From positions 1 to 64,000 of the forward strand of contig NZ_JASAOI010000031.1 in assembly GCF_029953285.1 (NCBI RefSeq): 64,000 bases of DNA. The letters run 5' to 3'. The position numbers and the translations under genes were made by a program. This document shows positions 1 through 64,000 of this stretch, in pieces (within the stretch, counting starts at the first letter, position 1; the number at the start of each line of letters is the position of its first letter). The notes under the pieces are model-generated. The model ran no database searches and had not been told where the DNA came from. It was given only the letters and a program-made list of their open reading frames with translations. The stretch comes from Yinghuangia seranimata. Its GTDB lineage: Bacteria; Actinomycetota; Actinomycetes; Streptomycetales; Streptomycetaceae.

Positions 1-41
1 AGCGAGGGCTGAGCGGCTGCCGCTGCGCCGCGCACACGCGG

Positions 42-73
42 CGGCCCGCCGCGGTCGGCGGCGCGGCGGGCCG
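42..73 (-). terminator. Hairpin terminator downstream of the YegP-like gene
   Basis: A perfect 12-bp inverted repeat (CGGCCCGCCGCG at 42-53, complement at 62-73) with an 8-nt loop lies 16 nt past the stop of the minus-strand gene that ends at 89. There is no T-tract, which is common for actinobacterial terminators. Function is inferred from position and stem strength. Confidence 0.6.
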
Positions 74-88
74 ACGGGGTGGATCAGG

Positions 89-292
89 TCACGCGTTCGC
101 CATCATCGTGGCGGGCTGGTTTTCGACGACCGGTGCGCCGGGGGCGTTCTTGCGTACGGATTCGATGCCGTCCATGCAGGCCTGCTTGGACTTGTAGCCC
201 TGGCTGGTGGCGATGATCTGCCCGTTGCCGGCCAGCAGGTGCCAGCGCCATTTGCCGGCCTTGTCGGTGAACCACTCGAACTTGCCCGTCAC
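89..292 (-). CDS. YegP/DUF1508-like small protein
   Basis: A 67-residue protein with the DUF1508 (YegP family) pattern: a beta-rich core KFEWFTDKAGKWRWHLLAGNG, then IIATSQGYKSKQACMDGIESV. Proteins of this family are small, usually one or two copies of the repeat; this one has a single copy. The biochemical role of the family is not established. I chose GTG at 292 because a GAGGTGA ribosome-binding site ends 5 nt upstream; the frame is open further to 361, but the extra residues are Arg/Pro-rich and look untranslated. The gene is monocistronic, divergent from the AraC-type gene, and followed by a hairpin at 42-73. Confidence 0.8.
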   Translation of the reverse strand: MTGKFEWFTDKAGKWRWHLLAGNGQIIATSQGYKSKQACMDGIESVRKNAPGAPVVENQPATMMANA

Positions 293-408
293 AGAAATCA
301 CCTCAATTGCCTCGGGATGGTGACGTACTGGCAGCCTAGGTCGGCTCCGGCGGGGCGGCATCTCGAGCCCGTGGCACGCGGTGCGGCCTGGGGGTTCATG
401 CTGGAGGG

Positions 409-1116
409 GTGTACGAGGAGCGGCGTTCGACGGTCGGCGGGGCGGTGGTGTGGACGCGGCGCGCGGCCGAGTCCGGGGCGGCCGGGGGCGGGGCGGCGCG
501 GGTGCTGCCGGACGGGTGCATGGACCTGATCTGGGCGGATGGCGGCGGCCTGTTCGTCGCCGGCCCCGACACCACGGCGCATGTCGTCGCGGACGCGGCC
601 GGGGCGCACTACACGGGCATCCGGTTCCGGCCCGGGCTCGGGCCCGCGGTGTTCGGCCTGCCGGCCGTGGAGCTGCGGGACCGACGGGTGCCGCTGGCCG
701 CGCTGTGGCCGGAGGCCGAGGTGCGGGGGATCGCCGAGCGGCTGGCTGCCGCCGCGGATCCGGGCGCCGTGCTGGAGGCGGTCGCGGCGCGGCGGCTGGC
801 CGAGCCGAGGCCGGCGCCCGATCCGGTCGCCCGCGCCGTGGCCGTGGGGCTGGCGCGTGGCGCGGGCGTGGCCGACCTGGCCCGTACCGTCGGCCTCAGT
901 GACCGGCAGTTGCACCGGCGCAGCGTGGCGGCGTTCGGGTACGGCCCCAAGACCCTGGGCCGGGTGCTGCGGCTCGGTCGGGCCGTCGAACTGGCCTATG
1001 ACGGAACGCCGTTCGCGGACGTCGCGGTGTTGTCCGGCTACGCCGACCAGGCGCATCTGGCGCGCGAGGTCCGGGCGTTGGCGGGGGTGCCGCTCGGAAC
1101 GCTGGTCGGCGGCTAG
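409..1116 (+). CDS. AraC-family transcriptional regulator
   Basis: About 235 residues. The N-terminal half (VLPDGCMDLIWADGGGLFVAGPD, then HYTGIRFRPGLGPAVFGLPA) resembles the DUF6597-type domain found in many actinobacterial AraC proteins. The C-terminal half carries two helix-turn-helix motifs: VADLARTVGLSDRQLHRRSV, then FADVAVLSGYADQAHLAREV, the usual AraC pattern. It probably regulates itself or a neighbour; the ligand is unknown. The start is uncertain: GTG at 409 lies almost on top of its GGAGG, and an in-frame GTG at 448 is an alternative. It converges on the VOC gene with only 15 nt between the stops, so a functional link is possible but not shown. Confidence 0.85.
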   Translation: MYEERRSTVGGAVVWTRRAAESGAAGGGAARVLPDGCMDLIWADGGGLFVAGPDTTAHVVADAAGAHYTGIRFRPGLGPAVFGLPAVELRDRRVPLAALWPEAEVRGIAERLAAAADPGAVLEAVAARRLAEPRPAPDPVARAVAVGLARGAGVADLARTVGLSDRQLHRRSVAAFGYGPKTLGRVLRLGRAVELAYDGTPFADVAVLSGYADQAHLAREVRALAGVPLGTLVGG

Positions 1117-1131
1117 CCGGTCGGCCGCGGG

Positions 1132-1530
1132 TCAGGTGGTCGGCAGTGCGGCCAGCAGGTCGACGGAGTTGCCGTCCGGGTCGTACACGCTCGCGTAGCG
1201 CTGCCCCCAGACGGCGTCCCACGGCGCGTGGTGGCCCTCGTGTCCGGCCGCGACGAGCGCGGCGTAGGTCGCGTCGACGTCGGCGGGGCTGTCGCAGGTG
1301 AACGCCAGCGCCGTGCGGGGCGAGCCCTTGGGCGGCTCCCAGTGCGGGTCGAACGACCGGACGACGTCGACGGTGTCGAAGACGAGCAGCAGCCCGCCCG
1401 GCAGCGCGACCTCGACGTGCGGCTCGGCGTCGGCGGAGGCCGGGATGTCGAACCCGAGCCGCCGGTAGAACGCGAGCGACGCGGCCATGTCCTGGACGAC
1501 GATGCCGAAGAACGTGAAGCGAGGAGTCAT
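1132..1530 (-). CDS. VOC (glyoxalase/bleomycin resistance) superfamily protein
   Basis: A 132-residue single-module vicinal-oxygen-chelate protein. It begins MTPRFTFFGIVVQDMAASLAFYRRLGF, a typical first beta-alpha unit, and ends with the ERVRPG-like pattern YASVYDPDGNSVDLLAAL. VOC proteins work as dimers and bind a divalent metal or simply bind a ligand; the substrate cannot be predicted. In the second half, DPDGN is the common marker of this family. Length fits a one-module member. It is monocistronic on the minus strand, convergent with the AraC gene. A cytosolic dioxygenase- or antibiotic-binding-like role are both possible. Confidence 0.85.
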   Translation of the reverse strand: MTPRFTFFGIVVQDMAASLAFYRRLGFDIPASADAEPHVEVALPGGLLLVFDTVDVVRSFDPHWEPPKGSPRTALAFTCDSPADVDATYAALVAAGHEGHHAPWDAVWGQRYASVYDPDGNSVDLLAALPTT

Positions 1531-2089
1531 GCTTCCACGCTAGGCACGGCGATCGCGCCGGTCTTGAACGATTCGGACACCGGCGCGTCCAGGCGGCCGA
1601 GTGTCCCGCCGAGGCAGTGGCGCAAGTACGGGCCGCGCGACTGGTGCCCGACCGTGAACCGGGGGCGAGCGTGGACGTCATCGCAGCGCGCGTGTGCAGC
1701 GGGTGTTCCTCGCCGTGCGCGCGTACCCAGTGCGCGAGCGGGGGTGGATGCCCGCGGAATGGAACGGCCGGACGGCCGGCAGCCTGCTGCGGCAACCGCT
1801 CGCCGATCCCGCTGAGGACGCGGCCTGAGGCCAGGGCCGAGACCGCCGCCCGAGACCCGGACGCGAACGATCGACGGACGATGAACGGCCGCCGCTGTCC
1901 GGCTGTTCATCGTCCGTCGATGCGTGCCGCGCACGCTGGTTCCTGTCACCGTTGCTCGCGGATCGCGGCGGGATGCAAGGGGGAGACCGGTCGCCGCCGC
2001 GGACCTGACGGCGCGGCGGCGGCCGGAATCGACGCCGGTCCGGGTCGGGCCTGCTAACCGGCCCGGACCGGTCATGGGCGTTCGCCAAA
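1531..2089. other. 559-bp intergenic region
   Basis: No convincing gene on either strand: open frames here lack recognisable families and consistent codon bias. The only notable element is the long inverted repeat at 1870-1921, annotated separately. The left end must contain the promoter of the minus-strand VOC gene starting at 1530. Confidence 0.5.
1870..1921. repeat. Perfect 17-bp inverted repeat forming a long hairpin
   Basis: ATCGACGGACGATGAAC at 1870-1886 is exactly complementary to 1905-1921. In RNA the stem continues through one G:U pair (1887:1904) and four more pairs (1888-1891 with 1900-1903), giving a 22-bp stem with an 8-nt loop. It lies 169 nt past the stop of the minus-strand LAQTG gene. 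It could be that gene's terminator, or an element inserted in the spacer. It is richer in A/T than the local DNA. Confidence 0.7.
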
Positions 2090-2797
2090 TCAGGCGGTGT
2101 GCGAAGCCCGGCGGCGACGCGTCACGACGACCGCGCCGGCGCCGACGAGGACCAGCGCGCCGCCGCCTGCCATCAGCAGCGGCGTGGTGTCGGACGAACC
2201 GGTCTGCGCGAGCTGGGGCTTGTCCGTCGTGGTGCCCGAACCGGCCGCGGACGCCGACGGCTTGGCCGGTGCGCCGTCCTTGGCGGGGGCGTTGGTCGCG
2301 GGCTTGGCGCCGCCAGGCTTGCCGGTGGCGGGCGCGTCGGTGGCCGGCGTGGTCGGCTTGGTGGGCGTGGTCGGTGTACCGCCGCCGGTGGAGGCCGAGG
2401 CGAAGGTCAGCTTCACGCGCGCGGGCAGGCTGTGCGTGCTCATGTCGTAGACGACGACGCCGCATTCGGCCTTCGCGCAGTCGGTCGTGCCGTACTCGCC
2501 CTTGGCCTTGAACGCCGTGGAGAAGCCGCCCTTGGCGTCGGCCGTCACCGGCGCGCTGCCGGCCATGTCGCAGCCCTCGCCACGCTGCGTGGACAGGTCG
2601 CAGTTGAGGAGGATCAGCTGCTGGTTCGCGGCGAACCCGGAGCCGGTGACGGTGATCGCCTCGCCCGATTTGGCCAGCCCGCTGGTCTTGTTCGCGGACA
2701 GAGACCCCGCCGCGAGCGCCGGCTGCGCGGCGGTGAAGGCGAGTGCGGCGGCGGTGGCGGTGACGGCGAAGCCGGTGAGGATGCGCGGGGACGTCAT
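2090..2797 (-). CDS. Iron-boxed, sortase-anchored protein with neocarzinostatin-like domain
   Basis: A 235-residue secreted protein. Residues 1-30 are a Sec signal peptide ending ALAA. Residues 31-135 form an Ig-like domain resembling the neocarzinostatin apoprotein family: ITVTGSGFAANQQLILLNC and four cysteines (C66, C76, C107, C112) that could form two disulfides. A Thr/Pro/Lys-rich spacer (about 137-195) follows, then the sorting signal LAQTG at 196-200, a hydrophobic helix and RRRR. LAxTG suits a class E sortase. ATG at 2797 was chosen for its upstream AGGAG; the frame runs to 2842. A near-consensus IdeR/DmdR box at 2871-2889 suggests derepression when iron is scarce. A heme or metal-ligand binding role at the cell surface is inference only. 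Confidence 0.82.
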   Translation of the reverse strand: MTSPRILTGFAVTATAAALAFTAAQPALAAGSLSANKTSGLAKSGEAITVTGSGFAANQQLILLNCDLSTQRGEGCDMAGSAPVTADAKGGFSTAFKAKGEYGTTDCAKAECGVVVYDMSTHSLPARVKLTFASASTGGGTPTTPTKPTTPATDAPATGKPGGAKPATNAPAKDGAPAKPSASAAGSGTTTDKPQLAQTGSSDTTPLLMAGGGALVLVGAGAVVVTRRRRASHTA

Positions 2798-2870
2798 GTG
2801 GCGGGCTCCTGCGGGAAGGCGGAAGAGGCGTGCGGAACGCACGCGAACAGGACAGCGCGATCACCATAAC

Positions 2871-2889
2871 TTAGGTAAGCCTTACCTAT
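2871..2889. promoter_or_regulatory. IdeR/DmdR-type iron box
   Basis: TTAGGTAAGCCTTACCTAT contains the 17-bp palindrome TAGGTAAG-C-CTTACCTA and agrees with the actinobacterial consensus TTAGGTTAGGCTAACCTAA at 15 of 19 positions. It is 74 nt from the start of the LAQTG gene (minus) and 91 nt from the lipoprotein gene at 2980 (plus), so it could repress either or both when iron is plentiful. The same core occurs upstream of the siderophore operon at 31917-31935. Confidence 0.85.
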
Positions 2890-2979
2890 CCATGCCGGGG
2901 CCTTTGTGAACTGACCCACCTTCAGGCCGCCGACTGGGTAGGGTTCGTCCCCACAAGAACGTCAGTCGGGGGACTCGCC

Positions 2980-3456
2980 GTGCATCGCCGTTCCTGCGCC
3001 GCTTCGCTCGTTCTCGTCCTGACCCTCCCGATCGCGGCCTGCGCGTCCGCAGACGCCGACGGCCGGCGCCCCACCGCGTCGGACGGTTCCGCGCCCGGCA
3101 CTTCGGCCGCGCAGGGGTCCTCCGCGCCGCCGGGTGGCCAGCCGCCGGGCCTCGTGGCGACCCCCGTGCCCACCTCGCCCGGCGGCCTGCCGCCCGCACC
3201 CGACCCCGCGACCCGGGCGCGCTACATCGCCGCGCTGGAAGCGATCGACCCGCGCCTGGTGGGGAGCGACCAGGAGCGCGCCGTCGAACTCGGGCGCGAG
3301 GCATGCCAGTCCATCGGGGTGAACCTCGGCCACGCCAAGCTCGTCAGCCAGACCCGCCAGAAGTTCTCGCGCAACGGGCTGTCGGTGACCACCGCGCAGG
3401 CGGAGGCGGTCCTGCGGGCGGCCAACACGCACCTGTGCCCGCTGTTCGGGGCCTGA
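2980..3456 (+). CDS. Secreted lipoprotein with DUF732-like domain
   Basis: 158 residues. A lipoprotein signal (MHRRSCAASLVLVLTLPIAAC) puts the lipidated Cys at 21. A Pro/Ser/Gly-rich linker of about 50 residues follows, then a small helical C-terminal domain (about 75-158): ARYIAALEAIDPRLVG, ERAVELGREACQSI, LSVTTAQAEAVLRAANTHLCP. The two cysteines and spacing resemble DUF732, a small exported domain common in actinobacteria with no known activity. The GTG at 2980 is preceded by GGGGGA. The gene is divergent from the LAQTG gene and shares the intergenic iron box, so it may be iron-regulated too. Confidence 0.75.
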   Translation: MHRRSCAASLVLVLTLPIAACASADADGRRPTASDGSAPGTSAAQGSSAPPGGQPPGLVATPVPTSPGGLPPAPDPATRARYIAALEAIDPRLVGSDQERAVELGREACQSIGVNLGHAKLVSQTRQKFSRNGLSVTTAQAEAVLRAANTHLCPLFGA

Positions 3457-3608
3457 CCGCGGTGGCCGGTACCGGTCGGCCGCCGAAGCTGTCGGCGTCG
3501 CCGTCGCCACCCCTGGGAAAGACCGGTCCTCTGGTCTAGGCTCCGCCGCACTCCGTACGGATGCGTACGGCGGTCCGGGCCGCCACCCGGGGACGACTCG
3601 CCAGGGGG

Positions 3609-4454
3609 ATGAGGAACGTGCGGGATTTCGCGGGCGGAACCGCGGTGGTCACGGGCGCGGGCAGCGGCATCGGCCGCGCGCTCGCGCTGCGCTTCGCCGC
3701 CGAGGGCATGCGGGTGGTGGCCGCCGACGTCGAGCAGGACGCACTCGACGGCACCCTGGAACTCCTGGACAAGCGCGGCGCGGAGTCGATCGGCAAGGTG
3801 ACCGACGTCGGGGACGAGGAGCAGGTGTTCGCGCTCGCCGACCTCGCCTTCGAGCGGTTCGACGCGGTGCACGTGCTGTGCAACAACGCGGGCGTGTTCT
3901 CGGGCGGCGTGATCTGGGGGCGCCCGCCCGCCGACCTGGAGTGGACGCTGCGGGTCAACCTGTGGGGCGTCATGCACGGCATCCGGGCGTTCGTGCCGCG
4001 CATGATCGAGCAGGACACCGAGGGGCACATCGTGACCACCTCGTCGGCGGCCGGCCTGTTCGTGCCGGCCTACTCGGCGGCGTACACGATCTCGAAGTTC
4101 GCGTCGTACGCGGCCACCGAGACCCTCGCGCACGACCTCGCCGCGCAGGGCAGCAAGCTGAAGGTGACGGTGCTGTGCCCGGGCAACGTCAACACCGCGC
4201 TGCCCGGCTCGAGCCGCAACCGCCCCGCGGCGCTGGCCGCCGAAACGAGCCCCGACGCCGACTTCCTGGAGGCCGCGCTCGCCGAGACCGCGGGCCGCGG
4301 CATGGACCCCGCGCTCGCCGCCGAGACCGTGGTGGAGGCGATCCGCGAGGAGCGCTTCCTCGCCCTCACCCACCCCGAGTACGCCGAGTACCTCCTGGGC
4401 CGCCCCGCCGAGCAGCTGTCGGGCGCGGTGCCGCAGACGCCGCCGCTGGGCTGA
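3609..4454 (+). CDS. Short-chain dehydrogenase/reductase (SDR)
   Basis: About 281 residues. A classical SDR: the cofactor motif VVTGAGSGIGRALALRF near the N-terminus, D-V-E after beta-2 (VVAADVEQD, suggesting NAD rather than NADP), LCNNAG, the active-site Ser in TTSSAAG, and YTISK as the YxxxK dyad. It catalyses NAD(P)-dependent oxidation or reduction of an unknown alcohol or ketone in the cytosol. Start codon is uncertain among ATG 3609, GTG 3618 and an upstream ATG at 3561; residues before 3609 are Arg-rich. A bidirectional hairpin (4480-4512) separates it from the convergent hydrolase. It may belong with the catabolic genes to its right. Confidence 0.88.
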   Translation: MRNVRDFAGGTAVVTGAGSGIGRALALRFAAEGMRVVAADVEQDALDGTLELLDKRGAESIGKVTDVGDEEQVFALADLAFERFDAVHVLCNNAGVFSGGVIWGRPPADLEWTLRVNLWGVMHGIRAFVPRMIEQDTEGHIVTTSSAAGLFVPAYSAAYTISKFASYAATETLAHDLAAQGSKLKVTVLCPGNVNTALPGSSRNRPAALAAETSPDADFLEAALAETAGRGMDPALAAETVVEAIREERFLALTHPEYAEYLLGRPAEQLSGAVPQTPPLG

Positions 4455-4479
4455 GCAACGGGACGCCTGAACACCCCTA

Positions 4480-4512
4480 CGCGGGCCGCGTGTTCCGTAC
4501 ACGCGGCCCGCG
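4480..4512. terminator. Bidirectional hairpin terminator
   Basis: A perfect 14-bp inverted repeat (CGCGGGCCGCGTGT at 4480-4493, complement at 4499-4512) with a 5-nt loop sits between the convergent SDR and hydrolase genes. It can terminate transcription from both sides. Confidence 0.8.
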
Positions 4513-4532
4513 CGAGCGGGATACCGGCCGGG

Positions 4533-5498
4533 TCAGGCGATCTTGTGCGCTGTCCGCAGGTAGTCGACGATCGTCTGGCGGTAGGCGCGGGCCTCGTCGA
4601 GGAGGTTCGTGTACATGCCCGCGCCGTGCGTCAGGCCGTCCCAGCGCTTGACGGTGGTCGGCACGCCGGCCTCCTCCAGGCGCTTGGCGTAGGCCTCGCC
4701 CTCGTCGCGCAGCGGGTCGTACTCGCACGTCATGACGAGCGCCGGGGGGAGCCCGAGCAACGTCTCGGCGTGCAGCGGGGACGCGTACGGGTCGGTCGCG
4801 TCACCGAGCCGGCCGATGTAGTACTCGACGGCCTCGCGCATGGCCTTCTCGGTCAGCAGGTAGCCGGTGCCGTTCTCCTTGACCGACGGCTGGGACAGCG
4901 TCAGGTCGACGGCGGGCACCTCCAGGACCTGGCAGACCGGCATCGGGATACGCCGGTCGCGCAGCGCGAGCGTGACGGCCGCGGCGATGTTGCCGCCCGC
5001 GCTGTCGCCGCCGATCGACACGCGGTCCATGTTGACGCCGAGCGAGAACGCCCGCTCCTGCACCCACACCCACGCGGCGACGCCGTCCTCGAACGGCACC
5101 GGGTAGGCGAACTCCGGCGCGAGGCGGTAGTCGACGGAGATGACGACGCAGTCGGTCAGCTTGGCGAGGTTCGCGCACTCGGCGTCGAAGTGGTCGAGCG
5201 TCCCGAGCCACCACGCGCCGCCGTGGAAGTACACGTGCGCGGGGCGCCCGCCGCGCGGCGCCGGCGTCGAGGGCGTGTACACGCGCGCCGGAATGGTGCC
5301 GTGGTCCGGGATCTTGACGGTGATGTTGACGTCGCGCCGGGTGACGTCGTCGGGCGCCGGCTCTCCGAACGCCAGGATCGCCGACTCCAGTCCCTTGTGC
5401 GCCGCCGCGCGGCGCTCCTCCATCGGGAGGCCCTCGGGCTGCGGCGGCGATGCGGCCAGCGCGTCGAGTATCGACTGGATCTGCGGAACGACGGGCAT
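4533..5498 (-). CDS. Alpha/beta hydrolase, HSL (hormone-sensitive lipase) family
   Basis: 321 residues. The oxyanion-hole motif is HGGAWW within VYFHGGAWWLGTLDHF, the nucleophile Ser is in GDSAGGN, the catalytic Asp is in EYDPLRDEGE and the His in GLTHGAG. This order and the HGG motif define the hormone-sensitive-lipase/esterase group. It hydrolyses carboxyl esters of short or medium acids; the natural substrate is unknown. Full length, ATG start at 5498 preceded by GGAGG. It is divergent from a TetR regulator with a palindromic operator between them, so control by that regulator is likely. No signal peptide, so cytosolic. Confidence 0.9.
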   Translation of the reverse strand: MPVVPQIQSILDALAASPPQPEGLPMEERRAAAHKGLESAILAFGEPAPDDVTRRDVNITVKIPDHGTIPARVYTPSTPAPRGGRPAHVYFHGGAWWLGTLDHFDAECANLAKLTDCVVISVDYRLAPEFAYPVPFEDGVAAWVWVQERAFSLGVNMDRVSIGGDSAGGNIAAAVTLALRDRRIPMPVCQVLEVPAVDLTLSQPSVKENGTGYLLTEKAMREAVEYYIGRLGDATDPYASPLHAETLLGLPPALVMTCEYDPLRDEGEAYAKRLEEAGVPTTVKRWDGLTHGAGMYTNLLDEARAYRQTIVDYLRTAHKIA

Positions 5499-5586
5499 GC
5501 GGGTCCTCCGGTGGTGCGGACGGTGTGTGCCGGAAGTGCGAAGCGGCGGTCGTGCGTCGGATCTTTATATGCCTTCTCGCCCGCCG

Positions 5587-5669
5587 TTGACAGGGTCAAG
5601 CTCCGCGCGGGCGCGGGCGGCCCTGGACATTGCAACTGCACAGCTATACAAGAGTTGTGCAACTGTGCA
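5587..5669. promoter_or_regulatory. Operator region of the TetR regulator (two palindromes)
   Basis: A 33-bp imperfect palindrome at 5637-5669 pairs TGCACAGCTATACAA with TTGTGCAACTGTGCA (12 of 15 positions) around a 3-nt centre, just upstream of the TetR start. A second palindrome, TTGAC-AGG-GTCAA, is at 5587-5599, closer to the divergent hydrolase. Both are AT-richer than the surroundings and typical of TetR-family operators; binding is inferred. Confidence 0.65.
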
Positions 5670-5696
5670 CCACGCCGCGTCATGTTGGGGGACACC

Positions 5697-6299
5697 GTGG
5701 AGGAACGCGCCGGAGCCGCGATACGCGGCGCCGAGACCCGCGACCGGATCGTCGCCGCGGCGACCGACTGCATCCGCCGCTGGGGCATCCGGCGCGTCTC
5801 GATGAACGACGTCGCCCAGCAGGCCGGGGTGTCGCGCCGCACGGTCTACCTGCACTTCGCCGACCGCGAGGCGCTGGTGCTGGAGGTGCTGACCCGCATC
5901 TCCGAACTGACCGTCGCCGCCGTCGAACCGCTCGTGCGGTCGCGGCCCACGCTCGCCGAGCAGGTCGCCGAGGCCGCCGTCCACGTGCACGCGCTCGGGC
6001 CCGCCGAACTGCAGCTCGGGCTCGGCTACCGGCCCGGCGAGTCGGAGGACGCCACGCTGCTGCTCGCGCACAGCGACCGGGCCATGTCCGCGTGGCAGGG
6101 GTTCTGGCGGCCGCTCGTCGACGAGGCCCGCGACCGCGGCGAGGTGCGCGCCGGCCTGGACGCCGACCGGGCCGCGGAGTGGATCATGCGGGTCATCATC
6201 TCGCTGGTCACCGTCCCGGCCCGCACGTTCGACCCCGACGACCCCGACCAGGTGCGCGCGTTCGTCGCCGAGTTCATCATCCGTGGGTTCGCCCCGTGA
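5697..6299 (+). CDS. TetR-family transcriptional regulator
   Basis: About 200 residues. The N-terminal helix-turn-helix is clear: TRDRIVAAATDCIRRWGI, MNDVAQQAGVSRRTVYLHFADREALV. The C-terminal ligand-binding region is unlike any family I can name. GTG at 5697 was chosen because GGGGGA is 5 nt upstream; ATG at 5682 in the same frame is an alternative. The gene is divergent from the hydrolase and only 14 nt upstream of the luciferase-like monooxygenase, with which it is probably co-transcribed. It is likely an autorepressor of this small catabolic group, released by a substrate or intermediate. Confidence 0.88.
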   Translation: MEERAGAAIRGAETRDRIVAAATDCIRRWGIRRVSMNDVAQQAGVSRRTVYLHFADREALVLEVLTRISELTVAAVEPLVRSRPTLAEQVAEAAVHVHALGPAELQLGLGYRPGESEDATLLLAHSDRAMSAWQGFWRPLVDEARDRGEVRAGLDADRAAEWIMRVIISLVTVPARTFDPDDPDQVRAFVAEFIIRGFAP

Positions 6300-6313
6300 C
6301 AGGAGGCTCCAGC

Positions 6314-7423
6314 ATGAAGTTCGCGCTCTTCTACGAGATACCCGTCGCCCGCCCGTGGGACGAGGAGAGCGAGCACCGCGCGTACAAGAACACCATCGAA
6401 CAGGCCGTCCTCGGCGACAAGATGGGCTTCCACTCCTTCTGGACGGTCGAGCACCACTTCCTCGAGGAGTACTCGCACTGCTCGAACCCCGAAGTGCTGT
6501 ACGGCGCGATCGCCGCCCGGACCGAGAACATCCGGCTCGGCTACGGCGTCCGCCTGCTGCCCAAGCCGTACAACCACCCCATCCGGACCGCCGAGTCGGC
6601 CGCCGTGCTCGACCTGATCTCGGACGGCCGCGTCGAGTTCGGAACCGGCCGCAGCTCGACGCGCGCCGAACTCGAGGGCTTCAACATCGACCCGGCCGAG
6701 ACCCGCGAGATGTGGAACGAGGCGCTCGACCACATCGTCGGCGCGTGGACCGAGGACGAGTACCAGGCGCAGGGCAAGTACTGGCAGATGGGCGCGCCTC
6801 GGCGCGTGCTCCCGCGCACGCTGCAGAAGCCGCACCCGCCGATGTGGGGCGCCACCTCGAGCCCCGAGGGCCACAAGGAGATCGGCCGCCGCGGCCTCGG
6901 CCTGTGCTCGTTCACCGTCGGCGTCCCGCCGGAGGAACTCGCCGACCGCATCGCGCAGTACCGCGAGGGCCTGGCCGAATGCGTGAACCCCGCGGGCAAG
7001 TTCGTCAACGACCAGGCCGCGACCTTCACCATGGTGCACTGCGCGCCCACGACCGAGCAGGCCGTCGAGGAGGCCGCCGAGTCGTGCGTCTGGTACGTCG
7101 GCCACGGCGGCGCCCTCATCGCCTCCGTCGCCGAGTGGATGGAGGAGAAGGAGCAGGAGCTCGGCAGCTACAGCTACGCCGCGGGCCCGCTCGAGCACCG
7201 GCGCGCCGGCGTTCTGAACCGGCTCAGCTTCGACTACCTGCAGAACTCCGGGTCGGCGATCGTCGGCGACCCCGAGCACTGCGTCGAGGTCGCCAAGCGC
7301 TACGAGGCGGCCGGCTGCGACCTGCTGCTGTGCCTGGTCAACCCGTACAAGATCGGGCACGAGGAGGTCATGCGGTCCATCGAGCTGATGGGCAAGCACG
7401 TCCTGCCCGCGTTCAAGGACTGA
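6314..7423 (+). CDS. LLM-class flavin-dependent oxidoreductase
   Basis: 369 residues with the bacterial luciferase-like TIM-barrel fold: MKFALFYEIPVARPW at the start, DKMGFHSFWTVEHHF, then IRLGYGVRLLP, GRVEFGTGRSS and a long C-terminal part. Members use reduced FMN (or F420) to monooxygenate organic substrates. The WTVEHHF region is typical of FMN-dependent alkanal-monooxygenase-like members. An exact AGGAGG lies 7 nt before ATG 6314. It directly follows the TetR gene, and its stop is followed by a strong terminator hairpin at 7480-7523. With the SDR, esterase and FAD hydroxylase nearby, oxidative breakdown of an ester or aromatic compound is a reasonable guess. Confidence 0.88.
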   Translation: MKFALFYEIPVARPWDEESEHRAYKNTIEQAVLGDKMGFHSFWTVEHHFLEEYSHCSNPEVLYGAIAARTENIRLGYGVRLLPKPYNHPIRTAESAAVLDLISDGRVEFGTGRSSTRAELEGFNIDPAETREMWNEALDHIVGAWTEDEYQAQGKYWQMGAPRRVLPRTLQKPHPPMWGATSSPEGHKEIGRRGLGLCSFTVGVPPEELADRIAQYREGLAECVNPAGKFVNDQAATFTMVHCAPTTEQAVEEAAESCVWYVGHGGALIASVAEWMEEKEQELGSYSYAAGPLEHRRAGVLNRLSFDYLQNSGSAIVGDPEHCVEVAKRYEAAGCDLLLCLVNPYKIGHEEVMRSIELMGKHVLPAFKD

Positions 7424-7479
7424 CCCGGGACCGCACGCTCACCACACCCGCGCGCACTCCCGCGAAGACCGCCCGGCCA

Positions 7480-7523
7480 GGCGGCGGCGTCCGGAGCATC
7501 AGGGGCCTCCGGACGCCGCCGCC
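7480..7523. terminator. Bidirectional hairpin terminator, 17-bp stem
   Basis: Positions 7480-7496 (ending GGCGGCGTCCGGAG) pair perfectly with 7507-7523 across a 10-nt loop. It lies between the convergent luciferase-like gene and the FAD hydroxylase gene, so it can stop transcription from both. Confidence 0.85.
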
Positions 7524-7598
7524 GACGCGGCACGCCTACCGATCACCGACCACGGCCGGCCGCGGCGCGACCGGCCGCGGCACAGCCGCACGCAGTCC

Positions 7599-9320
7599 TC
7601 AGCCGGCCACTTCCGCCGGCGCCGCGGCCTCTTCCTGCGCCCGCCGCCCCACCGCGCGCAGCGCGACCGCCGTCAGATCCTCGTCGCCGCCCGGCGGCAG
7701 CCACGCCGCCAGGTAGCCGTCCGGACGCACCAGCAGCAGCGTGTGCGCGGCCGCCCCCGGGTACTCGGGGGTGACCACCAGCTCCGCGGCGAACGGGAGT
7801 TCGCCCAGCCGGGCGCGCAGCCCCGGCATCAGCCCCGCGTCCCGCCAGCGCGGCCCGTCCCAGACTTCTATACCGGGCGCGACCAGCACCGCGACCAGCC
7901 CGCGGTCCAGGCACGCCGACAGCGTCGCCCTGCTGCCGTCGCCGCGCACCACCGAGATCTCCTCGGCGGGCGCCCCGACCGCGGCGCCCGCGCGCGGCGT
8001 CAGCAGCGGCGAACCGGCGTACTCCGGCACCGACTCGGCGACCAGCGCCCGCGGGTCGAGGCGGCGCAGCGTGGTGCCCTTGCTGCGCGCGCCCATGAGC
8101 GTGAGCCGGCGCCCGACCTTCTGCGCGGGGCCGCGCGGGCTCAGGAAGTGGAGCGCGTCCTCGCCGTACGCGAGCCTGCGCCGCGCCGCGCTCCGGCGCT
8201 CCCCGTGGTACGTCTCCACCAGCCGGTCCGGCGCGCGCCGGGTCAGCACCAGCGCGAGCTTCCACGCCAGGTTGCGGGCGTCCTGCAGGGCGAGGTCGAC
8301 GCCGTCGGCGACGTTCGGGTGGACGAGGTGCGCGGCGTCGCCCGCCAGCAGCACGCGCCCGGCGCGGAACCGGCGCGCGAGGCGCTGGTGCACCTCGAAC
8401 TCACCCGTCCAGACCAGGTCGTAGGCGGGGTCCTCGGCGGCGTCCGCGTCGGGGCTCATCGCGTCCAGCGTGCGCAGCACGGCTCGGACGCGCTGGGCGG
8501 TCCGCCGCGGATCGGCCGGGTCGCCGTGCACGGGGATGAGCGCCGTCGCGTCGGCGGCCTTGGCCACCCCGTGTGCGAGCGGCAGCTGCCAGGTGAGCCG
8601 CCACATGTCCTGCGGCAGCGGCTGCGCCAGCACCGTGCCGTCGCGTTGGAACGGCGGGTCGACGAACAGCCAGGGCTCCAGCGGGGATTCGTCCCACGGC
8701 GGGCGCGGCAGCGCGACCTTCACGTCCGCGCACAGCAGCCGGTCGACGCGCGGCCGCCCCGGGAACCGCACGCCCACGGCGCGCCGCACCGGCGAGCGGT
8801 GCCCGTCGCACGCCACCAGCCACGCCGCACGCCACCGCACCTCGCCGGCCGGTCCGCGCGCGGTCACCGTGACGCTGTCGCGGTCCTGGTCGACCGCGTC
8901 CACGCGGTGCCGCCACGCCTTGGTGACCAGCGGGCTGGCGAGCACGGCGTCCAGCAGCGCGGCCTCCAGGCGCTGCTGCGACAGGCCGTAGCGGCGCGGC
9001 GGTTCGTCCGCCTCGGCGCCGTCCGCGTCGGCGGGCCGCGGCCCGGGGACGGTCGTGGAGCGGCGGCGGATCCGCAGCGGGCCCCACGCCTGCGCCGCGC
9101 CGTCCAGCCGGTCGCCGACGAGGTTGACGGCGAACCCGTAGGTCGACGCGTCGAGTCCGCACGAGCGCGAGCCCTCGCGCGGCGTGCCGTCGCCGGCGTC
9201 GACCAGGACCGTGCGCACCCCGTGCCGGGCGAGCGCCAGCGCGCAGGCCAGACCCGCCGGTCCGGCGCCGACGACGATCACCGAGTCCCGATGGGGATGG
9301 GAGTCGGCCGTGCCTGGCAT
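7599..9320 (-). CDS. FAD-dependent aromatic-ring monooxygenase (class A flavoprotein hydroxylase)
   Basis: 573 residues. The FAD dinucleotide motif is VIVVGAGPAGLACALALARHG near residue 12, the DG motif is VACDGHRSPVRRAVG, and the GD motif is VLLAGDAAHLVHP. A C-terminal extension of roughly 170 residues matches the thioredoxin-like domain of PheA/TfdB-type phenol hydroxylases. It would hydroxylate an aromatic ring using NAD(P)H and oxygen. After the GD motif the usual glycine-rich segment is replaced by NVADGVDLALQDARNLAWK, a deviation from the canonical FGGQG. ATG 9320 has GGGAGG upstream; the frame is open to 10328 but that part overlaps gluD. Substrate unknown. Confidence 0.87.
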   Translation of the reverse strand: MPGTADSHPHRDSVIVVGAGPAGLACALALARHGVRTVLVDAGDGTPREGSRSCGLDASTYGFAVNLVGDRLDGAAQAWGPLRIRRRSTTVPGPRPADADGAEADEPPRRYGLSQQRLEAALLDAVLASPLVTKAWRHRVDAVDQDRDSVTVTARGPAGEVRWRAAWLVACDGHRSPVRRAVGVRFPGRPRVDRLLCADVKVALPRPPWDESPLEPWLFVDPPFQRDGTVLAQPLPQDMWRLTWQLPLAHGVAKAADATALIPVHGDPADPRRTAQRVRAVLRTLDAMSPDADAAEDPAYDLVWTGEFEVHQRLARRFRAGRVLLAGDAAHLVHPNVADGVDLALQDARNLAWKLALVLTRRAPDRLVETYHGERRSAARRRLAYGEDALHFLSPRGPAQKVGRRLTLMGARSKGTTLRRLDPRALVAESVPEYAGSPLLTPRAGAAVGAPAEEISVVRGDGSRATLSACLDRGLVAVLVAPGIEVWDGPRWRDAGLMPGLRARLGELPFAAELVVTPEYPGAAAHTLLLVRPDGYLAAWLPPGGDEDLTAVALRAVGRRAQEEAAAPAEVAG

Positions 9321-9407
9321 GCGATGCCTCCCGGGTGGTTCGCGTCCGTTCGGACTCCGAAGACTCCAAGGGGCAATCATCCGGCAAACGGAAGCCGACA
9401 TGTGACA

Positions 9408-9436
9408 ACGCCCCGCGGCGGGATGCCGCGAGGCGT
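9408..9436 (-). terminator. Terminator hairpin after gluD
   Basis: ACGCCCCGCGGC at 9408-9419 pairs with GCCGCGAGGCGT at 9425-9436 with one mismatch and a 5-nt loop. It lies 91 nt past the gluD stop in the direction of transcription and before the FAD hydroxylase gene on the same strand. It probably ends the glutamate transporter operon. Confidence 0.6.
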
Positions 9437-9526
9437 CGTACATGTGCGCGAAAACGGCGCACCGGGCGCGTGTTCGGGGTGCGGGGGCGCGCGGAGTACG
9501 CCCGAACGGCCGTACCCCCGTCGCGG

Positions 9527-10435
9527 TCAGACCGAGATGCCCGCCCCGGCGCCCAGGGTCTCGCCCGACACCACGTCGATCTTCTGGACCCGGCCCTTGC
9601 GGCCGCGGCTGAGGAACCGCTCCAGCCACACCGCGACGCCGGACAGGATCATGCAGCTGATGATGTAGATCGTGCCGACGACGATCGCCGCGGGGATCAG
9701 CGGCAGGCCGTAGTCCTGGTAGCTGCCCAGCCGCTTGGCGATGAACAGCAGCTCCTCGTAGGTGATGAGGAAGCCGAGCGAGGTGTCCTTGAGCGTGACC
9801 ACCATCTGGCTGATGATCGTGGGCAGCATCGACCGGATGCCCTGCGGCACCAGGATGAACGTCATCACCTGGTACTTGCGCAGGCCGAGCGCGTACGCCG
9901 CCTCGCTCTGCCCCTTGGGCAGTGCCAGGATGCCGGCGCGCATGTTCTCCGCCTGCACCGTGCCGTTGTACAGGCTCAGGCCGATCACGAGCGGCCACAT
10001 CGGGTCGTCGTTGATGAAGTCGAGGAAGCCCGGCCAGTAGCTGAGCTTCGCCGGCGCCAGGTACAGGAAGAAGATCAGGATCAGCAGCGGCATCGCGCGG
10101 AAGAACGTCACGAACGCGGTGGCCGCCCAGCGCACCGGCCGGTGGTCCGACAGCCGGGCCGCCGCCAGCAGCGCGCCCAGGACCAGCGAGAACACCACGG
10201 CCAGCGCGAACGCCTTCAGCGTCGCCTTGAGGCCGTCGAGGATCATCTGCTGGATCGCGGTGTACTGGAAGGGGTCCCACTTCTGGGAGTCGAACTGCCC
10301 GGTCTGGTCGAACCGGTAGACCACCCACGCGAGTCCGCCCGCCAGCAGGGCGATGCCCAACACGCCGATGATCGCGTTGCGGCGCCGCGCCCGGGGGCCC
10401 GGCGCGTCGAACAGAACGGTCGCCTTCTGGCTCAT
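9527..10435 (-). CDS. gluD: Glutamate ABC transporter permease GluD
   Basis: 302 residues. An N-terminal helix (NAIIGVLGIALLAGGLAWVVY) is followed by a polar-amino-acid permease core with several membrane helices. The EAA loop, contacting the ATPase, is NMRAGILALPKGQSEAAYALGL. It forms the membrane channel with GluC. The start ATG at 10435 overlaps the gluC stop (ATGA), so translation is coupled. It is longer than GluC because of a periplasmic insert after helix 1 (DQTGQFDSQKWDPFQY), the normal pattern for GluD. It is the last gene of the operon. Confidence 0.93.
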   Translation of the reverse strand: MSQKATVLFDAPGPRARRRNAIIGVLGIALLAGGLAWVVYRFDQTGQFDSQKWDPFQYTAIQQMILDGLKATLKAFALAVVFSLVLGALLAAARLSDHRPVRWAATAFVTFFRAMPLLILIFFLYLAPAKLSYWPGFLDFINDDPMWPLVIGLSLYNGTVQAENMRAGILALPKGQSEAAYALGLRKYQVMTFILVPQGIRSMLPTIISQMVVTLKDTSLGFLITYEELLFIAKRLGSYQDYGLPLIPAAIVVGTIYIISCMILSGVAVWLERFLSRGRKGRVQKIDVVSGETLGAGAGISV

Positions 10436-11076
10436 CGGGCCACCGCCAGCTTCTTCTCCAGCAGCGCGAACAGCGCGCTCATGCTCAGCGTGATGATGAG
10501 GTAGCCGACGGCGATCCACAGGAACACCAGCACGACGTCGTTGCCGTTCTCGACCATCTGCGCGTTGGTGCCGAACAGGTCGTGCACGTTGAACGCGCTC
10601 GCGATCGCCGAGTTGCGGACCATCGCGATCAGAAGCGAGCCGATCGGCGGGATGACCGCGCGCAGCGCCTGAGGCAGCACGATCAGCGTGAGCGTCTGGT
10701 TGAACGACATGCCGATGCTGCGCGCCGCCTCGGCCTGCCCGATCGGCACTGTGTTGATGCCGGACCGCACCGCCTCGCAGATGAACGCCGCGGTGTAGCC
10801 GCCGACCGCGATCACCGCGAAGGTGAAGTAGTCCATGTTCCAGTTCAGCTTCGGGAAGCCGAGCGCGACGAAGAACATGATCAGGGTGAGCGGCGTGTTG
10901 CGGACCAGGTTCACGTACGCCGCGCCGAACCAGCGCAGCGGCGCCACCGGCGACACCCGGCACGCGGCCAACAGCGTGCCCAGCACCAGCGCGACCAGGC
11001 CGCACCACAGCGTCAGCTTCAGGGTGGTGACGAACCCCTCGCTGATGAGGTCCCAGTTGTCGGTCAGTACTTTCAT
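10432..11076 (-). CDS. gluC: Glutamate ABC transporter permease GluC
   Basis: 214 residues, the usual length. An amino-acid ABC transporter permease with about five membrane helices; TTLKLTLWCGLVALVLGTLLA starts the conserved domain and the EAA loop is EAVRSGINTVPIGQAEAARSIG. Pairs with GluD in the membrane to import glutamate. It is third in the order gluA-gluB-gluC-gluD. A 201-nt gap with a strong hairpin (11215-11247) separates it from gluB, whereas gluD overlaps it by 4 bp. Confidence 0.93.
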   Translation of the reverse strand: MKVLTDNWDLISEGFVTTLKLTLWCGLVALVLGTLLAACRVSPVAPLRWFGAAYVNLVRNTPLTLIMFFVALGFPKLNWNMDYFTFAVIAVGGYTAAFICEAVRSGINTVPIGQAEAARSIGMSFNQTLTLIVLPQALRAVIPPIGSLLIAMVRNSAIASAFNVHDLFGTNAQMVENGNDVVLVFLWIAVGYLIITLSMSALFALLEKKLAVAR

Positions 11077-11214
11077 CGCGCGCCCGCCTTCCGGCCCGCG
11101 CTCGGGCGCGCCGTCCGCACGGCGTCAGGGCATGTGTTCACGGTGATTCCCCGCAGGTCTGATCGGGACGTGGGAAGGGCCGAGCGGCGGGCAACCGGGG
11201 GCGCCGCGGGCCGG

Positions 11215-11247
11215 GGCCGCCGGCCCGGGGATACCGGGCCGGCGGCC
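11215..11247 (-). terminator. Intercistronic hairpin between gluB and gluC
   Basis: A perfect 14-bp inverted repeat (GGCCGCCGGCCCGG at 11215-11228, complement at 11234-11247) with a 5-nt loop lies 30 nt past the gluB stop, inside the operon. Such structures commonly protect binding-protein mRNA or partly terminate, so that the binding protein is made in excess of the permeases. That effect is inferred. Confidence 0.7.
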
Positions 11248-11277
11248 GTGCGCCCAGGCGGGCGCCCGGACTCAGGG

Positions 11278-12228
11278 TCAGTAGCGCTCGATGGCCGGGA
11301 TGGTCGGCGCGGGCGAGCCGGACAGGCCCAGCGTCGCGTCGTACACCTTCTTCCAGGTGCCGTCCTTCTCCTTGGCGTCGAGCGCGTCGTTGACCGCCGC
11401 GCGCAGCGCCGCGTCGTCCTTCGGCAGGCCGATGCCGTACTTCTCGACGGAGAAGTTGTCGCCGACGACCTTCAGGTGGTCGGGGTCCTTGGCCGCGTAG
11501 CCCTTGAGGATCGCCTCGTCGGTGGACACCGCGTCGACCTGGCCGCTGAGCAGGTTGTCCACGCACAGCGAGTACGTGTCGTACTCGATCGGCGTGGTCT
11601 CGGGGAACTTGTCCTTGATGGTCTGGATCGGCGTCGAACCCTTCGCCGAGCAGACCTTCTTGCCCTTGATGGTGTCCTTGCCGGTGATGGCGGTCTCGTT
11701 CTTCTTCACCAGCAGGCTCTGGCCCGAGACGTAGTACGGGCCGGCGAACGACACCGAGTCCTTGCGCTTGTCGGTGATGCTGTACGTGCCGACGTACATG
11801 TCGACGTCGCCCTTCTGCAGGGCGGTCTCACGGTTCGCCGACGCGATCGTCTTGAACTCGATCTGCGCGGGGTCCAGGCCCAGTTCGGCGGAGATCATGC
11901 GCGCCATCTCGATGTCGAAGCCGGAGCGCTTCTTCGTCGCCGGGTCCATCGAGCCGAGGAACGGCTGGTCCTCCTTGGCGCCGATCACCAGGTGGCCGCG
12001 GTCCTTGGCCTTCTTCCACGTCGGCGACGTCGCGGACAGGTCGACGCCGGCCTTGACGGTGAACGTCGGGACGGTCGGCTTCGCCGCCGGCGCGCCGCCG
12101 CCGGTCGCGTTGGAGGCCGGCGCCTCGGGCGTCTTCTCCTCGGGAGACCCGTCCTTGCCGCACGCCGCGGTGCCGAACAGGGCGAGGGCGGAGATGCCCG
12201 CGATGGCTATGGACTTGCGCAGGTTCAT
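11278..12228 (-). CDS. gluB: Glutamate-binding lipoprotein GluB
   Basis: 316 residues. The lipoprotein signal MNLRKSIAIAGISALALFGTAAC places the lipidated Cys at 23. After an acidic/Pro-rich linker, a family-3 solute-binding domain (about 60-310) carries FDIEMARMISAELGLDP, VSFAGPYYVSGQSLLVKK and VDAVSTDEAILKGY. It captures glutamate outside the membrane and delivers it to GluCD. The two cysteines (C in KKVCSAKG and YSLCVDN) are the pair usual in actinobacterial glutamate-binding proteins. It is clearly homologous to the extracellular domain of the kinase encoded at 15541-17505. Confidence 0.94.
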   Translation of the reverse strand: MNLRKSIAIAGISALALFGTAACGKDGSPEEKTPEAPASNATGGGAPAAKPTVPTFTVKAGVDLSATSPTWKKAKDRGHLVIGAKEDQPFLGSMDPATKKRSGFDIEMARMISAELGLDPAQIEFKTIASANRETALQKGDVDMYVGTYSITDKRKDSVSFAGPYYVSGQSLLVKKNETAITGKDTIKGKKVCSAKGSTPIQTIKDKFPETTPIEYDTYSLCVDNLLSGQVDAVSTDEAILKGYAAKDPDHLKVVGDNFSVEKYGIGLPKDDAALRAAVNDALDAKEKDGTWKKVYDATLGLSGSPAPTIPAIERY

Positions 12229-12334
12229 GACCCTTGCTCCTTGGTGGTGGCGGAAGTTCGTCGGTCAGCTGACGTCGGGGCCCGGAACGGGCGGACACCC
12301 CTGCGGCACGGATCGGTCCGACCCGCGGTTCAGA

Positions 12335-13129
12335 TCAGTGGTGCAGGATCTTGGAGAGGAAGTCCCGGGCCCGGTCGCTGCGCGGGTTCCCGAAGAACTC
12401 GTCGGGCGTGTTCTCCTCGACGATGCGGCCGTCGGCCATGAAGATCACGCGGTTCGCGGCGGACCGCGCGAAGCCCATCTCGTGGGTGACGACGACCATC
12501 GTCATGCCCTCGGCGGCCAGGCTCCGCATGGTCTCCAGGACCTCGTTGACCATCTCGGGGTCGAGTGCCGAGGTCGGCTCGTCGAACAGGATCACCTTCG
12601 GCTGCATGGCGAGCGCGCGGGCGATCGCCACACGCTGCTGCTGGCCGCCGGACAGCTGCGACGGGTACTTGTCGGCCTGGTTGCCGACGCCCACCCGGTC
12701 GAGGAGGGCGCGGGCCCGCTTCTCGACGACGTCCCGCGCCTCGCGGCGGACCTTCTGCGGGCCGAGCATGACGTTCTGCAGCACCGTCTTGTGCGCGAAC
12801 AGGTTGAACGACTGGAAGACCATCCCCACCTCGGAGCGCAGCCGGGCGAGGGCGCGGCCCTCCTGCGGCAGCGCGTTGCCGTCGATCGTGATGGCGCCGG
12901 AGTCGATCGGCTCCAGGCGGTTGATCGCCCGGCACAGCGTCGACTTCCCGGACCCCGACGGGCCGATCACGACGACGACCTCGCCCTCGTGGATCGTCAG
13001 GTCGATGTCCTGGAGGACGTGCAGCGCACCGAAGTGCTTGTTGACCTTCGACAGGACCACAAGGGGGGCCGCGGTACGCGGCGACGGGGTCTTGTCCGGC
13101 GGCGGCGTCTTGTCCAGGGCTTCGGTCAC
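12335..13129 (-). CDS. gluA: Glutamate ABC transporter ATP-binding protein GluA
   Basis: 264 residues, first gene of gluABCD. Walker A is GPSGSGKST, the Q-loop is in MVFQSFNLF, the signature is LSGGQQQ, Walker B is [12 protein letters not shown] and the switch His is in VVTHEMG. It energises glutamate import from the cytosolic side. The GTG at 13129 is 12 nt from GGAGG, and the first 20 residues are a non-conserved Pro/Thr/Lys-rich leader. Upstream are two short palindromes (13173-13187 and 13205-13219) that could be binding sites for a regulator, perhaps the response regulator encoded divergently. Confidence 0.94.
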
Positions 13130-13172
13130 GGTCGGTCGGCTCCTCCGGATCGGTGGTGGAGCAACTAAAGCG

Positions 13173-13219
13173 GGCAACGCGGTTGCCTCGGCGTGAATTT
13201 GAGCTTCACCTGAGGTCAA
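13173..13219. promoter_or_regulatory. Two palindromes between gluA and the response regulator
   Basis: GGCAAC-GCG-GTTGCC (13173-13187) is a perfect palindrome. TTCACCT-G-AGGTCAA (13205-13219) is palindromic except for one mismatched pair. Both lie in the 225-bp divergent spacer, upstream of gluA and of the response-regulator gene. They are candidate operators; no binding evidence is available. Confidence 0.5.
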
Positions 13220-13354
13220 GACCGGATAACGGAGGGTTGACGAAGGGTTGTGTGGCGTACGTCCTCGGCAGAAGGTGATGTGTCTGCTTAGATGGCGCAC
13301 CCGCGGCCGGGCACGGCGGACGCTCACACGCCGCACACAGAGGAGGACCCACGG

Positions 13355-14113
13355 ATGCGGCTGCTCATGGTCGAGGACGACCTGCGCATAGCCACGCCGC
13401 TGCGCGCCGTCCTGGGCCGCCACGGCATCGACGTGTCCCACGCCTGCACCGGCGAGGAGGCGCTCGACGCGCTCACCGCCGACATCGACGTCGTCCTGCT
13501 CGACCTGAACCTGCCGGACCACGACGGCTTCGAGGTGTGCGCGCGAATACGCCGGCTCAGCGCCGTGCCGGTGATCATGGTGACCGCGCGCGCGGACGTG
13601 CGCTCCCGCGTCCACGGCCTCAACCTGGGCGCCGACGACTACGTCACCAAGCCCTACGACATCGCCGAGCTGCTCGCCCGCATCCACGCGGTCAGCCGCC
13701 GGGCCCGCTCCGAGCCGCTCGTCGGGTCCCTGCCGGCCCCCGCGGCGGGCAACACCGCCGCAGCCGTCGGGGGCGCGCCGCGCACCGCCGTCGAGGCGGT
13801 CCCCGCGGCGCCCGCGGAGCCGCCCGCCAGGCCGGACGCGCTGTGCGTCGACGCCGCCTCCCGCCGCGTCACCGTGCGCGGCACCGAGGTCGTCCTCACC
13901 CGCAAGGAGTTCGACCTGCTCGCCCTGCTCGCCCAGCGCCCCGGCGTGGTCTTCCGCCGCGAACAGATCATGAGCGAGGTGTGGCGCACCAGCTGGTCCG
14001 GCAGCGGCCGCACCCTCGAGGTGCACGTGGCGTCGCTGCGCGCCAAGCTCGGCAACCCGCGCATCATCGAGACCGTCCGCGGCGTCGGCTACCGCATCGT
14101 CCCCGACGCGTGA
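13355..14113 (+). CDS. OmpR-family response regulator
   Basis: 252 residues. The receiver domain has the acidic pocket (VEDD near residue 6), phosphoacceptor D50 in [16 protein letters not shown] and the Lys in TKPYD. An Ala/Pro-rich linker of about 50 residues follows, then a winged-helix DNA-binding domain with [17 protein letters not shown] and the C-terminal hairpin [17 protein letters not shown] 13355 is preceded by AGAGGAGG. The histidine kinase follows 17 nt later. It is divergent from gluA, so the glutamate transporter is the most likely target. The linker is longer than usual. Confidence 0.92.
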
Positions 14114-14130
14114 CGCGCACCTGACCGTTC

Positions 14131-15537
14131 ATGCGCACCCGACTCCTCGCCCTGCTGCTCGCCCTCATGGCCGCGGCGCTGCTCGCGCTGGGCATCCCGC
14201 TTGCGGTGTCCCGCGCGGGCGGCTACCAGCAGGACGTCGTCCGCGACCGCAGCGACGACACCGCCCGCTTCGCCGCCGACTACCAGACCACGATGGTCAG
14301 CGACGAGCAGCAGGACTCCAAGGCGTCCAGCGGCGTCAACGCGGACGCGCTGGGCGCCGAACTGGCCGTGTTCGAGCACGTCTACGGCATCAAGGCGGCC
14401 ATCCTCAACCGGCAGGGCCACCCCCTCGTCGGCCAGTACACGCTGCCCGCCACCGGGCAGGCCGCCGCGGCCTTCCAGGACGCCCGCGCCGGCCACCGCA
14501 GCAAGGACCCCGCCCAGGTGTGGCCGTGGGAGGACCGGCGCATCGTCGTCGCCGTGCCCGTCATCCACCGGGGCGACGTCGTCGCGGTCGCCATCACCGA
14601 GTCGCCCACCGCCAAGATGCGCGCCAAGACCATCGACTCCTGGCTTTTCCTGGCCGCCGGGGAGGCCGTCGCGCTGCTCGCCGCGCTGCTGGCCGCCAAC
14701 CGGCTCACCGGGTCGATCCTGCGGCCCGTGAAGGTCCTCGACGCCGCCACCCACGAGATCGCCACCGGGCGCCTCGGCGTCCGCGTCGCGGCCGCGCAGG
14801 GCCCGCCCGAGCTGCGCCGGCTCGCGAAGTCGTTCAACGAGATGGCCGACAACGTCGAGACCGTCGTCGAACAGCAGCGCGCCTTCTCCGCCGACGCCTC
14901 GCACCAGCTGCGCAACCCGCTGTCGGCGCTCATGCTGCGCATCGAGGAGCTCGGCCTGTCCCTGGCGCCCGAGGACCAGCCGACCCTCGACGGCGTCCGC
15001 GACGAGGGCCGCAGGCTCAGCTACGTCCTGGACGAACTCCTCGAACTCGCGCTCGCCGAGAACGCCGCCAACAGCGGCGCGGAACGCGTCCCCGTCGACG
15101 TCGCCGACCTGGTCCGCGAACGCCTCGACGCCTGGGAGCCCGTCGCCCGCGGCCGCGGCCAGGCCTTCGACCAGCAGGGCCCGCGCGCCCTCACCGGGCA
15201 CGTCGACCCCATCGCGCTCGGCAGCGCGCTCGACGCCATCCTCGACAACGCCCTCAAGTTCAGCCCCGACGACGCCACGGTCACCGTCGGCGTCGCGGCC
15301 GTCGGAGGCCGCCTGGAGATCCGCGTCGCCGACCGCGGGCCCGGCCTCGGCACCGAGGAACTGCGCCGCGTCGGCGACCGCTTCTGGCGCAGCCCGCACC
15401 ACTCCAACATCGACGGCTCCGGGCTCGGCCTGTCCATCGCCCGCACCCTGCTGCGCGCCACCGGCGGGCACCTCGACTTCGCCGCCCGCGACGGCGGCGG
15501 CCTCATCGTGACGGTGACCGTCGACCGCGCCGGGTGA
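14131..15537 (+). CDS. Sensor histidine kinase
   Basis: 468 residues. Membrane helix 1 is at about 4-26, an extracellular sensor region of about 140 residues follows, helix 2 is near 171-190 and a HAMP-like segment comes next. The phosphorylated His is H258 in ASHQLRNPLSAL. The ATPase domain has the N-box ALDAILDNALKFSPDD, G1 DRGPGLG and G2 GSGLGLSIA. It phosphorylates the response regulator encoded just upstream. What it senses is unknown; the two binding-protein-like products encoded next to it suggest glutamate or a related acid. Its stop is 3 nt from that of the convergent kinase-fusion gene. Confidence 0.92.
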   Translation: MRTRLLALLLALMAAALLALGIPLAVSRAGGYQQDVVRDRSDDTARFAADYQTTMVSDEQQDSKASSGVNADALGAELAVFEHVYGIKAAILNRQGHPLVGQYTLPATGQAAAAFQDARAGHRSKDPAQVWPWEDRRIVVAVPVIHRGDVVAVAITESPTAKMRAKTIDSWLFLAAGEAVALLAALLAANRLTGSILRPVKVLDAATHEIATGRLGVRVAAAQGPPELRRLAKSFNEMADNVETVVEQQRAFSADASHQLRNPLSALMLRIEELGLSLAPEDQPTLDGVRDEGRRLSYVLDELLELALAENAANSGAERVPVDVADLVRERLDAWEPVARGRGQAFDQQGPRALTGHVDPIALGSALDAILDNALKFSPDDATVTVGVAAVGGRLEIRVADRGPGLGTEELRRVGDRFWRSPHHSNIDGSGLGLSIARTLLRATGGHLDFAARDGGGLIVTVTVDRAG

Positions 15538-15540
15538 CCG

Positions 15541-17505
15541 TCAGCCCGCCTGGGCCGCGCACTTGGGCGGGCGCGGCTGGAGCAGCCCCAGCGGGCCCAG
15601 CGTGGCGTCGTAGGCCCGCTGCCAGTCGCCGTTCGCCACGTGCCGGTTCAGCGCCTTGCACACCGCGTTCGCCAGCGCCGTGTCGCCGCGGGTCAGGCCG
15701 ATGCCGTACGGCTCGTCGGAGAACGGGCTGCCGAGCACCCGCAGCTCCGCCGGGTGCTGCGCGACGAAGCCCGCCAGGATCGTGTCGTCGGTGCTGACCG
15801 CGCGGACCTTGTTCTGCAGCAGCTCGTCCACGCACTCCGAGTACTTGCCGCGCTCGGACACCTGCATGGTCGGGAACTTCTGCCGCACCCGTGCCGCGGA
15901 CGTCGACTCGCGCACGACGCACACCGAGCTGCCCGCGAGGTCCTCGGGGCGCTTGGCGTCCTGATCCTCCTTGCGCACCAGGAAGTCCTGCCCCGCGACG
16001 TAGTACGGGCCCGCGAACGACACGCGCGTGAGCCGGTCCGGGTTGATCGTGTAACTCGCCACCACCAGGTCGACCTGGCCCGACGCTATCCGGTACTCGC
16101 GGCCCTGCGTCTCGACGTCGACGAACCGGATCCGGTTGGCGAAGCCCAGGTCGGCGGCCACCATGCGGGCGATCTCGTCGTCGAAGCCCGCGTACTGGCC
16201 GTCCGCGCCCTTCTCGCTCAGGCCCGGCTGGTCCGGCTTCACGCCGACGATGACGTAGCCGCGCTGCACCATCGCCTTGAACGTCTCCGACCGCGCCTTG
16301 ACGTCGGCCAGCGGATCGTCCTTGCCGTCCTTGCCGACCGCGCTGATGACCGCGACGGTCACCGCGATCAGCACCAGCGCGACGACCGCGCCGATGACCG
16401 CGTACAGGCGCCGCTTGCGCGACCGCGGCGCGCCACCGCCTGCGCCGCCGTCGCCGGCACCGCCTCGCGTGGCACCGGAACCGCCTCCCGCGCCCTCCTG
16501 AGGGCCGCTGGGGCCGTCCCCGGCCCACGTCGGCTCCACGGGGGCCGCGCCGCCCGCCGGCTTACGAGGCGAGGGCAGCACCTCGCCGCCCCACGTGGGG
16601 GCGAGCCCGTCCTGTATGACGCGGGTGAGAAGCTCCTCGGCCTCCTTGGCGTCCATCCGCGCCACGGGGTCCTTGCGCAGCAGGCCCAGCACGACCGGCT
16701 CCAGGTCGCCCGCGTACCGCGGCGGATGCGGGTCGTGGCGCACGACCGCCTCGACGACCTCCACCGGCGACGCGCGCGAGAACGGCGGACGGCCCTCGAC
16801 GATCTCGTACAGCGTCGCGCCGAGCGACCACAGGTCCGACGCCGGGTCCAGCGGCGTCGCGGCACTGGTGCTCATCGTCGCCGCGTCGGCGCCCGGCACG
16901 TCCTCCGGCCTGCCCGCCGTGAAGCGTTCGGCGCGCTCGGGGGCGAGATAGCCGGGCGTGCCCAGCAGTTCGCCGACCTGCGTCACCTGCGGGGCGTCCG
17001 CGAACGTCGCGATGCCGAAGTCGGTGAGCACCACCCGGCCGTCGAGGCCCAGCAGCACGTTCGCCGGCTTCACGTCCCGGTGCAGAACCCCCTTGGCGTG
17101 CGCCGCCCGCAGCGCGCGCAGCACGTCCAGGCCGATCCGCGCCGCCTCGGCGAACTCCAGCCGGCCCTCACTGCGGATCACCTCGGCCAGCGACCGCGAG
17201 ATCACCAGCTCCATGACGATCCACGGCCGGCCGTCCTCCTCGAACACGTCGTGGACGGTCACCACGTTCTCGTGCCGGATCCGCGCCGCGGCGGTCGCCT
17301 CGCGCTTGCTGCGCTCCAGCCACGAGCGCTGCGCGGCCTCGTCCAACGAAGGCGGCAGCAACAGCTCCTTGACGGCGACCTCGCGCCCCAGCGCGGTGTC
17401 CACGGCGAGCCACACCTCGCCCATGCCGCCCCGGCCCAGACTGCGGCTCAGGCGGTACCGCTGGTTCAGCACACGGCCGACATCGCCTTCGGACACGGCG
17501 GTCAC
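15541..17505 (-). CDS. Ser/Thr protein kinase fused to a glutamate-binding (SBP family 3) domain
   Basis: 654 residues. Residues 17-295 are a Hanks-type kinase: GRGGMGEVW, Lys46 (VAVKEL), HRD at 142-144 with Asp144, DFG with Asp162, and DLWSLGATLYE. A Pro/Gly-rich juxtamembrane stretch (about 305-365) precedes one membrane helix (about 367-390). Residues 400-650, outside the cell, are a solute-binding domain close to GluB: VSFAGPYYV and AVSTDDTILAGF match GluB almost word for word. The design implies a receptor kinase that senses an amino acid, probably glutamate or aspartate, and phosphorylates cytosolic targets. The gene converges on the histidine kinase and is near gluABCD. A target such as a GarA/OdhI-like protein is speculative. 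Confidence 0.93.
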   Translation of the reverse strand: MTAVSEGDVGRVLNQRYRLSRSLGRGGMGEVWLAVDTALGREVAVKELLLPPSLDEAAQRSWLERSKREATAAARIRHENVVTVHDVFEEDGRPWIVMELVISRSLAEVIRSEGRLEFAEAARIGLDVLRALRAAHAKGVLHRDVKPANVLLGLDGRVVLTDFGIATFADAPQVTQVGELLGTPGYLAPERAERFTAGRPEDVPGADAATMSTSAATPLDPASDLWSLGATLYEIVEGRPPFSRASPVEVVEAVVRHDPHPPRYAGDLEPVVLGLLRKDPVARMDAKEAEELLTRVIQDGLAPTWGGEVLPSPRKPAGGAAPVEPTWAGDGPSGPQEGAGGGSGATRGGAGDGGAGGGAPRSRKRRLYAVIGAVVALVLIAVTVAVISAVGKDGKDDPLADVKARSETFKAMVQRGYVIVGVKPDQPGLSEKGADGQYAGFDDEIARMVAADLGFANRIRFVDVETQGREYRIASGQVDLVVASYTINPDRLTRVSFAGPYYVAGQDFLVRKEDQDAKRPEDLAGSSVCVVRESTSAARVRQKFPTMQVSERGKYSECVDELLQNKVRAVSTDDTILAGFVAQHPAELRVLGSPFSDEPYGIGLTRGDTALANAVCKALNRHVANGDWQRAYDATLGPLGLLQPRPPKCAAQAG

Positions 17506-17626
17506 GCCCTCCTCCCGGGTGCGACAGGGCGTTCTGACAGGGGGTCAGAGTCTAGAAGCCCACCAAACCGTCGATTCAGGCCCCCAGCATGTTGCATCGG
17601 ACGCTCTACGCGCGACGTCGTCCGCA

Positions 17627-18628
17627 TCACGGTTTTGCCGAGCGGTACCAAAGCCGGGCGCCGTCGTGCAGCGGCAGCGGCGGATCCGTGAAGATCGCCG
17701 TCCGCGGATCAACCAACTGGGCGGCGTGCACCACGCTGCCGATGGCCTCGCGGTTGCCCATCACCGTGCCCGTGACCCGTCGGATCAGCCCCGTGTCCGT
17801 GTCCGCGCGGGTCACCATCAGGTTCGGCACCGCCACCGTGGGGACCTCGACCCCGCCGCTGTAGGCGTCCGACGGGATGACGGCCTCGCGGTACACCTGG
17901 CCGTACTGCTCGCGCAGCCGCTTGGCGATGTCCCCGAGCGGGACGAACTTCACCTCCGCCTGGCCCGCCAGGTCAGTCACCGCGCCGGTCGGCAGGCCGC
18001 CGGACCAGAAGAACGCGTCCACCTGCCGGTCCCGCAGCTGCGAGGCCGCGTCCCCGATGCCCAGGCGCACCGGCACCAGGTCGCGCTCGGCGTCCATGCC
18101 CTGCGTCGCCAGGATCCGCCGCGCGATCAGCTCCACACCCGACCCGGCGGGGCCGATCACCACGCGCAGGCCCTTCAGGTCCTTGACCGACTGCACCGGC
18201 GAGTCCTTGAGGACCACCAGCTGCACGTAGTCGTCGTACAGCCGTGCGATCGCCCGCAGCTGTCCGCGCAGGTCCGCGGGCAGGTTCGCCACCGAGTCGG
18301 CGGTCGCGATGCCGAGCGTGTCCCGCTGGTCGATCACCCGCTCCAGGTTCTCCACGGAGCCGCCGGTTTCGTCGACGGTCACCTTCGAGGAGAGGTCCGC
18401 GGACAGGCGCGGCGCCAGCAGCTGCGCGTACCGGTTGTAGACACCCGTCTTCACGCCGGTCGCTATCGACACCGGCCCGCCGCGGTACGGCGCGTCGTCG
18501 TCCGAACTGATCCACAGACCGCCCGCGAACAGCACAAGCGCGGTCACGAGCACGACCACGACCACCGTCCGGGTGCGGCGCACCGGGACGGTGATGGGGG
18601 TGGTGCCCTGCTGCTGGGCCTGACGCAT
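17627..18628 (-). CDS. TAXI-family solute-binding protein, membrane-tethered orphan
   Basis: 333 residues. One uncleaved N-terminal helix (about 21-43, [18 protein letters not shown]) anchors it; no lipobox Cys. The TAXI domain follows: [61 protein letters not shown] proteins usually bind glutamate, aromatic acids or dicarboxylates for a TRAP transporter, but no TRAP membrane subunit lies in this window. With the histidine kinase and kinase-fusion genes alongside, a periplasmic sensing partner is plausible. Alternatively it feeds a transporter encoded elsewhere. It is transcribed toward the kinase-fusion gene and divergent from miaB. Confidence 0.87.
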
Positions 18629-18680
18629 GCGGGGATCCTGTCCGTGTGGGCCCGGAGACCGCGTAATCTTGGTTCTCGAT

Positions 18681-20165
18681 ATGAGCGCGCGATCCTACGA
18701 GGTGCGCACCTACGGGTGCCAGATGAACGTCCACGACTCCGAGCGGCTGTCCGGCCTGCTGGAGGGCGCGGGCTATGTCCGCGCGGCTGCGGGCGAAGAG
18801 GCCGACGTCGTCGTCTTCAACACCTGCGCCGTGCGGGAGAACGCCGACAACCGGCTGTACGGCAATCTCGGCCACCTCGCGCCGAAGAAGGCCAAACGCC
18901 CCGGCATGCAGATCGCCGTCGGCGGCTGCCTCGCCCAGAAGGACCGCGACACCATCGTCGCCAAGGCCCCGTGGGTCGACGTGGTGTTCGGCACCCACAA
19001 CATCGGCTCGCTGCCGGTGCTGCTGGAGCGCGCCCGCGTCCAGGAAGAGGCGCAGGTCGAGATCCTCGAGTCGCTCGACGTGTTCCCGTCGACGCTGCCC
19101 ACCCGGCGCGAGTCGGCGTACGCGGCCTGGGTGTCGGTCTCCGTCGGCTGCAACAACACGTGCACGTTCTGCATCGTGCCCGCGCTGCGCGGCAAGGAGA
19201 AGGACCGCCGCCCCGGCGACGTCCTCGCCGAGATCGAGGCGCTCGTCGCCGAGGGCGTGATCGAAGTCACGCTGCTCGGCCAGAACGTGAACGCCTACGG
19301 CTCCGACATGGGCGACCGCGAGGCGTTCTCGAAGCTGCTGCGCGCCTGCGGCCAGATCGAGGGCCTCGAGCGCGTCCGCTTCACCTCGCCGCACCCGCGG
19401 GACTTCACCGACGACGTCATCGCCGCGATGGCCGAGACGCCCAACGTCATGCACCAGCTGCACATGCCGCTGCAGTCCGGCTCGGACGACGTGCTGCGCG
19501 CCATGCGGCGCTCCTACCGGCAGGACCGCTACCTCGGCATCATCGAGCGCGTGCGCGCGGCGATGCCCGACGCGGCGATCTCGACCGACATCATCGTGGG
19601 CTTCCCCGGCGAGACCGACGCCGACTTCGAGCAGACCATGCACGTCGTCCGCGAGGCGCGCTTCGCCAACGCGTTCACGTTCCAGTACTCCAAGCGCCCG
19701 GGCACGCCCGCGGCGACGATGGACGGCCAGATCCCCAAGGCCGTCGTCCAGGAGCGCTACGAGCGCCTCGTCGCGCTGCAGGACGAGATCTCGTGGGACG
19801 AGAACAAGCGCCAGGTCGGCCGGACGCTCGAGGTGCTGGTCGCCGAGGGCGAGGGCCGCAAGGACGAGGCCACCGCGCGGCTGTCCGGGCGTGCCCCCGA
19901 CAACCGCCTGGTGCACTTCGAGCGCCCGGCGGAGGACGTCCGCCCCGGCGACGTCGCGACCGTCGAGATCACCTACGCCGCCCCGCACCACCTGCTCGCG
20001 GAGGGCCCGACCCTGGCCGTCCGCCGCACGCGCGCGGGCGACGCATGGGAGCGCCGCAGCGGAGCGAAGACGGCCCCGGCGGCGCCTGGAGTTCTCCTCG
20101 GAATCCCGAAGATCGGCGCCCCGGCCGCAGAGCCGGAGCCCGCGGCGCCCTGCTGTGGGGACTGA
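18681..20165 (+). CDS. miaB: tRNA-2-methylthio-N6-dimethylallyladenosine synthase MiaB
   Basis: 494 residues. Radical-SAM methylthiotransferase: an N-terminal UPF0004 domain binding one iron-sulfur cluster ([28 protein letters not shown]), the radical-SAM CxxxCxxC motif in [13 protein letters not shown], and a C-terminal TRAM domain ([21 protein letters not shown] region). It adds the methylthio group to i6A37 of tRNA made by MiaA, encoded 4 kb downstream. ATG 18681 has no obvious ribosome-binding site and may be leaderless; an upstream in-frame extension to 18627 is possible. About 40 C-terminal residues after the TRAM domain are not conserved. A tandem repeat begins at its last codons. Confidence 0.95.
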
Positions 20166-20223
20166 CCCGGGACTGACCCGGGACTGACTCGGGACTGACT
20201 CGGGACTGACTCGGGACTGACCG
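20158..20223. repeat. 11-bp tandem repeat across the miaB stop codon
   Basis: Six consecutive units of GGGACTGACYC (Y = C in the first two, T in the next three, last unit incomplete) run from 20158 to 20223, with a degenerate copy after it. The miaB stop TGA (20163-20165) lies in the first unit. Because 11 is not a multiple of 3 and each unit contains TGA, the array puts stop codons in all three forward frames. Confidence 0.9.
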
Positions 20224-20404
20224 GGCCTGATCCGTGCGGACTGACCGGGGGGCTGATCCGTGAGGTGAGGCCCGCGCGGACAGTACGACGATCACACGCC
20301 CCCTGTGGACAGGCCTGCTCTCCGCTGCCCGCATTCCTGCTGTGCACTGCCGCAGGGGGCGCACAAAACCGGTACGACCATCACGCCGGGCGTGCCCGGC
20401 GCGC

Positions 20405-20995
20405 TCAGGCCTGGCGGTTCCAGCCGGTCATCACCGGTTCGCCGTGTTCGTAGCCGAGCGTTGACACGGCGGCGGTCGCCAGGGCGAACAGGCGGCCGTC
20501 GGTCGGCGGGAGGCCCAGCCACCTGGCGGTGAGCACGCGCAGCACGTGGCCGTGGGCGATCAGCGCGACGTCCTCGTCGGCGGCCAGGATGGGGCGGACG
20601 CGGTCGAGTACGCGGTCGACGCGGGCGCCGACCTTGTCGGCCTGCTCGCCGGGGTGCTCGGCGTCGCCGGGGACCACCCCGTCGCGCCACAGGTACCAGC
20701 CGGGCACGGTCTCGCGGATCTGCGCCGTCGTCAGGCCCTCGTAGCCGCCGTAGTCCCACTCCATCAGGTCCGGGTCGGGCTCGGCGTCCGCGAGTCCGGC
20801 GAGCGCCGCGGTGTCGCGGGCCCGCTGCAGCGGGCTGGTCAGCACGAGGCCGAACCGCCGCCCCGCGACGAGCCGTCCCGCTTCGCGGGCCTGCCGTTCG
20901 CCGTCGGGGGTGAGCGGGAGGTCGGTGCGGCCGGTGTGGCGGCCGTCGCGGCTCCACTCCGTCTCGCCGTGCCGGATGATCGTGAGCTGCGCCAT
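20405..20995 (-). CDS. Histidine phosphatase (phosphoglycerate-mutase-like) family protein
   Basis: 196 residues. The catalytic motif is RHGETEW near the N-terminus (TIIRHGETEWSRDGRHTGRTDLPLT), with the second His in IAHGHVLRVL and Arg/Glu in SPLQRARDTAAL and EWDYGGYEG. Members remove phosphate from sugar phosphates, cobalamin precursors or other metabolites. The DLPLTPDGERQA pattern is common in the acid-phosphatase/GpmB-like group. Only 34 nt separate its start from the divergent extradiol-like gene, so their promoters overlap. Substrate cannot be predicted. Confidence 0.9.
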   Translation of the reverse strand: MAQLTIIRHGETEWSRDGRHTGRTDLPLTPDGERQAREAGRLVAGRRFGLVLTSPLQRARDTAALAGLADAEPDPDLMEWDYGGYEGLTTAQIRETVPGWYLWRDGVVPGDAEHPGEQADKVGARVDRVLDRVRPILAADEDVALIAHGHVLRVLTARWLGLPPTDGRLFALATAAVSTLGYEHGEPVMTGWNRQA

Positions 20996-21029
20996 GAGCC
21001 CATGAGATCACGCCGGGTAGTCTCGTGCC

Positions 21030-21725
21030 GTGCTCGTTGCCGCTGCCGTGTGTCCTCATCCGCCCCTGCTGGTCCCCGAGCTCGCCGCCGGTGCGGCGGG
21101 GGAGTTGGACGTGTTGCGTGCCGCGTGCGACGCCGCCGTCGCGTCGCTGGCCGCCGCCCGTCCCGACCGGGTCGTCGTGGTCGGGACCGGCCCCGAGTCG
21201 GTCGACTACGCGTCGGGCGGCACCGGGTCGTTCGCGCCGCTGGGCGTCGACGTCACGGTGCGCCTCGGCGCCGGGGGAGCCGGCAAGCCGCTTCCACTGT
21301 CGCTGTCGGTCGCCGCGTGGCTGCTCGCCCGCGGGACGGTCGAGGTGCCGGTGTCCGGCCTGGCCGTCGCGCCGGACGCGGACGCCGCCGACTGCCTGGC
21401 GTCCGGCGCCGAACTGGCCGCGGGCGACGAGCGGATCGCGCTGCTGGTGATGGGCGACGGGTCCGCGTGCCGTACGGAGAAGGCGCCCGGGTACCTGGAC
21501 GACCGGGCCGCGGCGTACGACGCCGCGGTGGCCGCCGCGCTGGGCGGGGGAGACGTGCAGGCGCTCGCCGGCCTGGACCCCGAGCTGTCCGACGAACTGT
21601 GGGTCGGGGGCCGGGCCGCCTGGCAGGTCCTGGCGGGCGCGGCGGACGGCGCGGGACTGGCGGCGCGGCTGACGTACGACGACGCCCCTTACGGCGTGGG
21701 CTACTTCGTCGCCGAGTGGCACTGA
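21030..21725 (+). CDS. Class III extradiol-dioxygenase-like protein
   Basis: 231 residues. The N-terminus MLVAAAVCPHPPLLVPELAAGAA has the PHPPLL motif of LigB-like class III extradiol dioxygenases, where His would bind iron. Later parts (RVVVVGTGPES, LLVMGDGSACRTEKAPGYLD, YDDAPYGVGYFVAEWH) fit a subgroup commonly found beside miaA in actinobacteria. The second metal His of the classical enzymes is not obvious to me, so an actual dioxygenase activity is doubtful. GTG start at 21030. Located between miaB and miaA; its function there is unknown. Confidence 0.82.
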   Translation: MLVAAAVCPHPPLLVPELAAGAAGELDVLRAACDAAVASLAAARPDRVVVVGTGPESVDYASGGTGSFAPLGVDVTVRLGAGGAGKPLPLSLSVAAWLLARGTVEVPVSGLAVAPDADAADCLASGAELAAGDERIALLVMGDGSACRTEKAPGYLDDRAAAYDAAVAAALGGGDVQALAGLDPELSDELWVGGRAAWQVLAGAADGAGLAARLTYDDAPYGVGYFVAEWH

Positions 21726-21759
21726 CCGGCTGAGCTCGAGAACGCGCGTCGGGGGGCCC

Positions 21760-21835
21760 CCGGGCGTGCCCGGGGCGCCCCCCCCCCGGGGGTGGGGCGG
21801 GCGGGGGGGGGGGCGGGCGGCCCCCCCCCCCACGC
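21760..21835. repeat. G/C homopolymer tract between convergent genes
   Basis: Runs of C and G up to about 11 nt fill the spacer between two convergent genes, with inverted pairs such as GGGGGGCCCCC. The plus strand around 21788-21820 has at least four G-runs of three or more and could fold as a G-quadruplex. It may serve as a bidirectional terminator. Such tracts are also prone to sequencing error. Confidence 0.7.
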
Positions 21836-21857
21836 CGGGTCTGTCGGACGGACTCCG

Positions 21858-22388
21858 TCAGGCGGGCGGGTTCTCGCCGTCGGAGGGTGCCGCCTCGGGC
21901 GCGGGCTCGGCGGCCTGCGGCGCGTCGTCGGGGGTGTCGTCGATGCCGAGGACGTCCTTGGCCTTCTCCGCGCCCGCGTCGATCTGGTCGCCGTACTTGC
22001 CGCCGGTCTTCTCGTCGACCACGTCCGCGGCCTTGTCGACGGCCTGGGACGCCTTGTCGCCGTGCGGGGCCAGCTTCTCCTTGATGGTGTCCAAGAGACC
22101 CATGTCCTGCTCTCCTTCGGCCTCCCCGGCCGGGGACGCCGGCCTGGGGACTGGTACGAGTGTCGCTTCGGGGGCGCCGTCCGCGGCCTCGGGCGCGGCC
22201 TCGGCCTCGGGTGCGGTCTCGGGCGCGTCCTCGCACCCGTCCGACTTCTGGGCGGGAAGGCAGCACCCGGTCGCGGGCCGCTCCTCGACGAGGGTCCCGA
22301 CGCTTCCGGGCTGCTCCGGCTCCGCGGAAACGGTGTCCTGCGCGGCGGCCGGGCTGGAACCACGCCTGAACCAGTCGAAAACGCCCAT
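21858..22388 (-). CDS. Fusion of a MGVF-type acidic protein and an MT0933-like antitoxin domain
   Basis: 176 residues. Residues 1-94 (MGVFDWFRRGSSPAAAQ, then acidic Ala/Glu/Pro-rich with a TGCCLPAQKSDGC cysteine cluster) resemble a small protein usually encoded alone beside miaA in Streptomyces. Residues 95-145 (MGLLDTIKEKLAPHGDKASQAVDKAADVVDEKTGGKYGDQIDAGAEKAKD) match the MT0933/Rv0909-type antitoxin family. There is no stop between them. An internal ATG at 22106 keeps its own AAGGAG 8 nt upstream, so the antitoxin domain may also be made separately. No toxin gene is adjacent. The domain may simply be a helical stress protein rather than an antitoxin. Confidence 0.7.
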   Translation of the reverse strand: MGVFDWFRRGSSPAAAQDTVSAEPEQPGSVGTLVEERPATGCCLPAQKSDGCEDAPETAPEAEAAPEAADGAPEATLVPVPRPASPAGEAEGEQDMGLLDTIKEKLAPHGDKASQAVDKAADVVDEKTGGKYGDQIDAGAEKAKDVLGIDDTPDDAPQAAEPAPEAAPSDGENPPA

Positions 22389-22537
22389 TTAGTGCTCCTT
22401 GACCCTACGTCGAACGTGACAAACGTGCATGTCGTGCCGCAAGACAACGACTGCGACGCGGGAGCGGTTATGTGACAGGACCGGGCCGTACCGCATCGGG
22501 TGACGGGCGGTAGCCGCAGTTCCGGCAGACTTGTCCC

Positions 22538-23503
22538 GTGAGCGCGCGATCCCTCCCCGAACCCGAGTCCGACCGGCCGCAGGCCTCCGCACCCGACGGT
22601 GCCCGGCCGCGCGTCGTCGCCGTCGTCGGGCCCACCGCGGCCGGCAAGTCCGACCTGGGCGTCGCGCTCGCGCGGGCGCTGGGCGGGGAGGTCGTCAACA
22701 CCGACTCGATGCAGCTGTACCGCGGCATGGACATCGGCACCGCCAAGCTGACCGTTGCCGAACGAGGCGGCGTCCCGCACCACCTGCTGGACGTGTGGGA
22801 CGTGACACGCACCGCCAGCGTCGCCGAGTACCAGCACGACGCCCGCGCCGTCGTCGACGCGCTGCTGGCCGCGGGGCGCACGCCCGTCCTGGTCGGCGGC
22901 TCCGGCCTGTACGTGCGGGCCGTCGTCGACGACCTGGAGTTCCCGGGCACCGACCCGGCCGTCCGCGCGCGCCTCGAACGCGAGCTGGACGCCGAGGGAT
23001 CGGGGGCGCTGCACGCGCGCCTCGCGGGACTCGACCCGGCCGCGGCGACGGCGATCCTGCCGAGCAACGGGCGGCGCATCGTGCGCGCGCTGGAGGTCAT
23101 CGAGATCACCGGCCGCCCGTTCACCGCGACCCTGCCGGGCCCGGTGCCGGTGTACGACTGCGTGCAGATCGGCGTCGACGTCCCGCGCCCGACGCTCGAC
23201 CAGCGCATCGACGCGCGCGTCGAACGCATGTGGCGCGAAGGGCTCGTCGACGAGGTCCGCACCCTCGAGAAGCACGGCCTGCGCGACGGCGTCACCGCCT
23301 CGCGCGCGCTCGGCTACGCCCAGGTCCTGCAGCAACTGGTCGGCGAGATCAGCGAGGCCGACGCGAAGACCGACACCGCCCGCGCCACCCGCCGCTTCGC
23401 CCGCCGCCAGGACACCTGGTTCCGCCGCGACACCCGCGTCCGCTGGCTGGCGTACGACCGCCCTGACCTGGTGGACGAGGCCCTGCGGCAGGTGGCGTTC
23501 TAG
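22538..23503 (+). CDS. miaA: tRNA dimethylallyltransferase MiaA
   Basis: 321 residues. The P-loop is GPTAAGKSDLG near residue 31; DSMQLYRGMDIGTAKLT and VPHHLLDVWD are family hallmarks. It transfers the dimethylallyl group to N6 of A37 in tRNAs reading UNN codons, making the substrate for MiaB. GTG start at 22538. A non-conserved N-terminal leader of about 24 residues precedes the first strand. It is followed by a 519-bp region without a clear gene. Confidence 0.95.
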   Translation: MSARSLPEPESDRPQASAPDGARPRVVAVVGPTAAGKSDLGVALARALGGEVVNTDSMQLYRGMDIGTAKLTVAERGGVPHHLLDVWDVTRTASVAEYQHDARAVVDALLAAGRTPVLVGGSGLYVRAVVDDLEFPGTDPAVRARLERELDAEGSGALHARLAGLDPAAATAILPSNGRRIVRALEVIEITGRPFTATLPGPVPVYDCVQIGVDVPRPTLDQRIDARVERMWREGLVDEVRTLEKHGLRDGVTASRALGYAQVLQQLVGEISEADAKTDTARATRRFARRQDTWFRRDTRVRWLAYDRPDLVDEALRQVAF

Positions 23504-24022
23504 CACCGGGGCCGACGCCGGGGCCGGGCCGCGCAGACCTGCCCGCGTGGCTCGGCCGGGCGGCGGGTCCGCGTCGGGCGGCGCTTGCGCCGACGCGTCT
23601 ACGCGTGACCTGGCCCGCCGCCCGAGCGCGGCGCGGCGCGTGGCGGGCGCGGCGGGACGTCCGTGGCTGCGGCGCACGGTGCACGGCCCGGCCCCGGCCG
23701 CGCCGGAGGTTGACGACGTCGCAGTGTCCTTCATCGGTGGGCGCCGTCTCGGTCGGGCCGGGCGCGCGGCGTTCTCCCTGCGGCCCTCGCCGGGCCGGCC
23801 GCGCCCGGTGTGCCGGCCTCCGGCGCGCGCCGCGAAATACTTCGCCCACGCCTCATCCAACCCCCGTTTTCCGCAAGCCTGTTCGGGCGATCGCGTTCGA
23901 ACGGTCGTTTCGGCTACCCCGATGCGGGTGAACATCCGCCCGGTGCCTCGATTTCGGCTGTGGCGGGTGGGGCGCCGGTGGCACCGTTGATCCGTCGTCG
24001 TCGCGTTCCGGGGGAGGTCGTC
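23504..24022. other. 519-bp intergenic region
   Basis: No supported gene. Several open frames are present but encode Arg/Ala/Pro-rich sequence with no family resemblance, as expected of non-coding high-GC DNA. The right part, about 23840-24000, has lower GC and probably carries the ggt promoter. Confidence 0.5.
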
Positions 24023-25888
24023 GTGGTCGGTTCGTCCACACGGGCAAGGGAGTTCAGGCGCGGGCCGGGCTCCCGGGCGGGGTCGTGGCCGGGGGTGCGC
24101 CGGTGGGTCGCGGGCGCGGCCGCGGCGGCGCTCGTGGTCCTCGCCTCGCCGGCCGCGTCGGCCGATCCCGCGGCGAGCGGCGCCATCCCCAAGGTCCCGG
24201 TCATGACCGGCTTCGGCGGCGCCGTCTCCAGCGTCGACGCCGACGCGACGCGGATCGGCCTCGAGGTGCTGCGCCGCGGAGGCAACGCGGTCGACGCGGC
24301 GGTCGCCACCGCGGCCGCGCTCGGCGTCACCGAGCCCTACTCGGCCGGCATCGGCGGCGGCGGGTACTTCGTCTACTACGACGCCCGCACCCGCACCGTG
24401 CACACCATCGACGGCCGCGAGACCGCGCCGTCGCGCATGACCGAGACCGCGTTCATCGACCCGGCGACCGGCAAGCCGCTGCCGTTCGACCAAGGCGTCA
24501 ACTCGGGGCTGTCCGTCGGCGTGCCCGGCACGGCGGCGACCTGGCAGCACGCGCTCGACGCGTGGGGCACCCTCAGCCTGCGCAAGGCCCTCGACCCGGC
24601 GGCCGACCTCGCGCAGCGCGGGTTCACGGTGGACGCGACGTTCCAGGCGCAGACCGCCGCGAACCAGACCCGGTTCGACGACATCGTGCCGACCCGCGAC
24701 CTGTTCCTGCCCGGCGGTGCGCCGCCCGCGGTCGGCAGCACCTTCCGCAACCCCGACCTCGCCAGGACCTACCGGCAGTTGGGCCGCGAGGGCGTCGACT
24801 GGCTGTACCGCGGCGGGCTCGGCCGCGAGGTGGTCTCGACCGTCCAGGCGCCCCCGGTGGCGCCGGACGCGGACCGGGTGTTCCGCCCGGGCCTGATGCA
24901 GCAGCGCGACCTGTCCGCGTACTCGGTGATCGACCGCAAGCCCACCCGCGTCGACTACCGCGGCCTGCAGGTCTACGGCATGCCGCCGTCCTCGTCGGGC
25001 GGCTCGACGGTCGCGGAGTCGCTCAACATCCTCGAGAACGTCGACCTGAAGAGCATGGACGCGGCGACGGCCACGCACTACTACCTGGAGGCGACCCGGC
25101 TCGCCTTCGCCGACCGCAACCGCTACGTCGGCGACCCGGCGTTCGTCGACGTCCCGCTGCGCGGCCTGCTGTCGCAGGGCTTCGCCGACGAGCGGGCCTG
25201 CCGCATCGACCCCGCGCACGCCGGGGTGAGCCCGGTCGCGCCGGGCGACCCCACGGCGCCCTACGAGGGCTGCGGCACGACCGTCGGCGCCGGTGAGCCG
25301 GAGCCGTACGAAGGGCTGTCGACCACGCACCTGACCGCCGCCGACCGGTGGGGCAACGTCGTGGCGTACACGCTGACCATCGAGCAGACCGGCGGCAGCG
25401 CCATCACCGTGCCCGGGCGCGGGTTCCTGCTCAACAACGAGCTGACCGACTTCAGCTTCGCGCCGCTGTTCCCGGGCGTCCCGGACCCGAACCTGCCGGC
25501 GCCGGGCAAGCGGCCGCGCAGCAGCATGTCGCCGACGATCGTGCTCAAGGGCGGCAAGCCGTACCTCGCCCTCGGATCCCCGGGCGGCGCGACCATCATC
25601 ACCACGGTGCTGCAGACCCTGGTCGGGCGGGTCGACCGCGGTCTGTCGCTGCTCGACGCGGTGGCCGCGCCACGGCTGTCGCAGCGCAACGGGGCCGCGA
25701 CCGAGGCCGAGCCCGGGGTGCCGGCCGACCTGCGGGCCGCGTTGCAGGCCCGCGGGCACGTCCTGAAGGACAACCCGGAGATCGGCGCCGCCACGGCGCT
25801 GGAGTTCCTGCCGGGAGGCAGGATCCAGGCGGTCGCCGAGCCGGTCCGGCGCGGCGGCGGCTCGGCCGGGGTGGTGTGGCCGACGTGA
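24023..25888 (+). CDS. ggt: Gamma-glutamyltransferase (secreted)
   Basis: 621 residues. The signal sequence RRWVAGAAAAALVVLASPAASA follows a basic N-region of about 24 residues, so the enzyme is exported. The body has the Ntn-hydrolase hallmarks: GGNAVDAAVATAAALGVTEP, SAGIGGGGYFVYYD, and the autoprocessing site with nucleophile Thr in STTHLTAAD, then TIEQTGGSAITV and GFLLNNELTDF. It cleaves glutathione and other gamma-glutamyl compounds. The small subunit carries GSPGGATIITTVLQTL. GTG 24023 was chosen for GGGGGAGG 6 nt upstream; the frame extends to 23810. Released glutamate would suit the nearby uptake system, though they are 11 kb apart. Confidence 0.92.
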   Translation: MVGSSTRAREFRRGPGSRAGSWPGVRRWVAGAAAAALVVLASPAASADPAASGAIPKVPVMTGFGGAVSSVDADATRIGLEVLRRGGNAVDAAVATAAALGVTEPYSAGIGGGGYFVYYDARTRTVHTIDGRETAPSRMTETAFIDPATGKPLPFDQGVNSGLSVGVPGTAATWQHALDAWGTLSLRKALDPAADLAQRGFTVDATFQAQTAANQTRFDDIVPTRDLFLPGGAPPAVGSTFRNPDLARTYRQLGREGVDWLYRGGLGREVVSTVQAPPVAPDADRVFRPGLMQQRDLSAYSVIDRKPTRVDYRGLQVYGMPPSSSGGSTVAESLNILENVDLKSMDAATATHYYLEATRLAFADRNRYVGDPAFVDVPLRGLLSQGFADERACRIDPAHAGVSPVAPGDPTAPYEGCGTTVGAGEPEPYEGLSTTHLTAADRWGNVVAYTLTIEQTGGSAITVPGRGFLLNNELTDFSFAPLFPGVPDPNLPAPGKRPRSSMSPTIVLKGGKPYLALGSPGGATIITTVLQTLVGRVDRGLSLLDAVAAPRLSQRNGAATEAEPGVPADLRAALQARGHVLKDNPEIGAATALEFLPGGRIQAVAEPVRRGGGSAGVVWPT

Positions 25889-25899
25889 CCCCGGCCTGA

Positions 25900-25975
25900 G
25901 CGCGCCCGGGCGGGGCGGGCGCGCGGTGCTCCCGAACGTGGGCTCCCGCCGGGCTCCCGCCGCCCGGCGGGAGCC
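25900..25975 (+). terminator. Tandem hairpins between ggt and dapF
   Basis: The first hairpin pairs 25900-25908 with 25916-25924 (9 bp). The second pairs GGCTCCCGCC at 25952-25961 with 25966-25975 (10 bp, 4-nt loop); an identical copy of the left arm at 25941-25950 could pair instead. They probably terminate ggt; the second ends 26 nt before dapF and might also affect its translation. Confidence 0.6.
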
Positions 25976-26001
25976 GCAGCCCCGGCCGTAAGATCGAACG
26001 C

Positions 26002-26856
26002 GTGAGCACTCTGCGTTTCCTCAAGGGCCACGGCACCGAGAACGACTTCGTGATCGTTCCCGACCCCGACGGCGCGCTGGACCTGGGCGCCGCCCAGGTC
26101 GCCGCGCTGTGCGACCGGCGGGCCGGCATCGGCGGCGACGGGCTGCTGCGCGTCGTCCGCTCGGCCAAGGACCCGGCGGCGGCGCACCTGGCCGACGAGG
26201 CCGAGTGGTTCATGGACTACCGCAACTCCGACGGCAGCATCGCGGAGATGTGCGGCAACGGCGTCCGGGTGTTCGCCCGCTACCTGGTCGCCGCGGGCGA
26301 GGCCGCGCCCGGCGAGCTGAGGGTCGCCACCCGCGGCGGGATCAAGCACGTCCGCGTCCCGGCGCAGGGCGACGTCACCGTCGACATGGGCGTCGCGCGG
26401 CTGCCCGGCTCGGACGGCATCGAGGTGGCGCTCGCGGACGGTAGCGTGCGCCCGGCGGTCAACGTCAACATGGGCAACCCGCACGCGGTGGTCTTCGTCG
26501 AGGACCTCGACCAGGCCGGCGACCTGTACACGGCGCCGCCGGTCACGCCGGCGTCGGCGTACCCGGACGGCGTCAACGTCGAGTTCGTCGTCGACCGGGC
26601 CCCCGGCCACGTCGCGATGCGCGTGCACGAGCGCGGCTCGGGCGAGACGCGGTCGTGCGGTACGGGCGCGTGCGCGGTCATGGTCGCGGCGGCGCGGCGC
26701 GACGGTGCGGAGCTGCCCGCGACGTACACCGTCGACGTGCCCGGCGGGCGCCTGGTGATCACCGAGCGTGCCGACGGGCACATCGAGATGACCGGCCCCG
26801 CTGCCCTGGTCGCCGACGGCGAGGTCGACCTGGACGCGCTGACCCTGCGCGGCTGA
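26002..26856 (+). CDS. dapF: Diaminopimelate epimerase
   Basis: 284 residues. Converts LL- to meso-diaminopimelate in lysine and peptidoglycan synthesis. The two catalytic cysteines are in EMCGNGVRVFARYL and RSCGTGACAVMVAA. FLKGHGTENDFVIV at the N-terminus and NMGNPHAVVF in the middle are characteristic. Full length; GTG start at 26002. It stands alone between ggt and the next gene, with hairpins upstream. Confidence 0.96.
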   Translation: MSTLRFLKGHGTENDFVIVPDPDGALDLGAAQVAALCDRRAGIGGDGLLRVVRSAKDPAAAHLADEAEWFMDYRNSDGSIAEMCGNGVRVFARYLVAAGEAAPGELRVATRGGIKHVRVPAQGDVTVDMGVARLPGSDGIEVALADGSVRPAVNVNMGNPHAVVFVEDLDQAGDLYTAPPVTPASAYPDGVNVEFVVDRAPGHVAMRVHERGSGETRSCGTGACAVMVAAARRDGAELPATYTVDVPGGRLVITERADGHIEMTGPAALVADGEVDLDALTLRG

Positions 26857-27000
26857 GCGGCGACCGGGTTCCGGCCGTGTCCCGGCGCCGCGGGCGGGGC
26901 CGCGTTGTGGCGCGTCCCACAAGGGCTCCCCGTGACCCCATCCCTTCGGCCCCCTCTGCTACAAACGCTTGACGCAGACAAGCGCATCGGAGGGGTCGTC

Positions 27001-27759
27001 ATGAGCGGTTCTCGCATCGGCGTCGCGCGGAGCACCGCGCTCGCGGTCAAGCCCGCCGTCCAGCAGGTCGGCTCGAAGTTCTTCTTCGACCCGGCCACCG
27101 TCGCCCGCGGCACCGAACTGGGCTACGACGGACTGCAGTTCTACATCGCCGGCCGCGGCGGCGTGATCGGCGACGCCTCGGACACCGAGGTCGTGGACGC
27201 CTTCCACTACTTCGAGCCCGCCACCCTCGGCACCATGTGGGCGGCCGTCACCAAGATCGGGCCGGTGCGCGACGCCGCCGCCGCGTACGCCGAGTGCTGC
27301 CACGCGTGGGGCCGCGCCAAGCTCGCCGACCTGCCGGGCGTCGACCGCCTCGCCGCCCTGGCCGGCGCCATCACCGAGGCCAACGACCTGGGCGTCACCG
27401 GTCCGCTGTCCAGCGGCTGGCGCGCCATGCCGGTCGCCGACGACGCCCCGGCCGCCGCCATGCACCACCTCCAGACGCTCCGCGAGCACCGCAGCGACGT
27501 CCACGCGCTGGCGCTCAAGGCACTGCGCATCGCGCCGCTCGACGCGCAGATCGGCGAGCGGAAGAACGAGGGGATGATCAAGTTTTTCGGCTGGGCCGAG
27601 CCGTTCCCGGTCCTCGACGACGAGCTGAGCGCCCGCCGCGCCGAGGCCGAGGAGCTGACCGACGACCTCGTGGCCGCGGCCTACACCGTCCTGGACGACG
27701 CGGAGTGCGCCGAGTTCGCCGAACTCGCCCAGGCGGCGCTGACGCACGTCTCCGGCTGA
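27001..27759 (+). CDS. SCO6745-family helical protein
   Basis: 252 residues, cytosolic. It resembles the actinobacterial family annotated SCO6745: ELGYDGLQFYIAGRGGVIGDA, VVDAFHYFEPATL, AYAECCHAWGRAKL, HRSDVHALALKA, FFGWAEPF. Almost entirely helical. The family has no demonstrated function; several conserved His, Glu and Cys residues leave room for metal or cofactor binding. ATG 27001 has GGAGGGG 5 nt upstream; the frame is open from 26905. Monocistronic. Confidence 0.8.
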   Translation: MSGSRIGVARSTALAVKPAVQQVGSKFFFDPATVARGTELGYDGLQFYIAGRGGVIGDASDTEVVDAFHYFEPATLGTMWAAVTKIGPVRDAAAAYAECCHAWGRAKLADLPGVDRLAALAGAITEANDLGVTGPLSSGWRAMPVADDAPAAAMHHLQTLREHRSDVHALALKALRIAPLDAQIGERKNEGMIKFFGWAEPFPVLDDELSARRAEAEELTDDLVAAAYTVLDDAECAEFAELAQAALTHVSG

Positions 27760-27937
27760 GCGTCAACCCCCGTTCGTCTGAACCCTGTCAGGGGGAACCC
27801 GGAGAAAGTCGCTTCCGACCGGGCCGGTATCCCCCGTGGGGAGGACCGCGCGAGCCGGTCCCTCGGGCGAGGTGCGGCGGACGTCCACCGACCTACCGTG
27901 GAGGGACCGCCGCATACCCCGCCAGGAGGCACCCCCG

Positions 27938-28720
27938 ATGTCCGCGCAGCCCCCGCAGTCCCCGCAGCCGCCCCGACCCCGCCACCACGGCGCCGCGACG
28001 TGGCCGGCCCCCGGCTCGTCCGCGCGGCGCCGCAGGCTCGCCGTCCTCATACCGGCGCTCGTCCTCGCGCCCGTGATGCTCGTCGCCTGCAAGGTCGACG
28101 TCGACGCGGACACCGAGAACAGCAACACCAACGCGTACGAGGTGAGCGGCAAGGTGACCAAGCTTTCCGTCGTCACCACCGCGGGCAAGGTCACCGTCAC
28201 CGAGCAGGACGTGCAGGCCGTCAAGGTCACCGAGAACCGCCACTGGGAGAGCGGCACCGAGCCCACCACCAGCCACAACGTCACCGACGGCACCCTCAAG
28301 CTCGACTACAAGTGCGCCAAGAGCGACTGCTGGGTCTCCTACGACGTCATCGTGCCGCGCGGCACCGCCGCACACGTCGAGACCGACGCGGGCGAGGTCA
28401 AGCTCACCGGCCTGTCCGGCGCCATCGACGCCAGCACCACCGCCGGAAAGCTCACCGGCACCGGCCTGACCGCGAAGCAGGCCGTCGCCCGCACCTCCGC
28501 CGGGTCGCTCGACCTCGGCTTCACCGCCGCGCCCGACTCCGTGGACGCGAAGACCACCGCGGGCCGGGCCACCGTCCGGGTGCCGGGCAACCAGTCGTAC
28601 AACGTCGACGTCGACGCGACCATCGGCGACACCGACGTCAAGGTGCCCAAGGACGCCAACAGCAGTCACAAGGTCACCGTGCGGACGACGGCGGGACAGG
28701 CGCGCGTCCTGGCGTCCTGA
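27938..28720 (+). CDS. DUF4097-type beta-helical lipoprotein
   Basis: 260 residues. A basic Pro/His-rich N-region of about 35 residues leads into a hydrophobic stretch ending PVMLVAC, a lipobox with Cys near 48. The rest is a repetitive beta structure with the DUF4097 pattern: VTTAGKVTVTEQD, ETDAGEVKLTGLSG, STTAGKLTGTGL, RTSAGSLDLGF, KTTAGRATVRVP. The recurring T-x-A-G marks each turn. Such proteins are surface exposed with unproven roles in adhesion or envelope stress. ATG 27938 has AGGAGG 9 nt upstream. Confidence 0.82.
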   Translation: MSAQPPQSPQPPRPRHHGAATWPAPGSSARRRRLAVLIPALVLAPVMLVACKVDVDADTENSNTNAYEVSGKVTKLSVVTTAGKVTVTEQDVQAVKVTENRHWESGTEPTTSHNVTDGTLKLDYKCAKSDCWVSYDVIVPRGTAAHVETDAGEVKLTGLSGAIDASTTAGKLTGTGLTAKQAVARTSAGSLDLGFTAAPDSVDAKTTAGRATVRVPGNQSYNVDVDATIGDTDVKVPKDANSSHKVTVRTTAGQARVLAS

Positions 28721-28882
28721 CCGGCGGGGCGTCCTGACCCGGCGTCCCGGCCGGGTGTCCGACCCGCCGCGGCGCCGTGAAACCCGGGTGCCATGCGCGC
28801 GCCGCGCGTGGCACGATCGAGGTGACGGAATAATCCAGGCGCCAGGAAGAACCCAGGCCGGCGCCGCGTTGGACAGGACAAT

Positions 28883-30394
28883 ATGACCTCTGCATACGAT
28901 CGCTCCCCGTACGACGACGACTCCGCGGTCGAGCTCTTCGACGACCTGGACCTTGACGGATTCGACGACGGCGAAGCGGGCGACGGCGCCGGGTCCGGTC
29001 CTGTGGGCGCGGGCTACGACGGCGACCAGTTCGACCTCGCCGACCGCCAGGCGCTGCGCCGCGTGGCGGGCCTGTCCACCGAGCTCGCCGACGTCACCGA
29101 GGTCGAGTACCGCCAGCTCCGCCTGGAGCGCGTGGTGCTCGTCGGTGTATGGACCGAAGGCACCGTCGAAGAGGCCGAGAACTCCATGCAGGAGCTCGCG
29201 GCCCTCGCCGAGACCGCCGGATCCGAGATCCTCGACGGCGTCATCCAGCGCCGCGACAAGCCGGACCCCGCGACCTACATCGGTTCGGGCAAGGCCAGGG
29301 AGCTGCGGGACATCGTCGTCGCGACCGGCGCCGACACCGTCGTCTGCGACGGTGAACTGACGCCCGGTCAGCTCATCCACCTGGAAGACGTGGTCAAGGT
29401 CAAGGTCGTCGACCGGACCGCGCTCATCCTCGACATCTTCGCCCAGCACGCCAAGTCCCGTGAGGGCAAGGCGCAGGTCTCGCTCGCGCAGATGCAGTAC
29501 ATGCTGCCGCGCCTGCGCGGCTGGGGTCAGTCGCTGTCCCGCCAGATGGGCGGCGGCGGCTCCGGCAGCAGCGGCGGCGGCATGGCCACCCGCGGTCCCG
29601 GTGAGACCAAGATCGAGACCGACCGGCGGCGCATCCGCGAGAAGATGGCCAAGATGCGCCGCGAGATCGCCGACATGAAGAAGGCGCGCGACACCAAGCG
29701 CGCCGAGCGGCGCCGCAACAAGGTGCCGTCGGTCGCGATCGCCGGCTACACCAACGCGGGCAAGTCCTCGCTGCTGAACCGGCTCACCGGCGCGGGCGTG
29801 CTGGTGGAGAACGCGCTGTTCGCCACCCTCGACCCGACGGTGCGCCGCAGCGAGACCCCGTCGGGCCGGCTCTACACGCTCGCCGACACGGTCGGCTTCG
29901 TGCGGCACCTGCCGCACCAGCTGGTCGAGGCGTTCCGCTCCACGCTGGAGGAGGTCGCGGACGCTGACCTCATCCTGCACATCGTGGACGGCTCGCACCC
30001 CGAGCCCGAGGCGCAACTCGCCGCGGTCCGCGAGGTGTTCGTCGAGGTCGACGCGCAGAACGTGCCGGAGATCGTGGTCGTCAACAAGGCGGACGCGGCC
30101 GACCCGCTGGTGCTGGCCCGCCTGCTGCGCCGCGAACCGCACGCGGTCGTGGTGTCGGCCAAGACCGGCCAGGGCATCGACGAGCTGTTGGCGCTCATCG
30201 ACGACGAACTGCCGCGGCCCGAGGTCGAGGTCGAGGCGCTCGTCCCGTACCACCGCGGCGACCTGGTCGCCAAGGTGCACACGAGCGGCGAGCTCCTGGA
30301 GAGCGACCACCGGGCCGAGGGCACGTGGCTGCGCGCCCGGGTCGGTGCGGTGCTCGCGGCCGAGCTGCAGGACTTCGCGGTCGCCAACCACTGA
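28883..30394 (+). CDS. hflX: GTPase HflX
   Basis: 503 residues. An acidic N-terminal tail (about 1-45), then the HflX domain (VVLVGVWTEGTVEEAENSMQELAALAETAG, PDPATYIGSGKARELRD), a glycine-rich linker GGGGSGSSGGG and the GTPase domain with G1 GYTNAGKSS, G3 DTVGF and G4 NKAD. It splits stalled or stressed 70S ribosomes. The ATG at 28883 has AGGAC-like sequence upstream. Strong terminator structures follow at 30408-30467. Confidence 0.96.
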   Translation: MTSAYDRSPYDDDSAVELFDDLDLDGFDDGEAGDGAGSGPVGAGYDGDQFDLADRQALRRVAGLSTELADVTEVEYRQLRLERVVLVGVWTEGTVEEAENSMQELAALAETAGSEILDGVIQRRDKPDPATYIGSGKARELRDIVVATGADTVVCDGELTPGQLIHLEDVVKVKVVDRTALILDIFAQHAKSREGKAQVSLAQMQYMLPRLRGWGQSLSRQMGGGGSGSSGGGMATRGPGETKIETDRRRIREKMAKMRREIADMKKARDTKRAERRRNKVPSVAIAGYTNAGKSSLLNRLTGAGVLVENALFATLDPTVRRSETPSGRLYTLADTVGFVRHLPHQLVEAFRSTLEEVADADLILHIVDGSHPEPEAQLAAVREVFVEVDAQNVPEIVVVNKADAADPLVLARLLRREPHAVVVSAKTGQGIDELLALIDDELPRPEVEVEALVPYHRGDLVAKVHTSGELLESDHRAEGTWLRARVGAVLAAELQDFAVANH

Positions 30395-30407
30395 CGCCCG
30401 TTTCGTA

Positions 30408-30467
30408 CGGCCCGCTTGTGACGGCGGGCCGCTCCCTTCCGGATTCCCGGTCGGAGCGGCCCGCCGT
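30408..30467. terminator. Bidirectional terminator with two alternative stems
   Basis: ACGGCGGGCCGCTCC (30421-30435) pairs perfectly with 30453-30467 over a 17-nt loop. The same left arm can pair with CGGCCCGC at 30408-30415 (8 bp), so two mutually exclusive hairpins exist. It lies between the convergent hflX and protease genes. Confidence 0.85.
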
Positions 30468-30500
30468 AACCGTTTCCGGGCCGCTTCGACGGCCGGCGGG

Positions 30501-31655
30501 CTAGCGCTTGACGGTGTCCAGCACGGCGCGGGCGTCCGCGCTCAGGTACGGGCCGGCGAGCCAGCTGTGGTCGGCGCCGCCGAGCGCGCTGTTGGCGATC
30601 AGCTTGAACCGGCCGTCGGGGCTCTTGGCGTACCACGCGCCGCCGCTCGCGCCGCCCGTCATCGTGCAGCCGATGCGCACCAGCGGCGGCGCGTTGGGGT
30701 CGACGGTCATGCGGCGCGGGTCCTGTTCGCAGCGGAACATCGTCAGGCCGTTGAACGGCGCGTCCTGCGGATAGCCGTAGACCCACACCTGCGGGAGCTC
30801 GCGCGGCGCGTCGAACCACAGCGGGATGGCCCGGCCGACGACCTCCTCCAGGCTGCGCGGGGAGCCGTTGGGGTTGCGGACGCGCACGACGCCGTAGTCG
30901 AACGCGCTGGCGGGGGAGGCGCCGCCGGTGCCGCCGTCCTTCCACTTCTGCGAGGTGGCGGCGTCGACGGCCCACCACAGGCCGAACGGCGAGACGGGGC
31001 CCGGGTCTTTGAGGTTGGCCAGCGTCGCGTGGCCGCCGCTGTTGAACGCGGGCACGAACTGCACGTTCTTGAACCAGCCGCCGCCGCGCCCGCCGTGCAG
31101 GCAGTGCCCGGCCGTCCAGACGAGGTTGCTGCGGCCGGGGTTGCGCGGGTCGGCGACGACGGTGCCGGTGCACACCGACGGGCCGTCGGGGGTGTCGAAG
31201 AACAGTTTGCCGGTGACGGCGTCGGTGTCGTAGGGGCGCGCGACCGGCGTGGCGTTGACGACGGGCGGCTTGGCCTCGGCGACCGCGTCGGGCAGTGGCG
31301 CGAGCGGGCCCGCGGGGCCGTCGGAGCCGCCCGGCGACGGTGTGGCGCCGGGGGAGCGGGGCGGTGTGGACGGCAACGGGCCGGGGGCGCCGGGGGATTC
31401 GACGACCTGCGGGTCGCGGGCGCGGGCCTGGCTCATGCGTTCGGGCGTCCAGTGCGTCGGATCGCCGGGATCGCCGAACGCCCCGTAGGCGAGGCTGTTG
31501 GCCGGGTCGGACGGCGGCCGTCCCGCGCTGTTGTCGAACGCCGCGGTGTCGCGGCCCGACCCGACGGACAGCGCCATCACGGTGCCGCCGACCAGGAGCG
31601 CGGTGGTGACCACCAGGGCGATCAGAAGCGTGCGCGCCGAACGCGTCACCCGCAT
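30501..31655 (-). CDS. Secreted trypsin-like serine protease
   Basis: 384 residues. An N-terminal hydrophobic helix (TLLIALVVTTALLVGGTVMAL) is a signal or anchor. A Pro/Gly/Ser-rich region to about residue 125 is followed by a chymotrypsin-fold protease: His in WTAGHC, Asp in FDYGVVRV and Ser in TGGASGGA. Cysteines flanking the His (VCTGTV...GHC) and CTMTG suit disulfides in an exported enzyme. GASGGA instead of GDSGGP suggests a non-trypsin specificity. It lies between hflX and the siderophore operon; no functional link is evident. Confidence 0.9.
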   Translation of the reverse strand: MRVTRSARTLLIALVVTTALLVGGTVMALSVGSGRDTAAFDNSAGRPPSDPANSLAYGAFGDPGDPTHWTPERMSQARARDPQVVESPGAPGPLPSTPPRSPGATPSPGGSDGPAGPLAPLPDAVAEAKPPVVNATPVARPYDTDAVTGKLFFDTPDGPSVCTGTVVADPRNPGRSNLVWTAGHCLHGGRGGGWFKNVQFVPAFNSGGHATLANLKDPGPVSPFGLWWAVDAATSQKWKDGGTGGASPASAFDYGVVRVRNPNGSPRSLEEVVGRAIPLWFDAPRELPQVWVYGYPQDAPFNGLTMFRCEQDPRRMTVDPNAPPLVRIGCTMTGGASGGAWYAKSPDGRFKLIANSALGGADHSWLAGPYLSADARAVLDTVKR

Positions 31656-32005
31656 CGACCTCCCCGTAGTCGCGCATGTGTGCGGCCGCGACCCGGCGCG
31701 GCTGACTGACGGTCACTATGCCCTAGCGGCGCGCCGTGCCGAAAAGGTGGTCCCTCAGGCCGTGTTCGCGGTGCCCTCGGATCGTTGGACAGAGGGCGCG
31801 GAACGGGCGGCGCGCGCGGTGTCGGCGACCGCGGCGGTTGGGCCTTTTCGTCCGGTTCGCGGCATGCGGGACGGATCACTCGAAACGGTGGCAATGGTTG
31901 CGATAGGTGACGAACCTCAGGTAAGCCTTACCTAACCCACGGTGAGCGCACGTGCGTTCGCCGTGTCCGCCGCCACGCACCCGCACCGCACCTGGAGGCC
32001 TGTCC
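31656..32005. other. 350-bp divergent spacer with an iron box
   Basis: This region separates the protease gene (minus) from the siderophore operon (plus). No gene is supported. It holds the iron box at 31917-31935 and must contain promoters for both directions; I could not place -35/-10 elements with confidence. Confidence 0.6.
31917..31935 (+). promoter_or_regulatory. IdeR/DmdR-type iron box of the siderophore operon
   Basis: TCAGGTAAGCCTTACCTAA shares the core AGGTAAGCCTTACCTA exactly with the box at 2871-2889. It is 70 nt upstream of the first siderophore gene. Repression by an iron-loaded DtxR-family protein, with expression under iron limitation, follows from the known behaviour of such boxes. 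Confidence 0.88.
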
Positions 32006-33625
32006 ATGACCGCCGCACTCAGCCGGGCCGACGACCACGCGGCGCACGCCGCCGCGGCCGGTCGCGGGTCACCGGCCGCAGCGCCGCCCGGCGCCCCCGC
32101 CGACACCGGGCCCGTGGACCCGCGCGACGGGATCCTCCAGCGCCAGTCCCGCCGCGAGTCCTCCGCGCGCACCTACGCCCGCTCGCTGCCCATCGTCCCC
32201 GTGCGGGCCCGCGGCATGACCATCGAAGGCGCCGACGGCCGCCGCTACTTGGACTGCCTGTCCGGCGCCGGCACGCTCGCCCTCGGCCACAACCACCCCG
32301 TGGTGCTCGAGGCCATCCGCGCGGTGCTCGACGCCGAGGCGCCGCTGCACGTCCTCGACCTCGCCACCCCCGTCAAGGACCGCTTCGTCGAAGCACTGTT
32401 CGAGACGCTGCCGCCGGAGTTCGCACGCGACGCCCGCATCCAGTTCTGCGGGCCGGCCGGCACCGACGGCGTCGAGGCCGCGCTCAAACTCGTGCGCACC
32501 GCCACCGGGCGGCGCGGCGTCCTCGCGTTCACCGGCGCCTACCACGGCATGACCGCGGGCGCCCTCGCCGTCAGCGGCGACACCGCCATCCGCGAGGCCA
32601 TCGGCCCCGGCGCGGACGAAGTGACCAGGCTGCCCTACCCGTACGCGTACCGCTGCCCGTTCGGTGTCGGCGGCGGCGAGAGCGCCCGGCTCGCCGCCCG
32701 CTACACCGAGACCCTGCTCGACGACCCGGCCGGCGGCGTCGCCTCGCCCGCCGCGATGATCGTCGAGGCCGTGCAGGGCGAGGGCGGCGTCATCCCCGCC
32801 CCCGACGCCTGGCTGCGCGACATGCGGCGCATCACCGACGAGCGCGGCATCCCGCTCATCGTCGACGAGGTGCAGACCGGACTCGGTCGCACCGGCGCCT
32901 TCTGGGCCGTCGAACACAGCGGGGTCGTGCCCGACGTCATGGTCATCTCCAAGGCGGTCGGCGGATCGCTGCCGCTCGCCGTCATCGTCTACCGCGGCGA
33001 CCTGGACCGCTGGTGGCCCGGCGCGCACGCCGGCACCTTCCGCGGCAACCAGCTGGCGATGGCCGCCGGCACCGCGACCATCGGCCACATCCGCCGGAAC
33101 CGGCTCGAGGAACACGCCGCCCGCGTCGGCGCGCACCTCACCGCCGGGCTGCGGCGGCTCATGGACGAGCACCCCGCGATCGGCGACGTGCGCGGCCGCG
33201 GCCTGATGATCGGCGTCGAGATCGTCGACCCCGAGGCCGGACCCGGCGCCGACGGCGCCCGCCCGCCCGCGCCCGAACTCGCCGCCGCCGTCCGCGCGGC
33301 CGCGCTCGACCGCGGGCTCATCGTCGAACTCGGCGGCAGGCACTCCACCGTGGTCCGGCTGCTGCCGCCGCTGACCATGACCGACGCCCAGGCCGACGCC
33401 GTCCTCGAACGCCTCGCCGAGGCGGTGCCCGCCGCGCTGGCGGCCGTCCGCGCCGAGCCGGGCCGCGGTGTCGTGGCGCCGTGCCCGTCCCGCCCGTCCC
33501 GCGTCCGCGCGACGGAGTGCGGAGACCCCGGCGGGGGTAACGCCGAAACGGCCGAACGCCCGTACGAGCCCGGCCCGGACGGAGCCCCGCAGGGCGCCGT
33601 CGCGCCGCAGAGGAGGCCGGAGTGA
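32006..33625 (+). CDS. dat: Diaminobutyrate-2-oxoglutarate aminotransferase (RhbA-like)
   Basis: 539 residues. A class III PLP aminotransferase: GPAGTDGVEAALKLVRTATGR, YHGMTAGALAVSG, IVDEVQTGLGRTG and the PLP Lys in VISKAVGGSLPLAV. It makes L-2,4-diaminobutyrate from aspartate semialdehyde and glutamate, the first step to 1,3-diaminopropane. The first 40 residues are an Ala/Pro-rich leader and about 50 C-terminal residues (after RAEP) are Arg/Pro-rich and non-conserved, so the protein is longer than the usual 420-470. ATG 32006 has GGAGG 7 nt upstream. First gene of the iron-boxed operon. Confidence 0.92.
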   Translation: MTAALSRADDHAAHAAAAGRGSPAAAPPGAPADTGPVDPRDGILQRQSRRESSARTYARSLPIVPVRARGMTIEGADGRRYLDCLSGAGTLALGHNHPVVLEAIRAVLDAEAPLHVLDLATPVKDRFVEALFETLPPEFARDARIQFCGPAGTDGVEAALKLVRTATGRRGVLAFTGAYHGMTAGALAVSGDTAIREAIGPGADEVTRLPYPYAYRCPFGVGGGESARLAARYTETLLDDPAGGVASPAAMIVEAVQGEGGVIPAPDAWLRDMRRITDERGIPLIVDEVQTGLGRTGAFWAVEHSGVVPDVMVISKAVGGSLPLAVIVYRGDLDRWWPGAHAGTFRGNQLAMAAGTATIGHIRRNRLEEHAARVGAHLTAGLRRLMDEHPAIGDVRGRGLMIGVEIVDPEAGPGADGARPPAPELAAAVRAAALDRGLIVELGGRHSTVVRLLPPLTMTDAQADAVLERLAEAVPAALAAVRAEPGRGVVAPCPSRPSRVRATECGDPGGGNAETAERPYEPGPDGAPQGAVAPQRRPE

Positions 33626-33915
33626 ACGGCGGGGGAGCGGTGGGTCCGAACGGCGAACGCCGGTTCCGCGCGCCGGCGGTCGCCGCCCGCGCGGGGCTTC
33701 AGGTGTGTGGGCTACCGGCGGTCGTGGAGCCTTCTCCGGGCTGCGGGGTGCGGCCCGGGTCGGCGAGCGGGCGTCGTGAACGCCGGTTCGGTGTGCGGGT
33801 GGCCGTCGGCCGCACGGGGGTCCGCGCCGGGAGTGCGGGTGTCCACGGGGAACGTGTGATCGCCGTACCGGACGCGGTGGCCGCGCCGGTCGCCGTCGTG
33901 CGAGGTGTCCAGTGA
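33622..33915 (+). CDS. Possible small protein between dat and ddc
   Basis: A 97-residue frame whose GTG start overlaps the dat stop (GTGA) and whose TGA overlaps the ddc GTG (GTGA), so it fits translational coupling on both sides. It contains two imperfect copies of an Arg-rich segment (ERRFRAPAVAARAGL and ERRFGVRVAVGRTGV). Against it: roughly 80% of its third positions are G/C, lower than neighbouring genes, and it matches no family I know. It could equally be a translated spacer with no function. Confidence 0.3.
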   Translation: MNGGGAVGPNGERRFRAPAVAARAGLQVCGLPAVVEPSPGCGVRPGSASGRRERRFGVRVAVGRTGVRAGSAGVHGERVIAVPDAVAAPVAVVRGVQ

Positions 33916-35486
33916 TCGTGTCGGAGCCCGTGCCCTCGCCCCGGGGTCTTCCCGTCCCGGCTTCGGCCGCGGCCCCGGCCCCCGCGCCCGGTGCCGTGCC
34001 GCCGCATCCCGCCGCGTCCTATCCCGCGCTGGCCGGCGGCGTCCGGGGGGCCGACGAACTCGGGGCGCTGCTCGGGACGGTCCTCGGCGCGCTCGCCGCC
34101 GGGGCGCGCGACCGGGGCGGGCCGCTTCCCGCGGGTGGGCCGACGGCCGTGGACGCCGCGGTGCGGCAGGCGCTCGGCGGGACCGCGCTGCCCGGCCACG
34201 GTTCCGGCGAGCGGGAGGCCCTGGCGGCGCTCACGCACGTCCTCGCGTACGGCGCCACCGACCCGGCGGACCCGGCCTGCGCCGGGCACCTGCACTGTCC
34301 GCCGTTGGCCGTCGCCGTCGCCGCCGACCTGGTCGCGTCCGCGCTCAACCCGTCGCTCGACTCGTGGGACCAGGCCCCCGCCGCCACCGCGCTGGAGACC
34401 GAGGTCGTCGCGGCGCTCGCCGAACTCGTCGGGTTCAACCCGCAGCTGGCGTCCGGCACCATCACGACCGGCGGCACCGAGTCGAACCTGCTCGGCCTGC
34501 TGCTCGCCCGCGACCGCACGGGCCCCGGCGTCGGCCGGCACCGCGTGCTGTGCTCGGAGGCCGCGCACTTCTCGGTGCGCCGCGGCGCCGCACTGCTCGG
34601 CCTCGGCGACGACGCGGTCGTCCCCGTCGCCACCGGCACCGACCACCGGCTCGACGCGGGCGCGCTGGACGCCGTCTGCCGCCGCGTCAGCGCCGCCAAC
34701 GACCGGCCCACGGTCATCGTCGCCACCGCCGGAACCACCGACCTGGGCGCCGTCGACCCGCTCGCCGCCTGCGCGGATGTCGCGCGCGAACACGGCGCCT
34801 GGTTGCACGTCGACGCCGCGTACGGCGGCGGCGCGCTGTTCTCCGACCGGCTGGCCCCGCTGCTCGTCGGCATCGCGTACGCCGACTCGGTCGGCCTCGA
34901 CCTGCACAAGCTCGGCTGGCAGCCGGTCGCCGCCGGGGTGTTCCTGGTCCGCGACGCGGCGCTGTTCGCGCCGCTCACCCAGCGCGCCAAGTACCTCAAC
35001 CCGGCCGACGACGAAGAGGCCGGACTGCCCAGCCTGCTCGGCCACTCGCCGCGCACCACGCGCCGCGCCGACGCGTTCAAGATCGCCGTCACGCTGCGCG
35101 CCCTCGGCCGCACCGGGCTCGGCGCCATGGTCGACCGCTGCCACGAACTCGCCCGCTACGCGGGAGAGCGCATCGACCGCGACCCCGGCCCCGGCGCCCT
35201 CGAGCTGACCGCCGAACCGGTGCTCACCAGCGTCGTGTTCCGGTACGTGCCGCACCCGCACCCCGCGGAGCCCGCCGGACGCCGCTCGGACCTCGTCAAC
35301 GCCGAACTGCGCCGCACGCTGCTCGCCGACGGCCGCGCGGTCGTCGGCCGCACCGACATCGGGTCCGGGCCCGGCAGCGTCCGGCTGAAGCTGACGCTGC
35401 TCAACCCGCACGCCACGGAACGCGACGTCGACGCCCTCCTGCGCCTCGTCCTGGACGCCGGCCGGGCCGTGGAGCGCGACCTGTGA
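33912..35486 (+). CDS. ddc: L-2,4-diaminobutyrate decarboxylase (RhbB-like)
   Basis: 524 residues. A group II PLP decarboxylase: TTGGTESNLLGLLLARD, HVDAAYGGGALFSD, and the PLP Lys in SVGLDLHKLGWQP. Converts 2,4-diaminobutyrate to 1,3-diaminopropane, the amine built into the siderophore. An Ala/Pro-rich leader of about 35 residues precedes the conserved part. GTG at 33912 overlaps the preceding small frame by 4 bp. The next gene begins 234 nt later, the only long gap inside the operon. Confidence 0.92.
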   Translation: MIVSEPVPSPRGLPVPASAAAPAPAPGAVPPHPAASYPALAGGVRGADELGALLGTVLGALAAGARDRGGPLPAGGPTAVDAAVRQALGGTALPGHGSGEREALAALTHVLAYGATDPADPACAGHLHCPPLAVAVAADLVASALNPSLDSWDQAPAATALETEVVAALAELVGFNPQLASGTITTGGTESNLLGLLLARDRTGPGVGRHRVLCSEAAHFSVRRGAALLGLGDDAVVPVATGTDHRLDAGALDAVCRRVSAANDRPTVIVATAGTTDLGAVDPLAACADVAREHGAWLHVDAAYGGGALFSDRLAPLLVGIAYADSVGLDLHKLGWQPVAAGVFLVRDAALFAPLTQRAKYLNPADDEEAGLPSLLGHSPRTTRRADAFKIAVTLRALGRTGLGAMVDRCHELARYAGERIDRDPGPGALELTAEPVLTSVVFRYVPHPHPAEPAGRRSDLVNAELRRTLLADGRAVVGRTDIGSGPGSVRLKLTLLNPHATERDVDALLRLVLDAGRAVERDL

Positions 35487-35719
35487 CCGACCGCGACACC
35501 CGACGCGCCGCGGCCGTGGGCCGCCCGCCGCACGGAGACTCCGCGGGGCCGCCCGACGCCCCCACGCCCCGTGCGCGCATAGCTGCCTGACGCACCGTCA
35601 TAAACGCTGATTGTCAGGATTTCCGCGAAACACCGGCTAAATGATCGACTTTGCCGGATTTCGTCAGATCATCAATGGATGCCGGTCCACCCGGACCGAT
35701 CGAACCTCCCGGAGCAGTG

Positions 35720-37543
35720 ATGACGACCGCAGGTCCCGCCGTGCCTGTCGGAGTCCCGGCGTCCGGCCGCGTACCCGAGCCACGCCCGCGGCCCGCCGAC
35801 CCGCTCGACGACCCCGACGCCGACCGCGTCGGCGACACCGCCACCACCGAAGCCCTGCTGCGCTGCTGGGTCCGCGAACGCGCCGTGCCCCGCCCCGCCC
35901 CCGGCACGCCGCTGCGCCTGGCGCTGCCCGCCACCGGCGTCACCCTCGAAGTCCCCGTCCGCTACTGGTCGCACGCCGGCTGGCACCGCTTCGACCCGCC
36001 GCACCTCGCCGACACCACCGGACCCGAACTCGACGCCGTCACCGTCGCCGCGCTGCTGGGCCGCGAAGCCCCCGGCGCCGCCGGCGCGGCCCGCATCGAC
36101 ACCGCCGCCCGCGTCGCCGACTCCGCGCGCCGCGCCGCCGACCACATCCGGCACCGTCGCGCCCACCCCGACGACCCGCCCGGCACCCCGCCGTTCCTCG
36201 CCGCCGAACAGGCACTACTGCTCGGCCACCCCCTGCACCCCACCCCCAAGAGCCGCGACGGCCTCACCGCCGCCGAAGCCGCCGCCTACGCCCCCGAACT
36301 GCGCGGCAACTTCCCGCTCCACTGGTTCGCCGTCCACCACGACCTCGTCACCCAGGACTGCACCCGCGACACCACCGCCGCCGCACTCCTGGCCGAACTG
36401 TCCGACGGACTCGTCGGCCCCACCGACCACGTCCTCCTGCCCGCCCACCCCTGGCAGGCCCGCGACCTCGCGCAACGCCCCGGCATCCGCGCGCTCCTGG
36501 ACGTCGCCCTGCTGCGCGACCTCGGCCCCTTCGGCCCCGCCTGGCACCCCACCTCGTCCGTCCGCACCGTCTACCGGGCCGGCGCGCCCGTCATGCTCAA
36601 ACTCTCCCTCGGCCTGCGCATCACCAACTCGCGCCGCGAGAACCTCCGCAAGGAACAACTGCGCGGCCTCGAGGTCGACCGCATGATGCGCGCCGGACTC
36701 GCCGCCGAACTCCACGCCGCCCACCCCGGCTTCGACATCCTCCGCGACATCGGCTGGCTCGCCGTCGACGCACCCCGCACCAGCGGCCCCGAACGCGCCG
36801 AAAGCGGCCTGGAGATCGTGCTGCGCGACAACCCGTTCGGCGACCGCGACGTCGTGTGCGTCGCCGGCCTCGTCGCCGAACGCCCCGGCCTCGGCCCGTC
36901 CCGCCTCGCCACCCTCGTCCACGCCCTCGCCGCCCGCACCGGGCAGACCGTCGCCGACACCGCCGAGGAATGGTTCGCCCGCTACCTCGCCGCCGTCGCC
37001 GACCCCGTCCTGTGGCTCGACGCCCACGCCGGCATCGCGCTGGAAGCCCACCAGCAGAACACCCTCGTCGAACTCGACGCCGACGGCTGGCCCGCGGGCG
37101 GCCGCTACCGCGACAACCAGGGCTACTACTTCCGCGCCTCCCGCGCCGACGACCTGCGCCGCCGCCTTCTCGGCGCCGGAACCGCGAGCGACACCGTCGT
37201 CGACGACCACGTCGCCGACGAACGCCTCGCCTACTACCTCGGCGTCAACAACCTCCTCGGCCTGGTCGGCGCGTTCGGCGCTCAGGGCCTCGCCGACGAG
37301 GCCGCGCTGCTCTCCCGCCTGCGCTCCGCCCTCGAACCCCACGCGGCCGCCGTCCCCGCCGCCCGCACCCTCCTTGCCGCCGAACTCCTGCGCTGCAAGG
37401 GCAACCTCATGACCCGGCTGCACGGCCTCGACGAACTCGTCGGCCCCGTCGCCGCGCAGTCCGTCTACGTCGACATCCCCAACCCGCTCCACCCGAACCA
37501 CCACGAACCGCAGCGCGCAACCGGAGGTGCCGTCCCCGCATGA
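35720..37543 (+). CDS. rhbC: NIS siderophore synthetase, IucA/IucC family (RhbC-like)
   Basis: 607 residues. An ATP-dependent NRPS-independent siderophore synthetase: HPLHPTPKSRDGLTAAEAAAYAPE, LLPAHPWQARDL, the ATP-binding HPTSSVRTVY and LKLSLGLRITNSRREN, and a C-terminal FhuF-like part with AHQQNTLVEL and RDNQGYYFR. It would condense citrate with the N-acetyl-N-hydroxy-diaminopropane unit. ATG 35720 has GGAG upstream; the frame is open from 35651. The 233-bp spacer before it has a small inverted repeat (TGACG-CAC-CGTCA, about 35588) and could hold an internal promoter. It overlaps the next gene by 4 bp. Confidence 0.92.
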   Translation: MTTAGPAVPVGVPASGRVPEPRPRPADPLDDPDADRVGDTATTEALLRCWVRERAVPRPAPGTPLRLALPATGVTLEVPVRYWSHAGWHRFDPPHLADTTGPELDAVTVAALLGREAPGAAGAARIDTAARVADSARRAADHIRHRRAHPDDPPGTPPFLAAEQALLLGHPLHPTPKSRDGLTAAEAAAYAPELRGNFPLHWFAVHHDLVTQDCTRDTTAAALLAELSDGLVGPTDHVLLPAHPWQARDLAQRPGIRALLDVALLRDLGPFGPAWHPTSSVRTVYRAGAPVMLKLSLGLRITNSRRENLRKEQLRGLEVDRMMRAGLAAELHAAHPGFDILRDIGWLAVDAPRTSGPERAESGLEIVLRDNPFGDRDVVCVAGLVAERPGLGPSRLATLVHALAARTGQTVADTAEEWFARYLAAVADPVLWLDAHAGIALEAHQQNTLVELDADGWPAGGRYRDNQGYYFRASRADDLRRRLLGAGTASDTVVDDHVADERLAYYLGVNNLLGLVGAFGAQGLADEAALLSRLRSALEPHAAAVPAARTLLAAELLRCKGNLMTRLHGLDELVGPVAAQSVYVDIPNPLHPNHHEPQRATGGAVPA

Positions 37544-38337
37544 CCGCGTCCCCTGTGTCTCCTCTGTCCCCCGCCAACCCCGCCGACGCCATGGTCGACG
37601 CCGCCGTCGAAGCCGCCGCGGCCGCCGACGCCGCCGCCAAGGCCGCCGACGACGCCGCCGACACCCTCGACCTCGCCGACGACGACACCCTCCGCCTCAC
37701 CCACCGCCGACTCCGCCAGGGCCTGTCCGGGCCGCTCACCGAAGCCAACCGCTGGGGCGCCGTCGCCCTCCCGCCCGGCCGCTTCTCGTTCCACGAACTC
37801 CACCTCAAGCGCGACCTCCCGATCATCCACGAATGGATGAACGACCCCGAGGTCGCCCGCTGGTGGGAACTCGACGGCGGTGTCGAGGTCACCGCGAACC
37901 ACCTCGCCGCGCAGAGCAGGCTCACCCACGCCACCGCCTACGTCGGCTGCCTCGACGACCAGCCCGTCAGCTACTGGGAGCTCTACCGCGCCGACCTCGA
38001 CCCGCTCGCCCGGCACTACGCCGCCCGCCCCCACGACGTCGGCCTCCACGTCCTCATCGGCCCCGCCGCCCACCGCGGCCAGGGCCTCGGCTCGCTGCTG
38101 CTCCTCGTCGTCAGCGAGCTCATCCTGCGCGCCGCCCCCGACACCCAGCGCGTCATCGCCGAACCCGACGTCCGCAACGCCGCCTCCATCGCCGCGTTCC
38201 GCCGCGCAGGCTTCCGCCGCGGCGTCGACCTCACGCTGCCCGGCAAGACCGCCGCGCTCATGATCCGCGACCGGCACCGCACCAACGACCACGACGCCGC
38301 GCACGGCACCGACCCCGCACCGTCGGACAGCCTGTGA
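37540..38337 (+). CDS. rhbD: Siderophore N-acetyltransferase, GNAT-type (RhbD-like)
   Basis: 265 residues. Residues 14-50 are an Ala/Asp-rich helix (a likely coiled or disordered leader). The rest matches the AlcB/IucB/RhbD acyltransferase group: FHELHLKRDLPIIHEWMNDPEVARWWEL, QPVSYWELYRAD, HVLIGPAAHRGQGLGSLLL, and RVIAEPDVRNAASIAAFRRAGF. The RGQGLG loop binds acetyl-CoA. It acetylates the hydroxylamine of N-hydroxy-1,3-diaminopropane. Its ATG overlaps the previous stop (ATGA). Confidence 0.92.
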   Translation: MTASPVSPLSPANPADAMVDAAVEAAAAADAAAKAADDAADTLDLADDDTLRLTHRRLRQGLSGPLTEANRWGAVALPPGRFSFHELHLKRDLPIIHEWMNDPEVARWWELDGGVEVTANHLAAQSRLTHATAYVGCLDDQPVSYWELYRADLDPLARHYAARPHDVGLHVLIGPAAHRGQGLGSLLLLVVSELILRAAPDTQRVIAEPDVRNAASIAAFRRAGFRRGVDLTLPGKTAALMIRDRHRTNDHDAAHGTDPAPSDSL

Positions 38338-39929
38338 CCGCACGCGAACTCCCGCACCCGCGCAACGGATCCGCGCCCCCCGACCCCGGAACCCCCGTCC
38401 ACGACCTCGTCGGCATCGGCATCGGCCCCTTCAACCTGGCCCTCGCCGCCCTCGCCGACCGGGTCGGGGGCCTGCGCACCCTCTTCCTCGAACGCACCCC
38501 CGAATTCCGGTGGCACCCCGGCCTCCTCGTCGAAGGCGCCACCCTCCAGGTGCCGTTCCTCGCCGACCTGGTCACCCTCGTCGACCCCACCAGCCCCTGG
38601 TCGTTCCTCGCCTACCTGCGTGCCCACGACCGGCTCTTCCCGTTCTACTTCGCCGAACGCTTCCACGTCACGCGCCGCGAATACGACCACTACTGCCGCT
38701 GGGTCGCCGACGCCCTGCCGTCCTGCCGCTTCGGCGCCGACGTCACCCGCGCCACCTGGGACCCCGACAACGCCCTGTGGCGCGTCGTCTTCCGCGACAC
38801 CGCGACCGGCGACACCCACCACGCCGCAGCCCGCCACCTCGTCCTCGGCATCGGCACCGAACCCGTCGTCCCCGCCCCCTTCGCCGACCTCCTCGACAAC
38901 CCCGGACACCGCGACGTCCTGCACAGCGCCGACTACCTCGACCACCGCGACACCCTCACCGCCGCACCCGACGTCACCGTCATCGGCTCCGGCCAGTCCG
39001 GCGCCGAGGTCTTCCTCGACCTCCTGCGCCGCCGCACCTCGCCCCGGCACCGCATCAACTGGCTCACCCGCTCACCCGCGTTCGCGCCCATGGAGTACTC
39101 CAAGATCGGCCTGGAGCACTTCACCCCCGACTACACCCGCTACTTCCACGGACTCGCCGAACCCGTCCGCGACCGCCTCGTCCCGCGCCAGGCCCAGCTC
39201 TACAAAGCGGTCAGCGCCGACACACTCGCCGCCATCCACGACGAGCTGTACGAACGCGGCGCCGCCGGCGGACGCGTCCGCGCCACCCTCATGCCCGGCG
39301 TCTCCGTCACCGCCGCCGCCCGCACCTCCGGCGGACTCGAACTCGGCTGCCACCACTCCCAGCAGGACCGCCGGTTCACCGTCCTCACCGACAAAGTCGT
39401 CCTCGCCACCGGCTACGCGCCGCGCCGCCCCGACCTCCTCGAAGCACTCGCCCCCCACATCCGCCGCGACCGCGCCGGCCGCCCCCGCATCGGCCTCGAC
39501 CACCGCGTCGCCCTCGACCCGCGCATCACCGGCGGCCTCTACGTGCAGAACGCCGAACTGCACACCCACGGCGTCGGCACCCCCGACCTCGGCCTCGGCG
39601 CCCACCGCGCCGCCGTCATCCTCAACGCCGTCTGCGCCCGCGCCGTCTACCGGCTGCCCGCCCGCACCGCGTACACCACCTTCGGACTCGCCCCCGACGA
39701 CGCCGCCCCCGCCGACGGCCGCGACACCGGCCGCGACACCGGTGGCGACACCGAGCAGCCGCACCACCGGCACGCCGCCCGCCCCACCCGCCGCGGCCAC
39801 GCCCGCACCGCGGCCGCCCCCACCGCCCAGGACCGCGAGCACCCCGCGCCCGCGCACCTGCCGCCCCCCGCCGACCGGGTCCAGGGCCCGCCGGACGAAC
39901 TGGAGACACCCCGTGTCCCTGCCCACTGA
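38334..39929 (+). CDS. rhbE: Lysine/ornithine-type N-monooxygenase (RhbE-like)
   Basis: 531 residues. A flavin-dependent N-hydroxylase: FAD motif GIGIGPFNLALAALAD near residue 28, NADPH motif VTVIGSGQSGAEVFLDLL, and ATGYAPRRP near the C-terminus. It hydroxylates 1,3-diaminopropane to give the hydroxamate nitrogen. GTG 38334 overlaps the previous stop (GTGA). After residue about 445 comes a tail of some 85 residues, rich in His, Arg and Pro with repeats GRDTGRDTGGDTE, not present in typical members. It overlaps the next gene by 17 bp. Confidence 0.92.
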   Translation: MTARELPHPRNGSAPPDPGTPVHDLVGIGIGPFNLALAALADRVGGLRTLFLERTPEFRWHPGLLVEGATLQVPFLADLVTLVDPTSPWSFLAYLRAHDRLFPFYFAERFHVTRREYDHYCRWVADALPSCRFGADVTRATWDPDNALWRVVFRDTATGDTHHAAARHLVLGIGTEPVVPAPFADLLDNPGHRDVLHSADYLDHRDTLTAAPDVTVIGSGQSGAEVFLDLLRRRTSPRHRINWLTRSPAFAPMEYSKIGLEHFTPDYTRYFHGLAEPVRDRLVPRQAQLYKAVSADTLAAIHDELYERGAAGGRVRATLMPGVSVTAAARTSGGLELGCHHSQQDRRFTVLTDKVVLATGYAPRRPDLLEALAPHIRRDRAGRPRIGLDHRVALDPRITGGLYVQNAELHTHGVGTPDLGLGAHRAAVILNAVCARAVYRLPARTAYTTFGLAPDDAAPADGRDTGRDTGGDTEQPHHRHAARPTRRGHARTAAAPTAQDREHPAPAHLPPPADRVQGPPDELETPRVPAH

Positions 39930-41841
39930 ACCCGCGGCCCCCGCCGTCCCGGCGCCGTCCCACGCACGCCACGCGGCCACCCCCGACACCGAGTCCACCG
40001 AACTGTTCGAAATGCCCGACCTCGACGAGGCCGGCGCCGCCTTACCGTCCGCCCGCAACGGCACCGACCCGCGCCGCCTCGACCCCGGCTGGGCCCGCGC
40101 CGGCCGCGCCATGCTCGCCAAGGCACTCGCCGAGTTCGCGTACGAGGAACTCCTCGTCCCCGTCCACGAACACGGCGACACCTACCGCGTCGACCTCCCC
40201 GGCGAGGTCCGCTACCGCTTCCGCGCCCGCCGCGGCGCCTACGACTGCTGGCACGTCGACCCCCCGAGCGTCCGCCGCACCGGCCCCCTCGGCGAGGAAC
40301 CCGGCGACGACATGCTGCGCTTCCTCCTCGACGCGCACTCCGCCCTCGGCATCACCGGCGACACCGCCGGACACCTCGTCCGCGAACTCACCGCCACCCT
40401 CGCCGCCGACGTCGCCATCGCCGCCAACGCGCACCCCGCGTCCGTCCTCGCCGAACTCGACTACGCCGACCTCGAAGGCCACCAGACCGGCCACCCCTGG
40501 CTCGTCGCCAACAAGGGCCGGCTCGGCTTCTCCGCCACCGACGCCGCCGCCTACGCGCCCGAGTCCCGCCGCACCCTGCGCCTCCCGTGGATCGCCGTCC
40601 ACCGCGACCTCGCCGTCTTCCGCGCCGTCGCCGGACTCGACGAACACCGCCTCTACGCCGAAGAACTCGACCCCGCCACCGCACAGCGCTTCCGCGACCG
40701 CATCCACACCCGGCTCGGCGAGGACGCCGACCCCGCCGACTACCTGTGGCTGCCCGTCCACCCCTGGCAGTGGGACGAGACCATCGCCACCCTGTTCGCC
40801 CCCGACATCGCCGCCGGACGCGTCATCCGCCTCGGCGAAGCCCCCGACCGCTACCTCGCCCAACAGTCCGTCCGCACCTTCCTCGACCTCGACCAGCCCG
40901 CCCGGCGCACCGTCAAACTCCCGCTGTCCGTCCTCAACACCATGGTCTGGCGCGGCCTGCCCACCGAACGCACCCTCGCCGCCCCCGCCGTCACCGCATG
41001 GGTCCACGCCGTCCGCGACAACGACCCCTTCCTGCGCGACGAGTGCCGCGTCGTCCTGCTCGGCGAAACCGCCTCCGTCACCGTGCGGCACCCCGTCCTC
41101 GAAGACCTCCCCGGCGTGCCCTACCAGTACCGGGAACTCCTCGGCGCCATCTGGCGCGAACCCCTCACCCCCCGGCTCGACCCCGGCGAACACGCCCGCA
41201 CCCTCGCCTCACTCCTGCACGTCGACCCCTACGGCCGACCCTTCGTCGCCGAACTCGTCGACCGCTCCGGACTCGCCCCCCGCGCCTGGCTCCGCGCCCT
41301 CTTCCACGCCATGCTGCCGCCGCTCCTGCACTGCCTCTACCGGCACGGCCTGGTCTTCTCCCCGCACGGCGAGAACGCCATCGTCGTCTTCGACGACTGC
41401 GACGTCCCCGTCCGCCTCGCCGTCAAGGACTTCGTCGACGACGTCAACATCAGCGACCAGCCGCTCCCCGAACTCGCCGGCCTGCCCGACGACGTCGCCG
41501 CCGTCCTCCTGCGCGAACCACCCGCCTACCTGTGCCAGTTCATCCACGCCGGACTCCTCGTCGGGCACTACCGCTACCTCGCCGACCTCGCCGAAATGCA
41601 CCTCGGCGTCCCCCAGGGCGACTTCTGGGCGATGGTCCGCGACGAGATCCACGCCCACCAGGACCGCTTCCCGGAACTCGCCGACCGCTTCGCGCTCTTC
41701 GACCTGCTCACCCCGCGCATCGACCGGCTCTGCCTCAACCGGAACCGGCTGATCCTCGACGGCTACCGCGACCGGCCGGGCCGCCCGCACGTCGCCGCAC
41801 ACGGCTCCGTCCCCAACCCGCTGTACGGCGGTTCTCGATAG
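39913..41841 (+). CDS. rhbF: NIS siderophore synthetase, IucA/IucC family (RhbF-like)
   Basis: 642 residues. A second NIS synthetase: GHQTGHPWLVANKGRLGF, YLWLPVHPWQWDE, and the C-terminal part with LFHAMLPPLLHCLYRHGLVFSPHGENAIVVFDD and RLAVKDFVDDVNIS. It would add the second hydroxamate arm to the citrate intermediate. The first 40 residues are a non-conserved leader. GTG 39913 has GGAG 8 nt upstream and lies inside the rhbE 3' end. No exporter, receptor or ABC importer gene follows directly. Confidence 0.92.
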   Translation: MSLPTEPAAPAVPAPSHARHAATPDTESTELFEMPDLDEAGAALPSARNGTDPRRLDPGWARAGRAMLAKALAEFAYEELLVPVHEHGDTYRVDLPGEVRYRFRARRGAYDCWHVDPPSVRRTGPLGEEPGDDMLRFLLDAHSALGITGDTAGHLVRELTATLAADVAIAANAHPASVLAELDYADLEGHQTGHPWLVANKGRLGFSATDAAAYAPESRRTLRLPWIAVHRDLAVFRAVAGLDEHRLYAEELDPATAQRFRDRIHTRLGEDADPADYLWLPVHPWQWDETIATLFAPDIAAGRVIRLGEAPDRYLAQQSVRTFLDLDQPARRTVKLPLSVLNTMVWRGLPTERTLAAPAVTAWVHAVRDNDPFLRDECRVVLLGETASVTVRHPVLEDLPGVPYQYRELLGAIWREPLTPRLDPGEHARTLASLLHVDPYGRPFVAELVDRSGLAPRAWLRALFHAMLPPLLHCLYRHGLVFSPHGENAIVVFDDCDVPVRLAVKDFVDDVNISDQPLPELAGLPDDVAAVLLREPPAYLCQFIHAGLLVGHYRYLADLAEMHLGVPQGDFWAMVRDEIHAHQDRFPELADRFALFDLLTPRIDRLCLNRNRLILDGYRDRPGRPHVAAHGSVPNPLYGGSR

Positions 41842-41891
41842 GGCCCAGTTGACCATGGTGTGATCCCCGTCACGGATGTCAGAATGCGGCC

Positions 41892-42722
41892 GTGACGTTG
41901 GATCGAGCGCCCCTGCGCGTGGCCGCGGCCCAGGCCCACGCCCTGCCCGGGAACGTGGCGGACAACGTGGCCACCGCCGCCCAGCTCGTGCGGTTCGCCG
42001 CGTCCTCAGGGGCCGACGTCGTCGTGCTGCCGGAGCTCTTCCTCTCCGGCTACGACCTCGACCTCATCCGCGGCGAACCGGACCGCTGCGAGATCGTCCC
42101 CGGCGACCGCCGGCTCGACGACCTCGCGGCGGCCTGCTACGCCAGCCGCACCGTCGCCGTCGTCGGCGGCTGCGTACGGCGCGGCGGCCGCCGCACGTCC
42201 TCCCTCATCGTCGTCGGCCTCGACGGCGAGGCCCAGATCGGCTACGACGCCCAGCACCTGCCGCCCGACGCCCTCGACCTGTTCACCCCGGGCGACTTCG
42301 GCTGCTCCGTCGAGATCCGCGGCTGGCGGCTCGGCCTCGGCACCCGGCACGACATCGGCTTCCCCGAACACGTCCGCGCCGCCACCATGGACGGCTGCGA
42401 CGGCTACCTGTGCGCCGGCCTGTTCACCCGCGGCGACGCCGAGTACCGGCGCGGCCTCTACCTGGCCACCCGCGCGCTCGAGAACACCTGCTACACCGTC
42501 CTCGCCAACCACATCGGCGCCACCGGCGACGGACCCGGCTGCGGGCGCAGCGCCGTCTTCGGGCCCGACGGCCGCGTCGTCGCCGAGGCCGACGGAGAAC
42601 GCGTCGACGTCGTCGTCGCCACCATGCAGGACTTCGAGATCGACGCGGCCCGGGAAAGCCTCACCATGCTCACCGAGCTGCCCTGCCCGGTCACGCGACG
42701 GGAACGCGTCAAGCTCGACTGA
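41892..42722 (+). CDS. Nitrilase-fold protein lacking catalytic Lys and Cys
   Basis: 276 residues with the carbon-nitrogen-hydrolase fold: RVAAAQAHALPGNVADN, VVLPELFLSGYDL, GFPEHVRAATMDGCDGYL, and GRSAVFGPDGRVVAEADGE. The catalytic Glu is present (E48). The Lys position of the canonical YRKxHL reads Y118-D-A-Q-H-L123, so Lys is Ala120. The Cys position of ICYDxxFPE reads T-R-H-D-I-G-F-P-E, so Cys is Arg152. A normal amidase or nitrilase reaction is therefore unlikely. It starts 50 nt after the siderophore operon and may be co-transcribed. A binding or regulatory role is possible. Confidence 0.82.
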   Translation: MTLDRAPLRVAAAQAHALPGNVADNVATAAQLVRFAASSGADVVVLPELFLSGYDLDLIRGEPDRCEIVPGDRRLDDLAAACYASRTVAVVGGCVRRGGRRTSSLIVVGLDGEAQIGYDAQHLPPDALDLFTPGDFGCSVEIRGWRLGLGTRHDIGFPEHVRAATMDGCDGYLCAGLFTRGDAEYRRGLYLATRALENTCYTVLANHIGATGDGPGCGRSAVFGPDGRVVAEADGERVDVVVATMQDFEIDAARESLTMLTELPCPVTRRERVKLD

Positions 42723-42931
42723 CTCCTGCCGCGCCTTCCGCTGACACGTGACCGACCCGCCGGCGGTGGACGCCGTCGCCCGCGCGACAGCCCAGCTCCA
42801 GACTTTCGGACCTGGCGCGCCGCGCCCTCGCCGCTTAGGCTCACCGAGGCGCCGTTACCCGCCGGTAACCGCTGCCTCGGCGCACCTCCCGGTCGCGCCC
42901 ACACCGCACGGGACGACAAAGGGGACGGCAC

Positions 42932-43918
42932 GTGGGCAAGGCACGACACCTCACAGCAGCCGCGGCCATCGCGGCCGCCGCACTCACGCTCACCGCCTGC
43001 TCCTCGGACTCCTCCGGCTCCTCAAACGCCACGACCCCCGCGAAACCCGCCGGCTCGGCCCCCGCCGCCGGCGGAGCCGCCGCACCCGCCGCGGCACAGC
43101 CCGCCCCCGCCGCCGGAGCCCGCGGCTCCTACTACGTCGCCCTCGGCGACTCCTACGCCGCCGGCGTCATGATCGGCGAAACCCTCCCCGACAGCCCCAA
43201 AGGCTGCCTCCGCACCGCCGCCAACTACGCCCACCAGCTCGCCAAGGCCCTCGCCGTCCCGTCCTTCACCGACGTCACCTGCGGCGGCGCCGTCACCGAC
43301 GACTTCGCCAAGGCCCAGACCTTCTCCAACAGCGGACCCTCCCCGACCCCCCAGTACGACGCCCTCGGCCCCGACACCAAACTCGTCACCGTCGGCATCG
43401 GCGGCAACGACATCGGCTTCAGCCAGATCATCGGCACCTGCGCCTTCAGCTCCGTCAGCAGCAGCTCCAAGACACCCTGCACCGACGTCTTCACCAAAGA
43501 CGGACAGGACACCCTCAAACAGCGCATCGACACCACCGGCGGCAAGATCGACGCCGTCCTGCGCACCGTCCACGAGAAGTCCCCCGACGCCCGCGTCCTC
43601 CTCGTCGGCTACCCCGCGATCCTCCCCGAGACCGGCGCCGGCTGCCCCGACCGGCTCCCCGCCGCCGCAGGCGACCTGCCCTACCTGCGCACCGTCCTGC
43701 AGAACCTCAACGGCATGCTCAAGCAGCGCGCCGCCGCCGGAAACGCCACCTACGTCGACACCTACACCCCCGGCATCGGCCACGACGTCTGCCAGGCGGC
43801 CGGCACCCGCTGGATCGAAGGGCTCAAGCCCGAACAGCCCGCCGCACCCGTCCACCCCAACGCACTCGGGCAGCAGGGCATGGCCGCGGCCGTCATCGCC
43901 ACCGCCGAAAAGCGGTAG
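42932..43918 (+). CDS. SGNH/GDSL hydrolase lipoprotein
   Basis: 328 residues. The lipoprotein signal ends LTLTAC (Cys23). A Pro/Ala linker runs to about residue 63. The hydrolase has block I ALGDSYAAG (nucleophile Ser), block III GIGGNDIGF and the catalytic His in VHPNALGQQ. Six cysteines after the linker could form three disulfides, as in secreted Streptomyces SGNH esterases. It would hydrolyse esters, perhaps lipids or acylated envelope components. GTG start at 42932. The segment between the nitrilase-like gene and this start carries no gene. Confidence 0.9.
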   Translation: MGKARHLTAAAAIAAAALTLTACSSDSSGSSNATTPAKPAGSAPAAGGAAAPAAAQPAPAAGARGSYYVALGDSYAAGVMIGETLPDSPKGCLRTAANYAHQLAKALAVPSFTDVTCGGAVTDDFAKAQTFSNSGPSPTPQYDALGPDTKLVTVGIGGNDIGFSQIIGTCAFSSVSSSSKTPCTDVFTKDGQDTLKQRIDTTGGKIDAVLRTVHEKSPDARVLLVGYPAILPETGAGCPDRLPAAAGDLPYLRTVLQNLNGMLKQRAAAGNATYVDTYTPGIGHDVCQAAGTRWIEGLKPEQPAAPVHPNALGQQGMAAAVIATAEKR

Positions 43919-43987
43919 CGGCAGCCGTACCCGCGAACCGGAGCGCGCGCACCGGAGCGTCCCCGCGCCACCGTAGGCTTACGACCG

Positions 43988-46210
43988 ATGAGTGACATCG
44001 CGGAAACCGACGCCCCCGACACGGCCGAACCCGACCTGACCGAGGACGGCGCCGGGCACGACACCGAGCACGACAACGGCCCCCTCGCCGACGCCGAGGA
44101 CGCGCCCGACACCGTCCCGGCCACCCGCTCCGCACCCGGCGGCCGCCCCGACGTCGGCACCCTCCTCTCGGCCGCCGTCGACGCCGTCGGCGGCACCGAA
44201 CGCCCCGGCCAGGTCCGCATGGCCGAAGCCGTCGCCGGCGCCGTCGCCCGCCGCGAACACCTCCTCGTCCAGGCCGGCACCGGCACCGGAAAGTCGCTCG
44301 CCTACCTCGTCCCCGCACTCGCCGGACGACACCGCGTCGTCGTCGCCACCGCCACCCTCGCCCTGCAACGACAACTCGTCGAACGCGACCTCCCGCGCAC
44401 CGTCGAGGCCCTGCACCCCCTGCTGCGCCGCCGCCCCACCTTCGCCACCCTCAAGGGCCGCAGCAACTACGTCTGCCTGCACCGCCTCCACGACGGCCCG
44501 CCCGACGACGGCGACGTCCTCTTCGAACCCTCACCCACCTCGCAGATCGGCCGCGACATCATCCGCGTCCGCGACTGGGCCGAGGACGAGACCGAGACCG
44601 GCGACCGCGACGACCTCAGCCCCGGCGTCAACGACCGCGCCTGGGCCCAGGTCTCCGTCACCTCCACCGAATGCCTCGGCGCCGCCAAATGCCCCTACGG
44701 GCAGGAATGCTTCGCCGAACGCGCCCGCGAGATCGCCAAGCAGTCCGACATCATCGTCACCAACCACGCACTGCTCGCGATCGACGCCCTCGAAGGCGCC
44801 CCCGTCCTCCCCGAACACGAGGTCCTCGTCGTCGACGAGGCCCACGAACTCTCCGCCCGCGTCACCTCCGTCGCCACCGACGACCTCACCATCGGCGCCG
44901 TCGAACGCGCCGCCCGCCGCGCCGCCAAACTCGCCAACGAGAAGGCCGTCGACCAGCTGCGCACCGCCGCCGAGGCGTACGCCAAGACCATGGCCGACCG
45001 TGAACCCGCCCGCGTCAACGAACCCGACGCCGACCTCGGCTGGGCGCTCGCCGCACTCCGCGACGCCGCCCGCGGCGTCATCACCTCCCTCGGCGAGGTC
45101 CGCGACAAGAGCCTCTCCGACGAGGACGCCGCGCGCCGCCAGGCCATGGCGTCCGTCCAGAACGTCCACGACGCCTGCGAGCGCATCCTCAGCGGATCGC
45201 CCTACGACGTGCTGTGGATCGAACGCAACGACCGCGTCGGACCGTCCCTCCGCGTCGCCCCGCTCGCCGTCGCCGGCCTGCTGCGCGAGTCCCTCTTCGG
45301 CGACCGCACCGTCGTCCTGACCTCCGCCACCCTCAAGCTCGGCGGAGACTTCACCGGCGTCGCCCGCAACCTCGGCCTCAGCCCCGAAGGACTGCTGCCC
45401 GAACCCGGCGAACAACCCGCCGCGCCCCCCGCCGCCAAGACCGCGAAGAAGAAGACCAAAGCCGGGAAGAAGGAGGCCGCCGCCGACGCGGCCGCTGACG
45501 ACGACGAGACCGGCGGCGCGGACCCCGACACCGACGCCGACCTCGCCCCCTGGCGCTGCCTCGACGTCGGATCCCCCTACGCCTACCCCAAGCAGGGCAT
45601 CCTCTACGTCGCCAAGCACCTACCGCCGCCCGGCCGCGACGGCATGCACCCCGCGACCCTCGACGAACTCGCCGAACTCATCGAATGCGCGGGCGGCCGC
45701 ACCCTCGGCCTGTTCTCCTCCCGGCGCGCCGCCGAAGCCGCCACCGAGGCCCTCCGCACCCGCCTCGACCTGAAGATCCTGTGCCAGGGCGACGACTCGC
45801 TGCCCGAACTCCTCAAGGAGTTCTCCTCCGACACCTCGTCGTGCCTCTTCGGGACGCTCTCCCTGTGGCAGGGCGTCGACGTGCCCGGACCCGCCTGCCA
45901 GCTCGTCGTCATGGACCGCATCCCGTTCCCGCGCCCCGACGACCCGCTCATGAGCGCCCGCGCCCAGGCCGTCCACGAGAGCGGCGGCAACGGCTTCATG
46001 GCGGTCGCGGCCACCCACGCGGCACTGCTCATGGCCCAGGGCGCCGGCCGGCTCATCCGCGCCGCGGACGACCGCGGCGTCGTCGCCGTCCTCGACTCCC
46101 GCCTCGCCACCGCCCGCTACGGCGGCTTCTTCCGCTCCTCGATGCCCGACTTCTGGTACACCACCGACCGCAACCAGGTCCGCAGGTCCCTCTCGGCGAT
46201 CAACGTCTGA
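43988..46210 (+). CDS. DinG-like ATP-dependent helicase
   Basis: 740 residues. After an acidic N-terminal tail (about 45 residues) comes an XPD/DinG-type superfamily-2 helicase: Walker A VQAGTGTGKSLAY, Walker B with VVDEAHELS, and LFGTLSLWQGVDVPG and QGAGRLIRAADDRGVVAVLD in the C-terminal half. Four cysteines (one in NYVCLH, three in ECLGAAKCPYGQEC) can hold a 4Fe-4S cluster. A Lys/Ala-rich insert with AKKKTKAGKK followed by an acidic stretch lies near the middle. It would unwind DNA with 5' to 3' polarity in repair. It converges on lexA with a shared terminator. Confidence 0.9.
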   Translation: MSDIAETDAPDTAEPDLTEDGAGHDTEHDNGPLADAEDAPDTVPATRSAPGGRPDVGTLLSAAVDAVGGTERPGQVRMAEAVAGAVARREHLLVQAGTGTGKSLAYLVPALAGRHRVVVATATLALQRQLVERDLPRTVEALHPLLRRRPTFATLKGRSNYVCLHRLHDGPPDDGDVLFEPSPTSQIGRDIIRVRDWAEDETETGDRDDLSPGVNDRAWAQVSVTSTECLGAAKCPYGQECFAERAREIAKQSDIIVTNHALLAIDALEGAPVLPEHEVLVVDEAHELSARVTSVATDDLTIGAVERAARRAAKLANEKAVDQLRTAAEAYAKTMADREPARVNEPDADLGWALAALRDAARGVITSLGEVRDKSLSDEDAARRQAMASVQNVHDACERILSGSPYDVLWIERNDRVGPSLRVAPLAVAGLLRESLFGDRTVVLTSATLKLGGDFTGVARNLGLSPEGLLPEPGEQPAAPPAAKTAKKKTKAGKKEAAADAAADDDETGGADPDTDADLAPWRCLDVGSPYAYPKQGILYVAKHLPPPGRDGMHPATLDELAELIECAGGRTLGLFSSRRAAEAATEALRTRLDLKILCQGDDSLPELLKEFSSDTSSCLFGTLSLWQGVDVPGPACQLVVMDRIPFPRPDDPLMSARAQAVHESGGNGFMAVAATHAALLMAQGAGRLIRAADDRGVVAVLDSRLATARYGGFFRSSMPDFWYTTDRNQVRRSLSAINV

Positions 46211-46245
46211 CCAGCCCGGCCGGCGGCCGCGTGCCGGGCACGCGC

Positions 46246-46291
46246 GAGGGGCCGCCGCCTGCGGACATCAGGTCCGCGGCGTCGGCCCCTC
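46246..46291. terminator. Bidirectional terminator between the helicase and lexA genes
   Basis: A nested hairpin: outer stem GAGGGGCCG (46246-46254) with 46283-46291, inner stem GCGGAC (46261-46266) with GTCCGC (46272-46277), 5-nt loop. It lies between two convergent genes. Confidence 0.8.
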
Positions 46292-46308
46292 GGCACATAC
46301 GGCAGCTG

Positions 46309-47100
46309 TCAGACGCGTCGCATGACCGCGACGACCTTCCCCAGGATCGTCGCGTCGTCACCGGGGATCGGGTCGTACGCCGGGTTGTGCGGCATCAGCC
46401 ACCGGTGCCCGTCGCGGTTGCGCAGCCGCTTCACCGTCGCCTCGCCGTCGAGCATCGCCGCGACGATGTCGCCGTTCTCCGCGACCGGCTGGCGGCGCAC
46501 CGCCACGTAGTCGCCGTCCATGATCGCGGCCTCGATCATCGAGTCGCCGCTGACCTTGAGCAGGAACACCTCGCCGTCGCCGACCAGTTGCCGGGGCAGC
46601 GGGAAGACGTCCTCGATCGACTGCTCGGCCAGGATCGGACCACCCGCGGCGATCCGGCCCACCACCGGGACATACGACGCGGCGGGCCGCTCGGTGCCGT
46701 TCCCGTTGATCGGCGTCGCCGTCGCACCGCCCACCGGGGCGAGCGGGCGCCCGCCGTCGGGGGAGCGCACCTCGTAGGCGCGCGGCCGGTGCGGATCACG
46801 GCGCAAATACCCCTTGCGCTCCAGGGCCATGAGCTGGTGCGCGACCGACGAGGTGCTCGACAGGCCGACCGCCTCACCGATCTCGCGCATGCTCGGCGGA
46901 TAGCCGCGGGCCTCCACCGAGGCACGGATGACCTCGAGGACGCGGCTCTGGCGCGGCGTCAGCCCATTCCCGGTGCGCCGCGGAAGCGTGCGGACCTGGG
47001 CCGATTCCGACTGGTCCCCCCCGGGTGCGTCCGTTGCTGCCGCGGTGTTCCGGGCTGGGGTGACCGGGGGCTGGATGCCTCCGGTTGCTTCTCCGGACAC
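46309..47100 (-). CDS. lexA: LexA repressor
   Basis: 263 residues. An N-terminal extension of about 45 residues (Thr/Ala/Pro-rich) precedes the winged helix: [40 protein letters not shown]. The cleavage site is Ala-Gly in GRIAAGGP, the nucleophile is Ser in [12 protein letters not shown] and the base is Lys in ATVKRL. It represses SOS genes and cleaves itself when RecA is active. GTG 47100 was chosen for GAGGGG 6 nt upstream; GTG 47130 is in frame. A LexA box at 47164-47179 shows autoregulation. Confidence 0.95.
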
Positions 47101-47163
47101 GGGTTTCCCCTCTCGACGGATTACTCGCACACGGAGAACGGTAGCCGGGTTCGAAAGGTTGCG

Positions 47164-47179
47164 CCAAACACACGTTCGA
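47164..47179 (-). promoter_or_regulatory. LexA (SOS) box
   Basis: On the minus strand TCGAACGTGTGTTTGG matches the actinobacterial SOS consensus TCGAAC-N4-GTTCGA in the left half and GTT of the right. It is 64 nt upstream of the chosen lexA start. Confidence 0.85.
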
Positions 47180-47478
47180 GTGAATTTAGCCCATTCCGCC
47201 TACGGAGACTCCTCTAGCGTAGTATTTAATCGTACAGGTATTCGATTGAACATATGTCCACTCTGGCCCTGTGGCTCCGGTGGACTTCTGGGGCGAACGC
47301 AGTGACAAAGTCGGATCTGTCCGACATCTCCTGCACCACGCGTCCACCCGGCTGAATTTTCACCTCACACACAGCCCCTGCCCCTGCGGTGACCTGCGCC
47401 GATTGCTGGACGTCGCAACACCCTTCCCGAGCGTCAGCGTGTTGGCTTGCAGTGCCTGGGGGCGAGCCCTAGGCTTCC

Positions 47479-47525
47479 ACTACATCTTGTGGTCCGTTCT
47501 TCGAACTAACCCACAAGTTGTGGTC
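47479..47525 (+). promoter_or_regulatory. Tandem NrdR boxes
   Basis: ACTACATCTTGTGGTC (47479-47494) and CCCACAAGTTGTGGTC (47510-47525) are two 16-bp boxes 31 bp apart, i.e. about three helical turns. This spacing and the ACA-TTGTGG pattern are typical of NrdR operators. An AT-rich TATATAT follows at 47530. They should repress nrdRJ when dATP is plentiful. Confidence 0.82.
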
Positions 47526-47706
47526 GCCGTATATATCACATCCCGAAGCGCACCAAGCGAAACCTCGCCGCACCACGTGCCGGCGAGGCGCCGGGGCGCG
47601 GGCGGCGACCCCGCCAGGACGCCCGAGCGCGCCCCTTATAAGGGCGCCCGGAGCGGACGGCAACCGGACGCAACAAGGCAGGCACTCAGGGGAGGACACA
47701 CCAGTC

Positions 47707-48285
47707 ATGCACTGCCCCTTCTGCCGACGGCCCGACAGCCGCGTCGTCGACAGCCGCACCACGGACGACGGTGCGGCCATCCGCCGCCGCCGCTCCTGCC
47801 CCGACTGCGGCCGCCGCTTCACGACCATCGAGTCCGCCTCGCTGACCGTCGTCAAGCGCAGCGGCGTCACCGAGCCGTTCAGCCGCGACAAGATCGTCAA
47901 CGGCGTCCGCAAGGCATGCCAGGGCCGACCCGTCAGCGAGGACGCCCTCGCCCAGCTCGGCCAGCGCGTCGAGGAAGCCGTCCGCGCCACCGGCTGCGCC
48001 GAACTCAGCACGCACGACCTCGGACTCGCCATCCTCGGACCGCTGCGCGAACTGGACGAAGTCGCCTACATGCGCTTCGCGTCCGTCTACCGCGCCTTCG
48101 ACTCCCTCGAGGACTTCGAAGCCGAGATCGCCCTGCTGCGCACCGAGTCCGCCGGCACCGCCCCCGAGGGCGCCGCCGCGGAAACCTCCCCCGAAACGAG
48201 GGGATTGGTTTCCGCCTTGGATGGACAACCACAACAGCTGCACCCACCGAAGCCCGCGCCCGGCGCCGGATCGGGAACGGGCTGA
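47707..48285 (+). CDS. nrdR: Transcriptional repressor NrdR
   Basis: 192 residues. A zinc ribbon of four cysteines (MHCPFC and CPDCGRRF) binds DNA; the following ATP-cone ([24 protein letters not shown]) senses ATP/dATP. The core ends near residue 150; the 40-residue Pro/Gly-rich tail is extra. ATG 47707 has AGGGGAGG upstream. It is the first gene of the nrdRJ operon, with two NrdR boxes upstream, so it regulates itself and nrdJ. Confidence 0.96.
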
Positions 48286-48401
48286 CGCACACCGCAGCCC
48301 CCATACCGCACGACACACCAGGTGGAACGAACGACGGACCACCCGATCGGGCATGCCGGAATCCCCGTCACGCCCGCGGCGTTGTTCAGGAGGAGATACG
48401 T

Positions 48402-51245
<2,844 letters not shown>

Positions 51246-51312
51246 AACCAGGCGGAATTGCATCGGATAACAGCATCCGAAGTAGCCGACGCACGTAGCT
51301 GACCAGCAGCTC

Positions 51313-51347
51313 ACGAAGGGGATCGACCATTGGTCGGTCCCCTTCGT
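51313..51347 (+). terminator. Terminator of nrdRJ
   Basis: ACGAAGGGGATCGACC (51313-51328) pairs with 51332-51347 across a 3-nt loop, with one G:U pair. It is 67 nt after the nrdJ stop and upstream of the next gene. Confidence 0.85.
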
Positions 51348-51414
51348 CGTGTCCGTGACCAGGGCGGCGTAAGCTGCCCGACATGATCAAGAGAATCGAG
51401 TCCTCCGTCCGCCG

Positions 51415-52518
51415 ATGAGCGAGACGGCCGGGACGCAACCGCCCGGATCGCAGATATCCCTCTTCGAACACGCGCTACAACTCCACCTGCTGGCCCCGGA
51501 CGAGCCACTGCCGCGGGACGGGGCGCCATACCCCGACGATGCGTTGCACCGTGGTCGACCTCGGCCGGAGCCTGAGGATCGGCACACCGTCGGCAAAGAC
51601 GCCGCCCTCGTCTTGGACGCGCATTTCGCCCGTACCTCTGCCCTTCCCGGCGAACTGGTCGGCGCTTTCAACGATGTCTACGCCCCCATTTATCCCAACG
51701 CGCGCATCGCTGCGGCGGCTGAGCGCGCGGAAAGACGGCGTGTTCACGAAACGGGCCGATGGCTGGTCCGATACGGAACCGATCGTGACTCGGTCACCGT
51801 GGGGCTCGCCCTGGTCGCTGCCGTCGGAACGGTCGAAGACGTGCGACTGATCCAAACGATCGGCCTGCTGTCCAACCAGTTCGGTCCCCTTGCAGCGCAC
51901 GCCTTGGAACGACTGCCTGGAAGCACCGACGCCCTGCTCTGGCTCGCCGATCGAGTCGCCGGCTGGGGACGGGTCTCCGTCGTAGAAGCCCTCTGCCGAC
52001 TCGACGACCCCGTCGCCCAACCCTGGCTCCTCCGCAGGGCGTGCGACGGCGGTTTCCTCAACGCATACTTCGTTGGCAAGATCGCCCAGGTCACGCGCCT
52101 TCACGAAGTCGTCACCGGAGCCGAGGTGGATGACGAGATCGTCGACCACACCGGCAGATTGCTCTTGGTGATGACTTTCAGTCAAGGCATGGGCGTCACC
52201 CTCTCGGGTTATCCCCACGCCGAGGCGGTACTGGCTGCACATCTGCGTCACCTTGAGCAATTGGGGCCTTCCGCCACCCGGTACTGCACCGCTGCGTGGC
52301 TGGCGAACAGCCTGGGGGAACACGGTGATGCCGGTTCGATAGGGCCAGTTCAGCGATGGCAGCCCTACCGGGACAACTATCTGGCTCTCCTCGCGCGTGA
52401 CGACTGGTGCGAGGTGGCGAGGGATGCTCTCGCGGCGAAGGACCCAGGCATCGCCCGGCTCGTAGGGACGCCGTCAGGCCGTCGGCTGCCGGCGTTCGCG
52501 AACCGGCCGAACGAGTGA
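51415..52518 (+). CDS. Hypothetical helical protein of low-GC3 island
   Basis: 367 residues, no signal peptide or membrane helix. It starts MSETAGTQPPGSQISLFEHALQLHLLAPDEPLP. Repeated helical pairs (SVTVGLALVAAVGTVEDVRLIQTIGLLSNQFGPLAAHALERLPG, DALLWLADRVAGWGRVSVVEALCRLDDPVAQPWLLRRACDGGFLNA) suggest a HEAT-like solenoid; I recognise no catalytic motif. Similar proteins of unknown function exist in Streptomyces. In the first 75 codons about 28% end in A/T, well above the neighbours, so it may have been acquired. No clear ribosome-binding site precedes ATG 51415. It precedes the homing-endonuclease gene in the same orientation. Confidence 0.65.
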   Translation: MSETAGTQPPGSQISLFEHALQLHLLAPDEPLPRDGAPYPDDALHRGRPRPEPEDRHTVGKDAALVLDAHFARTSALPGELVGAFNDVYAPIYPNARIAAAAERAERRRVHETGRWLVRYGTDRDSVTVGLALVAAVGTVEDVRLIQTIGLLSNQFGPLAAHALERLPGSTDALLWLADRVAGWGRVSVVEALCRLDDPVAQPWLLRRACDGGFLNAYFVGKIAQVTRLHEVVTGAEVDDEIVDHTGRLLLVMTFSQGMGVTLSGYPHAEAVLAAHLRHLEQLGPSATRYCTAAWLANSLGEHGDAGSIGPVQRWQPYRDNYLALLARDDWCEVARDALAAKDPGIARLVGTPSGRRLPAFANRPNE

Positions 52519-52592
52519 ACTATATTGTCTGATAACGGATTTACCGGTCATTGGATCGACGTCTTGTCGGTCCGGGTCGGTGGTCTCGATGC

Positions 52593-53861
52593 ATGGAGAA
52601 CACACCGAACAGCCCGACTGCTTTTGACCCGTGCGGCGCGATGGGCGGATTCCTCGGCAATCACAAGTTGTGGACCGACCGCGGCCTGATCGGCGCGGAA
52701 GACGCATTCGTTCGCTCGACCCGAGGCGATCACGTCCAAGCGGCCTGCGCATTGGATCGGCTTCGTCCCTGGCCGACATCGGAAGTGCGGTTGACGGAAT
52801 TGCGTGTGCGGCCTTTGGGCGTACGCGCTGCGGTGCAGGTGCGTTTTGCCGACGGCTCCGCTGTGGCGGGCTCGGCGTGGCAGCGTGTCTGGACCCGGAA
52901 TCGTGGCTGGGTTCCCTTGTGCAGGCTGGTTCCATCCGATGTGGTCGAGCGAGCCAATCTGGTGGTGCCCCGTGCGTGCGCTACCGCGTTGCCGCCTCCA
53001 TCGGACTTGCTCGCCACGACAGCGCGTCAGGTGAAGGAGCTGTACCTGCCGACTTGCTGGACCACACCGTTGTGCCACTACCTCGGATGGTTGGTGGGGG
53101 ATGGCTGCCTGACGCCGACGGCGGTAGTGACGGTGTACGGCTCAGCGGCCGATCAGTCGGTGGTGCTGCCGATGCACCGCCACCTCATCGAGGGCATCGC
53201 CGGCAACTCGCTGACGCCAAGCGTGCAGGCCAACGGGACGCTGCAGTTGCGGCTCACGCGCCGCCATCTCGTCGCATATCTGCGGGAGTTGGGCTTCTCG
53301 ATGGCGCGCGCCGCCGAAAAGGTTGTGCCTCGTGCGATCGCGGAAGCTCCGAGGGATGCTGTCGCGGCCTTCCTCAGCGGTCTCTTCGATGCTGACGGAT
53401 GCGTGGTCAACCAGTCCGGCAATCAGACGCGATACGTGGGATTGGGGAGTTCCTCAGAGCTGCTCGTGCGTGATGTGCAGCAGTTGCTCGCCTCGTGTTT
53501 CGGTATCCGGTCGCGGATCTACGTGTGTGATTCCAGCAATCGGACGTTCGCATACACGCGTAAGGGAGATGGCAGGAGCGTCGTGTATCAGGCGCGTGGT
53601 CCCCTGCATGATCTCCGGATCACCGGCGAGGGTATTCGGACCTTCCACGAGGCCATCGGTTTCCGGCTGCCGGCGAAGCAGGAGCGTCTCGAGGTGATCC
53701 TGGCCACGGGACGCTTCTACCGCAAGGACCCCGCCGTGCGCGTCGCCGCGATTGAGGATTTCGGCCGTCACCCCGTATTCGCGTTGGCGACGGCGTCTGA
53801 AACGGCCTGTGTCGTAGGCGGGAATATCGTGCCAGGGGAACGGATCAACCGCGGTCTCTGA
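52593..53861 (+). CDS. Free-standing LAGLIDADG homing endonuclease with degenerate intein motifs
   Basis: 422 residues from ATG 52593 (TTG 52551 also in frame). Two LAGLIDADG motifs are intact: YLGWLVGDG (163-171, Asp170) and FLSGLFDADG (260-269, Asp266 and Asp268). Intein-like ends flank them: KLWTDRGLIGAEDAF (25-39) resembles block A, FADGSAVAGSAWQRVW...GWVPLCRLVPSD (85-116) block B, and HPVFALATASETACVVGGNIV (393-413) block F. Yet the block B TxxH reads S94-A-W-Q97, there is no Cys/Ser at the expected first position, and no HN-Cys at the C-terminal junction, so splicing should be dead. Codon usage is AT-richer than the neighbours. A strong bidirectional terminator follows. Confidence 0.85.
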   Translation: MENTPNSPTAFDPCGAMGGFLGNHKLWTDRGLIGAEDAFVRSTRGDHVQAACALDRLRPWPTSEVRLTELRVRPLGVRAAVQVRFADGSAVAGSAWQRVWTRNRGWVPLCRLVPSDVVERANLVVPRACATALPPPSDLLATTARQVKELYLPTCWTTPLCHYLGWLVGDGCLTPTAVVTVYGSAADQSVVLPMHRHLIEGIAGNSLTPSVQANGTLQLRLTRRHLVAYLRELGFSMARAAEKVVPRAIAEAPRDAVAAFLSGLFDADGCVVNQSGNQTRYVGLGSSSELLVRDVQQLLASCFGIRSRIYVCDSSNRTFAYTRKGDGRSVVYQARGPLHDLRITGEGIRTFHEAIGFRLPAKQERLEVILATGRFYRKDPAVRVAAIEDFGRHPVFALATASETACVVGGNIVPGERINRGL

Positions 53862-53888
53862 GCAGCACTCTCGGTTGGGCTGAGCCAG

Positions 53889-53924
53889 TGCGGCCCTCGG
53901 GGGGAGGTTCCTCCGAGGGCCGCA
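53889..53924. terminator. Bidirectional terminator
   Basis: TGCGGCCCTCGG (53889-53900) pairs perfectly with 53913-53924 across a 12-nt loop. It separates the endonuclease gene from the convergent LLM gene. Confidence 0.85.
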
Positions 53925-53930
53925 GGTGCG

Positions 53931-54812
53931 TCAGATTCCCAACGCCTCGCGGGTGCGGTCTAGTTCGGTGGGGTCGGTGGTGGTGGGGACGAGGAAGAGT
54001 TCGTCGAAGCCTGCGTCGCGGACGATGTCGACGGCGGTGGCGAGGGATTTGGGGGAGTGGGCGCGGGCGCCTTCGGCGACGGCTTCGGCTATTTCGGGGC
54101 CGAAGATCTTGAGGTAGTCGAAGGCGTAGGTGTGGAGCCGTTGTTCGGCGTCGTCGCCGAGGGCGTACCAGAGGCTGGTCGAGAGGTGGGGTTTGTCGGT
54201 GCGGCCTGCGTCGTGCCAGGCCGCGCGGACGCGGTCGGCGACTTCGGCGAGGGCTTCGGGGTCGGGGTAGGCGATGGCGGTGCCGTCGTCGACGCCGGTG
54301 GCCCAGTGGGCGGCGCGGGCGGTGGCTTTGGGGCCGATGGCGCCGGCGATGAGCGGGGGGCCGCCGGGCTGGACGGGCGGTGGGCCGACGGGGTCGAGGT
54401 CGGGTTCGGGTGGGGTTCCGGCCCAGGTGGCGCGCATGACGGCGACCTGGTCGTCGAGGCGTTGCCAGCGTCGGTCGAAGGGGGCGGAGACGGCGCGGTA
54501 GTCCTGTTCGCGGCCGCCGACTCCGACGCCGACGGTGAGGCGTCCGTTGCTGAGGCGGTCGACGGAGGCGAGGTCTTTGGCCATGCGGACGGCGTTGTGC
54601 GACGGCAGCACGATGATGGTGGTGCAGAGCCGGACGCGTTCGGTGAGTGCGGCCGCGGCGGCGAGCTGCACGGTCATGGAGTGGCTGGTGTAGGCGACGC
54701 GTTCGGGGACGGCGAGGCTGGACCAGGGGCCTTCGTCGATGCCGCGGCACCAGCGGAGTACTTCGTCGCGCCCGTGGGGGAGCATGGTCGGGAGTGTCAT
54801 GGCGATGTCCAC
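53931..54812 (-). CDS. LLM-class, probably F420-dependent oxidoreductase
   Basis: 293 residues. A luciferase-like TIM barrel: MDIAMTLPTMLPHGRDEVLRWCRGID, RVRLCTTIIVLPSHNAVRMAKDLASVDRLSNGRLTVGVGVGGREQDY, and a C-terminal DELFLVPTTTDPTELD. The short size, the HN-A-V-R-M-A-K helix and GVGVGGREQDY suit F420-using members of actinobacteria. Substrate unknown. It is on the minus strand, upstream of the peptide deformylase gene by 128 nt of leader that contains the def terminator region. Its codon usage is normal for the window, so the unusual island ends before this gene. Confidence 0.85.
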   Translation of the reverse strand: MDIAMTLPTMLPHGRDEVLRWCRGIDEGPWSSLAVPERVAYTSHSMTVQLAAAAALTERVRLCTTIIVLPSHNAVRMAKDLASVDRLSNGRLTVGVGVGGREQDYRAVSAPFDRRWQRLDDQVAVMRATWAGTPPEPDLDPVGPPPVQPGGPPLIAGAIGPKATARAAHWATGVDDGTAIAYPDPEALAEVADRVRAAWHDAGRTDKPHLSTSLWYALGDDAEQRLHTYAFDYLKIFGPEIAEAVAEGARAHSPKSLATAVDIVRDAGFDELFLVPTTTDPTELDRTREALGI

Positions 54813-54854
54813 GCCGCCGGATGCTGCCTGATCGGGCGTGCGAGAACAATGGCC

Positions 54855-54886
54855 GCGCGGGGTCGGCTCGTGGGCCGGCCCCGCGC
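54855..54886 (-). terminator. Terminator downstream of def
   Basis: GCGCGGGGTCGGC (54855-54867) pairs with 54874-54886 with one G:U pair and a 6-nt loop. It lies 55 nt past the def stop. Confidence 0.75.
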
Positions 54887-54940
54887 CTCTGCCGTGAGGC
54901 GGGGGTCAGCCGGCCCCCGCGTCTGCTGTGCGGCGGAGGG

Positions 54941-55603
54941 TCAGCCGGCGAGCTGGGCGGCCTTGGCGGCGCGCTTGGCGAAGACCTCTTCCCGCATCGA
55001 CTCCATCTTCTTCAGGGCGTCCTTGCGGTCGCGCTTGGAGAGGCGGTCGATGTACAGGTAGCCGTTGAGGTGGTCGGTCTCGTGCTGGAGGCAGCGGGCG
55101 AAGTAGCCGAAGCCTTCGACGACGACGGGCTCGCCGTTCTTGTCGACGCCGCGGGCGACGGTGTGGTCGGGGCGTGCGAGGTCCTTGTGCGGGCCGGGCA
55201 CGGAGAGGCAGCCTTCGCCGGCTTCGTCGAGGTGGCGTTCGGCGGCGGGGAGTTCGTCGAGGACGGGGTTGAGGATGTGGCCGATGTGGCGGTTGCCGTC
55301 CTCGTCGGTGCAGTCGTAGACGAAGAGGCGGATGCCGACGTCGACCTGGTTGGCGGCGAGTCCGACGCCGTCGGCGACGTACATGGTGTGGAACATGTCG
55401 GCGATGAGCTTGTCGAGTTCGGGGGTGCCGAACTCGGTGATCTCGGCGCAGGGGTGGTGCAGGACGTCTTCGCCGACCACGGTGATGCGCAGCGTTTCGC
55501 CGGAGGCCGCCTCGGGGGCGAATTCGGGGTAGCTGTCGACCGGCTTGCCCTGGAGGTAGATCCGGGCCTCGGCTTCGTGGTCGTGGCTGTGCGGCTCGGA
55601 CAT
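54941..55603 (-). CDS. def: Peptide deformylase
   Basis: 220 residues. Removes the formyl group from new proteins. The three motifs are present: [16 protein letters not shown] (Cys binds the metal) and QHETDHLNG (HExxH). An acidic/His-rich leader ([20 protein letters not shown]) and a Lys/Ala-rich tail extend it beyond the usual 170-190 residues. ATG 55603 is preceded by CCAGG; the frame runs to 55687. It is transcribed with, or just after, the membrane-protein gene to its right. A second deformylase elsewhere is common in actinobacteria. Confidence 0.95.
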
Positions 55604-55715
55604 CCTGGCGGGGCCTTTCGGTGGCGGTGTGGCGGCTGGGGGTTCCAGACAGGCGCGGTGGGCGGCGCTGTCCGGCAAAACTAACATCCCGCCGGACGGG
55701 CGTCGTCACGCCGTG

Positions 55716-57440
55716 TCACGGGAGCAGTGCGGAGGCCCGTGCGGTGACGGTGACGGGTCCGGGGGTGGTGACGGTGACGCGGGTCCAGTCGTCGGTTCCG
55801 CCGGTGATCCTGGTGCCGGGGTGGTCGGTGGTGAACCACGCGGTGTGGTGGATGCGCACGGTGAAGGTGCCGGGGGCGTCGGCGACGAAGGTGAAGCTGG
55901 ACGGGCTGAGTTCGGTGAGCCTGCCGGGGCCGTCGAGGAGCGGGGTGGGGTCGGTGAGTTCCCAGATCCGCCAGTGCGCGTCGGACCAGACGGGGCGGAG
56001 CCAGTCGGTGCCGGCTTTGAGGATCTTGGCTTCGCGGCGGGCGGATTCGTCGAGGGGGACGTCGGGGAGGGCGATGTAGCGGACGCCGGTTTCGCGGAGC
56101 CAGGCGTGGTATCCGGCGGCGTCGAGGCGGGGGTCGTAGAGGGCGGCGTTGCGGTCGCGGTCGAGTTGGCGTTCCCAGCCGCGGGCGAGGGGCTGGTGCT
56201 CGGCGACGTAGACGCTTTCCCAGTGGCCGCGGGTGAAGGGGATCTCGACGCGGCCGACGGGCTGGTTGTGGCTGCGGAGGAAGGCGAGCATGCCGGTGTA
56301 GTAGCTGGTGTCGTCGGCGGCGCTGTCCTTGAAGTCGTGGGCGACGGCGATGCTGGCGGAGGAGAGTTGCCAGGCGAGCAGGGGGACGGCGAGCAGGGCG
56401 ACGAGGCGGCGGCGGCCGAGGGAGAGCAGGACGACGGCGGCGAGGGGTCCGGCCATGACTTCGCCGAGGCGGGCGACGTTGCCGCCGACGGCGCTGGGGA
56501 CGAGGTAGAGCACGGTGCCGGAGACGGCGTAGAGCCACAGGAAGCGGCGTGCGGTCTGGTGGCTGGTGGGGAGCAGGTAGAGGCCGACGGCGGCGAAGCC
56601 GAGGATGGCGCCGAGTCGCCAGAAGGGGAAGCCGAAGTCGCCGCCGCTGGGGAAGGCGAGGGCGGTGCCGAGGCCGACGGCGGCGGGGGCGAACGCGAAG
56701 CGGGTGGCCCAGACGCGTTGGGCGGGTACCCAGGCGAGCGCGGTCATGAGGAGGAACGCGCCGGCGAGGGGGCTGGCGAGGCCGCTGAGGAGGGCGGCGG
56801 AGGCGGCCCACAGGGGGTGTGCGCTGCGGGCGGCGAGGACGGCGAGGAGGGCGGCGGCAACGCCGAGGACGAACGGTGTGCGGCCGATGAGGTATTCGAC
56901 GCAGATGATGGCGGCGAACCAGAGGGCGGCGATGCGGCGGGGCAGTCCGGGGCTGCCGACGCGGAGCCGACCCCAGGTCCAGGCGGCGAGGACGCAGGAC
57001 AGTGCGGTGAGGGTGCGGGTGCCGATGCCGCCGGCGAGGGTGGGGGTGATGACGCTGTAGCCGGGGAGGAGGTGGCCGCCGTACCACTGGTTGTTCCACA
57101 GGACGGCGCCGTGTTCGCGGGCGAGCCAGGCGCGGAACTGCTGGGCGGGCCAGTCGGGTCCGGAGAGTCCGGTGACGGTGATGAGGCCGACGAGGGCGAC
57201 GGTGAGCAGGTAGGGGCGGTCGCCGAGGAAGATCGCGGTGGCGCGGAGCCGGGGGGTGCGGGCGCCGGGCGGGACGCGCGGCGGCGTCGGGTCGGCGGGC
57301 GCGGGGTCGGTGTTCCGCGGTGCGGTGCGGGCGGCGTGCGCTGTGCGGGTCTTGGGGGGCGCGGCTGTGGTGCCGGGCGGCGGCGCGTGGTCGGGTCCGG
57401 TGGTGGGGCCGCCGGTTCGCGGTTCGTCCGTCGCGCTCAT
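55716..57440 (-). CDS. Multi-pass membrane protein, possible GT-C-type glycosyltransferase (paralogue A)
   Basis: 574 residues from ATG 57440. A Pro/Thr-rich cytosolic leader of about 60 residues is followed by ten or more membrane helices and then a soluble C-terminal domain of roughly 200 residues with beta-rich ending (PGTFTVRIHHTAWFTTD, TRITGGTDDWTRVTV). Signature shared with its paralogue at 58920-60527: SGPDWPA, LWNNQWYGGHLLPGYSV, TLTALSC, IPFTRGHWESVYVA and the SPLLDGPGRL-like motif. The architecture recalls lipid-linked-sugar glycosyltransferases, but I cannot identify catalytic residues. Substrate unknown. Confidence 0.75.
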   Translation of the reverse strand: MSATDEPRTGGPTTGPDHAPPPGTTAAPPKTRTAHAARTAPRNTDPAPADPTPPRVPPGARTPRLRATAIFLGDRPYLLTVALVGLITVTGLSGPDWPAQQFRAWLAREHGAVLWNNQWYGGHLLPGYSVITPTLAGGIGTRTLTALSCVLAAWTWGRLRVGSPGLPRRIAALWFAAIICVEYLIGRTPFVLGVAAALLAVLAARSAHPLWAASAALLSGLASPLAGAFLLMTALAWVPAQRVWATRFAFAPAAVGLGTALAFPSGGDFGFPFWRLGAILGFAAVGLYLLPTSHQTARRFLWLYAVSGTVLYLVPSAVGGNVARLGEVMAGPLAAVVLLSLGRRRLVALLAVPLLAWQLSSASIAVAHDFKDSAADDTSYYTGMLAFLRSHNQPVGRVEIPFTRGHWESVYVAEHQPLARGWERQLDRDRNAALYDPRLDAAGYHAWLRETGVRYIALPDVPLDESARREAKILKAGTDWLRPVWSDAHWRIWELTDPTPLLDGPGRLTELSPSSFTFVADAPGTFTVRIHHTAWFTTDHPGTRITGGTDDWTRVTVTTPGPVTVTARASALLP

Positions 57441-57540
57441 GGCGGCCGAGTTTTCCAGACCCGGGGGCCTTTCGCGCAAATCGCGTGGGGCGGGTGGGGC
57501 TGGCGTGTTGTGTCCCGGGGTGGGTGCGCCGGGTGTTCCG

Positions 57541-58086
57541 TCAGGTGGTGATGCCGCCGTCGACGGTGGCTTCGTCGCCTTCGGGGAGGGGCTCGGGCGG
57601 GTTGGGCAGTCCGGCGCGGGTACGCAGGTCGCGGGGGTCGCGGGGGCCGTCGATGCGGCGGATGACGGACAGCGCGGCGGCGTTGAACGCCTCGACGAGG
57701 GCCTGGCCTCCGTCGGCGGTCCACTCGGCGCGTTGGACGGCGTGCATGTTGTGGTCGAGTTCGCACCAACAGGCGACCTCGACGGTGGCGGTCACGCTGA
57801 CGCGGGGGCCGTCCTGCTGCCAGACGTCGAGCCCGAGTTCGAGCCAGTCGCCGTCGGATTCGTAGAGCAGCAGCGCGGTGCCGAGCACGTGCGGCTGCGC
57901 CTCGGGTTCGGGCTGCGGGTCGTCGGGGTCGGGCTCGTTCCAGAACCAGCGTGCCGGGTCGTCGAGGGACCGGCGCAGGTCGAGGGCTCGCGCGGCGGTG
58001 CTGAGGCGGTCGCGGCCGGAGTCGTCGAGCTGCGGGAACAGCCGCTCGAACGGGATGTCCGAGGCCGGGCGTTCGGTGGGGGGCAC
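57541..58086 (-). CDS. Conserved hypothetical protein
   Basis: 181 residues, cytosolic, acidic. FERLFPQLDDSGRDRLSTAARALDLRRSLDDPARWFWNE, then LGTALLLYESDGDWLELGLDVWQQDGPRVSVTATVEVACWCELDHNMH, suggests an alpha-beta domain with a central sheet. I recognise no family. The GTG at 58086 has no clear ribosome-binding site and the mRNA may be leaderless. It is upstream of membrane-protein paralogue A on the same strand (about 100 nt), so co-transcription is possible. It is divergent from the LOG-family gene. Confidence 0.65.
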   Translation of the reverse strand: MPPTERPASDIPFERLFPQLDDSGRDRLSTAARALDLRRSLDDPARWFWNEPDPDDPQPEPEAQPHVLGTALLLYESDGDWLELGLDVWQQDGPRVSVTATVEVACWCELDHNMHAVQRAEWTADGGQALVEAFNAAALSVIRRIDGPRDPRDLRTRAGLPNPPEPLPEGDEATVDGGITT

Positions 58087-58286
58087 GCGGGCATTCTGCT
58101 ATGCGGTGGGGTCGCCCCGTCAATGTCGGATGGGTGATCGGTCGGTGTTGTGGTGTGTTCTTGACCCGCCGATGTCCTCGTGTGTGCCCTGTGGCCTGCG
58201 GTGACGCCCCGCGGGCGGGGGTGGTCCGGCCGGTTGCGAGAATTCGTGTGGATCGTTGGTTCGGGCCGGCCCTGGAGGGGATTCGC

Positions 58287-58877
58287 GTGCGTATAGCCGT
58301 TTTCGCAGGTTCGGCGTCGGGGGTGGGGCCGCGGTACCGCGAGGCCGCCGAGGAGTTGGGCCGGACGTTGGCCCGGGCCGGTGTGGGGATCGTGTACGGC
58401 GGTGGTCACGTCGGCCTGATGGGGGCGGTCGCGGACGCGGCGCTCGGGGAGGGCGGCGAGGTGATCGGTGTGATGCCGCGTGACCTGGTGGAGCGGGAGA
58501 TCGCGCACCGCAGGCTGACGAAGCTCGAGGTGACGGAGACGATGCACGAGCGCAAGGCGTCGATGGCGGCGCTGGCGGACGCGTTCGTGGCGCTGCCGGG
58601 CGGTGCGGGCACGTTGGAGGAGGTGTTCGAGGTCTGGACGTGGCAGCACCTGGCGATCCACGGCAAGCCGGTCGCGCTGTTGGACGCGGCGGGGTTCTGG
58701 ACGCCGATGCTGGCGGCGTTGGACGCGATGGTGGAGGCCGGGTTCATCAAGGCGCGCTACCGCGAGACGCTGCTGGTGGCCTCGGACGGCGCGGGGCTGT
58801 TGGCGGCGTGCGAGGCGTGGGTGCCGCCGGCGCCGAAGTGGGAGGGCGGGCTGGATCCGCAGGCTGTGGGGCGCTGA
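58287..58877 (+). CDS. LOG-family cytokinin riboside 5'-monophosphate phosphoribohydrolase (TIGR00730)
   Basis: 196 residues. A Rossmann-like protein with VYGGGHVGLMGAVADAA and the PGGxGTxxE motif in LPGGAGTLEEVFEVWTWQ, diagnostic of LOG. The family removes ribose phosphate from nucleoside monophosphates, including N6-modified AMP. i6A released from MiaA-modified tRNA is one potential source of substrate, though that link is inferred. GTG 58287 has GGAGG 8 nt upstream; the frame is open from 58101. It converges on paralogue B, with a terminator between. Confidence 0.92.
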   Translation: MRIAVFAGSASGVGPRYREAAEELGRTLARAGVGIVYGGGHVGLMGAVADAALGEGGEVIGVMPRDLVEREIAHRRLTKLEVTETMHERKASMAALADAFVALPGGAGTLEEVFEVWTWQHLAIHGKPVALLDAAGFWTPMLAALDAMVEAGFIKARYRETLLVASDGAGLLAACEAWVPPAPKWEGGLDPQAVGR

Positions 58878-58886
58878 GCGTGGTGT

Positions 58887-58913
58887 GCCGCCCCGGTGGT
58901 GTGCCGGGGCGGC
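58887..58913. terminator. Bidirectional terminator
   Basis: GCCGCCCCGG (58887-58896) pairs perfectly with 58904-58913 across a 7-nt loop, between the convergent LOG and membrane-protein genes. Confidence 0.8.
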
Positions 58914-58919
58914 GCCGCG

Positions 58920-60527
58920 TCATTCCAGGATTTTCTTCAGGTCCGTCTTGATGGTGACGGGTCCTGGGGTGGCGACGGTGATCTGCGTCCACTCGTCCTT
59001 GTCGTCGGCGCGGATGTGGACGCCCTCGCGGTCCGCGGTGAACCAGAACGTGGGGTGGATGCGGATCCGGAAGACGCCGGGCTGGTCGGCGACGAAGGTG
59101 AACTCGGACGGGGTGAGCCGGGTGAGCCGGCCGGGCCCGTCGAGCAGCGGTGAGGGGTTCTGGACCTCCCACACCTGCCAGTGCTTGTCGGACCAGACGG
59201 GTTTGAGCCACGGGACGCCGGACTTGATGAGGTCGACCTCGGGCTGTGCCGACTTGTCTATGGGCACGTCGGGGAGGGCGACGAACCGTACGCCCATCTC
59301 CTCGACCCAGGCGCGGTATTCGGGGCCGGTGAGGATGGGCTTGTAGAGGACCTCGTTGACGGAGCGGTCCATCTGTCGGAGCCAGCCGCGTGCGAGCGGC
59401 ATCTTGTCGGCGACGTAGACGCTTTCCCAGTGGCCGCGGGTGAAGGGGATCTCGATGCGGCCGAGCGGCTGGTTGGCGGTGCCGAGGTACTTCATGACGT
59501 CGGCGTAGTACTCGTACTTCTCGCCCTTGCTGTCCTCGCGGTCGTGGTTGATCGCGATGGTGGCGGACTGGAAGCCCCACACGAGCAGCGGGATCGCGAG
59601 GATGACGACCAGGCGGCGGCGGCCGAGGGAGAGCAGGACGATCGCCATGATCGGGCCGGCGATCATCTCGCCGAGGCGCGCCAGGTTGCCGCCGAGGGAG
59701 GTCGGTACGAAGAAGAAGACGACCGCGGACGCGGCGTAGAGCCACAGGAAGCGGCGCGCGGTGCGTTGTGTGGTGGGCAGCAGCCACAGGCCGACGGCGG
59801 CGAAGCCGATGATGGGCCAGAACCGCCACCACGGGAACGGGAACGTGCCCTCGTCGGGGAACAGCAGCGCGGTGACGAGGCCGAGTGCGGCGGGGCCGAA
59901 GGCGAGCCGGGTGGGCCACACACGCTCGTGGGGCACCCAGGCGAGGGCGGCCATCAGCAGGAACGCGGCGGAGAGCGGGCTGGCGAGGCCGCAGACGAGG
60001 GCGGCGACGCCGGTCAGCACGAGGCGCTTGTTGCGGGCGGCGAGCAGCGCGAGGAGGCCGGCGGCGACGCCGAGGGCGAACGGTGTGCGGCCGATCAGGT
60101 AGTCGACGCTGGCCATCACGGCGAACCAGACGGCGCCGGTGCGGCGGGCGAGGTCGTTCTTGCCGACGTCGAGGCGGGACCACGCCCACGCGGAGACGAT
60201 GCAGGACAGCGCGGTCAGCGTGTGGGTGCCGATGGCGCTGGACAGTACGGGGGTGACGACGCTGTAGCCGGGGAGCAGGTGGCCGCCGTACCACTGGTTG
60301 TTCCAGAGGATGGCGCCGTGGTCGCGGACCAGCTGGGTGCGGAATATCGCGGCGGGCCAGTCGGGTCCGGACAGTCCGAGCAGGATGATGAGCCCGATCA
60401 GGGCTCCGGTGATCAGGTACGGCCGGTCGGCTATCGCGAGGCCGAAGGCGGCGAGGCGTGTGCGCAGTCGACCGCGGGTGGGTCGGGGCGTGCCTGCCGT
60501 GGGCGGCGCGGGGGCTTCGGTCGTCAC
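58920..60527 (-). CDS. Multi-pass membrane protein, possible GT-C-type glycosyltransferase (paralogue B)
   Basis: 535 residues. Homologous along its whole length to the protein at 55716-57440: SGPDWPAAIFRTQLVRDHGAILW, NNQWYGGHLLPGYSV, VDYLIGRTPFALGVAA, IPFTRGHWESVYVADK, PSPLLDGPGRLTRLTPSEFTF. It has the same plan of a short leader, about ten helices and a soluble C-terminal domain, but a shorter N-terminal leader (about 30 residues). The two paralogues flank a hypothetical gene and the LOG gene. ATG start at 60527. Activity unknown. Confidence 0.77.
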   Translation of the reverse strand: MTTEAPAPPTAGTPRPTRGRLRTRLAAFGLAIADRPYLITGALIGLIILLGLSGPDWPAAIFRTQLVRDHGAILWNNQWYGGHLLPGYSVVTPVLSSAIGTHTLTALSCIVSAWAWSRLDVGKNDLARRTGAVWFAVMASVDYLIGRTPFALGVAAGLLALLAARNKRLVLTGVAALVCGLASPLSAAFLLMAALAWVPHERVWPTRLAFGPAALGLVTALLFPDEGTFPFPWWRFWPIIGFAAVGLWLLPTTQRTARRFLWLYAASAVVFFFVPTSLGGNLARLGEMIAGPIMAIVLLSLGRRRLVVILAIPLLVWGFQSATIAINHDREDSKGEKYEYYADVMKYLGTANQPLGRIEIPFTRGHWESVYVADKMPLARGWLRQMDRSVNEVLYKPILTGPEYRAWVEEMGVRFVALPDVPIDKSAQPEVDLIKSGVPWLKPVWSDKHWQVWEVQNPSPLLDGPGRLTRLTPSEFTFVADQPGVFRIRIHPTFWFTADREGVHIRADDKDEWTQITVATPGPVTIKTDLKKILE

Positions 60528-60899
60528 GTGGGTGGAGTCTTCCAGAAGGCGGCGCCGGCGGAGGATCCCGGCCCGTTAGGTCCAAATTTGTCGGTTTGTC
60601 GTCTCTCAGTATCGGGTGGGCGGGGCGATGGCGGTGACCTCGCGGGCGCACGGGACGGCCGCGAGCGGCACCGGATAGCCGGGCCGCGTGCGGACGGCCC
60701 AGGTCACGCGGGGTGCGCCGGGGCGGGGCCGGTGGCCTTGGTCGTGCGTCACACCGTCCTCGTCCCCGGTGCCGTCGCGGGGTCGACGTTAGTCGCGGGC
60801 CGGCCCGGGTGTCCGCTGGACAACCCTCACATTGACGGCCGCCCGGGCCGTGACCTTTGTGTGGTCACGGCCCGGGCGGCGGCGGGTGGGTTCGGGGGC
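60528..60899. other. 372-bp intergenic region
   Basis: No gene is supported. The left part should hold the promoter of membrane-protein paralogue B. The right part holds the strong MFS terminator at 60838-60880. Confidence 0.55.
60838..60880 (-). terminator. Terminator of the MFS gene
   Basis: An 18-bp perfect stem (60838-60855 with 60863-60880; core CCCGGGCCGTGACC) with a 7-nt loop begins 20 nt after the MFS stop. It is the longest perfect terminator stem noticed in the window. Confidence 0.9.
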
Positions 60900-62330
60900 T
60901 TACCGGGCCGAGGCGTCGCCGCCGCGGACGGTGGCCGCGACGAGTGCGCCCAGGACGCTGAGGGCCACGCCGACCAGGATCGCGCGGTCGCCGCCGGCCG
61001 CGAGGGCCTCGGCGGGGGTGGAGCCGGACGCCGACTGGACGATGGCGACGACCATCGCGCCGCCGAGGCTGGCACCGGTGTAGCGGGCGGCGTTGGCGGC
61101 GCCGGCGCCCATCGCGGCGCGGTCGGCGGGCACGCTCTCCACCGCGAGGCGGGTCGAGGAGGCGTTCAGCAGGCCGAGGCCGATGCCGGCGACGACCAGG
61201 CCGGGCACCACGCGGACCCACGATGTGCCGGTGTCCATGCCGTACAGGCCGAGGAAGCCGACGCCGATGACGGCGAGGCCGAGCGCGACCTGGCGGCGGG
61301 CCCGCACCTTGGCGGACAGCCGCCCGGCGGCGACGGCCGCGACGACGGAGGTGGCGGACCAGAACGCGAGCAGCCCGGCGGACTGGACGGGGTCGAGGCC
61401 GAGGACGCCCTGGAAGAGGGTCGGCAGGTAGGACGCGATGGCGATGACGGCGAGGCCGGTGACGACGGAGCCGAACATCGACACGGCGAACACGGGGCGG
61501 CGCAGCAGCCGCAGGTCGAGCATGGGCTCGCGGCCGCGCAGGGCGGTGGCCGCGTAGGCGGCCAGGAACGCGACGGCTATGGCGAGCAGGACGAAGACGG
61601 TGCCGCGGGTCCAGCCCTGGCGGCCTTCGACGAGGGCGGCGGTCAGGGCGCCGATGCCGCCGCCGAGGGTGAGCGCGCCGAGCGGGTCGAGGCCGCGGCG
61701 GACGGGGGAGCGGGACTCGCTGAGCGTGGCGACGGCGACGAGGGCGAGCAGCGCGCCGGCGGCGGTCTGCGCCCAGTAGGGCGCGGCGTGTCCGGCGGTG
61801 CGGGTCAGGCCGGCGGCGGCGAGCGGGCCGAGGGCGATGCCGCCGCCGATGGCGGCGCCGACGGCGGCGGTCGCCCGCACGCGGGCCGCGCCGGTGGGGA
61901 AGGCCTGGCCGACCAGTCCGAGTCCGGCGGCGAGCAGGGCGGCGCCCGCGATGCCCTGGAGGACGCGGCCGACGACGAACGGTACGAGCGATCCGGCGAG
62001 CGCGGTGAGCGCGGACGCGGCGGCCAGCAGGAGCGCGCCGGCGAGGAAGACGCGGCGCCTGCCGAGGATGTCGGCGAGGCTTCCGGCGGTCAGCTGGGTG
62101 GCGGACAGGCCCAGGCTGATGCTGCTGAGGATCCAGGCGGGTCCGGTTGGCCCGGCGTCCAGATGTCGGACGGTGTCGGGAAGCACGGCGAACGGCGCCG
62201 TGTAGGTCATCAGGACGAGCAGGGTCGCGGCGACGACGACGGCCAGGGTGACGCCGGGTGCGCGGCGGCCTGACGTCTGGGCGGCGGAGTCGGTGGCGGT
62301 GGTGCGGGCGGGGACGGCGGTGGCGGACAT
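60900..62330 (-). CDS. MFS transporter, DHA2-type multidrug efflux
   Basis: 476 residues, 14 predicted membrane helices. LPDTVRHLDAGPTGPAWILSSISLGLSATQL and GSLADILGRRRVFLAGALLL carry the DHA (motif A) pattern; VVGRVLQGIAGAALLAAGLGLV is motif B-like. It exports a drug or metabolite using the proton gradient. ATG 62330 has GAGGAAT upstream. Divergent from an HxlR regulator with a perfect inverted-repeat operator between, so the pair forms a simple efflux switch. It is 19 kb from the siderophore operon and need not be its exporter. Confidence 0.9.
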   Translation of the reverse strand: MSATAVPARTTATDSAAQTSGRRAPGVTLAVVVAATLLVLMTYTAPFAVLPDTVRHLDAGPTGPAWILSSISLGLSATQLTAGSLADILGRRRVFLAGALLLAAASALTALAGSLVPFVVGRVLQGIAGAALLAAGLGLVGQAFPTGAARVRATAAVGAAIGGGIALGPLAAAGLTRTAGHAAPYWAQTAAGALLALVAVATLSESRSPVRRGLDPLGALTLGGGIGALTAALVEGRQGWTRGTVFVLLAIAVAFLAAYAATALRGREPMLDLRLLRRPVFAVSMFGSVVTGLAVIAIASYLPTLFQGVLGLDPVQSAGLLAFWSATSVVAAVAAGRLSAKVRARRQVALGLAVIGVGFLGLYGMDTGTSWVRVVPGLVVAGIGLGLLNASSTRLAVESVPADRAAMGAGAANAARYTGASLGGAMVVAIVQSASGSTPAEALAAGGDRAILVGVALSVLGALVAATVRGGDASAR

Positions 62331-62392
62331 CTGGATTCCTCGGGTGCGTGGCGGAAGGCGCGAGGGACAGGAGTGCCGCACCTCGGCCCGTG

Positions 62393-62457
62393 TTGGTTCA
62401 TTCATTGAACCGAGGCGACGGGACGACTGTAGCACCAAAGTTCAATGAATGAACCAA
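62393..62457. promoter_or_regulatory. HxlR operator: perfect 18-bp inverted repeat
   Basis: TTGGTTCATTCATTGAAC (62393-62410) is the exact complement of 62440-62457, separated by 29 bp. Each arm holds a near-palindrome, TTCATTGAA. The arms are far more AT-rich than the surroundings and sit between the divergent MFS gene and the HxlR gene. Two regulator dimers could bind the two arms and control both promoters. Confidence 0.85.
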
Positions 62458-62476
62458 GGCGGGGTAGGCTCGTCTC

Positions 62477-63025
62477 ATGGCACTCGGAAAGGACTACGCG
62501 GGCCAGGACTGCGCCCTCGCCCGCGCCCTCGAACTCGTCGGCGAGCGGTGGACCCTCCTCGTCGTGCGCGACGTCTTCTACGGCGTCCGGCGCTTCAGCG
62601 ACTTCCAGGCCCACCTCGATATTCCCCGGGCCGTCCTCACCGCACGGCTGTCCGCCCTCGTGGACGGAGGCGTGCTCGAGCGCCGCCGCTACCAGGACTC
62701 ACCGCCGCGCGACGAGTACGTGCTCACCGAGGCCGGCGTCGCCCTGTGGCCGGCCGTCTACGCGCTCGCCCAGTGGGCCGTCGCGTTCCTCCCCACCGCG
62801 GCCGGCGCCATCCGCGAGTTCGCCCACGTCACCTGCGACGCCGTCGTCGACCCCGCGGGCCTGTGCGCGGTGTGCGGACGCGTCCCGCCGGCCACCGAGC
62901 TCGAGACCCGGCCCGGGCCCGGCATGGCGACCTATCACCGCGACGACCCGGTCAGCGTCGCGCTCCGCCGCCCCCACCGGCTCATCGAACCGCTCCAGCC
63001 GGCACTGGCCGAAGCCCGCGCCTGA
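62477..63025 (+). CDS. HxlR-family transcriptional regulator
   Basis: 182 residues. An HxlR winged helix: DCALARALELVGERWTLLVVRDVFYGVRRFSDFQAHLDIPRAVLTARLSALVDGGVLERRRYQDSPPRDEYVLTEAG, close to the family consensus. A C-terminal extension of about 80 residues with CDAVVDPAGLCAVCGR could bind metal or sense redox through its cysteines. It is the likely repressor of the divergent MFS exporter. The operator ends 19 nt before its start. Confidence 0.92.
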   Translation: MALGKDYAGQDCALARALELVGERWTLLVVRDVFYGVRRFSDFQAHLDIPRAVLTARLSALVDGGVLERRRYQDSPPRDEYVLTEAGVALWPAVYALAQWAVAFLPTAAGAIREFAHVTCDAVVDPAGLCAVCGRVPPATELETRPGPGMATYHRDDPVSVALRRPHRLIEPLQPALAEARA

Positions 63026-63090
63026 CCACCGCCCCGAAGCCGGCATCCCGTCCGCGCCCGGCCGCAGCCCTGAGCCAATAGGGTGTGCAC

Positions 63091-63133
63091 CGGCGGCCGG
63101 GCCAGGCCGCCGGGCCGCCGTGCCACGGCGGCG
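63091..63133 (+). terminator. Tandem hairpins after the HxlR gene
   Basis: CGGCGGCC (63091-63098) pairs with 63105-63112, and GCCGCCGT (63115-63122) pairs with 63126-63133. They lie between the HxlR gene and the following gene on the same strand; the first is a plausible terminator. Confidence 0.5.
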
Positions 63134-63161
63134 CGACGACGCGGCGGAGGAGTCGTTGGGC

Positions 63162-64000
63162 GTGAAGGCTGCGGGACTGCGGGCGTTCGTCGCGGTCGGG
63201 GTTCTCCTCGCGCTCTATGTCGCCCTGTCGCTCCCGTTCGTCGTCGCGGCCCTGTTCATCGGGCTGCTCGTCGGCGGCACCGACCTGTTCGCGTCCGGGC
63301 AGGCCGTCATCGTCGCCGAGCTCGTCATCGTGCTCGTCGCCCTGGTCATCGAGGTCGCCGGCCCGCGCCGCCTGCCCGCCGGAGTCTCCGTCGGACCCCG
63401 CGACCAGCCGCGGCTGTGGGCCCTGGTGCGCGCCACCGCCCGCGAACTCAACGTCCCCGAGCCCGACGGCATCGTGCTCACCGGCGGCACCGCGGTCGGC
63501 GTGCGCGCCGTCCGCCGCCCCGGGATAACCCTGCACAAGCACCTCGTCCTCGGCTCCGCCGTGCCCGGAGCGCTCACCGAACCGCAACTGCGCGCCGTCA
63601 TCGCCTGCGCGCTCGCCGGACTGCGCCGCCGCAGGCCCCCGCTGCCCGACCAACTCGCGCTGCACGGCCTCGACATGGTCGCCGGGCTCGCCGAATCCGC
63701 GCGCTACCGCAGCGCGCTCGGCGACGCGGCCGCCGCCTTCGCCGAGCGCTACGAGTCCATCTGCGCGCCCGTCGTCGACCTGCAGGAACGCGTCCAGGAC
63801 CGGTACGCCGCGAACGTCTACGGCACCGACGCCGTCGCCGACGGCCTCGACGCGCTGCGCCGCGTCCGCACCGCGTGGGGCTGGTACCGCCGCGGCTACC
63901 TCAGCGCCGGACTGGCCTCCGGCTGCGTCTCCGCCGACCCCCTCGGCGACTTCAAGGCGCTCCTCGCCGACCCGGTACGCGCCGCCGCACTGGCCGAACT
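63162..64000 (+). CDS. M48-like membrane protein, truncated by the window end, HExxH lost
   Basis: At least 279 residues; the frame is open to the window edge, so the C-terminus is missing. Two N-terminal membrane helices (about 8-38 and 46-66) precede a soluble domain: RDQPRLWALVRATARELNVPEPDGIVLTGGTAVGVR, then LVLGSAVPGALTEPQLRAVIACALAGL. In M48 zinc proteases this last segment reads AVLAHELGH; here HExxH is C149-A-L-A-G153, so all zinc and catalytic residues are gone. GTG 63162 has GGAGG about 12 nt upstream; TTG 63156 is also in frame. Probably a non-catalytic membrane protein. Confidence 0.75.
   Translation, partial: MKAAGLRAFVAVGVLLALYVALSLPFVVAALFIGLLVGGTDLFASGQAVIVAELVIVLVALVIEVAGPRRLPAGVSVGPRDQPRLWALVRATARELNVPEPDGIVLTGGTAVGVRAVRRPGITLHKHLVLGSAVPGALTEPQLRAVIACALAGLRRRRPPLPDQLALHGLDMVAGLAESARYRSALGDAAAAFAERYESICAPVVDLQERVQDRYAANVYGTDAVADGLDALRRVRTAWGWYRRGYLSAGLASGCVSADPLGDFKALLADPVRAAALAE

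Follow-up and report, generated by a model that had tools for sequence, protein, structure and literature searches.

An intact free-standing putative LAGLIDADG nuclease of apparent NrdJ-intein descent beside a recoded, intein-less nrdJ gene in Yinghuangia seranimata

How does a protein that looks like an intein come to stand as a gene of its own beside a ribonucleotide reductase gene that has no intein, and what might it do there? The question is raised by a 64,000-nucleotide stretch of the Yinghuangia seranimata genome (contig NZ_JASAOI010000031.1, positions 1 to 64,000; hereafter, the window). Its plus strand carries nrdJ (48402..51245), encoding an intein-less vitamin B12-dependent ribonucleotide reductase of 947 aa (NF005122 PRK06556, 1623 bits), and a free-standing ORF of 422 aa (52593..53861), with an ATG start and no internal stops. 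A preliminary description, made from the sequence alone, had read this ORF as an intein that left its host protein but kept its nuclease, had placed it 1.3 kb past nrdJ and had pointed to a recoded patch within that gene. We measured 1,347 bp from the nrdJ stop to the start of the ORF, with another ORF (51415-52518) in between. The nuclease ORF has a GC content of 0.645, against 0.727 for the window, and was found in a single copy in the source genome (search at E 0.001).

The protein matches LAGLIDADG_3 of Pfam (E 5.7e-19). The two intact LAGLIDADG motifs of the first description are both present, HYLGWLVGDG at residues 162-171 (53076..53105, plus strand; including D170) and FLSGLFDADG at residues 260-269 (53370..53399, plus strand; including D268). 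In a structure alignment with 59 inteins (60 aligned sequences), both acidic residues and the core lysine, K243, occupy positions with a conservation of 90% or more. The AlphaFold2 model (pLDDT 90.9, pTM 0.91) has intein homing endonucleases as its nearest solved folds (7qsu, 1dq3 PI-PfuI, and PI-SceI), and it matches whole inteins that contain a homing endonuclease (TliVMA, PI-PfuI, and PI-SceI). Two motifs with their acidic residues and a double-motif fold are the features of a LAGLIDADG homing endonuclease, and the protein is predicted to cleave DNA.

The structural matches also included WhiA (3hyi, at rank 27), which has a LAGLIDADG fold and is thought to be a domesticated DNA-binding protein. 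The ORF could likewise be a domesticated DNA-binding protein with a regulatory role near nrdJ, the patch being its binding or regulatory site, and the single intact gene in the genome would suit this reading. Set against it are the retention of both motif acids and of the core lysine, and the distribution of the gene, unlike that of a host regulator: among 394 family genomes, its own included, only that of the window carries it (E 1e-12), with no further free-standing member in the others. In addition, no Rfam element above threshold was found in 48000-54900. Domestication in this form is in our opinion very improbable, and we treat the protein below as a putative nuclease.

To compare the domains, we aligned the window protein with its 26 nearest inteins and took columns conserved in at least 90% as near-invariant. 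The endonuclease core (residues 145-360; 53025..53672, plus strand) retained 66 of 72 such columns, compared with 25 of 58 in the N-terminal 125 residues (one of them, C14, counted across a gap) and 9 of 27 from residue 361 on. Identity to the inteins was 0.52 in the core (0.62 among the inteins), 0.30 in the N-terminal half (0.74) and 0.21 in the C-terminal block (0.84). The decayed N-terminal splicing half (residues 19-125; 52647..52967, plus strand) reads SAWQ at 52872-52883 in the place of TPNH. In the decayed C-terminal splicing blocks (residues 384-415; 53742..53837, plus strand), NHSY has become ETAC and AN|C has become PG|E, so that the intein stretch NHSYIVxGVVVAN|C corresponds to ETACVVGGNIVPG|E. 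We take these segments to be the TPNH block and the C-terminal NHSY and HN|C blocks of inteins. G19 occupies the C1 position; Cys 14, which is not terminal, can be aligned to C1 only over a 5-residue gap. The ORF ends a few residues past the last intein block. Thus, as first described, intein blocks are recognisable but their splicing residues are gone: the protein is a separate ORF and not an in-frame part of a host protein, and it has neither Cys/Ser 1, nor TxxH, nor a terminal HN followed by a +1 Cys/Ser/Thr. A core kept while both splicing halves decayed points to selection that, once splicing had been lost, acted on the nuclease alone. For a protein with no close orthologue for a codon test, this contrast makes it very likely that the nuclease has been kept by selection.

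To find its relatives, we scanned one genome per species (84,980 species) for two short peptide patterns, so that free-standing relatives with different letters at those places would be missed. The scan retrieved 75 related loci, 70 of them with titles naming Actinomycetota. All but two lie in NrdJ reading frames at residue 364, between the P and the C of ASNPCSEY (ASNP|CSEY); 69 of these 73 are flanked by NrdJ on both sides and four are truncated by a contig end. The other two are L088, which is free-standing beside nrdJ, and L096, without a match on re-test. Both junctions could be taken from 68 of the 73 NrdJ-intein loci (L060, L064, L082, L086, and L090 were excluded). In two quick trees, which included 68 and 65 inteins (in the second, the out-of-frame ends of the L088 row were trimmed), the window protein fell in an identical 28-row clade together with 26 NrdJ inteins and L088, with SH-aLRT values of 91 and 87. 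A larger 32-row set holding it had a support of 98 in each tree, although its membership differed between them.

The window protein is therefore nested among NrdJ inteins, as common descent with inteins would have it, and the NrdJ inteins at ASNP|CSEY (e.g., L022, L039, and L027) form one protein family with it. The best identity of its nuclease core to them is 61% over 156 columns (L023). They differ in that they lie in frame inside NrdJ with their splicing residues, whereas the window ORF stands apart and has lost splicing. Given the insertion site of these relatives and the placement in the trees, the ORF almost certainly descends from an NrdJ intein that occupied ASNP|CSEY and lost splicing. 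The reading as an intein that left its host protein but kept its nuclease is borne out by the nesting, the dead splicing residues and the conserved core, and the nearest relatives are not inteins of an unrelated host protein but NrdJ inteins inserted at the recoded codons.

Many of the NrdJ genes among L022-L092 carry interruptions, presumably several inteins, at two to four positions that recur between loci (near residues 158, 364, 552, and 662). At one locus (L081:1498-3840), two LAGLIDADG-bearing insertions are apparently about eleven NrdJ residues apart (CSEYMFLDDTA), one at the 364 site and the other just past it.

What sets the window nrdJ apart is its codon usage around this very site. 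The gene is presumed to be the host and target gene of the nuclease, and the insertion point of the sister inteins, the presumed cleavage region, falls at 49490..49491 (plus strand), inside a recoded patch of codons 354-389 (49461..49568, plus strand), in which the changed bases run over 106 bp (49463-49568), from 28 bp to the left to 78 bp to the right of the insertion point. In a gene with a GC3 of 94.5%, 15 of these 36 codons end in A or T, compared with 36 of 911 elsewhere, and none of 2,000 permutations gave an equally dense cluster. We compared the codons with those of 29 relatives, out of 39 with a match, which have 0 to 5 A/T-ending codons in the same stretch. Private codons, i.e., those used by no relative sharing the residue, made up 12 of the 31 testable in the patch and 10 of 746 elsewhere (Fisher 8e-13). 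Twenty patch codons differ from the family modal codon, 16 of them synonymously, with M368L, N372D, S373T, and D388E as the non-synonymous changes. When compared with the same-genus nrdJ, synonymous identity drops from 0.84 before the patch to 0.36 within it and returns to 0.79 after it; the gene is thus native on both sides, without a long co-conversion tract. Hence, the recoded patch of the earlier account is real and covers the point at which the sister inteins are inserted.

Some features of the patch weigh against a role in self-protection, which the preliminary description had proposed. From -28 to +78, the window nrdJ has 22 changes and the next highest relative 15. Within 15 bp on either side of the insertion point, it differs from the family modal sequence at 6 of 30 bases, and this core alone is not an outlier, since the relatives range from 0 to 8. 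The patch reaches +78, past the usual length of a recognition site, which for HO and VDE is given as about 24 bp in the part of Coughlan et al. (2020; PMC7282813) used here. We found no donor for it among plasmids (5 records, at most 80% identical), among phages and viral contigs, or among 296 genomes of the phylum, where 69 had a match and the best non-self one, at 84%, came from a family genome.

Could such a patch be unrelated to the nuclease, as a short recombination tract or a local mutation cluster that arose by chance? In some relatives, nrdJ does contain clusters of rare or A/T-ending codons at other places, often at the gene start; examples lie near codon 166 in L122 and near the start in L113, L099, and L100. 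The window cluster, however, spans the exact insertion site of the closest relatives of the ORF. Moreover, the recoded 24-mer was found without mismatch in 1 of the 394 family genomes, that of the window, which is also their sole carrier of the nuclease, so that two features each seen once in 394 genomes coincide. Five further family genomes match the 24-mer with three mismatches; these are near ordinary sequences. Coincidence is the least probable of the explanations that we considered, and we regard a connection of the patch with the intein or nuclease site as highly likely on these comparisons.

A connection can take more than one form. An intein, or an intein-bearing allele, might have invaded nrdJ, bringing foreign flanks by co-conversion, and later been lost; the patch would then be a footprint and not a shield and the free ORF a relic or by-product, with no need for the nuclease to act on nrdJ now. 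In favor of this, A/T-ending codons are more frequent next to the intein in intein-bearing alleles, at 0.162 in the last 10 codons before it and 0.107 in the first 26 after it, against 0.081 far from it (61 loci; Wilcoxon p 0.004 and 0.036), so that the pattern can arise without any need for protection. The first 15 patch codons also match the flanks of L039 and L034 at 39 of 45 bases, while 29 intein-free relatives reach at most 35. Over the whole patch, however, intein-bearing alleles are no closer than intein-free ones (best 86/108 in both). Besides, if recombination with an empty allele had removed the intein, ordinary flanks would be expected to have been restored as well, and a core conserved against decayed splicing halves is unlike a mere relic. 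Both the invasion-and-loss history and the idle ORF that it implies therefore seem unlikely to us, though less so than chance or domestication. We prefer to see in the patch a rewritten target that probably protects the resident nrdJ from the nuclease, a judgement drawn from comparison with other alleles.

In the same-genus genome G001, the nrdJ gene (L098) has 4 private codons of 33 at codons 354-389 against 10 of 738 elsewhere (Fisher 0.002), and the densest stretch of rare codons in the gene, with 7 in 36, likewise overlaps this site (permutation p 0.027). It has I at position 370, where the window and 28 other relatives have L. There is no nuclease next to this nrdJ, which is possibly a resistant allele following past exposure. 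Together with the flanks of intein-bearing alleles and the matches of the first 15 codons, these private codons suggest that the window patch may partly reflect past intein traffic.

The neighborhood of the nuclease also differs from that in three close relatives. In the same-genus G001 and in G005 and G020, whose nrdJ genes are the next best matches, 0.1-0.26 kb separates nrdJ from the peptide deformylase gene (pdf), compared with 3.7 kb in the window (51246..54937), where the interval holds an ORF of unknown function, the nuclease and a luciferase-like gene. The first of these, of 367 aa (51415..52518, plus strand), lies between nrdJ and the nuclease, has a low GC content (0.66 against 0.727 for the window) and gave no match in Pfam, NCBIfam, PADLOC, or PHROG. 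A homologue 81% identical, located on the linear plasmid NZ_CP108786 of Embleya sp. NBC_00888, adjoins an IS30 transposase gene, and the ORF is a possible passenger of the nuclease insertion. A hairpin 3' of nrdJ (51313..51347, plus strand; inverted repeat I4) is a probable transcription terminator, and consequently the nuclease is probably transcribed separately from nrdJ. Besides nrdJ, the genome encodes a class I reductase small subunit, and another genome of the genus, G002, lacks a close nrdJ (best 25% identity), so that cutting nrdJ need not be lethal. Farther along the window, two adjacent long minus-strand ORFs (55716-57479 and 58920-60527), which may be paralogues, show cross-matches of about 74% DNA identity with a region of G001.

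A second free-standing copy came from outside the family. In Ornithinimicrobium tianjinense (L088), the remnant of a related nuclease starts 226 bp past an intein-less nrdJ. It is spread over three frames, with a core 58% identical to that of an intein and PPEE replacing TPNH, by which the splicing His is lost. The two loci are thus alike in having an intein-derived nuclease without the splicing His just downstream of an intein-less nrdJ; a sister relation between the two proteins was neither established nor rejected by the trees (support 2 in the second). They differ in that the Ornithinimicrobium nuclease is frameshifted and its nrdJ un-recoded, with none of 36 codons at the intein site ending in A or T. 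A dead nuclease with an ordinary site and an intact nuclease with a rewritten site are what protection would lead one to expect, on two data points.

The window ORF is the one intact free-standing instance in this analysis. In a search of genomes of the class, 10 of 394 matched the nuclease (E 1e-20), and the nine non-self matches lie in frames of 779-2258 aa, two of which start at a contig end (one, G140, was opened). Likewise, a search at E 1e-5 gave matches in 15 of 150 relatives, most of them weak (29-37% identity) and in long frames (again, G140 was opened). We also considered phages, plasmids, and viruses as sources of the nuclease and discarded them, given that they provided only distant matches: 18 phage records at 26-29% identity, 4 plasmid records at 26-30% and 26 loci in viral contigs at no more than 36%. 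Of the two plasmid matches opened, one is a 3.9 kb CDS between nrdI and nrdF, taken for that reason as an NrdE with an intein, and the other a 2.2 kb CDS annotated as a LAGLIDADG homing endonuclease.

The reading that we consider fairly probable from these comparisons is that of a nuclease freed from an nrdJ intein, which would still recognise its old target and whose host would be spared by a rewritten nrdJ. An intein at ASNP|CSEY would have lost splicing, kept its nuclease and become an independent gene downstream of nrdJ. The freed enzyme would most likely still recognise the ancestral intein target, the active-site region of nrdJ, and its own host would escape cutting because this 106 bp stretch has been rewritten, mostly synonymously. 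The patch itself may have arisen by repair of such a cut from a divergent nrdJ. An ordinary nrdJ allele meeting the DNA of this strain would be cut, and repair from the carrier would copy the recoded patch into the recipient; with resection reaching far enough, the nuclease gene, 3.0 kb from the patch, would be copied as well. That nuclease and patch move as a unit in this way is somewhat less assured than the protection, but still rather likely. The process would be intronless homing, as already proposed in the preliminary description; a nuclease gene set apart from its presumed cut site would suit it, while no transfer event was observed. The accompanying term, collaborative homing, was not appropriate, since it requires an intron or intein without a nuclease at the cut site, and the nrdJ of the window is uninterrupted.

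Stand-alone homing endonucleases are believed to arise from the nucleases of introns and inteins and to give rise to them in turn, but the steps are rarely visible. Here, the ancestor (an NrdJ intein), the place of its insertion, the nuclease set free from it and the rewritten target can all be followed at one locus, and target recoding is seen in nature in a form that would make a nuclease tolerable to its genome. If our reading is right, the locus is the natural counterpart of a gene drive with a recoded target, and the broken copy of Ornithinimicrobium would mean that this step is repeated, or spreads, among actinomycete families and that decay of the nuclease ends the cycle.

Among known systems, the WHO elements of yeasts fit better than intronless homing in general. 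As described in the sections of Coughlan et al. (2020; PMC7282813) consulted, they are free-standing intein-like nucleases downstream of FBA1, whose allele in carriers is divergent and resistant, and HO is a domesticated relative of them. In the same source, Who6 cuts FBA1 allele-specifically, and its survivors have asymmetric conversion tracts from the divergent FBA1, with arms of 5-14 bp and 106-306 bp, which rendered the allele resistant. As far as these sections go, WHO elements and the window ORF share a free-standing, intein-like architecture that lacks both exteins and the C-terminal intein motif, a location downstream of a conserved metabolic gene whose allele differs at the cut region (with nrdJ as the probable target, and divergence judged between species, not strains), and broken copies at the corresponding place in other genera. 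The patch, of 28 and 78 bp with native flanks, is what a repair event of this type might leave by analogy. On the other hand, WHO elements belong to yeasts and this one to a bacterium. The published elements have a C-terminal zinc finger, of which Pfam found none in the window ORF, and duplicated 3' fragments of the host gene, whereas the sole match of NrdJ within the 64 kb is its own gene. Their host gene is replaced to its 3' end, while the window nrdJ is native past the patch. Furthermore, the intein nearest to HO and WHO, VDE, resides in a different gene, VMA1, and the nearest relatives of the window ORF are inteins of the same gene and the same site. On balance, we lean slightly towards a prokaryotic element of the WHO class at its founding step, in which the intein left NrdJ but stayed beside nrdJ and the host was kept alive by the rewritten target. 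An independently arisen bacterial case would make the class general and easily testable in vitro.

In the openly licensed PMC literature, we found no bacterial intein-derived free-standing nuclease beside a host gene with a rewritten target; the nearest hint was the mention, in a phage survey (PMC3653736), of intein traces in hypothetical proteins near the reductase genes of Lactococcus phage 949. Intronless homing itself is known from phage T4, whose SegF, SegG, and MobE cut hundreds or thousands of bp from their own genes according to the portion of PMC2988022 used. These enzymes are GIY-YIG or HNH nucleases of a phage, whereas the window ORF encodes an intein-derived LAGLIDADG protein on a bacterial chromosome. 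They have in common with it a stand-alone nuclease gene and a cleavage site, putative in our case, at a distance, and MobE, like the window ORF, adjoins ribonucleotide reductase genes.
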